A DNA stretch of 64,000 bases from Mesaphorura yosii (taxonomy: Eukaryota; Arthropoda; Collembola; Poduromorpha; Tullbergiidae). Under the pieces are notes generated by a model. The model had not been told where the DNA came from. It was given only the letters and a program-made list of their open reading frames with translations, and made no database searches. The stretch is from assembly GCA_009869945.1 (NCBI GenBank), contig WIXG01000137.1, forward strand, positions 118,564 to 182,563. Reading direction: 5' to 3'. This document shows positions 1 to 64,000 of the stretch, piece after piece (the first letter of the stretch is position 1; every line of letters starts with the position of its first letter). Both the position numbers and the translations under genes were made by a program.

Positions 1-530
1 AAAATCTATAAAAATAATTTTTATATTTCGGTGAACTGAGCGATGCGCGATTGCCTACACTGATTAGCGACTGGTTGACTGCTCACTGCTTTGAGTGATG
101 GGCTCGTATGGCAACAATAAAAATCTCCGCAGTGTGAGTGTGAATGAATGGCTCGAGTTGACTGGCTTGGCTTTGGCCGGCTGAGGCTGATCGTGATCAA
201 GATCAAAAGCAAGATTACGATTGCATTTCACTTCGTCTTCGCGCCGGCCTTCAAGCGAAAAGCGAAAAACGAAGCGTCTGTCTAAAATCATCTCAATTTA
301 AAGCGCAGGCATTCAGATCACGTTCATTGGTCCATAATTGTTGTTATTAAATCGTAAAGTTATAATTATCGGCCGTGTCGGTGAATAAATCACGTCTTGT
401 TTGCTTTCCGGACCCAATTTTTATTTTTAACATGCCAGTCTAAGTCTAGGCTTGTTGCTGTTGCTAGTCGTGGTAGTAATTAAACATTGTACGTGATTCC
501 TGATTCGGGTTTGGCTTTTGGTATTTGCAG
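1..530 (+). other. intron of the FOG/u-shaped gene (left edge)
   Basis: No coding sequence is supported here. The stretch ends in a good acceptor (gtatttgcag at 521-530) that opens directly into a FOG zinc finger two bases out of phase, so the gene begins left of the window and this is the 3' part of one of its introns. Confidence 0.75.
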
Positions 531-3500
531 GTCCCGTCTACATGTGTGAACCCTGCAACATCAAATTCAGCTCCGCCAACACGTTAGAGGCCCACCAAAC
601 TTTCTACTGCTCGTTTCGGAAAGATTCAGGTATAAACCAATTAAAACTCCTCCCACGTAGCGGGAATTGACTCCAATTTAATGATTTTGCAGATAAAAAT
701 GGAGTCAAATCCGAGAAAGACCCCGAATTTGATTTCTCGACGTGCTCTAACCAGGCCAAATTAGCCAAGTCACAGACAGGCATCAAGAGAAGCGCCTCCA
801 CAGCAGGCGTGAGCGGTGGCGGCGACAGCTGCCCGTCCGACATGGAAGACGAGCAGCCGGAGCCAGAGCACGATGACGGCGAGCACGAACTCTCAATCGA
901 CGAGTCACGGTCACCGAATTTAAATAACGCCCAGATTCAGTCGCTGTCGCTCATCCAGAAGCACGCCGAAGAAACGGAGCACGCCAATGCTGGCAACCCC
1001 AACAAGAGCCTGAAGACTGGGAAGCAGTACGCGTGTATGTACTGCTCGTACAGCGCCGAGAAGAAAGTGAGCCTTAACCGCCATATGCGCATGCATTCAG
1101 GCGGTGGCTCGACCGTCGATGCCAGTGCATCGATGAACGAAGACAGTCGAAGCTGCTCGACACCATTCAACGTGAACGTGGCCGCCGGCAGCGGTGGCGG
1201 CAAGTCTCAGGATCCCAGCACATCATCGGCCGGAGCCGCCAGTGGCGGTGGAATCGTGGCCATAGAATGCTACTGCACAGACTGCGACATTCAATTCTCG
1301 AAAGTCAAGACGTATCGAGTGCACAAGCAGTACTACTGCAGCACACGCCACGTGCTGAAGGGCCAGGGGTGTGCGATCGGGACATTGCCTGGAAGCAATG
1401 GGAACGGCGGTGTGGGCGATGCGCCCTCACCTGTGTCAATCGTGGCCGTGTCACAGCCACAGCCAGCCGGCTCCCCCGCGGCCGGCCTGCACTCGAGCAG
1501 CCATCGACAGTCTTCATCCAGAAACTCACCATCAGCGTCAGCGTCTTGCAGCCCACCGACGGGCGTCGGCCCATCGAGCATGCCGTTCCTGCTGCTGCCC
1601 ACGAATCCTGTGATAATCGTGCCATATTGCTTCATTCAAGCAGCAACACTTTTACCAGGAAATATGCTCCCCTCACAAAACGCACTCGTCGTCCTCCCGA
1701 ATGGAATCGTTCAAGGGCTACCCAACACGCTTGTGCTCCCACCGCCACCACCTTCGTCCACGACGCCGGGGCCGGGGCCTTCAGGCGGCTCTTCAACATC
1801 ACCAAACGCCTGCAACAGCCAGCAACAGTTTGGCATTCCTGGTCTGAATCTCCCGCAGTTCATGTTTGACGACCCAAAAGAAGTAATCAAGCGAGTGTCC
1901 GCTGGAGAGAGAAGTCGAAAAAGGAATCACGCTCACGCGTCTTCGGACGAATCTGCCAAAGATTCGAACGAGCTGCTGCATCAACGAGGGCATCGGCGTG
2001 AGCGGGAGCGCGACGCGATGGACCTCACCCTGAGGCCAGGGAGTGCAGACGACGGATGCATGAAGGGCGGAGGCGGAGGCGGAGCCGGGAGCATGAGCAG
2101 TCTGAGCAGTGGAAGTCGATCCTCTTCTCACGCGCATCTTCATCACCTTGATGGTCCTGATTATCTTGAGAATCTGGAGCATGCCCACGAGCGTGACCAC
2201 GGCCGAAGCCCAGATCGATTGAATTCGATATCGATGTCGAGCTTGGCAAGCATAAAGCGATCGGCCTCGGCCCATTCCTCGAGACCGTCTTCGGCGTCGG
2301 TGAGCAGCACGTGTTCGACATCCCCGCCAGCTCCTGCGCTGCATGGCGGCTCGGAAGCCTCCGCAGCTGCTGCCACCAAATCAGGACTGCCACCGAACGG
2401 ACTCAAACTCGAACGGCTCTCGCCTTCGTCTTTTAACCAGCTGTCAGAGAGCCAACAGCAACTCCTGCTTTATCAGCACCAGATTCAGCAGCAGCAAGCC
2501 GTGGCAGCCGCCAAAATGATGCAATCAAACTCAAGAAACAACCACAATCAAGGCAGATCCAAATCGGGCTCAGGTTCCAGTTCTAGCCAAAGTATTGCAA
2601 CAACCTTTCCTGGTGGTGCCATTCTCACCGCGACGAATCCAGGCTCGAATGCTATGAACCCTGCTCCGAGTCTTGCAGAATTGCTTATGGCGACAGCTGC
2701 AAACAGCGTCAACGCCAATGCCAACGCCAACATGGATTTGGGCGACAATCTCAGCAAATTGAACTCACAGCTCTTGTCAGGCTCCAACGCGGCTGCGACG
2801 GCGATGATGGCAGCCGCCGCAGCGTCACTCCCGCCTGAGTTGGCAATCAGACTTCTTTCGGACCCAAACTACTTGTCTTCGATCCAGCAAACAATCGCGC
2901 AGCAGCAGCAAAATATGGGACTGATGGTTCCCACCACCGTAGGTATCGGCGTTGGTGCAAGCAATTCTTCACCTGCGAAGGGCGGCGGCGGCACTCCATC
3001 GCCTTCACCCGCACCTCCTCCGATCAAGCGTGGAGTGTCTCGCTGCGTTGAGTGTGACATCGTTTTCTACAAGTACGAAAACTACCTGGTTCACAAGGAG
3101 CACTACTGCGCGGCGAGGGGAAATAACATCGCAGGCGCGGGCGCAGGATCTGGTCTTGTTAATGGGACACCCTCCGAACTGAAGGACCAGCTCCACATTT
3201 CACCACCACCGCAGTTGCCGCCTCCGGCCACGAGACAGCGCCGCAGCCACACAGGCGGAGTCAGACACCAGCCGCAGTCGCAGCAGTCGCCGTCGATGTT
3301 GATTGGGAGCCGACCTAGAAATAGCAATAAAACGGCGGCGGGGTTCACCCCAGCGGATGAAGCGGCTATGCTGATGCAAATGCAGATGCAGTCGCCTTGC
3401 AGTGGCGAAAACAGTGGAGATGGGATGACAACCACGAAGACGGCCGTATCAAGCTCGCCTCCCGTCGCGCTGCGAGGTGTGACCATCACACCCACGTCGG

Positions 3501-4597
3501 TTCCACAGTACGCCTGCCTGCACTGCGGAGTCAAATTCAGCTCACTGGACACCCTAAAAACTCATCAAACGTTCTACTGCCCCAATTCCTCAGCAAAGAG
3601 ACCCCCGCCGCCCATTTTGGACACGGTGGAGGGCGAAGACGAGCTGGAGATCAATGACAGCGTGCCGCAACAGCAGCCGAAGTCTACTAATTCGAAGGGA
3701 GCCGGAAATGCGTCCGCACCTGCGTCTTCTTTCTCAACGGCGATGCTGGTCAACGAAAAGAGCGGAGTCGTGACGTGCAGCAAGTGCAAGCTCGGTATTC
3801 CGGAAGACCAGCTCAGCGTGCATGGGGCGATGTGCACACAGACGGCGACGGCCAACTCGAACCACAACTCTGTTTCGGCTGCAGGAGGCGCCCCGGGCTG
3901 GAAGTGCCCGTGCTGCGATACGTACAGCCCGACGATGAGCTCGGCCCAGAAACACCTCGAGACTCATTCTGGACTCAGGGCCTTCAAGTGCGTGCTGTGT
4001 GGGTATCGTGGAAATACAATTCGTAAGTGGTTGTAACCTATGAACTCTGGCTGCTTCGAAAAGACTGCCAATCTTTAATGCATGCATGCACTCGCATTTT
4101 TTATTTTTGTGTGCAGGTGGAATGCGAACACATATCCGAATGCATTTCGATAAGCGCGTGTCAAACGACCTTCACGAAGCAGACTACATCACTTGCATCA
4201 CGTCGAAGGACCTCGACCCGCCTGCTCATGCGCCAGTGCTCAGCAACGCTGCTGCAACGGCCGCAGTGCACGGAGCTTTAAAGATGACGAACGCCAACTC
4301 GAATTCAAATTCGCCACAGTCGCAGTTGCAAAAGTCTTCGCCTTCGACTTCTCCTTTGCTCTCCGCGACCGCGAATGCGAGCCCGGCCGGCTTGGCAAAA
4401 AATGTGAACAATAACGACTCGCCTGCGGAAGACGGCGTCGTGATGCCTGGCGGAGGTAAGCTTGGCTTCGACTTTTGCGTTCGGTCCTTTCTAATGCCTC
4501 CTCAAGCGAATCCTATGTTAATTTACGAATCTTACCGCTTCTTTTCGCAGGTCATCACGTGACGACCACAAAAGCGACGATGCTCTACGTGACTTGA
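531..4597 (+). CDS. ush: Friend-of-GATA (FOG/u-shaped) multi-zinc-finger transcriptional cofactor, 5' partial
   Basis: FOG proteins bind the N-terminal zinc finger of GATA factors in the nucleus and switch them between activation and repression. Exons: <531-629, 693-4022, 4117-4455, 4551-4597; all joins keep frame. The first visible exon codes a C2HC finger (CEPCNIKFSSANTLEAHQTF, then YC). The large exon holds a C2H2 finger (about 1030-1100), C2HC fingers at about 1269-1340, 3043-3108 and 3508-3582, a C2HC-like finger at 3769-3835, a C2H2 finger at 3900-3975, and a last finger split by the intron at 4023-4116 (CVLCGYRGNTIR then GMRTHIRMHF), which is a FOG signature. Between the fingers lie Ser-, Gly-, Gln- and Ala-rich stretches. 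AMDLTLRP near 2015-2038 is a possible weak CtBP-binding PxDLS motif. The N-terminus is outside the window. I am sure of the family; the symbol follows the Drosophila gene. Confidence 0.92.
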
Positions 4598-5270
4598 ATA
4601 ATTTCGACACTGGACGCTGCAAAATCAAATTTTGCAAAATGCAAAAGCAAAGCAAAGCAAAGGCGAAGGCTTATCACTAAACTAAACTTGTCATTATTAA
4701 CTTAATTAAGTTATTCACTATTTAAGTGTGATTTTGTGCGACGATGAGCAACAAGACCAAAGATAAGAGAAGATAACGCGAACCTCGGCTTTTGCAGTCG
4801 AGTTTGCTCATCTCTGCATTTGCTTTTGTGCAATCAGACGAATTGCAATGAACTCCTGTAATTCGTGAATTTGACTATATTTTAGCTGTAGAATAGAATA
4901 ATTAAAAAGTTGATAGCAATTTGTGGCATTTCGACTTGTGCTAAAATACATTGCAATTTAGCAATTAACAATTTCAATATCTTCTGTAACTGTAAACTAT
5001 AATTGGAGTCGTGCTCTTTATTAGAATACTTCTTGTTTTTGACTTTTCCATTCTCATTATTGTCAAATGCTGAATGCTATTTTGTCAATTTTGTACTACG
5101 ATTGACTTGATGAGTTTCTTATCAGTTTCACTGTCGTCGTCATTCTCATTGTATTTTTCCTATCAGTCTTGTTGCCTGTTGTCCGTGCCGTACTTTGTAC
5201 GTGCATTTGTTTTTATTTCGTTGACAGAATTGCCATTTGCTGTGATTTCCGACGTACAATTGCTAATAAA
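4598..5270 (+). other. FOG/ush 3' UTR with poly(A) signal
   Basis: AT-rich untranslated sequence after the TGA at 4595-4597. A clear AATAAA lies at 5265-5270. No open frame here resembles a protein family. Confidence 0.5.
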
Positions 5271-5981
5271 ATTAAATATGTCCAGCCCAGTCGTCTGTCA
5301 TTCATGAATTCATTTTCATCAATTTGCGGAATTTTATTCTGTGGTTTCTGTCATTCGGTCGACATTTTGATTGGCTTCACGTTCACGCCTCTGCAGCTGT
5401 GCTTAAGCAGCAAATTGATTGCGAATCGCGAATTCCACAGATGCTAAGTCACTTCGCAGAAATTCGCACCGCACTGCACGGGCAAAATTCACAAAACACT
5501 TGAACTCATTGCGAAAAACAACTCACTTTCAAGTCACTGTCATTGGTCAACGTGCAAGTACTTCACGAGCAGACGCTGCCCATTTTCCGTCAAAATTCGA
5601 TCCAGTTACTAATTGGCATTCAATTAAGCCATTGCCACGAAATATGATCTCATTTCAGATTTCACTGTCAAATTTGGTGTGAAGATTTAGCAATTGATTG
5701 ACGATTGACTTGTTTTGAAAGCTTTGATAGGTATGACTGCACGTTCTCTCGAATTTTCCCTGATGTCCTGTCCTGGTCAGATAATCAATCAATCAGTGGC
5801 ACTCGGCACTACTAAAGCTTATTTCACAATTAACTGAACCAAAAATGACCGACTGGGCACTTGAAATCGTGCCGTGGTGTGGCTGTGGGACATTTTTGGG
5901 AACGTGCAGGCAATTGACACCAGTGATGGTATGACTTTGAGATCGGACTTCATTCATCTTCAATAGAATCAAGTGCCCTGC
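5271..5981. other. intergenic DNA between ush and the chitinase
   Basis: About 700 bases with no supported gene on either strand. The short open frames show no domain or family resemblance. It probably holds the chitinase upstream control region. Confidence 0.5.
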
Positions 5982-6017
5982 TATAAAATGACCGCTCCAG
6001 CCAGGGCTCGAGTCAGT
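5982..6017 (+). promoter_or_regulatory. core promoter of the GH19 chitinase (TATA box and initiator)
   Basis: TATAAAA at 5982-5988 is followed about 31 bases later by TCAGT at 6013-6017, which matches the arthropod initiator. The coding ATG lies 33 bases after it, giving a short leader. Such a sharp TATA/Inr promoter suits a tissue-specific secreted protein. Confidence 0.7.
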
Positions 6018-6049
6018 CTTGCAGCAAAGAAGTCTGATAAGCCCTCAAA

Positions 6050-6794
6050 ATGCTCCGATTCCTCGCCACCGTCGCCTTGTTAGCACTCTCCGCTGAATTC
6101 GCTTCGGCCCAACGTAAGCGACTCTTGAATTCTTGCGCCTAAAACTGCTGAAACATACTAAAAACGTATCCGTAAGCTAATTGGCGAATTTTTCGGTGCA
6201 GTTTTCAGCCGTACAGAATTCAACAACGCCGTGCAATGGAACGGATACCCTCAGCCAGCCGGCAACATTTACGACTCGCTGGTCGCCGAGCTGTGGCGCT
6301 CCAACATCAACACTAAGCAGGAAGCCGCGATGGCAGTGACCCAATTCATGCACGAGTCTGATGGCTACCGCGCTCTCCGTGAGTATCGCTGCCAGAATGA
6401 CGGCTGCCCCAACGAGTACAACACTCCCGGCTGCGACGTGCCCGGCCAGCGCTACTACGGCCGTGGGTGGATCCAGCTGACGTGGTGCTACAACTACCGC
6501 TCCGCCTCCAACGCGCTGTACGGCAACGAATGGCTCCTCGGAGACGCGGACGCAGTTGCCCGTGACGTGTACATCGCTTGGCAGACTTCCATGTGGTACT
6601 GGGCCTCCAGCGTCCACAACGCCCCCGGAGTGCAAGACGGACGCTTCGGAGCCTCCACCCGTGCCATCAACGGCGCTCTCGAGTGCGACGGTGCTTACCA
6701 GCATGTTGCTCGCAAACGCTTCGAGATGTACGGAATCGTTCGCTCAGCCTTCAACTTGGGCGGCAATGGAGACGAACGCGGATGCTACAACTAA
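6050..6794 (+). CDS. secreted glycoside hydrolase family 19 chitinase
   Basis: GH19 enzymes cut beta-1,4 links in chitin by inversion. Exons 6050-6113 and 6202-6794 give 218 residues. The N-terminus is a signal peptide (hydrophobic core at residues 3-15, likely cleaved after ASA at 18-20), so the enzyme is secreted. The catalytic domain carries FMHESDGY (proposed acid Glu73; Glu82 may be the base), YYGRGWIQLTWCYNY, and ATRAINGALEC-like text (STRAINGALEC), all GH19 landmarks, with Cys pairs for disulfides. There is no chitin-binding domain or linker. Most arthropod chitinases are GH18; GH19 is scattered in animals, so the gene may have been acquired from microbes, although it now has an intron and an arthropod promoter. 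A role in digestion, defence or moulting cannot be decided from sequence. A poly(A) signal lies at 6861-6866. Confidence 0.93.
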
Positions 6795-7370
6795 TTGCCC
6801 AATTCCCACTCGCTCGGCCATACTTCCTATCATAAACTGTCATCAGTTGTGCGAAAATTTAATAAAACCACAATTCATGTCAACTTTCAATTTTTCAATA
6901 ATCAAACTCACATTTAATTTAATGAGAGCATTTTATCAAGGCAAAGAAGACAAGAAGGCAATCCTGTTCTAAAAGTACATAGAGAAAAGTGAAAACGGTC
7001 AATGTGCAAAATAATCTTTGGAAGTTGAGTCAAACTGAAACAAAATGAAATCAACAAATAACAAAAATTAACATGTAAGAAAGAGTAAAATCAATAGACA
7101 ATTAATTATGGAGTATTTCCTTTGAGCAGTACAGAAAGACAAAAATTCAAGCACTTGTGGGTAGATGTAGATTCTAGAATTAGAACTGTTTACGGATTGC
7201 ATACTGTGAAGTGTGAAATAATACAAACGGCAAAATTTTCTATTGCTCGGTGGTCCTCTGTTGTTAGGCTGTTTATTGCCTGGCCCTCTTGGCCTGTCTC
7301 GGCTCGCAAGCACCTGGCGAAAGTTGATGCGATCTGCTGCGTAGCAGAGGCTGCTGCTGCTGCTCTTGAA
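6795..7370. other. chitinase 3' UTR and convergent intergenic DNA
   Basis: AATAAA at 6861-6866 closes the chitinase transcript. The rest is AT-rich and shows no gene. Confidence 0.5.
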
Positions 7371-8906
7371 CTAATGGCAGCGGTTGTTGTGCAGGAACGA
7401 CCAAGGCGGGGCAGCTGCAGCTGGCAGTTGTTCAGCTTTGATCTCGTTCAACTGCGTCTGAATCTCTGAGATTTTCGCCTTCATGTTCTCTTCCCTCGTT
7501 TTCAGATGCGAAATTTTTGTGTTTGATTCGTTAACGAATTTCTCCACTGCCGCGCCGGCCACCAACCTCTCCTCGAGTGCAGCTTTGAGTGCGTCCAGTT
7601 GCTGCCCTTCTGCTTTCCAACGCTCCATGTCTAAATTGGGGCCGAGTCCGAATCTGTACTCTAGTTTTGTGATCTTGTCAGGAGCTTTGTTCTTCGACCC
7701 GCCTCCAATGACGCCTCGCGACGTCAGCCGGTGTCCGTCTCGTGTGATCACCATCGGACAGTGGCCTCTGATTTCCGGGTTCACGTTGCTACTCGCAAGT
7801 CTGTTGTACTCCTTCATAAACTGCATTGCATCGGCCAACGTGTCCACCATGATCGTGTCTCGAAGTATAATTCCAAACACCTGTCGGATGTGGTTAGCAC
7901 GAGCAGGATCGTTTGGTATCAGCAGAAATGAGCGGGCGTACGCAGGGTGTCCAAATCCCATCAAGGCAGCAGGTACTGGCGCGTTCCAGGTCTGAGGCGT
8001 GCGCGGGTAGTCTCGAAGAATCCCTAGCACCATGAAAGTCGCCTGCGGGTCTCGATCGTATAGCGTCCTGGCTCTTACTTCATTCATCGCCACGACGGTG
8101 TCCAAGTCAGGCTGCATGACCCACGAAAGCACGCGCTAGAGGTTCGCTGCATGTCCACCACCTTCTGATTTTATCTCGACAACTCGGCCAATTTGGCCCA
8201 AAACTAGCGGGTCACTGTCGTCCCACGTAGACTCGATGTTTGACTTGGCCGTGCAAGATTTGTTAATCTCTTTCTGAATGTTTGACGACTCACGGCGAAG
8301 TAAGTTTTGTCGTAGACAGATATCTGCAACAGTCTCGAGCACGTCCACATGTGGTCGACCAACCTCAACTCCAGGTGGAGCGTCGCGGGTCAAAAATGTG
8401 ACCAGATCCTCTCGGGTTTTGTGCTCAGATCTCTTGGCGCTGTTAAGTTTTCCAATCAGCTGGTGCTTCGTATCGCCAAATTTTCTCATCTCCGTCTGGA
8501 CCCGGCGTAGATCTGACTTGCACGAATTCCCTTGGGCCTCCAAGTTCTTGATTTTTTTATGCTGAATGATATTGTTTGAACTGATGAATTTCAGATCGTA
8601 CGTCAAAATCTTGCCGTTGCAAAGTCGAGCCGTGAATCGGCCGAGCGGGAGAAGTTGGGCTCCAGAGTTGAAAAGGGCAACCGAGCCATTGGTCTCTGAA
8701 TCACGAAGCTTCTGATGTTCTTGAATCCGGGTTATGTTTGGCAATATTTCCTCATGGTTTTCTCGCTCCGTCTCGTCAGGGACATCTGGCCATGGCGTTG
8801 AGGACGGATCTGAAGCAAAAAATTTCAGTGGATGAGAAAGTATATAAAACGATGATACTCACTGGCATGCTCATTAATTTTGACTGGTGACAATGGCAAG
8901 CCCTTG
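7371..8906 (-). pseudogene. SMCHD1-type SMC hinge protein fragment with an in-frame stop
   Basis: The frame 8809-7371 (minus) reads as the C-terminal part of SMCHD1, a chromatin silencing protein whose hinge dimerises and binds nucleic acid. Landmarks in order: LGQIGRVVEIKSE, then RVLSWVMQPDLDTVVAMNE, GFGHPAYARSFLLIPNDPA, IILRDTIMVDTLADAMQF, the hinge turn VITRDGHRLTSRGVIGGG with KNKAPDKITKLEYRFG, then a C-terminal coiled coil up to the stop at 7371-7373. One TAG at 8136-8138 interrupts the frame just before RVLSWV; the frame is open and family-like on both sides and no intron of normal size can remove it. A short upstream exon (8863 to at most 8914) joins by gtgagt/cag, but an in-frame TAA at 8915-8917 limits it. 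The large N-terminal GHKL ATPase part is absent. Probably a truncated, decaying duplicate; recoding or a sequencing error are alternatives. Confidence 0.75.
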
Positions 8907-8917
8907 GGTGGCCATTA

Positions 8918-9527
8918 CCACATTTCATGTTCATTTCTCAAGTTCACTTGGGGAATAGCAGTAGAACCCACCCTGTGTGCACAGTGTGTAATTCGTCATC
9001 ATGATGTCAGTCGTTTGGATAAACTGATTAATTTTCTTCCTGGGATCGTGTGCGTCCATGCTTGTTGTGAATATAAGGGAAGATGAAGATTTGTTTTTGT
9101 ACAGACAATTTTACTTTTTTTACTTTACTTTTTTGCCAGGTGTTCACTGTTATTACTAATAGATTTATTGTCAATTTCTTAAATAAATGTACAAGTACCT
9201 TAAATAACTTGTACACGACTTCAACAAAAATCTGAAAAGAAATTAATTTATGTTGATTTGAATTTGATTTTTACTTTGTTCGAAACGATGACGAGATCAA
9301 GAAAAAGCGACGGAATCGAAGAGTTTGAAAGAATTGAGAAACTGGAAAGGAGAAAATAAAATAAAAAACAGAAGGAGAAACCGAGTGATATTTGTATAAA
9401 CAAAATAAATTTCACCAAACCAAATGTAATAACTACAAACTACGTGTATAATAATTAACACAATCAAATGATCATCTAAAGGATCAATGAGCCAACCCAA
9501 CTAAAACTTTAAACGTTAAAAGCATTA
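8918..9527. other. AT-rich intergenic DNA
   Basis: No N-terminal exons for the SMC hinge fragment and no other gene can be supported here. The sequence is AT-rich with purine tracts around 9300-9380. Confidence 0.45.
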
Positions 9528-12500
9528 CTAGAAAGGATACGTAAACAGTTTTTTTGCGTTATTAATCGCATATTCGATGTCTTTCCTGACGACCTCCAAC
9601 GGTTTCTCTATCATGTCAAATATCTCATCCGGATACAATCTCTCTAGTTTCATATGACGCAGAAAAGTGTCTGGTGCCGTGACGCCATGTTTCAAGAATG
9701 GCAATGACAATTCTTCGGGAACGTCTCGTTGATTTAATGTATTGTAGATGGCGTTGTGAGCGTTGTAAAACTCCAGCCAAGGATACAGCGGAGAGCGGAG
9801 TCCATCCATCTCCAGCTTGGCGATAAACACGTTGTAGTCGACGAATTGCATCTTGAGGTAATACTCATCTTTCAAAAGTTTCTGTACCTGTAACGTAAAA
9901 ATGTAAATGCAAATAATTAAATATTAAATAGTAAAACCAGAATAAAGTGGAATCAGATTTGATTAGGTTGGATATGATTTTACACTTACTGTTTCATCTT
10001 TTAGAGCAGCTCTTGGATCATCAATCCAGTTTTTGCCATACTTTCTATCCAAAAACTCCATGGTTGCCAACAACTTGTCCCTACGTGCAACAACTTCGGG
10101 TTTATCGGGTCCAAATGCTCTACTATTAACTCTGACAGCCTGTTAATGAATCAAATTAATTGCGGGATCATCAATAAGTAAAAGTACACGATTTCACTCA
10201 CTTCCACCATGAAGCGTAGACTTGGGCCGAGTTGCATTCCCAGGCTGACCAAATCCATTTCACTGATGTCATACGGTGAGACCACATTGTAAATGTCGGT
10301 TGCTGCAGCCTTTTTGTTGAAAAATGTAACCATACTAATATTTGCACAATCTCGAACAGAAAGGATTTGGAGGGGAATGTCAAACTGCGGCAAAGTACCG
10401 GATAACAGAAAATGAAGAAACTTGGCAATGAAATGATTCGTCGTCACGTCTTTGCAATTGCCAATTTTTGGGAAGCGGAATACTTTAGCTGGAATGCCAC
10501 GCTGTGAAGCTTTGAATATCATGTAATCTATATAATTAGTACAATACAATTAGTAAATTAGTCCTCCTCCTTAATTGTTACTAATTAGATTAATTAATTT
10601 AGCAACTCACCCGAGATGGATTTACTTATCATGTAGCCAATATTTGGTGCATGGTCCAATATATATTCAAATCCCTTATGCGGCCATTCCTCTGGAGCCA
10701 TTTCATAGTAAACTCCTTTAGTTCCTGTAGAAGCCATTCCAGTTGATGCATTAAATAACCACTTGCTCCTTTTGTGACAAGCAAACTCAAGAATACGAAC
10801 TGTTCCATCCACATTTACTACTCTCGGCCCATTTGGATCTGAATCATCTTTGTATTTGCTCAAATGATTCGTACAAGCAGCACTATTAATGATGGCATCA
10901 CATTCATCCGCCAATCGATCATAAGTTTCTTGATCCAACCCAAATCGATGCTTTGCCGCATCACCTTCAATTATAATAATCTTGCTCAGATCGATGGAGT
11001 CTTTAATCTCCAAGAATTTAAACTTTTCAAGCATTCGTTCCCTTCCATTCTTCCCACGGACAAGACAATAGAGTCGATCCGTCTGTTGTTTCCTATTCAA
11101 TAGCAACCATTCAACAAGGTATGGACACAAATTCCCTGTGATTCCTGTCACGAGAAAACTCTTGAGCTTCTTCAGTTTGATGGTGTTGTAATTGTCTGGA
11201 CGGACAATGTGCTTCGGTAGTTTCATATCTCGCAAAATTAACTCCTTCGTCCTAGCAATCTCTTCCAGCTCCATCTTCCGTTCCAACCCTTGCGCCGTTG
11301 CTTCGACCTTGTCACAGATTCGATCACTCAACTCGGCCACACCTGTGCAACCAAGCAAGTCGCTGAATTTCAGATTGACATTTTGTCCCAGTAGTTCTTG
11401 CAGACGATTCTTCATCAACACAATCTGTCATTTTTTTAAAAGGTCAAATTTTTACGGATTTTAATTCCAATTCCAATCAGAGATTCCATTTTTGAATGAA
11501 TTCTGACCTGTAATGAGCTGAGTCCAAGTTCTGAAAAGTTGGAGCTTTCCGTTATGAGGTCACCCACATTTCGACCAGATTTGGTCAGGATTTTCATGAC
11601 TTCTTCCATTATAATTCGAGTCACAACATGACGATTCAAGATGCTTTTTGTTTCCCCATTCTTTGATTCCCAAATCTCACCTGGTCCAATCAACTGTTTA
11701 TTTACTACGACAGAGTGGAATGGTTGGATGACTCTGTTTGGTTTGTAAGATGCATAAAGTGCATGCCAGTTGGAGCTGTAACCCATAGTGTACAAAGTGC
11801 CAAAGGTGATCATCAAAGTCGTCCAGTCATCTGTGCCTTTTTGGAGCGATGGGAGACATGTGATTGGTTCACTATTTTCAATTTCATCAACATTCATAGC
11901 CACGAGTGCAGAAAGTACTGGTTGTGAACCAATCTCAAGGAAAGTACGTGCCCCAGTCATATATGCTGACTTGCATGCCTTTTGAAATTGAATTTTGCTA
12001 CGGACCAACCGAGACCAGTACAAACCGTCCATTTGGGTGTCTGTTATCAAATATCTTTCTTCAGTTACACATCTGTTTCGAGGAGACTTATAATTAAGTC
12101 ATTTTTACTTTTAGTTAATTGTATACTTACCTAAGATTTGTCCTGTCATGGAAGAGATGTACTCCCATCGATTGAAGTAATTTTTTATTCCAATCATCAT
12201 CTCATTGAATTTATTTAGCACTGGTTCAAGAGCACGTGAATGGAATGGTGAAGCGACTGGAAGCAACGTATGCCTAACCTTTTTCTCTGTACAAAAGTCA
12301 CGAAATGATGAAATTGTAGCTGCACTCAAAGACACTACAGTTTGATAAGTAGCATTCACATTGGCAATTTCAACCCACTTTGAAGAATCACGAGCAACCT
12401 TTAATTAATATAAGTTAATTAAGATTAAATTAACAGAATTATTTATACGTTTCTCTTTGTTTTTACTTTACTTTCATGTATTTATTTGTAAGTATTCACC

Positions 12501-13304
12501 TTATTGTTAAACTCATCCAGTAGTTGGATCGTACGCTGCTCGTCTACTGCCAGTGCCATCATTCCGCCATTCTCACATTGGGAAATCAATTCCGTTGCGG
12601 CTGTTGCTGTTTTGATTGCATCATGAAGTCGTGTGATTCCAGCAGAATGTGCAGCGATAAATTCACCCATACTCGCCCCTTAAAAAAAATCCATCAAAAT
12701 TTCAAATCAGGAAACCAATAATTTTTAATTTGTTGTTCAACTGACCAAGTACGACATCTGGTAGAATTCCCCAATACTCCCACAATTTTGTTAAAATGAA
12801 ATTTAACCGAAGGTGTGCATGAATTGAATCTGTTGGTGAATCCAATTTATGAGGCTCAACCCAAGCAATTTCTTCTAATGTTGAATATTGATCTTCTGTG
12901 TTTGAATCCTTGTAAGCAGCCAGAGCATACTCCTCCACAATGTCCACGTAATTCCTGAATACTGGTGATGTGTCGTTCAATTGTTGCCCCATCTTCGGAT
13001 ACAATGAGCCAAGACCAGAGAAAAGGAAACAAATCTTTGGTAGATTTGCCCCAACTATGCCACGTATCACATTTCCAGATTCCAAATTAGCCAACAGTTC
13101 CTCAAATGTTTTGCCAATCACAACTGCCCGATGTGAATGACGAACTTCCGGTGAAGTATTAATTGAAAACGCCACATCTGTTAAATCGAGTCCATCAGAT
13201 TGACACTTCTTCAAGTATCCCTTCAACTGGACCAACTTCCCTTCGACCTCAACGTCGGAGTCCGCAGACACGGCGAGCAGATGAGTTCCAATTCTGTCTT
13301 TCAT
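9528..13304 (-). CDS. PKS-like acyltransferase - ACP - thioester reductase protein without ketosynthase
   Basis: Exons (minus): 13304-12746, 12678-12500, 12398-12131, 12058-11508, 11424-10611, 10527-10202, 10139-9990, 9887-9528; 1068 residues. Residues 1-85 resemble the linker that normally follows a ketosynthase. The acyltransferase domain follows (about 90-400): FLFSGLGSLYPKMGQQL, nucleophile Ser189 in GASMGE, and His299 in ASPFHS. An acyl carrier domain (about 470-560) has the phosphopantetheine serine in ELGLSSLQ (Ser517). A Lys2/NAD-binding-4 type reductase (about 605-950) has TGITGNL (612-618), CLVRGK, VVNVDGTVRILEFA and the YMISK pair Tyr783/Lys787. A C-terminal region of about 120 residues ends the protein. 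Expected chemistry: load an acyl chain, hold it as a thioester, and release it with NADPH as aldehyde or alcohol. No ketosynthase exon is visible upstream, so chain building must occur elsewhere. The acceptor of exon 4 is the least certain join. Confidence 0.88.
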
Positions 13305-13988
13305 TATGCTTACTCAACACAAAGTGAAATGAAATGAGACAAAATGTAAGCCTGTCACATTTTATAATAAATTTTATTCTCTCTTTAATTACATCCTTGT
13401 ATCATGGAATGATTTCATTAAATTTTGCAAGATTAATAGAAACAAGTTTCGTCTCAACCTACTAGACAAAGGACTTTTTTGGCAGGTAAACAGGTCTGAA
13501 AACTGAACTTGGGAAATGCCACAAGCCTTTTTAACAAAAAAAACTTGACCAATATATCATGACGAAACTGGAACCAGTTTCTCAGCGCGTGTATGTCAAG
13601 GCCATGAGAAAAAACCCCACGACAGTTTCAAGTCGTCTTGGAGGAGCAACATTTGGAAAGATTCAACTATAGATTTCCATTTAAGAAATTTTTTATTTCT
13701 ATTTTTGTTGATGCACTCATATTCCGCCATTAAATCATTGAATTATTCCAACATGGATTCCATTGATTTAAATTCTTGTTTTGTTTTTACTGTTCTGATC
13801 GGCGCTCACATGAAAAAAAGTAAAGTAACACACCTCTTGTGCAGATCTAGACCAATTTTAATATTTAATTAGTTTTTTTTCTGTTTTTAATGTTTTTAAA
13901 TTTTAATATTCCATTCGGATTATATTAAGTTCCTGGTAGCATATTGCTAACATGCAATTAATTATGTGTTTATGTAATTATAATATAT
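13305..13988. other. intergenic DNA, probable promoter of the AT-ACP-reductase gene
   Basis: About 680 bases, AT-rich, with no supported gene. I looked here for a ketosynthase exon (minus strand, the active-site Cys motif of the DTACSSS type) and saw none. Confidence 0.5.
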
Positions 13989-15204
13989 TTAGTCTGTCAT
14001 ATTAGAAAATAGTCGTTGCATTTCTTCAGAATCAATTTTCTCTGCTAACACTTTGTTCCATTTATGTCGCTTACGCCCGAAAATCTTCAATTTCTCCAAC
14101 CAGTCTGCACGAATGTATGGTTTTGCCATGAACAACATAAACCGACTCAGTCGCTTCGGAACTGTACAGAAAAAGAACAAGAAAATCAAGTCAAGTACAG
14201 GTTAATAAATAAATGATTTCTGTTGTTTAATTTAAGTTTAATTAAAGTTACCATTGAGAAAATAAATCTCATGAACAAGTCCAGGGTAATTTGTTTTTAA
14301 AAGTTCGTAGCCTTCAGTAAAGATTGTGAGCAGTTTAGGAACGTATCGCCAAGCAAATTTCAAGTCTTCAATGTTTTCTGCCAACTCGGCAAGGGCACGA
14401 TAATGTGAAAAGTCCAAAATGAGGATGGCAGAACGGATTCGTTTCTGTGGGTCTTCTTCATAACGACCACCTAAATCCGAATCACATTCTTTGATTTTTA
14501 ATAGAATTCGTTCCAAGTACATTGTCCCTGCACGAATCACACTTTCTTTGTATTCGGCAAACACATCGGCGCCAGTACGGGCATCTTTAAAGTTGTCATT
14601 TAAATCTGGATTAAATTCTGGTTTAAACATCTCGATTTTTTCAAGTCCGTTTTTAATATCTTGAATGTTTTTGATTTCATTGAAGTCGACATCAATTTCT
14701 TCTCCAAATATCTCGTTCATGTTGTTAATTGTTGGGCAATGGACAAACACAGGGCGTCCTTGGCGGTCAACGCCAATTCGGTCGTCCATGTCACGCTCCC
14801 ATGCAAATTTATTGTTCAAAATAATCTCTTTGAGATGTCGCTTTTTTCGCCATTTCATAGTCTAAAAATAGAAATAGAACAAAAAAAAATCAGAATTAAA
14901 CTTGATGGTTGATTTATTAATTAAATTAGTTAAATTAATTACTTCTCTGTATCGTTGGACTGCTTTCAGTAACTTGAATCGTTTTTCTTCCAGCCAACTG
15001 AGTAGATACCCATCTGACAAGAAATATGGATGCTCCAACTCATCGTTCTCCAAAATTCTTCGCATCTAAATTCATACAAGTAACAATACTCAATTTACTC
15101 AATACTAACAGAAACTTCCCAGGATGACGTTTAAAATTAGTGATATTCGAACACCTAAAACTTACCTCCTCGATTTTAGCCATAATCTCCCGTTTGGCGG
15201 ACAT
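13989..15204 (-). CDS. CRAL-TRIO domain (SEC14-like) lipid-binding protein
   Basis: Exons (minus): 15204-15166, 15065-14943, 14861-14252, 14161-13989; 314 residues. The first 60 residues form the helical CRAL-TRIO-N segment (FLSDGYLLSWLEEKRFKLLK). The lipid-binding fold follows: DRIGVDRQGRPVFVH, AILILDFSHYRALAE, and NYPGLVHEIYFLNG with VPKRLSRFMLFMAKPYI, which are the core strands and gate region of SEC14-like proteins. These proteins carry or present hydrophobic ligands such as phosphoinositides, tocopherol, retinoids or squalene; the ligand cannot be read from sequence. There is no signal peptide or GOLD domain, so it is probably cytosolic. An unusual insertion of about 70 residues (roughly 80-150) is acidic and Asn-rich. 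The start is the ATG at 15204; the frame continues upstream without a better ATG. Its place beside the AT-ACP-reductase and monooxygenase genes suggests a lipid-carrier role. Confidence 0.88.
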
Positions 15205-15715
15205 CTTGCTTGATTTTGTTGAGGTTGTCCCAGTATATTTTGAGAAATTCAAATGCTCTAACTCCAACTGCGACCTTTCCTGCGAATCAAAAATGGCAAT
15301 TGCCGTTGAACTAATGAGACAAGAATTGCTATTGGGGGAGTTATAATTATTGGACTTGGGTCATATACTGAAGAGGGAATTCCAGAAAAAAGAAGGTTCA
15401 TTTCTTGTGCACCTTCAAGTGTAAAAACGAAACTTGTTTCAAGGCCTTTCCGCACGAGGAATCGTCGTGCTGGGGAAAAAGAACTTGCAAAGAAGTAGAA
15501 ACTTGTTTAATTACTTTATGTACTTCACCTTTTTAACACTAAACCAATGCAAATAAAGAGAAAGACGAGAATACTTTTATTATAATAAAGTATTTAATCA
15601 GCCATTGCTTCTGCGTGTATTATATTTATGATTCAGTTGATATCACTACAATTATTATTATTATATTTATAGTTTAGATTATTTGTATTATTTACTCAAA
15701 CATTGTTCGTCAACA
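15205..15715. other. divergent promoter region, CRAL-TRIO (-) and monooxygenase (+)
   Basis: About 510 bases separate the two start codons. A possible 5' UTR acceptor for the CRAL-TRIO gene (ttgattcgcag on the minus strand, near 15280) is present. No other coding sequence is seen. Confidence 0.45.
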
Positions 15716-17562
15716 ATGCGGACTCGTAAAGAAATTCACGGTACAAGAGTTGCCTCTGGTGCAACTCCGAAGATTTGCATAGTCGGTGCCGGGTAAGTTA
15801 AAAAAAATAACAAAAACATTTTTATCATGGTTTTTAGTTTCAAGTTAAAATGACAGGTTTGGTGGGCTATTGGCTGCAATTCAACTCAAAAGAAAACTTG
15901 GACTCACAACTTTCACGATCCTGGACAAAAATCATGACTTTGGTGGTGTTTGGCTGACAAGTAAATACCCGGGTATTAGCGCTGATCTACCCGCACACAT
16001 GTACTGCTACACATTCGAAATTAATTTCGGTTAGAATATTATTCAGTCATTCAGTTATTTAAAAAGAAACAAGTGTCAAATTCCAATTTCATAAAACAAA
16101 TTTATTGTGCAGATAGCAGCAAATGGTACCCAGATCGTCCTCAACAATGGCAATATTTTCGACGGTTGGCCCTCAAGTACAAACTGTATGAGAACACCCG
16201 ATTCGGTACGACAGTCTCCGCAATGACATGGAATGAGCGTAAGTGGATCGTCACAAGCTCAACAACAAGTGGAAATGCCTGTGAAATACATAACGAAGAA
16301 TACGACATAGTGATTGTGGCCAAAGGGCCATTTCACCAGATCAATTTCCCTGACCAATTTAAAGCATTCAAAGGACCAGTCATCCATTCAGCTAATTGGG
16401 ATGGTAACACTCCTCTAGAGAACAAAGTTGTTGGCGTCGTGGGAAGCAGCTCAACTGCCGTCCAAGTCATCCCAGCCATTGCGCCAATCGTCAAGAAACT
16501 CATCTGCTACCAGCGCTCAGCGCCATATGCCATGCCGAAATGCCAGATGCACATTCCAGCATGGCTCAACTTTCTCTTCCGCTGGATCCCGGGGCTAGTG
16601 TGGTTGGAATTGGCTCTCATTTGGCTCGTCGTGGAGTTATTCGCCATTTGTTGCACCTGCAGTCGAAATTGGATCAGCTCATGCGCGCGTTGGGTTTGCC
16701 TCCTCTGGCTGAAATGGAATATAAAAGACCCTGAGCTCAGAGAAGGACTGACACCGAAGTACAAGTTTGGTGTCCGAATTCCCATCATTTCGGACAAATT
16801 CTACAAATCAATGAGCTTCAAACACGTGCGGTTGGAGAAACGGGCGATTCAGAAGATTGAGGGAAATGCGATTGTCACTGAGGATGGGAACTCGGAAAAG
16901 ATGGACGTAAGAATGGAATAATTACATTTAACGATATTAATCTAAGATTAATTAGGCTTTAGATTAAGTGTAATGCTCTTCCTGACAGGTACTCATTCTA
17001 TGCACTGGTTACAAACTACAAGATTATTTTTCTCCAATGAAAGTGACTGGCACGGCGGGGCAAGATCTTATGAAACTGTGGAAACAGGGAAGACCAAAAA
17101 CTTATTATGGCACAACGTGCTCAGCTGCTCCAAATCTATTCATTTTATTAGGCCCGAATACGGTAATCAATTACTTATATATTAATACATTATATACATA
17201 TCTTAATACAAGTAATAATTTTTATAAATTCAATTCAGGTCCAATTTGGTGGTTTTGTATTTCCAATGGAATGTCAAATGAACATTGTCATCAATTTGAT
17301 CAAGTATATGATGAAAGTAGATGCAGCTGTGTTTCGTGTGAAGGAGGAGGCTGAGGAGGAATGTGTCAGTGAGCTTGAACAGCGACTGAGAAAGACAATG
17401 TGGGACGGGGCGAGTCATGAGGCGACTTGGAGTGTCAACGAACATGGTCATCACACAGTCATGTGGCCAGGCACAGCAACTTCATTCTGGTGGAAAACAA
17501 GAAAATTTGATGCCAATAAGTTTGAGTTTGAAACCAGGAATGCAGATTTAATGAATGTTTGA
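15716..17562 (+). CDS. Baeyer-Villiger-type flavin monooxygenase
   Basis: Exons 15716-15792, 15857-16029, 16113-16906, 16989-17162, 17239-17562; 513 residues. The FAD Rossmann motif PKICIVGAGFGG spans the first intron (residues about 22-33). FGGVWLTSKYPG and DLPAHMYCYTFEINF match the class B flavoprotein pattern GG(T/V)W..YPG..D.P.H.Y.(F/Y)(S/T)F. The fingerprint FxGxxxHxxxW(P/D) is present as FKGPVIHSANWD, starting at Phe169. The NADPH-binding stretch VVGVVGSSSTAVQ follows. LILCTGY near residue 352 is the late dinucleotide-domain motif. A hydrophobic stretch around residues 225-260 could be a membrane anchor. Such enzymes insert oxygen next to a carbonyl to make esters or lactones, using NADPH and O2. 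The family is common in bacteria and fungi and rare in animals, so an acquired gene is possible, but it carries four introns. AATAAA lies at 17798-17803. Confidence 0.9.
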
Positions 17563-19347
17563 TTTCAATTTCATTACTACATATTTAACCTCAAAGTTGT
17601 GTTGTTCAAAAGATGTTTATAAACTATAATTAAATTTTGTAAATTTAATTTCCCTTTTCATAATCCGCTAGAAAATGATGAAATTATAAATTTCAGTCCC
17701 ACAAATGTGCATGATTGGAGAATATTTCGCAATTCTTTTTTTTTATTAGGACTGAATTAAATATTTACTCTGCTCCATGATTACGCAATGTGAATTTAAT
17801 AAAATTAAACTGCGTGTTATACAATCATTTTACATTTCAATTCACTTGGGAAGGTTTTAAATTGTTGATTTAGCGTGATCAAAATTAATATAACAACAGT
17901 GATTTCTTAATTTTCATTTGTGAATACATTATGTAAGCTGTAGTCCACATGGCATTATCAAACTACTTTTTTTCTTTATAAAACAAGTTTTTTAAAGTGA
18001 TTTGGAATCTTCCTCTTTCTACATTCTTCTCTGGGAGTGAGATTGAAGGACAACCGGTGTTACTGAATTAAATTCTAGACTGACGCAAAACAGACGACAT
18101 ATTGACGCACATGAGAAGCCCCAGCAAAAAATAACTCCCCAGCAAGCAGTGCAGATTAAAATGAAACCAGGAGCCGGTATCACCGAACTTAGGTGACTTT
18201 GCAAAGCATCTGGGACAGAGTAGAAGTCTTGATTATGGGTCCTTAATATCTACTCTTTAATTGGAAGGAGGCTGTTTGAGTCCTGTGACCTCGTAAACGG
18301 TGATAGATAGGGAAAAAATTGCCCGCGTTATGCTTAATGCACTAGCCGATACCCTCGCTCGCGAGCTCGTACTATTGCCCTCACCATTCAACGTAACTCT
18401 CCCCCACCTCCTCCTAGATACCATACCCTCCTACCCAAGCCCTTGCCTGCCCTGTTCCCGTAACCATTGCGAAATGTAATTTACTAATATTCAAGGCAGA
18501 AAAAATTCTCTAAAGGATTTCATAACGTCCTGCTGCGTTTCGTGCACGATTTTCCTGATTTTGCAATTATAGAGAATTGCTCACATTGCGCATAAATCTG
18601 CAGCTAACAAAGATCTGAACAGTGTGGTAAAGTCTTGGATGTCTCCTGCTCCATTCTCGTGATTTTGCAAAAAAAATTCGAAATTTGCACATTTGCGGAT
18701 ATGCAAACTTTGAGTGACCTATAACCTTCTCCGTGACCTGAACACGACAATGAAATTGGTTTTGCCCTATCTACAACCCTTTTCGAGATCATAGAGGACA
18801 AACATTTTCGACCTCCCTCCGATTAAGATTTGCCAAAATTAACGTTGGAATCATGAACAAAAACTGAGCTTCATGGACGTCAGAGAGTCCTAACTAAGCG
18901 GTGCCTAATTAGTGAGAAAAGCAACTGCAGATTGTAAAGATAAAAAGAATCGATGAACACTGCCAGCCAACCAAATGAATTCTAATTTTCTGATAGCAAT
19001 CAACGTGAATGTGCAATGCAGCCATTTTATTAACGACAATGTAGATTCAAAAGGTGAATAATTTAAGGTAATAATATGTAACTTTCCACGGCTCCGATAA
19101 TTGATAATTTAATGATTTCATGATTCAAAAGTATTTTCATCAACCTGAAAGAACTAAAATAAAATTCTTTACTACAACAATATTTTTCAGTTTGAATCAG
19201 GAGTAAGTCTGCTGTTGAAGCAACTTGAGTGGAATGGAATTCCTGGAGGATGCAGTTTTGATCAATTTAGGTGACATTTATTTTGATGTCCATGTGCATG
19301 TCCATTGGAATTAATGAAATTATGGAATTGGAGTTGAAAAGTTTGAA
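17563..19347. other. intergenic DNA between monooxygenase and lipase
   Basis: About 1.8 kb without a supported gene. A C-rich stretch lies at about 18390-18470. Two loosely similar segments around GATTTTGCA occur near 18500-18600 and 18605-18710, possibly an old local duplication. Confidence 0.45.
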
Positions 19348-22040
19348 TCACTGTGTGTTTTGAAGGAATGCACTGTTATTCTTGTTCAAAATTCTTAGAG
19401 CTTTGGGGAAGTTTTTTAAGGGGTAATGATCGACAACAATTCTCCATCTGATTAAGATCGTATCAAACTCATTTCTCTCAGCCCATCGCCACACGTATTT
19501 GCATTCTGTAACTTCAGCCCTCTGTGATCTGTTGCCAAAACAAAAGTCAACAAAAGTGTAGGCAGAAATAAGGAAAATGCAAAATAACCTCAATTGTTTC
19601 GCTTAATTTCAGGAACTTTCAATTTTCAATTCTTTTACCTGGGAAGTTTTCGGATGAATAGAATGTTCCCTGGCGGATACATGTCTTTTAGGTTGAACTT
19701 GGACACGGCACAAGTCTTTGGAGTCGGTGGAGCATCACGTTTCGTCCCACTCCCATCCCCTGCTGGAGGAAAACAAGTTGACCACTCAGTCGTGTCCACC
19801 CTGTTTGTACTCAGGGTGTCAATCGACGGGCCGAAACACATTCGCTGCAACTTCGGGGTGAGACAACCAAGGTACCCTGCCAATAAAACTCTGTATTTGG
19901 GTACAGGGCATGCTTTGAGTTCTTCCTGCAACTCTTGCCATTTCCGCTCAAAACTTGGAATTCCAACCCTGACTAGGAAGTCATCATTATAGGACATGGC
20001 GATCACAAAATCTTTGGTGTATTCAGCTGCTTCGTAGCTGAGTAGTGAAGCTGATACAGAATACAAATAACATTTTGCATCAGGGTACTTTTGACGCCAA
20101 TGCATCGCGAGAAGCGTTGCGATTGCACCTCCAGCTGATTGTCCTAGAAATAATTAAATAATTTATTCTCAATTCTAGAGTTGCAATGCAGTTGGTTAAG
20201 CAACTACTATAAAATATTTACCTGTAAAAACGAGATTGTAACCAGGGTATTTGCACAACAATTGGTCGAGTATCTTCAGATTTTCCAGTTTTTCCTTAAC
20301 TTTCAAAGAGGCGATAAGGAATCCATGATGTACTTTGTATGTTTCAGGATACCCTGGCATCTGGACGGGCCACCCGGTCAAGTTGATCAGGTCATCGTCC
20401 AATGTCAAAGTCCCACGAATGCTTGTTACAATCGATTTGAAGGAATGGTCCACAGCGACATAAAATGGCATCACGTAAGGAGCGTTTTTGAATGTCGCGT
20501 AGACAATGTCTTCAAATGGAACGTTGATTGACGTCTTGATTGACGAGAGCCAACATCCACAGCAATTGTCATGTTCCGTTTCAACAACTGGACGGCGACA
20601 TCTGCAAGCATCGCATTATTATCATTAAATATTATCATTTCCATTATTTTCTAATCTAATGAGACCTGATAAGGTACATCTGCGACTTATAAATGGAGTT
20701 TACTTATATACTTACGGTAAACACCCGCAACAGATTGAGTTGCTCAGGAGCTTGGTCAACGGTCTCTTTTCTGTTAAGATTGTGTAGAGTGGGCCGTAAG
20801 GTGCGAGTCCAAATTGCATGTAATGGGATAAATGTTTCATTGATTTCCAGTTGTCTGATTCCTCCAATACAATTGTGGGTGAGATTGAAGTGTTCACTAT
20901 TATGCGCTCAGGCTCGCCTTTGTCCTTTGTGTGAAGTAGGAAGAGGCCGGCAGCCCAATCAGAGCCCACGAGATCTTCATCAAGCATTGTTGCGAATATA
21001 TCTGCCATCAAATAGAATTAATTTGAATACTATATAGTAGGGATCCAAAATAATGTAAATAACGTACATGCGGATTCTCGAATCGCGTTCATCACATGTT
21101 CTTCCACACGACACCACTGAAGATATAAGAACTTAAACCGTCTCTGCCATTTCTTCACGTATGCTGTTTTCGGAAGATTTATTTCCGGGTTAAACTCACT
21201 GAAGCTTAAATTCGGAGGTAAATGTGGGAATGGTCTGGATTTTGCGCCGTCCAGGTCGAACGAGAGCACCAATGCGATGAGTTGAAACGGGAAATGGAAG
21301 ATCCAATTGAACAAAACGAACCACAAAATAAAGGAAGTTGGAGCAGGTGTAAATATTTCATTAAACAGACCAACTGTTGCCCAAATAATCCAAGTCCAAT
21401 GAACAATCTCCACAACAACTCTAACAAGTACAATTTAAAGACAAATGAATAATCACATCACACACAATTCAAATTTAAAGGCATGTCTTGGCGAGTATTG
21501 CGATAGCCTACAAAGATAACAATGGGCAATTAAATCATGTTTCCTAAGATTAGTTAAAGGCGCAATATTATGTTACCTCGTATAAAGAATCAATGGTACG
21601 TTTTTTCTTTGACTGTCATCCATTATTGTCCCCCTTTTGCTGTGGAATAGAAGCAAAAGATTAATCAAAATGATCATCGTTAAGATGCTAAGGAATCCAT
21701 AGAAGAATCCATCATGTGACCATCTTTCGCCGTAGAAGTTAGTCAAGAAAATTGCTGTGCCAGGAATGAACCTAATAAAACCAGAACCAAAGACTAAAAT
21801 TAAGCAAGCAACAAAGTTAAATAAACGGAAGCTTGTTCTAAAGAATTGGATAGATGAAAGACGCCCAGTTTCATCTTCCATTTTCCATTGTACAATGTAC
21901 AGACGAGAATTTTCATACATTTGAATCTATTTTATTGAAACTTACCAGATGAATCTGATCAGACTGTCGACAAATGAAGGGATCACAAAATCATCAGAAC
22001 CAACATTCCATCTTCGACCGAAAGCAATTAACGGTGGCAT
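19348..22040 (-). CDS. diacylglycerol lipase alpha-like sn-1 lipase
   Basis: DAGL releases 2-acylglycerol signalling lipids from diacylglycerol at membranes. Exons (minus): 22040-21946, 21831-21577, 21420-21068, 21001-20716, 20601-20222, 20143-19639, 19528-19348; 684 residues. The start MPPLIAFGRRWNVGSDDFV matches the DAGL N-terminus. Four hydrophobic helices follow within about residues 25-180. A Cys-rich loop (ICCGCLP then CRRPVV and NCCGCW) precedes the lipase domain, which has FYVAVDH and IVTSIRGTLTLDD. The triad is visible: Ser459 in GQSAGG, Asp511 in NDDFLVRVG, and His659 in IVVDHYP. The serine motif differs from the usual GHSLGAG of DAGL but keeps GxSxG. The protein lacks the long regulatory tail of vertebrate DAGL alpha. 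The join between exons 1 and 2 is inferred from frame and hydrophobicity and is the weakest. Confidence 0.9.
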
Positions 22041-23530
22041 TATTTTATTAGTTTATTGAGTTCAGTATTGTGTTTTGCTTGTGTTTCATCAATGCAGTCA
22101 GTCAATTATAATTTCGTTTATTTAATTTCTACTGACTTCATTGGCAAAACGAACTTGTCAAATAAAATCTTGTTTAAACTCTGAACTAACACACACTACG
22201 AATAGTTACGAATAAACCCGAAAAATTAATTAATAAGGAAGTAATAAAATATTATTTTCGTGCAAATATTACAAATAAACCAAAGTGAATCTTCAAAAAT
22301 GTACAACACATTGGAATCCCAGCATGTGTGGATTTTCTCGATGTGATTTTTATAATTGCCCTTGGCACACTCTGAGAAACCAAAACCTGTTTCGTTTTTT
22401 GTACAGCACATCTACTCTTGTGGTGAATATCTTTAGTTTTTTAAGTTTTTTATGACATAAATGTTGGTTTTGTTGGTCTCTCTCTGGGCAAGGTGAAATC
22501 CTCTTTTTAAATTAACAGAGACTAAAAAAAACAAAGTTCTCTTTGGTGAGAAATTTCATATTCATTGGCTTTTAGTCAAAGTAAGTCATAATTCGTATTT
22601 TCTGGATTTATAATACACCCTTTGTAGTCTTTTCGTGCTCAATCGCACCGAACGGAAGCTCCGATTCTTCAGATACGCACCTCCAGCTGCTGTCTTGATG
22701 ATACGCGTGGATTCGCGAAGCTCGATGTTAAGATCATGCGGTTGGTCGGCATGAGCAACAATTTCATACAAATTTCGTACAAGTAAAAGTAAAAATTGTC
22801 ACGAGTACTTGAGATAAACGACGCCCCTTTCGCCTTGCCCCACTTGAATTGTCTCTTACGCCGCCGTGTTGCATTCCAGGCGAGGCCACCGTTGGCCTTG
22901 AATACCACACATCCCGGCTCGCATTTAGCACCAAAATAAGGCGGCTAATCGGGAAAGTAAGATTTGAACTGTGCGCTGCCATGTCGGCCTTTGGCGTGAA
23001 TTTGTCCGCTCAGCTATGTTGCCACGTACGGTCCGTTGTTGATGCGGAAGGCGGCAGCTCTGTCCGGTAGCCAGGTAAAATGGCGGGCAGCACGTCTCCA
23101 TTTCGACAGAGGCGTGAATTCCACCCTGGGCCTAGAATATCCAGTATTTGTCACACAGTGAACGCAACCACCATTATCCGCTGTTCCATGTTTTTGTTCC
23201 ACTCCAACTGAATCATTGTATACTTCGTCCTGATTCGCATCAAGGCCTGAAAATTAAAAATTTCGCAATAAAAAATCCCATCTAACGATTTTCCATTTCA
23301 ATCCAATTGCTTGGGCAAGTGTCCAGAAAAGTAGTATTCACCAGGATAGTGAAAGTGTTTCTTGTTAGTAGGAGTAGCTATTATAGCGACACGTTGCCAA
23401 ATTTCCTGAAACTCATAGTATAGACTAATTTGACTATGTTGAGTTCAGAAAAAGTGGTTACGAGTGTCGCAAACTCTTCAAAAAAGAGTTATGGCCATTT
23501 GAAGTTGGCCCCTTGACTCCACACCTTTCT
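22041..23530. other. repeat-bearing intergenic DNA
   Basis: No intact gene. Several short minus-strand frames at 22586-23200 look like decayed mobile-element text but match nothing I recognise. A tRNA-like element inside is listed separately. Confidence 0.4.
22949..23023 (-). repeat. tRNA-like sequence, probable SINE remnant
   Basis: On the minus strand TAGCTGAGCGG (23016-23006) fits the Pol III A box and AGTTCAAATCT (22970-22960) is close to the B box. Their spacing of 46 bases is that of a tRNA. The acceptor ends do not pair, so this is not a working tRNA; a tRNA-derived SINE or tRNA relic fits better. The boundaries are estimated from the box positions. Confidence 0.35.
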
Positions 23531-23926
23531 CTTTCCCAACGTGACTAATGCCTGGAAATTGCAGATTTGGCAACAAATTCGTTGCTAGGGATGTGGCTAA
23601 AGCTCCGCTTGGGGCTATGCTCCGGCTTCGCCGGAACGCATCGCAGCGCTGCGCGCCCCCGCGTGGTGGGACCATTCCATAGTGATGTACCATTGAAAAT
23701 ATTTGAAATGTGTTATATTAACTGTTGACAAAATGGTGTCCGCTCCGCTAGGTGCTATGCTCCGGCTTTGCCGGAACACATCGCAGCGCTGCGCCGCCCC
23801 CCCCCCCCACCCCACGCAACCTAACCTAACCTAACCTGACCTAATCGATACAGTCGGTGGTACGAATGAAGTTATGCCACTTTCCCAACGCTTATGCCTG
23901 GAAATTGCAGATTGGGCAACAAATTC
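23531..23926. repeat. compound repeat: 50-bp direct repeats around two hairpin modules
   Basis: A near-identical segment occurs at 23531-23580 and 23880-23926 (CTTTCCCAAC, then TGCCTGGAAATTGCAGATT, then GGCAACAAATTC) in direct orientation. Between them lie two copies of a GC-rich module about 140 bases apart. Each has a perfect six-pair hairpin (TCCGGC, loop TTC or TTT, GCCGGA; 23621-23635 and 23761-23775) followed by the palindrome GCAGCGCTGC (23643-23652 and 23783-23792). A C-run lies near 23795-23808. This looks like a non-autonomous mobile repeat unit. Confidence 0.6.
23817..23844. repeat. interstitial telomere-like repeat (CCTAA)n
   Basis: Four to five units of AACCT/CCTAA, one with a T-to-G change, lie at 23817-23844. 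The complement is TTAGG, the ancestral arthropod telomere unit. The array sits inside the compound repeat. Confidence 0.65.
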
Positions 23927-24476
23927 CACGATGATATTTTCTTCGGCCAAACTTTGACTTATCAATCTCGACTGTCTTTCCTACCCCACCAATCTTTTCA
24001 GCTGAAGAAATTGCCCAATCTTCAAGAACCGGAGTGAGAGTCATGGAAATTAAAAACGATGGGATTTAATTTTTTGACCACGTCTTAAGTCGTGCCTGTC
24101 TAACGAATGATATCCAACTGGATACGGTGTTCTTGTTCACATCAAGCTCGTGGCCCACATCCACCAATGAATAATTTCGTAGGATCATGTATGTCAGCGG
24201 CAGTATCTTTTCAATGCCAAGCTTGCTGCATGAAAACCAGTTTTCTTTTCGAATGGATTGCTTCATTTCACAGCGTATCTTTCGTTTGTGAGTATTGGTG
24301 GTCAGCTTACCACGCTGCCAGAAGTCTTGCGAATCAAGATGCATTTCGGCTTCATATTTTGGACATTGATTTCTGGTCGGTATCACGCCCTTCTCTTGCA
24401 AAAACTTCAATAGGTTCTCGCGATCACAAGCAAGTGCGTTCAGTCGCAACAAGTTCCAGGGTTTTGAACAAGACAT
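23925..24476 (-). mobile_element. broken Merlin/ISXO2-like transposase
   Basis: From the ATG at 24476 the minus frame reads 136 residues to a TAA at 24068-24066, then continues in the same frame for about 47 more. The N-terminal part has the zinc-binding region CPKYEAEMHL followed by NWFSCSKLGIEKILPLTYM and the helix-turn-helix VDVGHELDVNKNTVSSWISF, as in ISXO2/Merlin transposases. Beyond the stop comes IGGVGKTVEIDKSKFGRRKY and HRG, the start of the DDE-type catalytic domain, whose first Asp codon is at 23963-23961. The frame then runs into the direct-repeat copy at 23926 and the rest of the catalytic domain is missing. The copy is therefore inactive: one in-frame stop and 3' truncation. TIRs were not identified. 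Confidence 0.75.
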
Positions 24477-25207
24477 AGCGCACGTTTTGTAAATTGTTGA
24501 GGCAGTTTTACGGATAAATAAGTTCTGATTCAAATCTCGATTTACAAAAACCCAGGGCGTGCAATAGCAGTAACTCAAAACATCAAGCAGTGTTTGCTAA
24601 TGCAAACTTTCAATATATTACGTTGCTAAGCGAGAAAAGTAAGTACGGAAAGAATGAACGTGGACCACCCCTTAGATATCAGTTTGTAAACCAGCATGAT
24701 AAAATCTTTTTCGATATCTTTTTGCCCATATGACGGGCAATTGTACCAGAGTGATAGTACTATCTATTTTTGCGCCGTACTTGGTTTTAATACGAACCAT
24801 TTCATGCCGTATAAACTCCGTCCAATACTTCTGCGGGGGAGAAATGTGATTCCAATTTATCTTGGAAGCACGGAACGCTATCGAAAAAGTTCCTGGAGTA
24901 AAATAGTCTTAGAATTCAATAAATTTTTGATTAATGAGAAAAAATCTGAGCAGAAATAAAAATAAAATTTGATCAGCTGGGGAATTGAATAGAGGACGAT
25001 GTAAACTTAAACAAAGGCACGTCGAAAGTGGTTAGCGGGCGAATTTAAACTCGTTTTAACTTCTTCGCCACAGTATATTATCAGATTTTTATAAATTCAT
25101 TTTCATCTTTTTATCTCCTACGCTATTTGTTTACAGTTTTATTGTTTTATATTATTTTATTATTTGACATTTTTTAGGGGGAAGAAGCACTGGGCAGTGA
25201 ACAAAAA
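24477..25207. other. intergenic DNA between two transposon relics
   Basis: About 730 bases. An open frame at 24696-24959 (+) has no recognisable motif. Nothing else is supported. Confidence 0.4.
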
Positions 25208-26702
25208 ATGGCACAGGTGATAAAGAATAAGCGGAGAGGAAAACTGCTCGTCTATCAGGGCTACTCCCACAACTTTATACAAAACGGGCCCAGAAAGAGA
25301 ATTTGGTTGTGCACACAAAACCGTCATCATGGTTGTCTTGGGCGACTTCACAGTGCTGAATACATTTCAGAAAATGGCGAAGGCCCCCAAGTGCTCTCAG
25401 AATCTGAGAACCACAATCACACTCCAGACACGGTATCAATTGAGAAGATGAAAGTCCTCAGTAATATATTGACTGCAGCTTCTGCGTAACGGAGTCAACT
25501 ACTTCGGTTGTAGCAACCACCATTGCAGTGTCCTCGACTGGGTGCTTAGGTATGGCTTGTCGCATAAATTACACGATGAATGAAGACGTTACTGTGCATT
25601 ATTGTGGATCAACAGGAAAGCTACCCTTGCACAATTAGCTGAAACAAATTGCCCGATGGATAAGGCACGCGGCGTATCAAGGGAACCTTCAAACGGCTAC
25701 CAGCAGAGCTGATTGGTTTTTTGCCGTACAAGTTACCGCTTCTTGCAAATGGGGATGATTTCCTGCTATTTGACTCCGGCAACGTTAATCAGCGTTTGAT
25801 GATCTTCGGAACAAACCAAAACGTCGACATTCTTTAAAGATCGGACCATTGGTACTACGACGGAACTTTCAAAGGGGTTCCTGTGCTCTTTGATCAACTG
25901 TTCATCGTGCATGCTCAGTTTCGTGATTCAGTTACAAATGTATGTCCTGATGCCTAGTCGATCTCGTGCACCATATACTCATTTATTGGACGCGCTCCTG
26001 AATTTAAGACCAAATTCTGCACAGACAACGATCACGTCCAATTTTGAACACGCAACAATTCTCGCATTCCATTCAGCATTTCCCGGGACTCGTCAGCGTG
26101 GCTGTCTTTTCCACTTCTCACAATATATTTGGAAGCACATTCAACAACATCCATTAATTTCCGAAGAGTAACGTGATGACGCCGACTTTGCGCTGCACCT
26201 AAGATGCTCGCCGCTCTTGCTTTCGTTCCTCCGTCTGCAGTTCTGACTGGGTATGACAACTTAATCGCAAGAACATTTTTTGAAGAGAATGAAGTCTTTC
26301 TGCGCCCATTTCTGACTTACTTCGAAAGTACCTGGGTCAGATCATTTGACCGAAGACATGAACCGTGGCCTCCGATATTTGACCTTGAACTTTAGAGCTG
26401 CTACGAATCGGTCTTGAACGGGATGGGAAAAACCAACAACACTTGCGAAGGGATCAACGGAGCTGTCAACTCGATATTGGCATCGGCCCATCCTACCATG
26501 TTCAAGTTACTCGATTGCCTTAAGATGTAAGAGAACGCCAGATCGAAGATCGAGAAAATTATCACTGGAGCCGTCGATGCCGCCGGCCGCGAAAAATATA
26601 AAAAGAGCGCTGAACGACTAATGAAGACTGTCAGCAAGTATCAGGACCCGTTCGTGGACTACTTGCGTGGGATTGCCCATAACATCGAGTATAACGTTTG
26701 AT
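25208..26702 (+). mobile_element. decayed FLYWCH/MULE transposase
   Basis: The first part (25208-25489) is an intact FLYWCH-type zinc finger: LLVYQGYSHNF, KRIWLCTQNRHHGCLGRLH and NHNHTPD, the DNA-binding domain of animal Mutator-like elements. After several stops and frame changes, the catalytic domain is readable in pieces: YYDGTFKGVPVLFDQLFIVH (about 25850-25908), THLLDALLNLRP, then SNFEHATILAFHSAFP and GCLFHFSQYIWKHIQQHP to about 26160. In intact elements SNFE is normally a DFE motif, so the catalytic Asp appears as Asn here (codon 26040-26042). Further on, NNTCEGINGAVNSILASAHP and KLLDCLK (26430-26525) are the C-terminal MULE helices. Several in-frame stops and frame shifts make it a pseudogene. 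Ends and TIRs not determined. Confidence 0.8.
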
Positions 26703-28060
26703 TCTGTAAACTAAGAATGCAGCATATGAGAGTGTGCCAAGGACGAGGATGGACCACGGCAAGAGCATGGCTATGCGAAATGCCCATCAGCGCCTGAAGT
26801 ACCGTTTGCACACCGCATGGTTGCTGCCACTGCTGTCGGCTGCAAAGCGGTACACTTCATTGAACACCAGCTGCATCTCGGTGGAGCGCCGAAACTGGTG
26901 CACCCGAATATTGACAAAGACTAATATTCCCATACACCAAACAACGTGCACGACAGCAGCTACGAATTCCTCGTTCGCAATGTACTCGGCGTAGTGCAAA
27001 TACATTTGGATTCACAGAAACGCAAAGTATGTAATGTGGTAGATACTGACAAAGTACCAAGGCACCCGATGGCGGAACCCAGGCGGGAGGACCTGCAGGC
27101 GGTTGTAGACTTGTTTTGGACTGCGCACGAGCCAATGAAATGGAGTGGCCTTTAGAAAGTTGGCGGAAACCTGAAATTACGCGGAGGCGACCTTGAATGT
27201 AAATGGAGGAGCCATCGTCATGTTGAAGAAACGAAGAAGTTATGATGGAAAGTAATGCATTCAAACTGGCAATTCTAATTTTTCGCACATGTATTAACGC
27301 AATTGTCCCATTTATTGAATCAAGATCATAATCAGAGACAGCAATTCTCTGGGATGTGGCGAAAACGAGAAGTCTGCGTGTTTGCAGCCACAGTCAATAT
27401 TTAGGTAATTGGCGCGGGTTAGGAAATCAGCTAATTAACGAAAGATTCGTAAAAGGATTAAGCAATATTCGTTATCGGAAATTGGGGCATTTTAAGCGCA
27501 ATTTCGCCTTGAATGCGTGTGTGCTGTTTAGAGATTTGAATGATAACTCGCAATCAGAACTTTGACATTCAGAAATTTAACCAGAAGATTTGCGTCACTC
27601 TATTCGGTGAGCCATAATTAATTTGTGGGTTTTGGTTGCCTTCCAGCTTGCGTACTCTGGACCTGAAGACAATAAAGTTCAAATTTATTTCTCCTCACAA
27701 ACATCTGCAGGCAATTAAGGCTATTTTCGACTGGCCAAGTCAGCATACCGACGTCGATGCCCAAATAATTGGCCAAGTCCTGATTGCTAACGTTTGCAAG
27801 GGTCACGGGTACTGCAAATGAAGCCAGAATCAGGAGAAAAGCCAAGTTCGTCTTCCCATTTCTAATTGAATTTAAACCGGACAGATGCAGCGCAGCGTAC
27901 AAGTTGTTAAAGCAATAGATTTAGGCACCCCAACTAATTAACAAATATGCTATTTTAGGATCAATTCACCTGACACTCGGTGTGACAAATATCACTGACG
28001 TCGATATCGATAAGACAATTCTCAGCTGGTTTCATTCAGCTTCATATCGTGACGGTGGTA
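26703..28060. other. repeat-derived DNA with coding-like remnants
   Basis: Directly after the MULE, the stretch 26734-27155 shows interrupted protein-like text ending in FLVRNVLGVVQIHLDSQKRK and EPMKWSGL, of unknown origin; it may be the 3' part of the same element or a captured host fragment. A minus frame at 27902-27618 has a hydrophobic, signal-like segment but no ATG at its natural start. I do not call a gene. Confidence 0.35.
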
Positions 28061-28063
28061 GAG

Positions 28064-28900
28064 AACGCCGATGCAAAACATGTCAAAGCCGCGGCACGCC
28101 AGCTCCGCTAGAACAAAACGAAGGAGAATAGCCAAAGAGGTCAACCAAATAATGTTAGAAATGGCTAATTCTCAAGAATCTAGAGTTTGCGTCGAGGAAA
28201 ACATTGCTAAACAAGTTCCATGCCAATTGTTGTCGACAATAGCAGTCGTAGTGTAGCAAATAGTATCATTCCGTCTTAAATTCCGACAGCGATGTTTGTG
28301 AGCCGGTAAGTGACGATGAAGGTCTGGATGTTAGATCAATTCGATAAAAAATACGAGAGTGGGCGGTAGGAAACAATATTACACATGTAGCCCTTAAACA
28401 ACTGCTGGGCATTCTTCAGCCATCATTTAAGGACTTGCCACTAGATCCAATAACTTTATTGAGAACACAACGTGTTAGCAATATTGTGCCAATTTGCGGA
28501 GGAACTTATTGTCATATAGGAATTAAGCAACATGTTCTGCAATTACTAGAAATTTCATATGGAAAAAGTAATTTCCCGTCTAACAAGTATTTTCACAATG
28601 GCATCCAAGCACATGTTATTTCAATTGTCATAGAAATCGATGGGCTGCCAATATCTAGGAGTAGTAGGAGGCCTATCCTAGGAAAATTAGATCTGGTTTG
28701 CTCGAGTGTTTTTGTGATTGGTCCTTCTTGTTACATATCTAAGCCCGGCGATGTTTTTTTTATTGATGACGACGTACATTCGCAGTTCACATTCGACAAC
28801 GAGTTTGAAAAAGTGCCCGAAATGCTAATTTTCGACCCACAAAGCTTCCTATCAACATTTGATTATGAATTTCTGAAATTGGGGCTTTGTTCTTTGACTC
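28064..28900 (+). mobile_element. decayed transposase-domain-like element protein
   Basis: The frame at 28071-28256 is basic and continues, after stops, into IREWAVGNNITHVALKQLL (about 28347-28405), LPLDPITLLRTQRVSNIVPI, GGTYCHIGI and IVIEIDGLPISRSSRRPILG. This order (short N-terminal basic region, IxHxALxxLL, LPxDxxTLL, GGxYxHxGI, IDGLPxxxSS) resembles repetitive proteins of arthropod and cnidarian genomes often labelled transposase domain-containing. The resemblance is from memory of the pattern only. Frame breaks around 28256-28345 and loss of similarity after about 28760 point to a dead copy. Confidence 0.5.
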
Positions 28901-29628
28901 TCACGTACGCCAGAGTCCGAGCTCATCAGCGCAGCGCCGACCCGGAAGCCCTCTCACTCCTCCGTTGCTACGTTGTAGTCAAAGAAGGTTAGTTTATCCT
29001 GGCTTGCCTCCAGCAACTCCAGAGCTCCGTGTCCCAGTAGCAGTTGTAGTTCAGTGCTACTGACACTGGCCTGCTCTTGCTCCTGTGTTCCTTTAATGAA
29101 GCAAGCTCTGGAATACTACTTGGGCTCGGTTTTGCGGTTGCGGGCGACTTCAAACTCATGACTCATCTTTTGTGTGTTTTATCTCACATCAACAAGATCA
29201 ACTCGCTTTTTCTAGCAGAAACTCCTATTTTTTAAACCTGCTAAATTAAAGCCGTTATGTGAGTAAAAGAACCAAATTACTACGAATTCGTGACACAATT
29301 TGGTCATTGGCTTATTGGAGGCCGACGGAATCTTAAAATTAAATTAATGTGCCATCATTTGTGATCTGTTCAAGATAAATAATTATAATTAGTGTAGTTA
29401 AAAGTCAAAATTCGCAGTGTATTGCAGTTAATCTGACAGATTCTGATCCAACAACGCTCATCAGTCATTCATCATCATTCATCTTTATCTCATTCTCATA
29501 TTTATACACAATTAAGGTAAGGTAGCTGCCAGTCATTAACAGTATTTACTTGTGATTGCCAAACAGCATATAGCATTGCAGTTTCTGACGAACTCCTTTT
29601 GTATCACCTCCTAGATTACAAATTCACA
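28901..29628. other. intergenic DNA upstream of ARL8
   Basis: About 730 bases with no gene seen. It should include the ARL8 promoter and 5' UTR, but no clear TATA box is present, as is usual for a housekeeping gene. Confidence 0.45.
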
Positions 29629-30376
29629 ATGCTTGCGCTAATTAATCGTGTCCTGGACTGGATTAAGTCCCTGTTTTGGAAGGAGGAGATGGAACTGACT
29701 CTGGTCGGACTTCAGTACTCCGGAAAGACAACTTTTGTCAACGTCATTGCCGTAAGAAAAGTTCCAGGCTGAATATCTCATGCAAATAAAGCAGATCTAA
29801 GCCTAAATCCATGAGGGAGGCTTAATTTAACTATCACTTGGCCGTTCTCTGCAGAGTGGCAACTTCACAGAAGACATGATTCCCACCGTCGGCTTCAACA
29901 TGCGGAAGATCACGAAGGGCAACGTTACAATAAAAGTGTGGGACATTGGTGGTCAGCCGAGGTTTCGCTCCATGTGGGAACGATACTGCCGTGGCGTGAA
30001 TGCCATCGTCTACATGGTGGATGCAGCTGATCAGGAAAAGATTGAAGCCTCCAGAAATGAGTTACATAATTTATTAGAGAAACCACAGTTACAGGTAAGA
30101 CACGGGACATTTCTTAGCACCATATGCGCTTAAGTGCATTATGAAGTGTAAAGTAATTGACCCTGGCTTAATTTACCGTTCCGTCAGGGCATTCCAGTTC
30201 TAGTCCTTGGAAATAAGCGTGATCTTCCCGGAGCGTTGGACGAGGCGGGGCTTGTTCAGAGGATGAATCTGGACATTGTCCAGGATCGTGAGATTTGCTG
30301 TTATTCTATCAGTTGTAAGGAGCGAGACAACATCGACATCACACTGCAGTGGCTGATTGATCATGCCAAAAAGTAA
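29629..30376 (+). CDS. Arl8: ARL8 small GTPase (lysosome positioning)
   Basis: Arl8 sits on lysosomes and related organelles and recruits effectors that link them to kinesin and to the fusion machinery. Exons 29629-29751, 29855-30094 and 30188-30376 give 183 residues, close to the family's usual 186. The N-terminus [20 protein letters not shown] is the amphipathic helix that anchors Arl8 without a myristoylated glycine. G boxes are intact: GLQYSGKTT (P-loop), TVGFNMRK (switch I), [19 protein letters not shown] (switch II), GNKRDLP (guanine-binding NKxD) and SISCKE (G5). The family is almost invariant and the call is certain. A poly(A) signal is at 30765-30770, facing the RBM12-like gene. Confidence 0.98.
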
Positions 30377-30964
30377 TCAGCTCACAATCCAGCGCTCGTG
30401 CAATGCGATTGGAGTTCGAGTATCGAGTTATCGAGAACAGAATTCGTCGAATTCAGCGACCAAGGATCAAAGTTGATATATTTCGTCGCTGTGGCGGCCC
30501 TTTTTCGTTTCTTATTCTTACTTCTACGTCGCCTCCACACTTTCCTTGATCATAAACTGTCTCCTTATGATTTTCCAATCCACGAATCCACCAGAGCGGG
30601 AGGTAATCACTTAAATTAGCTTAGCGTCGTGTCCCAACGCTGTACTTGAATGCTGATATAAAATTCAACATGCGGAATGGAATTTAGTTAAATGATGCGA
30701 ATGTAAATGTGAATTATTTACTTAAGAAAATTAAGATTGTACCGTGTAAAATGCTGTCTACTTGAATAAAAAGTGAAAATTAACATTTTTATTAAAACAT
30801 ATAAGCTCTGATTTATTCATAGTTAAAGGTCATAACGAAGGCTAAAGAACTAGAATTATTTAACTACATACGGGTAGGATTTACAATTTACAGGCATCAA
30901 TTATAAATTAATTTGTACTTTATAAAACCGCAATCTGCAATGCTGAACAGTCGGTCACGTGCAA
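30377..30964. other. convergent 3' UTRs of ARL8 (+) and the RBM12-like gene (-)
   Basis: AATAAA for the plus strand is at 30765-30770 and TTTATT (minus AATAAA) is at 30788-30793. The two signals are about 17 bases apart, so the transcripts probably end close together or slightly overlap. Confidence 0.55.
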
Positions 30965-33900
30965 TTAACTGAACTGTCGAGGAATGGAGACCTGAATACC
31001 TCTGCCCCACAGTTCCGTGCCCACGAGAAGGTCGTGAGCCTTCTTCGCTTCAAACGCAGTGTCGAAGGCGATGCGAGCGTCCCCCGTCGGCTTTTGGTAC
31101 TCGTTGAAGCGTCGAATAATGCGATCACGATTCACGACGACTTGCAGGTGCTCCTCGAGGTATTTTAGAATATCGTCCATTGAGGCCTGGTAAGGGATGT
31201 TTGTGACCGCGACGACGCAACCTTGATCGCAACGAACAAAATTACGAACTGCAATTAAACGCCTTGCAATTGGCTACCTCCCAGCAAGCAAGTACTTACG
31301 GACTTACCAGGCCTCTCGAAGAACCCAAGATCTTGGGATTCTTCGGGCGCTGAGTTGATCGAATCGTTGAGTCCAGTTGAAGACCCTGACGATCCTCTGC
31401 TTCCCGGCCTTCCCAGTCGAGGTCCACCTGCTCCTGGGCCCACACTCCCTCCTCTGCTTAGCGGGTTTCGCAGTCTGGGTCTTGGCACCGGCGCACCTTC
31501 ATTTACAGCCTGCATCGCTTGGACGAAAGGGTTGTCAGTTTCCCCACTCGGGCCAGAAACCGGGAATCTTGGTGGCCTGGGTCCAAACCCTCCTGCTCCT
31601 CCTCCACGTCCGCCACCACGTGCAAAAGGCGGAGGACCTCTCATCATTCCGTTTGGGTTTGGACCATTTGGAGGCAGCAATCCGACAGAGACGGTATTTC
31701 GACCAAATGACATTCCATCCTTCGTTGTTGCCTTCCGTGCTTTGCCGGGGTCTTGAAACTCACAAATGACGTTTCCATTCTTGGCACCGCCTGCGCGATC
31801 GGACAGGATGCGCACGTGGAGTGGAGTAAGGCCGATGTCGGAAAAAAAGTCGCTGATATCCCGTTCATTTGTGTTTGTAGGAACATTTTGCATGATGACT
31901 GATGAAGACTCAAAGTCCTGTGAAAGCAACGAGAAAATCAACTAAAACGTGGTAATTCGTAATTATTTTACGTCGTCGACATTTCTACGCTCTTTTAGGC
32001 ATTTTACCATTGAAACATCCACATCGAAAAGTGACTGTGTAACTTCACCGCGCTTTGTCTGTTGCTGATCTCGACTTCGGTCACGATCGCGATTACGGTC
32101 GTCTTCATGGCCTTGGCCGTCATGCGACTGATCAAATCTGGAAGTCCTGCACAACCAAACAGTTGTATCAATAAATTTCACGACGCATAATTTTCTTGAA
32201 GCTTCAAGCCTCGAAGCTAACCTTTGCCGATCTCGCTGCTTTCGATCGCGATCTCTTCCTCCGTCTCCATTTTCCCAATCTTTCGACGGTCGCGAATCTC
32301 TGTCTCTTGCCTCGCGCTCATTCCGGGAATTTCTGTCGTCCACATCATTGCTCGTTCGACCTTCACGGTTGCGATCCCGATCGCGTTCTCTTGACTCATT
32401 CGGTGTCGTGTCGATAATAAGCACATCATCGTCGTCTCGATTATTGCTGTTGATACCATTATTGGCATTATTGTTATTGCTCTTGCCAACTCGAGGAGAA
32501 GAACTTCTAACGTCGCTGCTACTTTGACTGCCCGTTGTGCAGTCGCGATCACGATCTCGTTCCCGACTTCTTCGACGTGGAGTTGTTGCTGTCTCACCTC
32601 GCTTCTTGTCATCCGCCTTTGATGTACGGTCACGGGAGCGAGATCGCGAACGGCGACGTCGAGTGTCTGGAGTGGATTTGTTGTCACCACGATCGCGACT
32701 TCCACTCCGGCGTTTCCTGAATTCAAGCAAATAAGAAATTACTGCATGCATGCTTAAAATCCATAATAAGAGTCCTTAAAAATGAGATCGCATTCTTACT
32801 TTCGCTCTCTTGACCTCGACCTTGATCTGGAACGTCTGGCGGTTCTGTCACCTCCTCGTTCACGGTCTCGAGGTCGCTGATCCTTGTCCTTGCTTGCTGC
32901 CGGGCTGGACATGCTTGGGTTTGTCGGATTATACTCTCGGTCGCGTAAGGGAGTTGATGGCGCGTTGCTTCGATGGTCTCGATCACGATTCTCCATCGCC
33001 ATAGCCTGCAATCTACTAGCCGGACCAGCACCCATTCCTGGCTCACGTGCACCAAATCCAAATGCAGCATTAGGGCTGGGATCTGCTCCTTCATTCCAAT
33101 CGTTTCTCTCTCGGTCGCGTATGTTCACGCCCCGACCAACGCCAATTCCCCGTTCATGTCTGCCCCCGCGTGGAAGTCCACTGGAGCCCCATCCGAAAGC
33201 TGGTTGCTGTTGCTCTCGATCTTCACCGTGAAATGGACCACCACCGCCGCGTCCGAAGCCTCGTGAGTCTCTGTCTCCATGTGGAGGTCCGCCACCACGG
33301 CCGCCGAAGCCACCGCGCCCTCCACCACCACCGTCTCGACGCTCTCGCTGTATTTGAACCATGAGATCTTCCTGCGGATCATTAAACCTCGATCGTGTGC
33401 GACCGCCAGGACCACCACGTGCTTGCGTTTGCGGACCCGCACCTGGGCCATGGCCATCTCGTCGACTAAAGTCATTACGATTCTGGAAGGGACCACCGCC
33501 GTCTCTGTGCTGACCACCGACACCTGGGCCTTTCTTGTCTCCAGCTCCAGCATTCACGAACAAGTTTGGGTTTGCATTCGTATTCATATTCATATTCATA
33601 CCCATTCCGGGTCCAGGAGCATTCGCATTCATGAAGGGATTTGGGGCATTGCCAAGAAGACCCCCGACTTGGCCACCGCCGCCACCTCCTGCTGCTGCGT
33701 GAGCTCCAAACATGCTGGAGGGGTTGGGTATATTACCAAGGTTAAGGCCATTGGGCATGCCGACACCGACACCTGCGGCCAGATTCGCAGGTGGGAACAG
33801 AAAAGGGTTAATAGTCGGTGGCAGCTGCTGATGCTGCTGGGGTGGTTGTTGCTGTTGCTGAGGACGAAATTGTCCGTGCACATTGGCGTTCTGCATCATT

Positions 33901-35905
33901 CCTGTCGGAGCAGCGCCTGTGCCAGCATGTTGCTGTTGTTGCTGGATATTTGGTGGTGGCAGCATGGGGTTGATGTTGCTCGTCAGGAGCGGGTTCATAA
34001 ACGGCATTAACTGCTGGGTCGGCGGCTGTTGTTGCTGCTGCTGGGCTTGAGCCTGTGCCAGATTCATGTTAAAAGGACTGTTCATGCCAAAACCGGGAAA
34101 TTGGGCGGGAGGAGCTCCGCCAGACCCAGACCCCCCGAGTCCTTGCATCTGCAACATCTGATTTGGAGGGCCACTGCCGGCCATTGCGTTCTGAGCGTGC
34201 TGCTGTTGCTGTAAAAGGTGCTGCTGCTGATTGGCCAGAGAATGATTTTGATCTTGATTGGAACCGTGGCCTTGAAGAGCAACGACACCGTGCAATCCGC
34301 TTCCTGCACCGCCGCTATGTCCCCCGAACGAGGGAGTATTTTGTTGGGCCAAAAGTGGGCTACTCGCATTTGCATTTTGTGGAGTATTTGAGGTGGACGC
34401 AGTGGGTGCAATTCCGAGCGCTTTCTGACGAGCTTGTTCAATTACCTATCAACATAAAAGAATGCTAGCATGTCGGATATGGAAAATGAAAATGCGGTCC
34501 GTATTCAAGGTTGAAAGACTTCAGGCGGGGGTTTGGGACTTGTCACAGGGCGTTACTAGAGGGGCTCAGAATCGAGTCACCTTCATGGAGCTGGGCAGTG
34601 GAAAGTGAGTTCCGGCGGCAGCATCCGGTAATAGGTTGCAAACGCAATTCGCAATGCGTCCGTCCGTAAAGCCGTAAATTAATAGCAATTCAGTATACAC
34701 GAAGGGCTGTTCAGCGCCTTGAACTGATTTCATGAAGTTAATTGAAACAATTTTGGGGAAAATGAAAGTTGCTAAATGGGTCAGATTCGAGAGAATGACG
34801 TGATTTCAATTTCAAGGTCACCCAATTCTCGATATCCCTCCAACACTGCTGGGTGGGAGCACGATATTTCGTTTATTAGAGTTTCAAGGTCAGTCAATTC
34901 TCAATGCCAGTACTTCTGGTTCTTGGTTTAGATTTCGTTAAAGATTCGAGTTCGCTTCTCGTAACAGTCAAATAAAACGTGAATGTGTTCCTCATTAGAT
35001 TCCACAATTAGATACACACCCACTGAGCCATCTCAAGACCGTCTCAAACTCCAGCAAAAGAAAGTGCTCCAGCACTCTACCTCGTTCCCTTATCTCTCTC
35101 GTTCTCTCCTGATTCGATTACTCGAACCCCCAGATCTTAAGCATGACATTTGCAACCGAATTGCGCAGGTTTGATAGATGCGAACAAATTGATTGAAATT
35201 GAGGGAACCCAAGTCCGCTCCATCAAATACCTATGTATCTCGTCTCTCGTGTCTCTGAACTTGCTGCAGCGAAACGAATTGCGGAATCCGAGGTCGGTGT
35301 GCGGAAACAGCACATCCGAGTCTGTGAAAAATTCGGACCGATGTGCTGTCGTCGTTTTACGTGAGCTGATTTATAGAATATTGCAGTAAAATTGAATTTG
35401 AAAAGTTAAGTTAAAGTACATGCGCAGGAATGTGGCTGGGCTTTTGACTAAAAATTGGTGACGGCCCAACTCCGACCTCCCCAAACATGACTCGAAACAG
35501 AATGGGCCATAATGCAAAATACAATCAAGTTAGCCGATGATCATTTTTGCACATTCCGGACCTTTTGCATTGCAGAATGTTTAAGGGTCTCTGCGCGATT
35601 GGGACTGGGACTTCGACATGGACATTAAATGAGCAGTTAAATAGATTAATATTCATAGGCACCTTGAACATCTCGTTACGTGAGCTGAGGAGAAGTCGAA
35701 CCGCCGAATCTTGCAAGTTTGATCCAGACAACGCCATCGCCTGTCGTGCGTCTTCATCTGTGCTAAAGGCAATGAAGGCGTCTCCTTCCCGTCCGCCAAC
35801 GATGTGAACGCCGCCATCAGGAATCGAGAGTCCACGAAAGAAGGCTCGAATGTCAATGGAGCTCGCCGTCAGCGGCAAATTCTGGAGTCTTATGATAACA
35901 CTCAT
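30965..35905 (-). CDS. RBM12-like RNA-binding protein with Gln/Gly-rich and RS regions
   Basis: Exons (minus): 35905-35663, 34445-32800, 32716-32222, 32146-31972, 31917-31308, 31248-30965; 1150 residues. The first exon is one RRM of the RBM12 (SWAN) type: VIIRLQNLPLTASSIDIRAF, LSIPDGGVHIVGGREGDAFI and RLLLSSRNEMF. A long low-complexity region follows (about 100-450; Gln, Asn, Gly, Pro and Met), then Arg-Gly and Arg-Ser/Arg-Asp-rich stretches (about 450-800). RRM2 begins at about 857 (SVIMQNVPTNTNERDISDFF). A Gly/Pro/Arg linker leads to RRM3 at about 1065-1148 (VAVTNIPYQASMDDILKYL). RBM12-family proteins act on RNA in the nucleus; the RS region suggests contact with splicing factors. The 1.2-kb first intron separates RRM1 from the rest. 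The exact orthologue (RBM12 or RBM12B) is not resolved. Confidence 0.87.
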
Positions 35906-37799
35906 GCTGATGTTGACGCTTTGTATTCAATATTAATGTGAAGATGAGCTGTTCTGAAGTTCTGATTGCTCGTTCTTATCAGTCTCATGGACTCACTCGC
36001 ACTTGCCACGTAAATGGTAAATGACGCAGCACGCAGGTCGTTGAATCAAGATTGGATTTGGAATTGAAGTCTTAATTTAATGTGGTACCAACCTAGATCA
36101 GGAGTCGAAGCAGGGTTTAATTAATAAATCAAAACACAGCAAACCCAAATTGAAGTTGTCCATGTTTGCGTTGTAGCTGCACAACGTAGTTGAACAATTT
36201 AGCAGAAATGTTTCAGATTGCTGATTCCTGAGATTCCAGGCACGATTCATGAGTTATGAAAGTGATAATTTCAGATTGTCCTTCTTGTATCAGTCACCCA
36301 AGCAAGTGTCAAGTGTGTTTTGGTGCAAATTTTTGAATACCGGATAGAACGTGCGTGCAATTGTGCAATTTCAAGGTAGTGAAAGTGAAATGGAAGATAG
36401 ATTAATTAGAAATGCAGAATGCGGTGAGAGCCCTAGTATTCTAATTAGCATCGCAGCTTGGATATCGAGATAGTATGGCGTGTGATGCGTTGATATCAGA
36501 TTAGCAGCAGCTCAAACACAAAGCCAAAGGATGAGTCGTTGTCCGAAGTTCCCGAATTCTCCTCAGCAAAGAAGTCATTCCTGCCAAACACCGGTTTATC
36601 CACTAAATGAGAGAATGACTCCCTCAAGTAACTGCGTATTATAACTCAGGATTACTTTACATTTAATTAAAAGGTGGAAAAATGCGAGGCGAGGCCATTA
36701 CATCATGTCCAATACTGAAAACTGAAGTCACTCGCTGGGCGACGGACAGCACTGCGGCCAATTATGAAATCACTGACTTAATTCGAATGCGCCAACGCAC
36801 GTCGTTGAACGTTGATGAAATCATTGGATCAGTCATTTAACTTAACCTACTAAGAACATCAAGAGCCAAACGGCAACTGTGCTTATTTCGATTAGGCTGT
36901 CTAAGACCACTGCAATTCGCAGTGCCAAAGCTATCCACCTTTTATTGATTCCATGAATCAGCTTATCCGTTTTGTCTATCTTAAGTTTGGCATGACCTTA
37001 CTTCTACACACTGTAGGACATTTGTCTCCGATTTCTCCTTAGTTGCTTTCCTGCACACTAAACACTTCACAATTCTCGCACTAATGAACCAGCTCGTAAG
37101 CCAAACATCTCACGAATGCTCCAAAATCACCATCAGACCCCATTAACCAAAAACTTACCTACGCCTTTCCAACCAACAATGTGATATATGCAATCTTATG
37201 TCAACAAGCAGTATCAGAATTGACTAAATCAGTAAACAGTCGATGGTATTCGATCAGTATCAGTCGTGATGCATTATTCGATGAGCTGGAACTCGATCAG
37301 GAGCTGCAAATTCAAGTTTGATGCTGATAGGCAGGCAGGAATTACAGGAACGCAGACTCCAAAGTAGGGTTTCTTGCTCTCTTGCATGCAGTTTCAGCTT
37401 CCCCGAATTGTGAATAATTATTTCCTAACCAAAACAACCCGGTGCTTATCAGTAATCACATAATTCTGCAATTTCGACAAAATTAAATGGTTAACTGCGC
37501 GATTTTACGACACAATAAAATATGGCGTCAGTCGACGAGAGAACTTTTCATAAAGGAATGACTACGAAAGAGAGCGAGAAAGGACAACAAGCAAAGCCCA
37601 AGCACGAATCCCAAAAGCAAGGAAGAACAGCAGCGCTTCAAAGCTAATTCAAAGTTTGATGCCTCGTGCTTGAATGAAGTAAAACACAAAAAGTACTTTT
37701 CGTTTTGTTTCGAAGTTCGGTCTCCACGGTCACGATTCACAATTTTGCCAAATTGAGCCAGAGCCAGGCGCTGCCAATTCCTGAAATTCTTGACCCCCG
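35906..37799. other. divergent intergenic region, RBM12-like (-) and REXO2 (+)
   Basis: About 1.9 kb without a supported gene. It must contain the promoters of both flanking genes. I saw no TATA/initiator pair I would trust. Confidence 0.45.
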
Positions 37800-38836
37800 A
37801 TGCTCCCCTCAATTAGCGTTGGATATCTGTCAGTATTTAATGGAAGATTGGGTTCGTCCCTCCGTCGAATTCCACAAAACAACCGTCAAATCGTAGACAA
37901 ATTCAAGTTGACTGGCGCTGCTGCCCTTTCCGCCTTTGGCCTCAGTGGATCCACCCGTGATTTTTCAGGAGCAGGCTCCGAAAAGCCGGCCGAAGCTGGG
38001 CAAGCACGACCACGCCCTAGCGAAGCCCGAATTGGAACAAAGAGACCACCTAAGCAGAGTCTCAGTCAAAGTCACAATCGCGGCCCAGCAACAATGGCCG
38101 GAAATGGGAATGCCACAGACGCCGGCTTAAACCGTGAAACTGACGACTCCATTATTTGGATAGATTGCGAGGTAGGCCGTGAAGCGCTTCGCGTAACGGC
38201 TTATATGCGTGACAACCTGTATTGATTCTTTGCACGCTTGTGTTTGCTAGATGACGGGGCTCGACATTGAGAAAGATTTGATTATGGAGGTCGCATGCAT
38301 TATCACGAATTCAAATCTGGACGAAGTCGCTCGTCTCTCAAGCATAGTCATTCATGTTCCTGAGGAGAGACTGAAGGCCATGGACGCATGGTGTCTGAGC
38401 CACCACAGTGAGGTAAAGTATAGTTTCAGGAAGTTTCCCATGTCACCAGGTATCCGCTAATTTAGACTTGATATATGATTTCCAGAGCGGTCTGACGGAA
38501 GACTGCAAAAAAAGTCAAATGACGACTGCTGACGCAGAGAAAACGCTCCTGTCCTTCGTTCAAAAGCACACGCGTCCTGGAAAGTGTCCCGTTGGCGGAA
38601 ACTCAGTTTGTTATGATCGCCTATTCCTTCAGAGATACATGCCGACCCTCTACTCACATTTCCATTATCGTTCTATCGACGTGTCGACCATAAAGGAGCT
38701 CGCGCGGCGGTGGTATCCGAAAGAGTACAACCTTGCCGGTTCCCAGAAGCGATGGATACATCGGACAATGGCGGATATCGAAGACTCGATTAACGAATTA
38801 AGATCTTATAAGGCTAACGTTTTTAAACAACCGTAG
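37800..38836 (+). CDS. REXO2: oligoribonuclease REXO2 (DEDDh 3'-5' exonuclease)
   Basis: REXO2 degrades two- to five-nucleotide RNAs to mononucleotides in mitochondria and cytosol. Exons 37800-38171, 38251-38412 and 38486-38836 give 294 residues. The DEDDh residues are visible: Asp122 and Glu124 in WIDCEMTGLD, Asp222 in GNSVCYDRLFL, and His270 and Asp275 in HRTMADI. The first ATG (37800) adds about 98 residues rich in Arg, Ser and Gln without early acidic residues, as expected for a mitochondrial presequence. A second in-frame ATG at 38094 (MAGNGNATDAG) would give a cytosolic form of about 196 residues. I choose the upstream start because the frame is open and looks like a targeting peptide, but both may be used. 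Confidence 0.93.
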
Positions 38837-39582
38837 ACTTTAATTTAATTTTAGACTTGGACACTGTCAGAGCAGTTGGAGTCAACCATTTATTGACGAA
38901 TATGCAAAGCAAGTATCACAAATTATCAAATTAAAAACTCGTAGCAAATTTGATGGAAAACATGCACGAAACGAGTACGAGTATTTGCAGTCAATATTGT
39001 GATTACATTTGTCAGCATTTCCTAATTAACTTTTACTTTTCACATTCTACGTGAAGTAATAAATTGTATTTTACTTGATGAGGTAACGTCAGTTGTACAT
39101 TAAATTAACCTCTGGCATTGTCATCTATCTTCTGTGCCGTAATTTAGTTAATCCTAATTAAAGTTTAAAACATAATTTTGGAATTTGTTCTCTTAATCAC
39201 AGCATGGGACAAAATCAATCGACAAAATTTCACATTCACAATTCACAGAAAATTCTTGTACTGTTACAGTCCTGAATTAAAGTTATTAAATTACACAATA
39301 AAGAATAAAAAATGTAGAAAGTACGTGTCAAGCGAATAAAAATTAAATTTAGAAGCTTGAGGAGACGGAATTACAACGCAATGCAATGGAAAAGTCGAAA
39401 ATTGTGTAACTGTTTTTATTGTGACTTGTTTTCTTTATGTAATAGAATGTAAGTCGTAAGTGTAGAATACCGTTGGTAGAACGTAGGCGCGAGGTGGCAG
39501 CGTGGCCTGTGCCAGGCGGAGCCAGAATCCCCCCGACAGCTCTGCTTTTGCTTTGCGGTAGATGAGTTTCTGTTTACAGTTT
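38837..39582. other. convergent 3' regions of REXO2 (+) and CYRI (-)
   Basis: About 750 bases, AT-rich, with several AATAAA/TTTATT words (for example around 39058-39070 and 39298-39310). No gene seen. Confidence 0.45.
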
Positions 39583-41034
39583 TTAGGCCGCAAGAAGCAT
39601 TTTAATTTGTTTAGGAGTAGAATCGTCGTTCAAGTGTTTTGTGGTATATCTGAAAAGAATCACGAGAATGAAGGCATAAGCAATCGCACGGTAAACATTG
39701 ATCTAAGAATTACAGCGCCTGAAGTAGATGGAGAACTGCTGTGATCTGGACTTCTGGACGAATTCAGGGGCTTCTTAGATCAATGACGGTAAACGGAAAC
39801 TGATTTTTATTACCTAAGAGCATTAAGAAGCCCCTCCGACTGAGAAGGCGGCTGATCCTTCAGAACACGAACACAACCTTTGACGTCGAGGACAGACGAC
39901 TTGACAAACGCTCCAACCGGATGAACATGGTCGTAAAGAATTACAAGTGCGACCATGACTCGCAGCACAAACAAGTGCGTCTCCTCGCGTTGATAACGCT
40001 GAATGAGTCCTAGACACAAGGAGAAGTTGACCACTTCGCACTTAATTTAAGGAGCTAAAAACCACTGCATGGCCGCATTGTATTCTTACCAGGCGTTTCC
40101 AACATTTTCTGGCAGACTTGCGCCATGGTGCCAAGCGTCTCGGTGGTCTGCTGAACTTCCACTTGGCGGTGTTCATTGACGAACTTTGATGTTGACTCAC
40201 TCAGTACACGTAGCATGGGTGTGGCTTGAGCGTAGAACAGCGACATGCAGTTGGCAAGCTCGGAGGAGACCGGCATGTCCTCGTTATGAATGAGAGGAGG
40301 CAAGCCTGAGCCAATGCCGACTGGTTGTGGGTGAGAAGGTGAATCCTCAAGGCGCTGGCGTGACAGTGCTCGGCGGTAGTAACTCAAGTCATTCTGTATT
40401 GCTGGAGTAGTCATCTGGAAATAATCATGCGTTAAAATTAGTTGGATGCTATTTGACCTTCCTGAACCTCTGAGCCTTGCGAATTCTTACCTTATACTCG
40501 TCAAACTTCAAAGTGAACTCCAGGATTTCAGCAAATTGCTTAACGAGTGCCTGCTGACTCTCCAAGTGTAGTGTCGGTGACATGGGACCAGCGCAAAGCT
40601 CCATCAGGATTTTAGGTACCAATTTTTCCAACTCCTTGGAGAAGAGATAAAAATCCTTCAGCTTGATGACGAGAGGAAGCACGGCCTCCCACGCTTGCTT
40701 CTCAGTTTCTGTGTCCGGACTTCCAATGGCTCGTCGAATCTCCTGCGAGGCGCCTTTATAGTCTTGCAGTTCCTGCAGAATCCTGTGAGCTCGTTCCAAC
40801 ACAATTTGTCCCTCGTCGTAGATTTCACGTTCAGCCTCGCTTGGTTGAGCATCTGGTTCGAATCAAGCATATGAAGAGTAATTAATTTCAACCTTTCCGA
40901 TCCGCATTGCATGGAACCGATGGAACCAAAAGATTAAATAATTAAGCCGGCTTACTTTCAAAATCTAGGAAGACGTCATACTTTTGGGGTGAACAACAAT
41001 CTTCTCGCGACAAGAGTCTGAGTAGATTTCCCAT
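39583..41034 (-). CDS. CYRI (FAM49) Rac1-binding regulator of the actin-nucleating WAVE complex
   Basis: CYRI proteins bind active Rac1 and oppose Rac-driven WAVE signalling at the plasma membrane. Exons (minus): 41034-40956, 40852-40491, 40414-40090, 40009-39814, 39649-39583; 342 residues against about 324 in vertebrates. MGNLLRLL gives an N-terminal Gly2 for myristoylation. The DUF1394/CYRI fold is recognisable throughout: [100 protein letters not shown] and [15 protein letters not shown]. The Rac1-binding Arg pair lies in [10 protein letters not shown]. The extra length is an insertion after that motif ([16 protein letters not shown]). The last exon (22 codons) is small and ends KQIKMLLAA. 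Confidence 0.95.
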
Positions 41035-42640
41035 TATGTTGGTTCAGTTCTGTGTAATACTGAGGTGTAACTTAGTTGCTCAAATTGATATGCAACTTTT
41101 CGGCAACAGGAGAAGAATAATTTTACTTTTGACTTTGTTGAATTAAGCTCTAAGTCTGGAGTGCAGTATGAAGTATGGAGCAATTCCGACTGACGATGTC
41201 TCGCAAAATAACGCGTTTACAGTCACCGCTTCCTGTAGAAATGACAAACTGTGTAAAAATTAGTCGCTCAACTTTAACCTCACGAGCTACGCATTGCGGT
41301 GTTATAATTAGCATTATGGCAGCTGAAATCGTTATCTTATCGGTACCAGGACGAGGACCATGACGCGATAACTGCCTGAAAGCTGCTCAATGCAATGCAT
41401 TTTCAGTTTCAGACACTGTATTGCAGTCTGCTGTGTGGTCAAGTCACTCCAGTCACGTTAGCCAAATTACCGAGTTCAAGTTAGTTCCAGAATCTTGAAC
41501 TGACTATCAGAGAATCCACTACACCACCATTAACTATATTGTGAAAGAATTCACTGAGTCACAATTCTTACCTCAAAGTTTATTGGTGTATATTGCCCAT
41601 ATTTAAGAATTTGCAACGTACTTACTGTCGATAATGCTTCGCTTTCTCTTGAATTTGAGAAGTTTTGCTAATCTCAACCGTTAAATTATTACGTAACGGC
41701 TAAACTAAAAAATAAGGGAGGGACTGTAAATATGGTCGTAGCGAACGGCAAAGCTGGCACGAGAATAAATTGGAATTAATTTGGTCTTGTCTTAGCCTTG
41801 TCTTTGGCTTTAGCTTAGGGAGGCATTTATTTAGAGCCGAGTCTTGCCGTCTTGCGTGGTCGAGTGTGATTTGATGACACTTTACTGTTTTAGGGAAACG
41901 CAATCGTAATCGGTCGTCGTCACTTCCTCGAATAATTCCCGACCCGACTTCACTTTATCGCTCGTATCCTTCCTGTTTCACTCTCGTCTGACAAGAGAAT
42001 CACGTGAAAAGAGTGTCAGTCGCAAGTGAGTCAAGTTTGAATCGCGTAACCCCTTTTATTTACATTTTGGGGGAATATTGCGCAATGTGCAAGCTGTAAG
42101 CTGTCGTTGCAAGTGCAGTCGTAACCATAATTAATCTTGATCGTGCAATTGCAATAAGTTAATCAGCATCAGCCTGTAATTGCATCAGTAATCAATGCTT
42201 GGGCCTGCGCATCTTCATCATCAGACCACATGACGTAAGAGATAAGCTTTCCATTGAGACATGATTTTAATTATTTAAGTCGTTAATCAGTTTATGATCA
42301 CGTGTTTAGCGAAACGAAAGTAGACCGCACTTAATTCTAATCCCGTGATTAGCCAGGTGCAGCTGAGACGAGGCTGAAAGCACGTACTTGGAATCATCCA
42401 CGTAAAAGATAAGCATGTTTGGGCTCTATTTCAGGCGCCGTCTCAGTCTCAAATGGACGTCAGACGTGAACCTGAACGTTGAAGTACGTGTCTTCATTCA
42501 AGCGCGTCTTTACTTCTTCATCGCCTTCTTATACTCTTATCAGTACAAACAAACTGGTAAGTAAACAGAGAACTAAATATACATCTCATTTTTGAGTCAC
42601 GACAGACGACATTCGTTGTTCTTCATTCTTGCAGTGCAAA
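41035..42640. other. divergent region CYRI (-) / VARP (+), with a VARP 5' UTR intron
   Basis: About 1.6 kb. A donor (aaactg|gtaagt, exon end 42556) and an acceptor (cattcttgcag, ending 42634) define a short intron in the VARP leader, so its transcript starts before 42556. Otherwise no gene is seen. Confidence 0.5.
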
Positions 42641-45600
42641 ATGCCTGGCTCCTTGGCCGACTACGACGAGGATTTGAACCAGAACCCCTTCTTTAGGACA
42701 TTCGTCCAGAATTACTTGGACCTCTTCAGTCAATGTGTGCTGGAACGGTGGCTAATTTGCGTACCTCGCCGAGACTCGCTTCCACAGCACGGGCGGTTCA
42801 CAATTGATGATTTTACTCATCACATTCTCAAGCCGCTGAACCAAGTACAAGAACTGAATTACATCGGAAGCAATGGCAACGAGGAGAACGACCGCGACAG
42901 CAGAAATGGGCACGGGCACGGGAATTGGTCATCATTTGACTATGGCTCGGTTATCGGAACCACAATCGACGCAGACGGCGGCCCGAGCATCTTGGGCACA
43001 GCAGAGGGAGAGTCAATTGCCAGCATCGCGGGAAGCTCGTCAAGCCGAAGTGATTCACTCAACGACAATGACGCAGACGCTTTCAGCTGTGATACACGGA
43101 AATCAGGATCCTCACGGCGAGGGCCGCGTACGCCGTGTCGTCAGTACAGAAAATGGAACTTTGAGACGCTGAGTGGCTGCAAGATTGCGTACGATTACAA
43201 CACGCTTTTCCTAGATGATGACCCGCGCCCGCACTCTTTGTTGCGTGAGCCCGAAGATTTCCTGCCTGATCAGTTGCAATCACGAAGTCACCCGAGAATC
43301 ATGCGCGTCCTGTTTGAGGAAACGTTCTACACGACCGACAAGCAAAAGTACAAAGTTTTATGTGTCTCGGCGCCTCTTAATGCACGAGTGGAGGACGCGC
43401 TTTATGGAACCACGACCGGAAGGACGTCTGAAACAGCAGCAGCGGCGGAGACCGACGAAGACGGTGATACTGAATTTCTCTCATCCCAGCAACGTTTACT
43501 GGACGCCCAAGCTCCGTCGACCGATTCAGGTGACTGGACCCTCTGCTCATTGCGCGACTGCATCGACTTCATTTGGCTAAACGGGAGACGAAGGGCACTT
43601 GAAACGTACGACGGTTTCATCAAATTGTTTCTGCATAATCACAAAGTGCTGGATGACCTCCCGTTGCGAGTCCAAAGGGATTTGGTGGCAGATGTGTATC
43701 AGAAGTGTATTTGCGCAGCTTTGAAACCTGGTCGGAAGAAGAAGTTGAAAAATGTAGAGGACTTACTAAGCACGGGCACAAGAATCAGTTCAGCAGCTAG
43801 AGGACAAGCGACGACGACAGCGACTGTACCGACGAGTGATGGACTTCGAAGTCTAAGTGCGAGTCGTTTGTCCAGTGAAGAAGTTGAGGACACCGAAGTT
43901 GGGTTGGACATTCCCTCCCTCATTGCCATTGCTCAAGCCGAAGACTCCGAAGCCCTCGATGCTCAAAAGCATGAACGGTTCGTCGCCAATTTCAAGCTGG
44001 CCACCGAAACTTACATTCTGAACGCGCTCTATCGACCTCTGATCCATGCACTGAGCTCTGCCCTCAGCATGGAGGACGCAAACCTGAACAAAACCCTTCG
44101 CAACCTGGCAGACATCCAGCCCAAAGATTTGCATATTAATGAAGCGTACTGGGACGGATTTGGCCGTGCGAAACTGGAGTTGAGCAGGATTGCTAATCTT
44201 GGATCACCGCTCGCGAAGCTGGACGCGCTCAAGAGGACTATGAACCAGCTCAAACTGGATCCGAAGCTGAACGCAAGGTCAGCTACCCATAAAATGAAAG
44301 ATTAGCGGACGATTGGATGCGAATTTAGGTCCTACGTGTTTGATGCATGATTTTACTTTTACTTCTTTACAGTCTGAACGATGACGGCCACGGCGAGTCC
44401 CTCATCACAAGCGCCGACGAAATGCTTCCGATGTGGGTTTACCTCGTGATTAAAACCCCGATTAGAAATTGGATGGCACAGCTTGAATTCCTGAAGGAAT
44501 TCCGTTTCTCAGCGTTCGACCCGCCTGGCTCTGAGAACAGTTTCCTCGTGGCCACGCTGGAGGCAGCCGTAACTCATTTGTACGCGGACCGCGCAACCTC
44601 GTATTACTACACAGAGTTCGGTGGTGGGACTTTAGTCGAAGACCGGGGAAATGCAAATTATGGAAGCGACGAAGATGCTGGGGCAGGCACTGGCGCAGGT
44701 GCCGGTCGAGGTCATGTCCCTTGGCTCCCTCCGAATTTCCTGTTTGACGAAGAGGACGAGTCATCCAATCCACCTGCGCTCTCCGAAATGTTCAGACTTA
44801 TACACACTGGCAACATTGCTGGACTCGAGGCTTATGTTTCGACGTACGAGTTGGAACGACGTCGCGAACTGAAGCAACTTTCTCAAGGCGTGGACGAATC
44901 CAAGCTCTGTCACCCGCTCTGCGTGTGCGCCAACTGCACAAAAGTGCTGCATCCCGAAGCTGAGACGGGACTCACAAGATCAGCGTTCCAAGTTCAGACG
45001 GAGACCGGAGTCTCTTTGCTGCATATGGCCTGCATTTGTGGGAGGCCGAAGATTGTCGAGCTTTTGCTCATGTCCGGCGCATCGGCGGAGGTGAAGGACA
45101 ACTTGGAGAGGACGCCACTGCACTACGCGGCCATTCGAGGGCATCAAAATGCCCTCCTGCTGCTTTGCCATTGGGGTTGCACCCTCGAAGCGCTGGACCA
45201 CATGCAAAACACGCCATTGCACTATGCTGCGCTGAACGGCCACGACTCATGCGTGAAAGCCCTGATTTACTACGGCGAACACTCGCGGCAGCCAATGAAC
45301 ATCAGCGCCCAGAACTGTAACGGAGACACTCCGCTCCATTTCGCGTCTCGGAACGGGTACCAAGCCATCGTACAGATCCTCGTCGAGAACGGGTCGTCCA
45401 TCACGCTCGTGAATGCTCGGCAGCTTTCGGCGGCGGACTGTGCTCTGAACGTACACGTGACTCGAATCCTGCAGCGGTCCCTCCGTCGGAGGTCGCTGTG
45501 CAATGTGGCCAACTACGGGGACTTTGTGAGCATTGAAGTCATGAAGAAGGAGATATCACCGGGCAATGATCGGGTGCTCATGCTAATCAGCGACCCGAAT

Positions 45601-46580
45601 GAAGGTGGGGAACAGGAACAGGAAACGGCTCCTGAAAACCAGGAATCAGAAACGAGCTTAAGCACAAATTTGATGACGACGAAGCGCAATTTTTCAGACA
45701 GCTTCAGCGTCGGCCAACGGAGTCGGAAAACTTCCTACAACATGTTTACGAGCTCGCAGTCGATGTCGTTCGACAATTCACCTGAAGGAAAGGTGCTGGA
45801 TAGAAGTCGACGACATTCACTCACCGTACCATTGCCGCTGGGCGTTAAGGGCAATCAAAATTCCACAGCCACTGCTGCTCATAATCGAAATCACGATCCC
45901 GACAACGAGGGTTTTCAGGTTTTGAACCCCAGCCCAGAGCCAACCTTTGAGCCGGAACACTTGAACACTGTAACCGTCGACAATCTGGAGAACACACCAG
46001 TAGAAATTGCTGCAGCGGCAGTGTCGGCGCCTGAAGTTAAGCGGAAACGAAGAGGTAAAAATTTATCACTGTAATTTGAGGCGCAAAGTTCCAAATTGCC
46101 AAAATTGAAATAATTGCATGCATTGTGCTCACAGAAATCGGCGTCCGAAAGCTCTTCACAGCGATCGCCGTTGGCGACGTCCCTCTCGCTCTGTTTTATC
46201 TCGGAATCCCCACCGACGAACTGCAGAACGCAGAAACAATCCGCCCTGGAGATGAACGCGATGCTCTGGTGCCTTGCCACCCGCTCTGCACGTGCACCCG
46301 ATGTGTGGCTCGAGGCGCAGGGCTGGGCCTCGATATCGACATCAAGAACCTGGAAGGCCTTTCTCCGCTTCATTTGGCAGTCATGTATAATCTGAACGAG
46401 TTGGTGAAACTTCTGTGCAAATATGGTGCTGACATCGGGCTTCGATCAACCTTCGAACAGAAAACAGCAGCTGACATGGCGTACGACCGCCGTTTTCATG
46501 AGATTGAAGACACGCTCCGTGCGTGGAAAGCTTATTACGATGAACGCGGCAGCAGCAGCAACGTGATAAATGACGACTGA
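42641..46580 (+). CDS. ANKRD27: VARP/ANKRD27: VPS9-domain Rab21 exchange factor with ankyrin repeats
   Basis: VARP activates Rab21, binds Rab32/38, VAMP7 and retromer, and directs endosome-to-surface recycling. Exons 42641-44277, 44373-46054 and 46135-46580 give 1254 residues. The start YDEDLNQNPFFRTF matches VARP. ILFEETFY-like text (VLFEETFYTTDKQKYKVLC) follows. The VPS9 domain (about 430-600) spans the first intron and keeps the key Asp and Tyr in SADEMLPMWVYLV. A first Cys cluster CHPLCVCANC (about residue 725) and a second CHPLCTCTRC (about 1155) match the two zinc 'fingernails' that bind VPS29. Four ankyrin repeats lie between (about 755-925: SLLHMACICGR, TPLHYAAIRGH, TPLHYAALNGH, TPLHFASRNGY). 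After the second cluster only one clear repeat remains, fewer than in vertebrates. Acidic and Ser-rich insertions make the N-terminal half longer than usual. Confidence 0.95.
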
Positions 46581-46795
46581 TTAATTTAGTGATAATTTTT
46601 CTCTCACGGCAGGGACAACGGACAATAAAGCCAAAGTCAAGTTTCTGGTCTGGTTTAAAATTCTGATTCGTCAAATGTTAAAATTTTATTTGCATTGAGT
46701 CAAATGATAAAACTTCAAGATTATTCACAACGAGATCATTTCCAGGCCCGCGCCGGGTCGGCTCAAAGTCATAAAAGATAAAATTGAGCCCGGTC
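46581..46795. terminator. facing poly(A) signals of VARP (+) and KAT8 (-)
   Basis: AATAAA at 46624-46629 serves VARP. TTTATT at 46685-46690 reads AATAAA on the minus strand and serves KAT8. The stop codons of the convergent genes are only 215 bases apart, so their 3' UTRs must overlap or abut. Confidence 0.6.
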
Positions 46796-48660
46796 TTACT
46801 TCTTTTTCTCAGGGGCGGGCAACGCCGGTATCCTCTTGCGCGGGATCCACTTCAAGCATGATGGATCGACCGTGAGCCTCGGTTTCTTCCACTGCGACGT
46901 TCTTAGGTGTTCGTCGACGAGTTTCGGCGTGACGCAAATGACGTGCTGTCCTTTCCAGTATTTCACCATGTTCAGCGACTGAAGAGTCGAGATTATGTCC
47001 GTCTGCGCAATGGAAGTCATGCTGGACAAGTCTTTGATTGAAAGAATGCCACGCACGTCGCGTAGGATTTCCAGGAGGACCCACGACCAATACGAGCGAT
47101 AGGAAAGCTTGCCGAGATCCGAAAGCGGCTTCTCTGGCGAGCCAACGGCGCCTTCCATCTTGGAGAGTTCGTAACTGAACGCTATCAGGAGTTTTCCGTA
47201 CCCTTTTCGCTGATACGGCGGGAGAGTCATGATGCACGCGACATTGTTACCGTCGGGGCTCTGCTTCTCCTTCGAGAAATACCCCACCAAGTGAGCGCCG
47301 TAAATTGACGACTCACAGAGAACATAAAACATGAAGGGCTCGCAGTCAAAGTACAGCGTCTTGTGGTCCAGAAAGAGTTTGGCTAGCAGACACAAGTTTT
47401 GGCAATACAATTTGTGATTGACACCGTCTATCTCGAAGATTGAAACGATGCCCTGCAAAGTCATAAAAGTGATCAAAGGCATTACAAGATTTTCTTCTTG
47501 CTCCATACCTTGCGATAAATTTCCTTCCCCGGCGGCTGTCTTCTGGTGCAGTTGCACACGTGATATCTGAACGATTTCTCTTCCATCATGTACTTTAAGC
47601 AAAATTCGCAGATCCAGATTTTCGATACTTTCCCGTACTCTTCCGGATAAGGAGAGAAGTACCACGTGTCTATCTCGTACTGGCCGACCTGGACTTTGTC
47701 AATGTACTTCACTTTAGTAAGTGCTTCATGCTCACGCTCAAGAGCGGCGGTGGTCGGGTCCATTTCTTCAATCGCCTTTTCGACGTGATTAATTTCGTCG
47801 TGCTTCCTCTTCTGATTTCTGGTGACTTTTCTCAAATCACTCTCTTTATCCCCAACTGTGGTGGCAGTGGCAGGAGCTGCCGCTACAGTTGACGCTGGGG
47901 CTGTAACCGTGGGGGTGCCTGCGCCTATAGATGATGGAGTTGTGGGTGTCACTGGCGTGACTGGCTCTGGTCCCTCCGGAATTGTCTTTTCCACACTTAT
48001 TTGCTTGGTAACCACAACCGGTGCCGCCGGCGCCAGAACTTTACTGGAAGGATTTTTGTGAATCACGGAAAATGTGGAGTTCATAACTCGTTTTCGGGGT
48101 ACCCATTCGTCCATTCGTCGGTTGAAGCCTTCGTAATGCACGTAATATGCAACACCATTGTCCCCCTGTCGCCTTTGAATGATTTCCGCAGGGTCTAGAC
48201 CCAACGTCATTGTCATTATTAGCGATTTCTGCTTTAGCACGAACTTGGTTACTGTATTTAATCAGCACAATTTCAATTTAAACTTACACCACTGGCCATC
48301 TGCTCTCTCAACCATGTAATGCTCTCCGACATCGAGCATTTTATTGACGCCCCCACCCTTTTTCTTGCGCCCGGTCCTTATCGGAGTTGCAATCGGTTCG
48401 TCGTTCACCTTCTCGCCACCCGAAGATGGCGTCTGTTCAGCTGAAAGACTGGATGAATGCTCGGAATCCAAATCACTGTCTCCATCTCCGTCATCGCCAC
48501 TTCCTTCTTCGTCCATGTAGTCCTGATCGTCTCCATCTCCGTCATCGGCGTCCTCCTCCTCGTCATCCTCATTTTCGGAATCGTCGTAATCATTCTCGTA
48601 ATTGGAGTCTGAATCTGCATTGTGATCTTCAATGTTCTCCTTATCTTCTTTGTGATCCAT
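46796..48660 (-). CDS. KAT8: MYST histone acetyltransferase KAT8/MOF
   Basis: MOF acetylates histone H4 lysine 16 in the MSL and NSL complexes. Exons (minus): 48660-48288, 48194-47509, 47452-46796; 571 residues. The first 90 residues are highly acidic (runs of Asp/Glu). A chromobarrel domain follows (about 110-185: [32 protein letters not shown]). After a Pro/Thr/Ala/Val linker comes the MYST domain: [16 protein letters not shown], the C2HC finger [41 protein letters not shown] with the autoacetylated Lys378, the acetyl-CoA loop [10 protein letters not shown] (434-439), and [15 protein letters not shown] with catalytic Glu460. The C-terminus TPKLVDEHL with CLKWIPRKR is specific to KAT8 rather than Tip60. 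The intron between exons 1 and 2 uses TGGT|gtaagt and ag|ACCC, giving [12 protein letters not shown]. Confidence 0.96.
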
Positions 48661-49408
48661 TGCAGGTTGTATAAAACTGATTAATTATCCGAAAAGCTAA
48701 AATTCGCATCAAGAAATCACGTCACTGCTCACCTTCACCGTCACTATTCAATTTATAACTTGTAAATAACGCAACACGCAGCAACGCCGTGATAATTGAA
48801 TCTCGTCTCGTCTGCTTCTCAGCTCAGCCCAGCCAAGCGCTGGGAGTCACGTGAAGATGACTCACAGATCAAAAAAATTACAACAACGCAAAGCTCAGCT
48901 TGGCCCACCCAGAAAGGACGCCAATGCAAGTCTCAACTAACCGTGAAATTCGCATTACAGATTTTATTGATGTGGATTGCAGATTTATTGACTGAACTGA
49001 ACTGAAACAATAAATGCTAAAATAACTGAATACAATAATTTAAAGCCAGCACATGATATCAATCTACAAATTAGTTAACAGAATACGTAAAAGTAAAAGT
49101 AATTTGTTAGTTAATACTAGGATAATTGGTAGATTGGTTGATTAATACCTACTAAAACGTCTCGTCTCGTTAGGACAAAATCATCTACTTTGATTCTTGG
49201 ATAGAAATATTTATACTCTTTTCTATTTTATTCCTACAAGTTTAACTTAACTAGAAAGAAGTGATAACGAATGTATTATAAAAATGGCATGTCTTGTCTT
49301 GCTTCATCTCCCTTTTCACGTCGCGTCGTGGCTGATTGAATTCTCTTCATAATTTTTAAGTGTTGGTATTTTGGTATCAAATGGACGGATTTCTGTAGTG
49401 ACTTGGCA
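48661..49408. other. intergenic DNA, KAT8 promoter and AP-1 gamma 3' UTR
   Basis: About 750 bases. The KAT8 promoter should lie near 48670-48850 and the AP-1 gamma 3' UTR near 49000-49408. No other gene seen. Confidence 0.45.
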
Positions 49409-52400
49409 TTAAATCGAATTGTTTCCAAAATCTGCTGGGAAATCGTACACGTCCTGCACCTTCTCGACGGGGCAGCCGTTGAGAGTGTACAGAATCTTTA
49501 ACCGCATCTTTAGCGTGGCCTAAACGAGAACATGGGCATCAGTCACTATAATTATAATTATCAGCAGTTTATGTTGATAGGTTGTCCAAACTTACATTGG
49601 ATGAATTTCCTATCGTAATCCGTTGAGTTACTATTGTCCCTGAACTTAAGTTGGCTCCGGACGGTGGATCTAGCGCCAATTGGAATGACTGCAACGAAAA
49701 GTTCGGAAAAGCAGTTAAAAATAGAGAACCTACCGTTAGAAATGAAAAATGTCAACTTACCTTCGGCACTGCAGCCTGGAATAAGAAATCGGTAATTTGC
49801 TCGCTGGGTGTTCGTGCCCCCGCTCGGACTTGCATTACGATATTAGTGACTGATGTGGATGCAAGGATCGGAATGAATAGAATCCAAACATGTTCGTCTA
49901 TGAACCCAACCATTCCCTTTCCGTATTCTGACAGCACTCCGTCGTGCTCTACTCGCCTTCGCAGCGCCTGCGTTTGCTCTGCCTTGTCCAGGGCGAAAAA
50001 TGAGGATGGAAAGAAGTGTCCGGGCAGAAGTTCGAATTGGCCAGAGTCTCCGCTTCCAGACACACCGACACCGCCAGCGCTTCCGTTGAATAAAGATGTG
50101 TGACTGCCAACGAATAATGAGGTCGAGGTTGCTGCCGCTGGTGCTGGGGCTCCTACCGTTGGGAATGCATTAGGAATGACTGGAACTGACGGTGCTGTTG
50201 TGCCTGCAGAAGGTCCACCACCGCCCAGTAAATCGAACAAATCGTTGTCAAGACCTCCTCCGCCAAGGCCGCTGGCGTTAGGTGCTGGTACCGCTGGAGT
50301 GAATTGGGTAAATGCGGATGCTGGGGCTGCCACTCCGCCGATGCTTAATGAGTTGAGGTCATCAAACACACTTCCACCGCCGCCAGAAACCCCATCAAAT
50401 AGACTTCGATCAATCGAACCCCATCCGGTCGACCCCGCGGCGGCGGCTGACGCTGGCGCAAGAACTGAGCCAGACGATTGGGTCGGGAATATAACGTCAC
50501 CATCGCCAGGATCCATTCCACCAAGAAGATCCAACAGGGCATTTGAATCATTTGCAAGTCCTGCTTTGTGTGTGCCAACTTGTAGACTGGGAATGGCTTC
50601 ATTCGACGGGCTATCACCAATCAGGAGGTCAGCCAAGTCGTCGGCACCACCCGGAGTTCGATTGCTGCTTGCTCCTGGCGCCGCCTCTCCATTTACAATA
50701 GCTGCTTTACGCTCCTTGTCCACCGGAATTGGCGGCATTTTATCAAAAATTGGTCCCCTTAAGTTATCGTATGACCGGCACAACGCCCCGAACTCGATGG
50801 CTCGTTGCTGGAGGTCGACGTTCAAATGAGAGCCGAACACGTCAACAATTGACCTAAATCAAGATAGAAATATTGGAATACATTGCTGGAAATTGCTGGC
50901 AAACGCCATGATCGTACCTGATTCGGTTTGTCGTGTCGGGTACCCGTGCGGACAATTTCTCCAGTGCCAAAATACAATACTGCCTTGTAACAATGGACAC
51001 GTGTGGAGACCAAAGAATCTGCTGGAAGCATTCCAAGACTTCTTCTGTCGTTGGCGGGCCTTCGTCACCGGCGACTGCCTCTCCGCCGATTCCTCCAAGT
51101 AAATACTCGCCGTACTCGCCAACACACCAGCAAAAGACTTGCACGAGCGGCTGGTAATCTTCCGTGCTCTTCAGCCCCTTAACGGCCTCCCACAGACAGC
51201 GAACGGCGTCCGGTTGGATGGAAGGACTGTCGGAGATCAGCTGGAGTGTGGAGGACACGACATCATCACGCAAATAGTTACCAGTCTACACAGAAGGGAA
51301 GAAAAACACATTTTGCATTGCACAAATCGGTCCAAGACCAGCAGCAGTGGTGTTCGCTTGCAATCAACACACACCGAAGCCCCCAAGCCACATATAAATG
51401 TTCTAGCTTACTACATGTAGAATATCCAGTAGCGTGTGGAAATGCCACGCAGGCGTCGGCGAGTAACGCTCCACAATCGAGACCAGGTTGGAGGCACAAA
51501 CCGTCTTCACTTCGGGCTCAGAGCGACCGAGGAAGGCCAGCAGCTCACGAGTCATGATTTCGAGGTTGGATTCAGTAACAAGCTGGAAACTCAACTCCAT
51601 TGCACGACGTCGGATACTCACGTCCGGATCCTGGAAGAAGAATAATGAACTTTCATTTCGACTATCCCGCTTTCGGTTTTAAGCTTCTTTGACTGTGACT
51701 CTTACTTTAAGGCAATCCAGCACAGTCGATCGATGTCGCTGCACAGCATTCTGGTCGAGGGTGACCGTCTTCTGGAGAGTTGTCAGTGCAACGTATCGAA
51801 TGTTCTTGTCAGAGTTGAGCAAGAATCGACCGAGGATGTTGACCGCAAGCACACGGAGCCCGGACTCTGACTGGACGTCCATGATGGCGTGCACCGTCTC
51901 GTAAAGGATTGCGTTGCCCACATTCTTGCTCGTCTCCGTGTTCGTTGCTACCTGCGCCAGAAGATCGTTCATCGCCTCCGCAGCGTCGACGTCCCCACGG
52001 CCGAGCACGCGAAGGAGGCGAAGCAGCTTGACTTGCAGGAAAGGATCGCTCACACCAGAGACATCGTGCTCCGGCGAGTAGCCTGAGAGAATGAGGGTCT
52101 TCATGGTCCGCACCAACGTTGGAATCATCTGCGGATAAGAAAAAGCAGAAAGATAAGAACTGATTAGCGATCGGTACGGTACAACGGCCAGTTTGCCAAC
52201 ATTGACACTGATAGCAGGCGTTTTCGGTTGTTAATCAGTTTGTCCGATCACTGATTAACCAATTAAGTACAAGGGTTAAGGCAACGCATCCAGCCCCCAA
52301 ATGCAAACAACATTGAGAATTCCGCAGTGAGCCGAAAGGAGCCTTACCTCCGCAAACTGAGGTTCCTTTTTCAAGAATACCGGCAAACGGCAATGGTACA

Positions 52401-53598
52401 ATCACAATATTTCACAACAGAAAACAAAAACAATCCGTCAACAAAGTCAAAGTCAACTTTTATCAAAATCAGTCAGTGTACTGATCAAAAACTTGAATAT
52501 CGCAATCGCAATGAACTACACAATATCTACCAATCAACTATAGCGGCCAAAATTTTGATAGGCTTACCTTCTTGAAGTAGTTGTACGTGTCCGGCGACTT
52601 TTCACACATTTCCGTGACCAGCGTCACTGCTGTGATCAGCACGGCGTGATTCTTCTCTGCAATCAGCGTCCGACAGGCGGGTAGAAACATTTCCATGAGC
52701 TCTGGAACTTTGCGGACGATTCGGAAAGCACACAAAGCAGCCTTCTTTCGGAGATAGGCATTCGACGATTTCAACAGCTTCTCGATTTCTGGTGCCAAAT
52801 CTCGGCTCATTTCTACGGAGGCGATTGTCCCCAGCGTGCAAAGCGCGAGTCCAACGACAAACTGGGCGTTGGCATTCAAATCATTCTTGAGAACATTTGT
52901 GATGAGAAGATGCGTGTCCTGTCTTTCGTCCAGCAGCAGCATAGCACCAAGATATCCGATTCGCTTATCAGTGAATTTCGGCGACGCAATCAGTTTGAGA
53001 CATTCGAGCTGGCCGAAATGTGCTGGGTAGCCGAGCATATGAATGTATAGCAGCTTCGCGACTGATCGGCACCGCCAGACAGAGTCTTCATCACGAAATG
53101 TGTGACGAATGTTGGCACATTCCTTGTTCACCACTTCTCGTTCTTCGGCCGCCGTTCGAGCAGCACGGATCATGCGGATCAGGTCACGGAGTCGAAGTGG
53201 AGTGGGCATTTTGACTGTGAAAGAGGAAAATGGTAATTAGACTTTGGCACGTGCGGCAGAAGTTGAGTTGACAGCCGCACAGAAAGCCTGAACTAAAAAG
53301 ACTAGTTCAATAATTTTTTACGAATTCTACAAAAGCCAACTCAAATACACTAAATTTAACTAAGTAAATGATAGCATATAAGTACCAAATAACCAAACAA
53401 CCAAAAAGCTCCATAACCAGAATAAATTAGATTAATGCTAGAACTCAAACCATACATAAACAATAAACTGAAGGTAACAAAGCCAGAACCGATTCAGCCC
53501 AATTGTCCAATACCCATTGATATCTTGTACAGTTTCAGCTATTTACCTCTCTCGACCGCATCGTTGATGACCTGCTGAATTTTATTTGCTACCTCCAT
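49409..53598 (-). CDS. AP1G1: AP-1 clathrin adaptor complex subunit gamma
   Basis: The gamma subunit is a large subunit of AP-1, which sorts cargo into clathrin vesicles at the trans-Golgi network and endosomes. Exons (minus): 53598-53547, 53214-52568, 52128-51706, 51630-51412, 51285-50918, 50853-49761, 49688-49596, 49519-49409; 1001 residues. The trunk is highly conserved: [85 protein letters not shown] and [20 protein letters not shown]. The hinge (about 640-800) is Gly/Ala/Ser-rich with LLDLLGG-like clathrin boxes ([19 protein letters not shown]). The ear domain follows ([12 protein letters not shown] then [11 protein letters not shown]). A short first exon adds 18 residues before the usual MPTPLRL start (ATG at 53209); both starts may be used. 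The ear ends [10 protein letters not shown] rather than the FPxxSW usual in vertebrates. Confidence 0.96.
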
Positions 53599-54612
53599 CG
53601 TAATTGCCTGTCAGCGCTGTTACGGCGTTGGCGTTTACAGGGCTTGGAGCTTTCAAACTCCTCCACTTATCATACAAGAAGACTGACGTTGGACTCACAG
53701 ACAGGCTAGCTAACGTTGTGCTAACGATCCAGGTACGCTTTAGTCAAGTCAAAACAATTAATCAAGTTAGATCACAAAATCTTGGCCCAATGCACTGCAT
53801 GGCACACTCGCATTATAATATGTAGATTAGTTGCAGTTAACTCACCTTGGAGGGTTTCTGGTCGAAATGTGGTCATCTGTGACAGCAGAATCCTTCGTAA
53901 CCCTGAACTATATTGCTGCGCAGCTGCTGGAAGTAGTGATAAGGCTTCTGATACGGATTCCTGACCAATTTGGCTCCTTTTCCAGGTGTTCAGCGCCTGC
54001 ACAGCTGTTTAGCCTTCGTTTATCTACTCTTACGCTACGATACCCTGCCTGATATGGTGGTTGTGGCTGTGGCTCTGTGGTCGGCGACCAAAGTGGAAGT
54101 GCATTAATTTAATTATTCGTACTTTGTATTCCTTGATGACGAGACGAGAAATTAGAAATCTGTGAATCAAATCAAGTGACGTTACTTGTGTGGCAAATCC
54201 TGTTGTACAACTCGCTGGTGAGATGGAACTGCGAGGCGCTTCGCCTCGTGGGGAACTTCGCACGTGTTTGTACGGAATAGTGAGATTTGAATTGACGTTG
54301 AACTCGCCTCGCCGTGCAGTGGGAACAGCATTTCATTGTCATTAACTTAACTCAGTTTAGTTAATTGTCATTACCTTTTTTCTTTGTTGCTACTTCTTGG
54401 TCATGTATCGTGAACGGCGAGATCTAACTTCTAATTAGTGCTTTTGTTCGAGGATAAGCGAATTATTCATCAGAAGACTGAAGACGGACTCCACATCACT
54501 ACGAACAGGTTGGCATTCTTATTTCCTTCCTCTTCTACTTTTTGGAACTAAGTAGGAATCAGGAATTTTTATAATGCGTTAGCTAACTTTCAGCAATTTT
54601 TCAGGTTCCAAA
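53599..54612. other. divergent promoter region AP-1 gamma (-) / DDX54 (+), with a DDX54 leader intron
   Basis: About 1 kb without coding sequence. An acceptor (gcaatttttcag ending 54604) eight bases before the DDX54 ATG at 54613 shows an intron in its 5' UTR; the likely donor is near 54508. Confidence 0.5.
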
Positions 54613-57159
54613 ATGGGGAAGATGAAACGCCCCGCTCCAATGATATTGGATGACGACCTATTCGATAGCCTCTCAGCCCCTGGCTCCATGCTGACCCCCC
54701 TGGCGTCCGCATCTGCACCATTCAAACGGCCTTCCAAGTCGACCATGGCCATGGGCAAGTCTAAAAACTCAGTAACGGACGGGGACGACCCAAACGACGT
54801 CAATGGCTGGAAAAAGAAAACCAACAGCGGCTTTCGTGCATTTAACATCAGTCAGCCACTCCTGAAAGGCATCTGGAAGCGCGGATTCACTGTTCCAACA
54901 CCGATTCAGCGCAAAGCAATTCCACCGATACTCGACGGAAATGATGTGGTGGCCATGGCTCGCACGGGAAGTGGAAAAACTGCTGCTTTCCTGATCCCGC
55001 TGTTTGAGAAGTTGCAAGGCATGAAGTCCGCAAGCTCAATTGGGCCAGACGTTCGAATCAAGTATCCTCGAGCCCTCATCCTGTCTCCCACCCGCGAACT
55101 CGCCACGCAGACCCTCACGTTCTTCAAGGAACTAGGCAAGTTCTTGAAATTAAAGGTCATCGCGATCCTCGGCGGTGACTCGATGGAGAGCCAGTTTGCT
55201 GCCTTGCACGATAAGCCGGACGTAATCATCGCCACGCCTGGTCGATTCATGCACTTGTGCGTCGAAATGGAGTACAAGTTGGATGGAGTCGAGTACGTCG
55301 TGTTTGACGAGGCGGATCGTCTGTTCGAAATGGGATTTGGGGAACAATTGTCCGAAATTTTGCATCGACTGCCTGAGAGCAGGCAGACAGTCCTTTTCTC
55401 CGCCACGATGCCTAAATTGCTCGTGGACTTCACTAAAGCGGGGCTAAGAAATCCCATTCTGATTCGACTGGATGTCGACACGAAGCTTCCAGAACGGCTG
55501 GCTCTAAATTATCTCGCGTGCAGATCAGAAGACAAGTTGTCAACTCTACTTTACTTGTTGAACAACGAAATTAACAGCAGAGACCAGACAATCGTTTTTG
55601 TTGCCACAAAACATCACGTCGAATATTTGCATGTGGTGCTTGATAAGATGAACATTTCGAATTGCTACATTTATTCGAGTAAGTCCACATCAATTCACGC
55701 CAGTACTGCCATTGGCTCCTTTTCTCCTTTCTTACGACTTACGACTACTAATTGAGTTCAAATTTCTTCAGGTCTTGACCCTGCGGCTCGAAAAAGTTCG
55801 CTCGAATCATTCAGGAATGGGAAGACAAGCGTCATGGTCGTCACCGATATCGCCGCCAGAGGAATTGACATTCCAGTGCTGGATAATGTGATCAACTTCC
55901 ATTTTCCGGCCAAGCCCAAGCTTTTCATGCACCGAGTCGGACGTGTTGCCCGTGCAGGGCGAACTGGAACCGCGTACTCAATTATTTCGCCAGACGAAAT
56001 CGCTTCGCTCTTTGACCTCCACCTTTTCTTAGGAAGGCCAATTATTTTCACGGCGGTTGAGCGTGCAGCAGCAGGGACAGCAACAGTTGCCGATCCAAAC
56101 ACATGCGTCGTTGGTCGTGTACCACAAGAATTAGTTGACCAAGAAACGTCGGTTCTGCGCAATCTTGAACAGGTCTGCAGCGAACTGTCAAGTCTGGAAA
56201 AAGTGTGCAGAAACGGCTACGCCCAGTACATCAAGAGCCGACCGAGCGCGTCACCAGACAGCAACAGAAGAGCCAAGCGGGTGGAGATGTCCAAGATCCC
56301 AATCCACCCGTTATTTGGCAACGGGTACAACGACAGCATGTCGGATCTCGTTACCCAGATGCAAAATTACAGGCCAAAGGCGACCATATTCGAAATTGGG
56401 CCCAAGGCGGGTGCGGAGGTGCAAAGCATCATGAAGGAGAAGCGGATGAGGGACCAGCGGCTTGTTGAGAAACATCGAACACAGTATTCGAGCAGTACTC
56501 CCAACACGACGGTGACGGAGGAAGAGTCCGAACGAGGGAACGTGAAGGGCAAGAGCAAGCCCGTAAAAGACGAAAACTTCATCCCGTACCTTCCAGCGAA
56601 TCACCATACCGAAGCAGGGCTGTCTGTCGTCTCCAGTTTTGAGAAACAACTTCAAGATTCCGTGCTTGACCTGACCGGAGACGACTCTGTTGTTCTCAAG
56701 TCACAGCACTCACTCAAGAAGTGGGATCGCAAACGCAAGAAGTTTGTGACGCCCGGGGCAGATAATAAGAAGACCAAGAAGATCAAGACTGAATCTGGTG
56801 CTTGGATCTCCGCCTCGTACAAGAGCGACCGGTACAAGCAGTGGATGAATAAATCCAAGTTGGCGCAGCAGGAAGAACGAGCTGAAGAAGACGGGCACGG
56901 CGACGATCACGAGGGTCCGGCGGTCGATAAGGGAATTCTTCCCAGACGCTGGCAGAAAGGCAAGGCCAAGGCACCGCTACCTGGCAAGGAAGACAGCCGC
57001 AACGGCAACAGTAACAAGAAAGGTAAAGGACGGCGGTTCAAATCAGAGATCAAGCGCCCAGAAGAAATTCTGAAGAACAGGAAGACCAAAGAAAAGAATC
57101 TTCAGAAGAATCGACCTGGCAAGAAAAAGAAAAAGAATCGAGCTGGTCGAGCTCGTTGA
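54613..57159 (+). CDS. DDX54: DEAD-box RNA helicase DDX54/Dbp10 (ribosome biogenesis)
   Basis: DDX54/Dbp10 works in the nucleolus on large-subunit assembly. Exons 54613-55678 and 55772-57159 give 817 residues. All helicase motifs are in order: Q motif [24 protein letters not shown] (about residue 117), [16 protein letters not shown] in [12 protein letters not shown] (about 233), SAT (about 263), [25 protein letters not shown] and [13 protein letters not shown] (about 409). The sequence CYIYSSLDPAAR spans the single intron. The DBP10CT region follows ([46 protein letters not shown]). The tail is Lys/Arg-rich with runs of basic residues, as expected for nucleolar retention. Confidence 0.96.
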
Positions 57160-57196
57160 TTTATTGATTAATTGATTAATTTAAGTAGGAATAGAT

Positions 57197-57209
57197 AATA
57201 AATTTTATT
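57197..57209. terminator. back-to-back poly(A) signals of DDX54 (+) and ARFRP1 (-)
   Basis: AATAAA at 57197-57202 lies 38 bases after the DDX54 stop. TTTATT at 57204-57209 reads AATAAA on the minus strand, about 110 bases after the ARFRP1 stop. A single base separates them, so one small A/T block can serve both convergent genes. Confidence 0.65.
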
Positions 57210-57320
57210 TAAATTACTTGAATCTTATGTTCTTTGGTACATGTAATAAATGCGAATTATTGCGGAATCGGAATGTCTTCTTGGTTCTTGGCGGTAACTG
57301 CGGCATCCACATGGCGGCAA

Positions 57321-58160
57321 TCACATTTTATTTTTTGGTGGTCGGATCTCCGAATTGCGTTTTAGGCACTCGGCAAGCCAATCGATCCCTTCGAGCACGC
57401 CTTCGCCAGTCAGCGCTGATACGGGCATCACCATGCAATCTCGGGAGCCGATAAGGTGCGCGCTTTGATTGAAAATTGGTTTCACTTCACGGACGCCCAT
57501 CGAATCACTTAAGTCTTGTTTATTCGCTAGGACTAGCAGAGGAACTCCTGTCAGGTGCTCATTGCGGACCATCTTGTCTAAAAGTAGGCATTTATGGGTC
57601 ATTTCATCCATATCAATCAAATGCTACTAGCCAAGATATGGACAAGAACTTACCAAATGCAGCCTTGGATTCTTCGATTCGATCTCGATCATGAGAATCG
57701 ATTACATAAATCATTCCGTGACATTCAGCGTAATACTGCAACGATCGCAAAATTACAGCACTGCTTATCAGCACGAAATCCTCGCACTCGCGCAATTACC
57801 CAACCGGCCTTTACCTTATCCCAAAGCGATTGCAGTTCAGTCTGGCCGCCGAGATCCCAGAATTGAATTGAGATTCCATGCGTATTAATCGTTCCGATAT
57901 TTAATCCCACCGTTGACGTGATCCGAGATGGATCGGGCCGATGGTAGTTCTTAACTAAAGATGCTTTAGCTGCGTCCAAGTATGTCTGTAAGACAAATTA
58001 GCTCGTGGTATTAGTAATTCTCAGTGCAGAAGATATTATAGTAACTTAACTGCGCTGGCTAACTTACCGATTTTCCAGCATTATCGAGCCCCAGAATCAC
58101 CACGCAGTATTCGTCGTGCTTGGTGAGGTACGTGTAGAGTCCTGATAGCAACGTGTACAT
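57321..58160 (-). CDS. ARFRP1: ARF-related protein 1 (ARFRP1), Golgi small GTPase
   Basis: ARFRP1 (yeast Arl3) acts at the trans-Golgi, where it recruits ARL1 and golgins. Exons (minus): 58160-58068, 57985-57815, 57735-57654, 57577-57321; 200 residues, the usual length. MYTLLSGLYTYLTKHDEY is the typical N-terminus (acetylated rather than myristoylated in this family). G boxes: GLDNAGKST (P-loop), TVGLNIGT (switch I), FWDLGGQTELQSLWDKYYAE with CHG (switch II), LANKQDL (guanine binding) and VSALTGEGV. All joins keep frame. It is a different gene from the ARL8 at 29.6 kb, with family-specific signatures. Confidence 0.97.
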
Positions 58161-61100
58161 GTCTACGGCCTTATCAGTAACTTAATAATCATAAAATGCG
58201 TTGAAAAAGTTGAAACCATCGCAGATTGTCAAAGTAGTACAGGAAGAGCCAGCCGCAGCTCAATTTCTCTTCCCGCAGCTGATTCCTTTTTGCTAAGCGA
58301 GTGCCACAGATGGTGCGATTCTTGGCGGGGCGAGCTTACGGCTACTGCTGTCAGCCAGGTATGCGGAATCTCAAGCCGTTCTCCATCTCCACCTAAGCCT
58401 TCTACCTTTCTCAAGAGATGAATTCCAGCGCTGATGAGCGTCATTAACCTGCACAGAGTGCAACCGGCTATGAATTAATTACTAAGTCGTGACTTTTGCT
58501 GTGTTGTTAGCATAAAAAGCTGCACGGCTCGCTCTCATGAATATTTATGACCACACCAGACCTCTTTCAAGCTTCAGCAGTCGCAGTCGCAGCCGCGGCC
58601 GCTTCGAAACTCAAGACGCGAGATTCTGAATGCGTGGTCACGCATCACTTTTCATGAGCTGTCAGTTTACTCCAGAAAAATTGCTTTTACTTTCCTGAGA
58701 AAGTGGGTTGAATTGATGCTGGCTGATGCTGAGACTGACTGACGGAAGCCAGACAACTGCAAACAGCGAACTGCTCTCGAAAGCAAATACTAGCTAGCAA
58801 GCACACCTTCGTGAATTGTGAGTGATTCGCATGAAGAATGAATGAAAAGCTGAAAACTGGCGACTGGGCATAAGCTTCGCTCGTCCGAGCTTTATTCAAG
58901 AATAAATAGAAGCCGAGCCAAGCTGGCGAACGTGGAATATTAAAAGTGACGGGCCCCCGTGAAGTGAAAGCAGGCAGGCCGGAAAAGTTAAGAGCAGTTA
59001 AGAGCATCTTTGAGGAAGAAAAATGTTAATAACATTTCAGGAGTCTGCAGTCAGAAAGTGGTGCTGAAAGTGCGGAAAGGAAAGTGAGCTCAGCTCAGTC
59101 GAAGCAAGTCAAGTCAAGTGTGTTGCGTATGTGTTTAGAATAATGAACGGACGGACGCTGACGGAGACGATGGCGAGCGCTGAATGGTGAAAGTGAGTGA
59201 TGATGTGAATAAACGAAATGATTGAACTTTCTCCTGCCTGCATCGGCCGTCATTAATACCGACTTGTAAAACACAACGACGTGCGACGAGCAAGGAGGAT
59301 ACAAATCATGCTGGAGAAAGCTCAACTTGTTGGCAACTCGGCCGGCTCGGCTCAGATTATGATTAATGCACCAGCCAAGCCAAGCCAAAGCCTGCTTGTC
59401 TCTGGCAAGTTGATCAGTACAAATATGTAAGTTAACTTTCTCCACGCCCGATGAGTTAAACTCGAAGTTTAAACTTGCAACTGCCAAACTTTGCTCAAAT
59501 TAAAAACTTCCCTGTCTGTCTTCTTGTATCTTGTGTGGTGCTGTGCTACCTGCCCGCCTTGCCATTTTATGATTGAAATATTATCTGCATGGTTTAGCGG
59601 CCAAGCATGGGCACGACCACGAACACGGTCTACGAATTAGAAAATCAATTCGGCCACGCCACGGCGTGTACGTGAATCGCGTCTCAATCTTTTCTTAGAT
59701 CACAGACGTGACGTGGGTCGGGCCTGGGTTTAATGATAAAATTTATTAATACGAAAGTTACTCGCGACTTTTATGGTCCAAAGACTTTATCTGTGCGAAC
59801 CGCGCGCTATTTATTGCCAAACTTTATCTTGGGTCCTCGCGTTCCAGCCCGTAGCTGGTACGCGATTCCTTATCTCACATTCTTCTGAGGTGGCCTCGCT
59901 GCTTCGACTTCGACGGAGAAAGCAGCCTCAGCCTGGCCTGTCAGAAATTAAAAATGGCATGGAATTCTCGAAATTTATGGACTGAACCGGCTGAATTGCT
60001 ACTACGCTGCTTACCTGAATTGGTTCACGATGCGATAGCGGCATTGTAAAATTGTAAATGTCTGTTATAATTTGTCTTGTCAACCTTTTCATTATAATGA
60101 CTATTATGACATGATGAGGCCGCCTCGAAGCGATGCGACGCGACATGGACGTGGACGAGACTGACCTTCAATTCAAGCCAAGCTAATTTCAAGCAAGGAA
60201 CAAAGCAAGACAGGCAAAGAAAAGAATTCGAACGCTGGCTGAAGTGGAAAATGATTGGTATCGCTTTCTCTTCGTCTGCGTTTCGTTTTCGTTTCATTCG
60301 TCTACCTGTGTCGTGCTATTAAAGAAGAAATTATTAATATCACATCACAAGAAAGGCCGCGCGCCTGTCCAGGTGAATAGAAAGGCTGATGGGTTTCAGC
60401 TTCGGATCCTGGTTTGGCCTGGCTCCTCTGCTTTATTGTCCGTCCAAAAAGAATTTCTCGTTCGCCGTTCCATTGCCTCGCCTTTTCAATAACAGCAATA
60501 TAAGCAATAGCGATACTAACGGGCGAATCCAAATATTATTATTATTATCATCACGATAGTCGCGATAAACGATTATTATCGTGTACGTTTACGCTGTTGC
60601 TGTTGCTCTGCTTGTAACCGGAACTCGCTGCTGCCGCCGCGGTGTTAAATTTAGGTGGTGGCCACTTTCATTTGCTTATGGATTTCTCCCGTCGTGTCGT
60701 GTCGTGTCCATGTTCATTCAAATTCATCATCCTGTTTACGCCTTGCTTCGTTGCTTCACGTGCCGGCCGTGCCTGTCCCTGTGGTGGACTGAACTTGAGG
60801 ACGAGTTCGAATTTGTTGAGCTCGCAAATTGCAAATTTGCATATTAACGTCTGGCATAGCCATCCCGTTGCCCCTCCCGAAACCTCAATGCTCGTGATGC
60901 TCGAAGAGGAAAGCAAAAGCAAAGTGAACACCGTAGAAATCCTGCTCCTGCAACGCAACGCAGACAGTAATTGAATGCATGGACGGACGGACGGACGCGG
61001 TCGTGGAGAGTTGAGTGGACGGCCGCATACATGCACGACCGAGTATTCAAATGCAGATCAGGCCAGGGGATTTCATTTTCCGGATCCAGAGACCATAACA

Positions 61101-64000
61101 CCAGAATACCAGCCCAGAATGCATTGTCGGAAATGCAAAGCGCTCAGGCGGAAGAAGAGCAGGAGAGTATTTTGAGCCAACGTATTGGAATAATCCTGTT
61201 TCGGCCACGGGAACGGCGAAAGTGGATTCAGAATTCAAAATATTTCATATCCCGACGCTCTCGAATCGCTATTCTCGACTGGCGAAGGACACAACGCGAG
61301 CGAGCATGCATAAAGCCGACCACGCCACGCCACAACCATAAGAATTTAGAGCACTTGCCCGTGCCATGAACGATGATGCTCTTTGTTCGCATGTTATTAC
61401 GGGGCCCATTTACATATGGAAGCACTTGGCACATGAAAACTGGAGCAGGCAGCGTAAGCAGTTTACTGTCGGAATGGGAATTGTGAAATGTGAATTGTGA
61501 CTGTGAATTGAAAATCATCATCGTCCTGAGCCGCGTGGCGTGGCGCGTGCTACCTGAGCCTGAGCCTTTCCTTTCCGCTCCGCTTAGTTCCCAACATTCA
61601 GAATTCAGAGTCCTCGTCTCCGCCGGGCCTGGCCTAGTCGCCTTGCTTTTCACAAGAATTCTCCTTCGGCGTCGCCCAGGTCGTTATTAATACCCCGTCG
61701 TTCTCGTTCTTCTTCCAACTTTTACTTTTACCTTTACCTTTCGCTTTTTTGCCATTCGCGCCGTGCCATTCCTTTACCTTTGATAAGGAAACCCTCAACG
61801 AAACGAAACCACATCCACATTGCATCGAAACACAAAAGAACACGATACGATACCAAATACAAAATACAAGCCACGAACACAAAAGCAAGCGCCAGACGCC
61901 AACGGACGAAAGAAAGTAAGTACAGAAAGCTTTTATCCTTTGTGGCTGCTGCACGAACACAAACACGAATTTTGTCCGATTCACAGACGCATTCGCATTT
62001 GCCATTGGCGTGTTTCAGCATCGCAAATCACAATGCATAAATGTACTGCATCGAAACGCGAGCCTGAGTTTGATGGAAGGCAGGTAGGCAGGCTCGCTGC
62101 GTTCTGCATTTGAGATAAGATGAAATTCGTCCGCACAGGTAGCAGATGAAAGATGAGGCAGGTGAGAGTGAAAGAAGAGCAGAGCAGAATACAAAGGCTT
62201 GGCTTGGTTTGGAAATGGAATGGAATCGCGCTGGCTCGCTCGCTGTCGCTCCCGCTGCGCTGTGTGGAACGTGTTTCTCGTTTTCGTTTTGGGTCTCTGG
62301 AACTGAAACTCTGGCTTTCTCCTTCGCCACTTTCCTGCTCTTCTCTTCTCTTTTCTTTTCTCGTGTCGGGTGGCCGAGCGGTCTCACTTCTCACAGCCAC
62401 GCCAGAGCAGCAGCAGTACGCGCGTGGAACTCTACAGAACACCACCACCATGAGACACGGCGACGGGCGACGATGTGTGCTTTGTGCAGCAGCAGCTTGT
62501 CCAATTATCCCACGTATACACATTCTGCATAATTTATTAGCAGCGTGGCAGTGACAGTTGCAGTGGTAGTAGAATTCAATATTGACAATTGGCAAACCAC
62601 GCCGCGCCGAGCCGAGCTGAACCGCGTGTGACTGACTGACTGAGTGGGTGGATTAAGTGAACATATCGCCAATCGCCGTTCTTATCAGCATCGTTATCCT
62701 ATCAATTACTTCCCGGCGCCGCGTGGCGCGCTCGCTTGGGACTTGTATCAGTTTACCTTAGCTTACACGTGAAAGCCATGAATCTGTGAATGTGAGCTGG
62801 TTCTGCCGCCCGCTCGTCAAAATTGGCATTCAAGACAAGACACCGAGCTTCTCGTCGATGAAAGTTGGTGCGAACTGCAAACGTGCAAACTTTTCGCTGC
62901 AGCATTTACGCAGAGGTAAAAAGAGGCAAATATAAATTAGAATTACGCAAAACGTAGTTTCGAGTCGAGTCGCTGTCGTTTCTGTACCTCCAAATCATTT
63001 TAATGAGTAGATTCTTGTAGTGCTTCTTTTTCTCTGGCACGGAAGCTGTCACATGCACGTGTGAGGGACTCAATTAACATATAATTAGCAACTCGAGTCG
63101 ACTCCGCGTTGTTGCGCTGCAATGAAAAACCCGAACCGACCGACATCTGTGCGCTGACTGGACAATGGACTGAGAATGACAGTAAAGTGCATAATTACAA
63201 TGACTTTACGGGGAAAAAAACCTTAATTTCGCCATCGGCATCGGCAATTCATATTTTTCGTGTGTGTCCTCGAGTTATTGATCCGAGTCACGGTAACGTG
63301 TGTACGCGACGTGGCGGTGACATTGCGGAGGACTGAACTGCGAATTGCGAATGTGAATCAGAAACGACAATGAAACCAAAAATGAGCACCGAACCGGAAA
63401 TACAAAACCGATGCCACAACGTGACGCAACGCATTAACCACCGGGGTTCTGTTGCGTGAGCGTGATCGAGCATGGCGAGCGTGTGTAATCGTAACTGAGA
63501 CTAATACAGTGCTAATCATAATGACAATGACGATGACATGTTGCGTCTCCGAAACAAGAACCAGAAGAGTGTATAGTGAGTACAACTTTTGCTTTTCCCA
63601 CATGACCGGAAAACAGGAAACGTGATCTGTGAAATGATCGTCGGGAAAGCAGACACAGGAAATTTTGTGCATCATCATCAATACTCACATCCTCATCTCT
63701 GCTGATATTCACTCTCGGCAAAGTTTATTCGGTGAAAACGTACGTGTGCTCCAACTTTTCTCGTTTCTCCACTCCGCCGCTTAACATAAACTAAACTAAT
63801 CAGCGTCATCACCGTCGAGTCGTCATCATCAAAACTGCTTACTCGCTCGCTCGCCCATGAGTGAAAGGAAACGGTGAGATCCCAGATAACCACGATGAGT
63901 CGGCAGTTAATCGGCCCATTGTCGTCACTGGTTAGTTGGCGCAAGTACTACTTTGTCGCCACTTTTGATATCGGCCCAGAAGCGCAGACCGATTCCATTC
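58161..64000. other. long stretch without a supported gene
   Basis: About 5.8 kb. Open frames on both strands are short, of biased composition and without recognisable motifs. It is richer in CG and simple words (CAAGCCAAGCC near 59370; GGACGGACGGACG near 60980) than other gaps. It may be distal upstream or intronic DNA of a gene to the right. No tRNA, transposon or conserved exon could be supported. Confidence 0.45.

Follow-up and report, generated by a model that had tools for sequence, protein, structure and literature searches.

CARs combine an ATP-using adenylation domain as the loader with release of an aldehyde, and the R domain of MxaA terminates a KS-bearing assembly line. FARs are not known to carry an AT or an ACP. 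Among the animal FAS-like PKSs, R-terminated sequences are reported from a few arthropods; according to the available portion of that report, they were found by a KS search and are thus KS-bearing (PMC10764717). The gene described here lies at 13304-9528 on the minus strand of the window, i.e., the whole 64-kb stretch of Mesaphorura yosii DNA that was analysed, and differs from these arthropod sequences in being KS-less. With CARs (5mso, 5msp and 5msc) it has a carrier and a thioester reductase in common, with R-domain matches of E 1e-8 to 3e-9. However, its loader is an acyltransferase rather than an adenylation domain: Pfam gives an AT ahead of the carrier, and no adenylation domain there. 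The best PDB match of its R domain is MxaA (4u7w, E 2.3e-16), from which the gene likewise differs by having no KS. The NAD_binding_4 family is common to the window protein and animal FARs, and the predicted product is similar.

Rebuilt from splice sites, the gene is an open model of 1062 residues (Table 1), with an ATG at 13304, a TAG ending at 9528 and 1062 codons without an internal stop. The introns are 62-102 bp long, and exon GC is 0.42 compared to 0.25 in the introns, a contrast which fits a coding gene. The preliminary description of this DNA had proposed a gene of eight exons, and the rebuilt model agrees, with eight exons joined across seven GT-AG introns (7/7) into one open frame. 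Ser189, His299 and the TGITGNL motif are found where that description had placed them, while its remaining residue labels were six too high: the carrier serine is Ser511 and not Ser517, and the reductase pair is Tyr777/Lys781 and not Tyr783/Lys787.

Table 1. Exons of the AT-ACP-R gene and its upstream flank, in window coordinates.
Feature	Position	Strand	Basis
Exon 1: start codon, KS-AT linker, N-terminal half of AT (Leu98, Ile161)	12746..13304	-	splice sites, Pfam, paralogue alignment
Exon 2: AT nucleophile Ser189 in GASMG; Ala188, Ala214	12500..12678	-	splice sites, paralogue alignment
Exon 3: catalytic His299 of AT	12131..12398	-	splice sites, alignment
Exon 4: end of AT, linker, first part of ACP with Ser511 (GLSSL)	11508..12040	-	splice sites, Pfam
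Exon 5: end of ACP, R-domain NADP motif TGITGNL (606-612), Ser740, Tyr777, Lys781	10611..11424	-	splice sites, Pfam, PDB match
Exon 6: remainder of R domain	10202..10527	-	splice sites, PDB match
Exon 7: C-terminal portion	9990..10139	-	splice sites
Exon 8: C-terminal portion and stop codon	9528..9887	-	splice sites
Upstream intergenic stretch, no ketosynthase trace	13305..13988		tblastn and KS profile

Three Pfam domains are found in the window protein: Acyl_transf_1 at residues 93-413 (E 3.2e-27), a PP-binding carrier at 495-549 (E 2e-6) and NAD_binding_4 at 605-807 (E 6.1e-34). Together with the absence of a KS from the window searches below, they uphold the AT-ACP-reductase architecture first described. 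The proposed start at the linker that follows a ketosynthase is also recovered, as a CurL-like KS-AT linker at residues 8-74 (E 1.8e-4), though its 21.8 bits are under the curated Pfam cut-off of 27. By their Pfam and PDB matches, the AT and ACP are of PKS type. The best solved-structure match of the AT is CurL (159.7 bits), and of its 26 PDB matches with E no higher than 1e-20, none is by name an animal FAS. In the R domain, the TGxxG motif (Gly607, Gly610) and the Ser, Tyr and Lys (Ser740, Tyr777, Lys781) are all present. The change of the third Gly of the motif to Cys is not read as a break in the reductase, as the paralogues also differ at that position (Gly or Ala).

Searched by tblastn with two KS domains from this genome, the 64-kb window gave no match below E 0.098, and with a profile of eight KS domains from the same source, none below E 2.6. 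The positive controls of this profile (1.2e-122 and 2.6e-121) are loci whose KS built it and give little proof for a diverged KS. A fairer control is a profile of ATs from which the window gene was left out; it recovers the window AT as four pieces, with E values from 1.2e-25 for the best to 4.1e-9 for the weakest. As the gene runs on the minus strand and the right edge of the window is also that of the contig, the searches cover all assembled upstream sequence, about 50 kb. Hence, in the genomic sequence of the 64 kb to the contig end, we find no KS in cis of the kind that defines a type I PKS. The gene could still be a piece of a full synthase that annotation or assembly has separated from a KS located elsewhere, and we regard this as very improbable. 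The model was built from genomic sequence, and possible AG acceptors were read by eye just 5' of the ATG; a 5' exon without a recognisable KS is conceivable. However, the window contains no N, genes flank the model on both sides, an in-frame stop lies four codons 5' of the ATG, and the ~50 kb between the gene and the end of the contig yielded no KS. A fragment would also leave the missing internal DH-MT-ER-KR block unexplained; the DH-to-KR middle block of the complete synthase on contig C225 has no match in the window at E 0.1 or better.

The 93-Mb genome that we searched is arthropod-like in its 66 Chitin_bind_4 matches, a family with none in 14 control genomes, all of them prokaryotic; a COX1 search gave no match. 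It contains 36 exon-level KS matches. The window protein matches 29 places in it, eight of which are its own gene, and the other 21 consist of 12 AT-side and nine R-side rows at 25-33% identity. R-side matches fall on nine other contigs, of which seven carry a KS match as well; the remaining two are C1104, which is 10.5 kb long, and C685, where the match is 69 bases from the contig end. Complete KS-AT-DH-MT-ER-KR-ACP-R synthases were read at two loci. The one on C225, a 127-kb contig, is an uninterrupted stop-to-stop PKS frame of 3189 residues (L042/L043, C225:59562-69128), and the one on C135 is spread over several exon frames, with its ER assigned from partial matches. The window protein is 27-32% identical to these two, with linker, AT, ACP and R in common order, and is collinear with residues 529-974 (linker-AT) and 2683-3076 (ACP-R) of the C225 frame. 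Relative to that synthase it is without the KS and without DH-MT-ER-KR.

Descent of the window gene from a synthase of this genome would be the simplest reading, and its origin in the KS-AT-DH-MT-ER-KR-ACP-R family is likely, though the trees do not prove it and do not fix the parent. In both trees the window row has no supported neighbour, and the nearest row by path is C135. Its end branches are 4.31 and 3.55, compared to medians of 0.61 and 0.52. Frames of over 3100 residues are also found on C731, C799, C851 and C632. A further PKS (L046, L024; C467:46301-52768) aligns with the C225 frame from a point within the AT to its end side only, and the 4.4 kb before it has no match to that frame at E 1; it may be a shortened gene or reflect a long intron or a misassembly. 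In another collembolan genome, that of Folsomia candida, 30 type I PKS clusters are reported in the available text (PMC5490193).

The paralogues show which residues of the window protein have changed. Eleven paralogue ATs were aligned and nine were compared, with the partial L024 and L037, which looks like animal FAS, excluded from the count. The window protein retains 36 of the 54 AT columns that are invariant in the nine (one gap allowed) and 29 of the 44 in ACP and R; this makes 65 of 98 overall, with 33 changed. Within the AT, the window has Q98L, Q161I, H188A and R214A, and the original residue is identical in 9/9 paralogues at each of the four places. Both excluded sequences keep His188 and Arg214, and in L037 position 98 is Met and position 161 is Phe. 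The window protein retains each of the eight catalytic residues that were checked (Ser189, His299, Ser511, Gly607, Gly610, Ser740, Tyr777 and Lys781). The hypergeometric values for these two patterns, 0.011 (four of four changed) and 0.032 (eight of eight kept), refer to sets that were both chosen after seeing the alignment, and some of the other changed conserved residues have no obvious specificity role.

Such losses, which include Gln98 and His188 beside the active site, are also what a relic would show, i.e., a gene being lost whose frame is still open and whose AT is catalytically dead or which is not expressed. The long end branches of the window row point the same way. Nevertheless, we find a relic rather unlikely. 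All of the checked catalytic residues are in place, and held-out paralogues retain from 48/69 (70%, L027) up to all of the invariant columns. A similar share is thus retained by L027, whose contig carries KS matches and an open frame of 2794 residues. The window retention of 66-67% is low, yet not far under that of L027. Furthermore, when the window CDS was taken to 30% identity by neutral substitution in 200 runs, using substitutions only and the stop-rich base composition of introns, a mean of 66.5 stops and a minimum of 50 accumulated, and already at 90% identity none of the 200 runs was stop-free. The actual frame has no stop or frameshift at ~25-33% identity to its relatives. Set against at least 50 simulated stops, this open frame speaks for coding constraint over most of the history of the gene; a recent loss of function or expression may have followed.

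The four AT substitutions fall on motifs that have been described for other acyltransferases. According to the accessible part of a study of bacterial PfaB, a Gln and an Arg are required for malonyl specificity in MAT domains, and the His of GHSxG stabilises the malonyl-enzyme (PMC12895367). The Gln and the Arg are the residues missing from the window AT by Q161I and R214A. The same text describes PfaB as having no such Arg (Asn in S. baltica), Ile (EPA-type) or Glu (DHA-type) for the Gln, Tyr for the His in bacterial PfaB, Val or Ile for the Gln of PGQxQ in the bacterial types, and a Met after the Ser (PMC12895367). The window AT is thus changed at the same four motif places, as matched through these motif descriptions and not through an aligned sequence. 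By the same descriptions it is PfaB-like in Ile161, Met190 and a hydrophobic residue at 98, and it has lost the Gln-Arg pair and kept the Ser-His dyad. Both PfaB enzymes tested bound palmitoyl-CoA and passed palmitoyl to an ACP, and neither bound malonyl, although some malonyl transfer to ACP persisted with that of M. marina; other homologues are reported as hydrolases (PMC12895367, available part). PfaB is a member of a PUFA synthase for which the accessible text describes no reductase release (PMC12895367), whereas the window AT sits with ACP-R. As the window AT is closest to CurL in PDB, its likeness to PfaB, which was compared by description only, looks convergent.

Loss of the Arg alone need not create a long-chain transferase. 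The accessible part of a study of FAS states that R606 holds the extender carboxylate and that animal FAS has Phe in place of the Gln (PMC6954729). In mouse FAS, the single change R606A lowers octanoyl transfer ~700-fold (kcat/Km), although in rat FAS, as cited in the same text from Rangan and Smith (1997), R606A raised octanoyl turnover (PMC6954729).

The altered pocket could also be that of a loader for short-chain starters (acetyl, propionyl or branched), similar to the AT of bacterial AT-ACP loading modules, in which case the product would be a short aldehyde. Loading ATs generally lack the carboxylate-binding Arg, and its loss is expected for monocarboxylic substrates. The PDB matches of the window AT include an avermectin synthase AT (4rl1, AVES 1), which we take to be a loading AT. 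However, the window AT is similar to PfaB, as the available text describes it (PMC12895367), in Ile161, in Met190 and in having a hydrophobic residue at 98, and a short-chain loader appears improbable to us.

Taken with the conserved ACP and R residues, these changes suggest that the window gene encodes a trimmed PKS that would act as a free-standing acyl reductase, with loading of a non-malonyl acyl group and reductive release; we give this reading about an even chance. It would have arisen from a KS-AT-DH-MT-ER-KR-ACP-R synthase of the type found in this genome that lost its KS and its reducing block. In the proposed mechanism, CoA or a different carrier would donate to Ser189 an acyl group that has no free carboxylate and is most probably of medium or long chain length. 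The chain would then move from Ser189 to the phosphopantetheine on Ser511, and NADPH-dependent reduction of the thioester by the R domain would give an aldehyde, which might be reduced further to an alcohol. The preliminary description had already suggested loading of a ready-made acyl chain followed by reductive release. The loading part is strengthened because the malonyl-holding residues of the AT have changed, whereas the chemistry is still deduced from the domains. The part in cuticle lipids or semiochemicals that was proposed there would be one possible role. The present results also go beyond it in that the DH-MT-ER-KR block is missing too and that complete synthases are present in the same genome.

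The chain could instead come from a partner enzyme, with the window protein acting in trans on a complete synthase or FAS, from whose carrier or KS it would off-load and reduce the completed chain. It would then be the releasing half of a two-protein system and not an independent acyl-CoA reductase. The 36 KS matches in the genome would offer such partners, the catalytic residues of ACP and R are kept, and a non-malonyl AT would suit acyl transfer from carrier to carrier. On the other hand, the KS matches on 7/9 of the other R-side contigs suggest that those synthases have an R themselves, and there is no KS partner within the window; an off-loading role is therefore possible but unlikely.

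More tentatively, and with some doubt on our side, the trimmed acyl reductase may represent a new class in animals: an AT-driven counterpart of CARs, derived from a PKS stripped of its KS and reducing domains, with an AT convergent on the long-chain active site of PfaB and possibly supplying aldehydes to the Baeyer-Villiger-like monooxygenase described below. We found no paper naming an AT-ACP-R or KS-less type in the open-licence text of PubMed Central. Two surveys of PKS genes in animals or mites (PMC10764717, PMC7542773) start from the KS domain, as far as their available text describes, and a KS-free derivative would therefore be missed by design. Searches for relatives in sequence collections are weak tests of absence. 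Six stretches of viral contigs matched a search pattern, and none encodes a relative. Among 213 stretches of genome contigs, the alignment of paralogue R domains gave two loci, matched over only ~54 residues at the carrier. None of 628 matching plasmid records had one place covering at least 80% of the query. In 149 genomes from the bacterial phylum of L047 (Nonomuraea), searched at E at most 1e-30 with five candidates scored in each of the five matching genomes, 14 matches were listed; these are all AT-side, as none extends past query residue 465. If the proposed reading is true, a synthase can shrink to its loading, carrier and reductase parts while its substrate pocket changes to match, and the gene would offer a single-gene test case for arthropod aldehydes and alcohols made apart from the usual reductases.

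Those usual reductases may be few in this genome. Of the 16 exon-level NAD_binding_4 matches, nine are on the contigs of the R-bearing paralogues and one is the window gene, which leaves only six others, and ordinary fatty acyl-CoA reductases therefore look few; these counts are lower bounds. The six are on five contigs, and only C48 scores high, in a stretch with 11 internal stops that indicate introns or damage.

Several neighbours of the window gene were also read. An intron-containing monooxygenase-like gene lies at ~15716-17563 (plus strand), 2.4 kb from the start of the window gene. Its main exon frame, of 298 residues, matches flavin-binding and cyclohexanone monooxygenases in PDB (best E 5.4e-17) and reads FKGPVIHSANWD, which presumably fits the Baeyer-Villiger fingerprint. 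A cyclohexanone-type monooxygenase is unusual in an animal. Aldehydes or ketones would be possible substrates of such an enzyme, and it is tied to the window gene by distance alone. A formate-ester pathway through this monooxygenase is a possible lead; among the papers listed, none treats one in its title or the start of its abstract. Just upstream of the window gene, the gene at ~13989-15204 (minus strand) has a weak CRAL_TRIO match in one exon (E 0.0097, below the Pfam cut-off) and no PDB match at E 0.01. At 7371-8858 (minus strand) there are two adjoining open frames, 254 and 240 residues long, neither of which reaches the cut-off of any Pfam family, and at 6162-6794 (plus strand) there is an open frame like a GH19 (class I) chitinase (Pfam E 4.6e-15). 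Elsewhere in the genome, C759:14869-15240 (L052) is the best of 12 exon-level DIOX_N matches.
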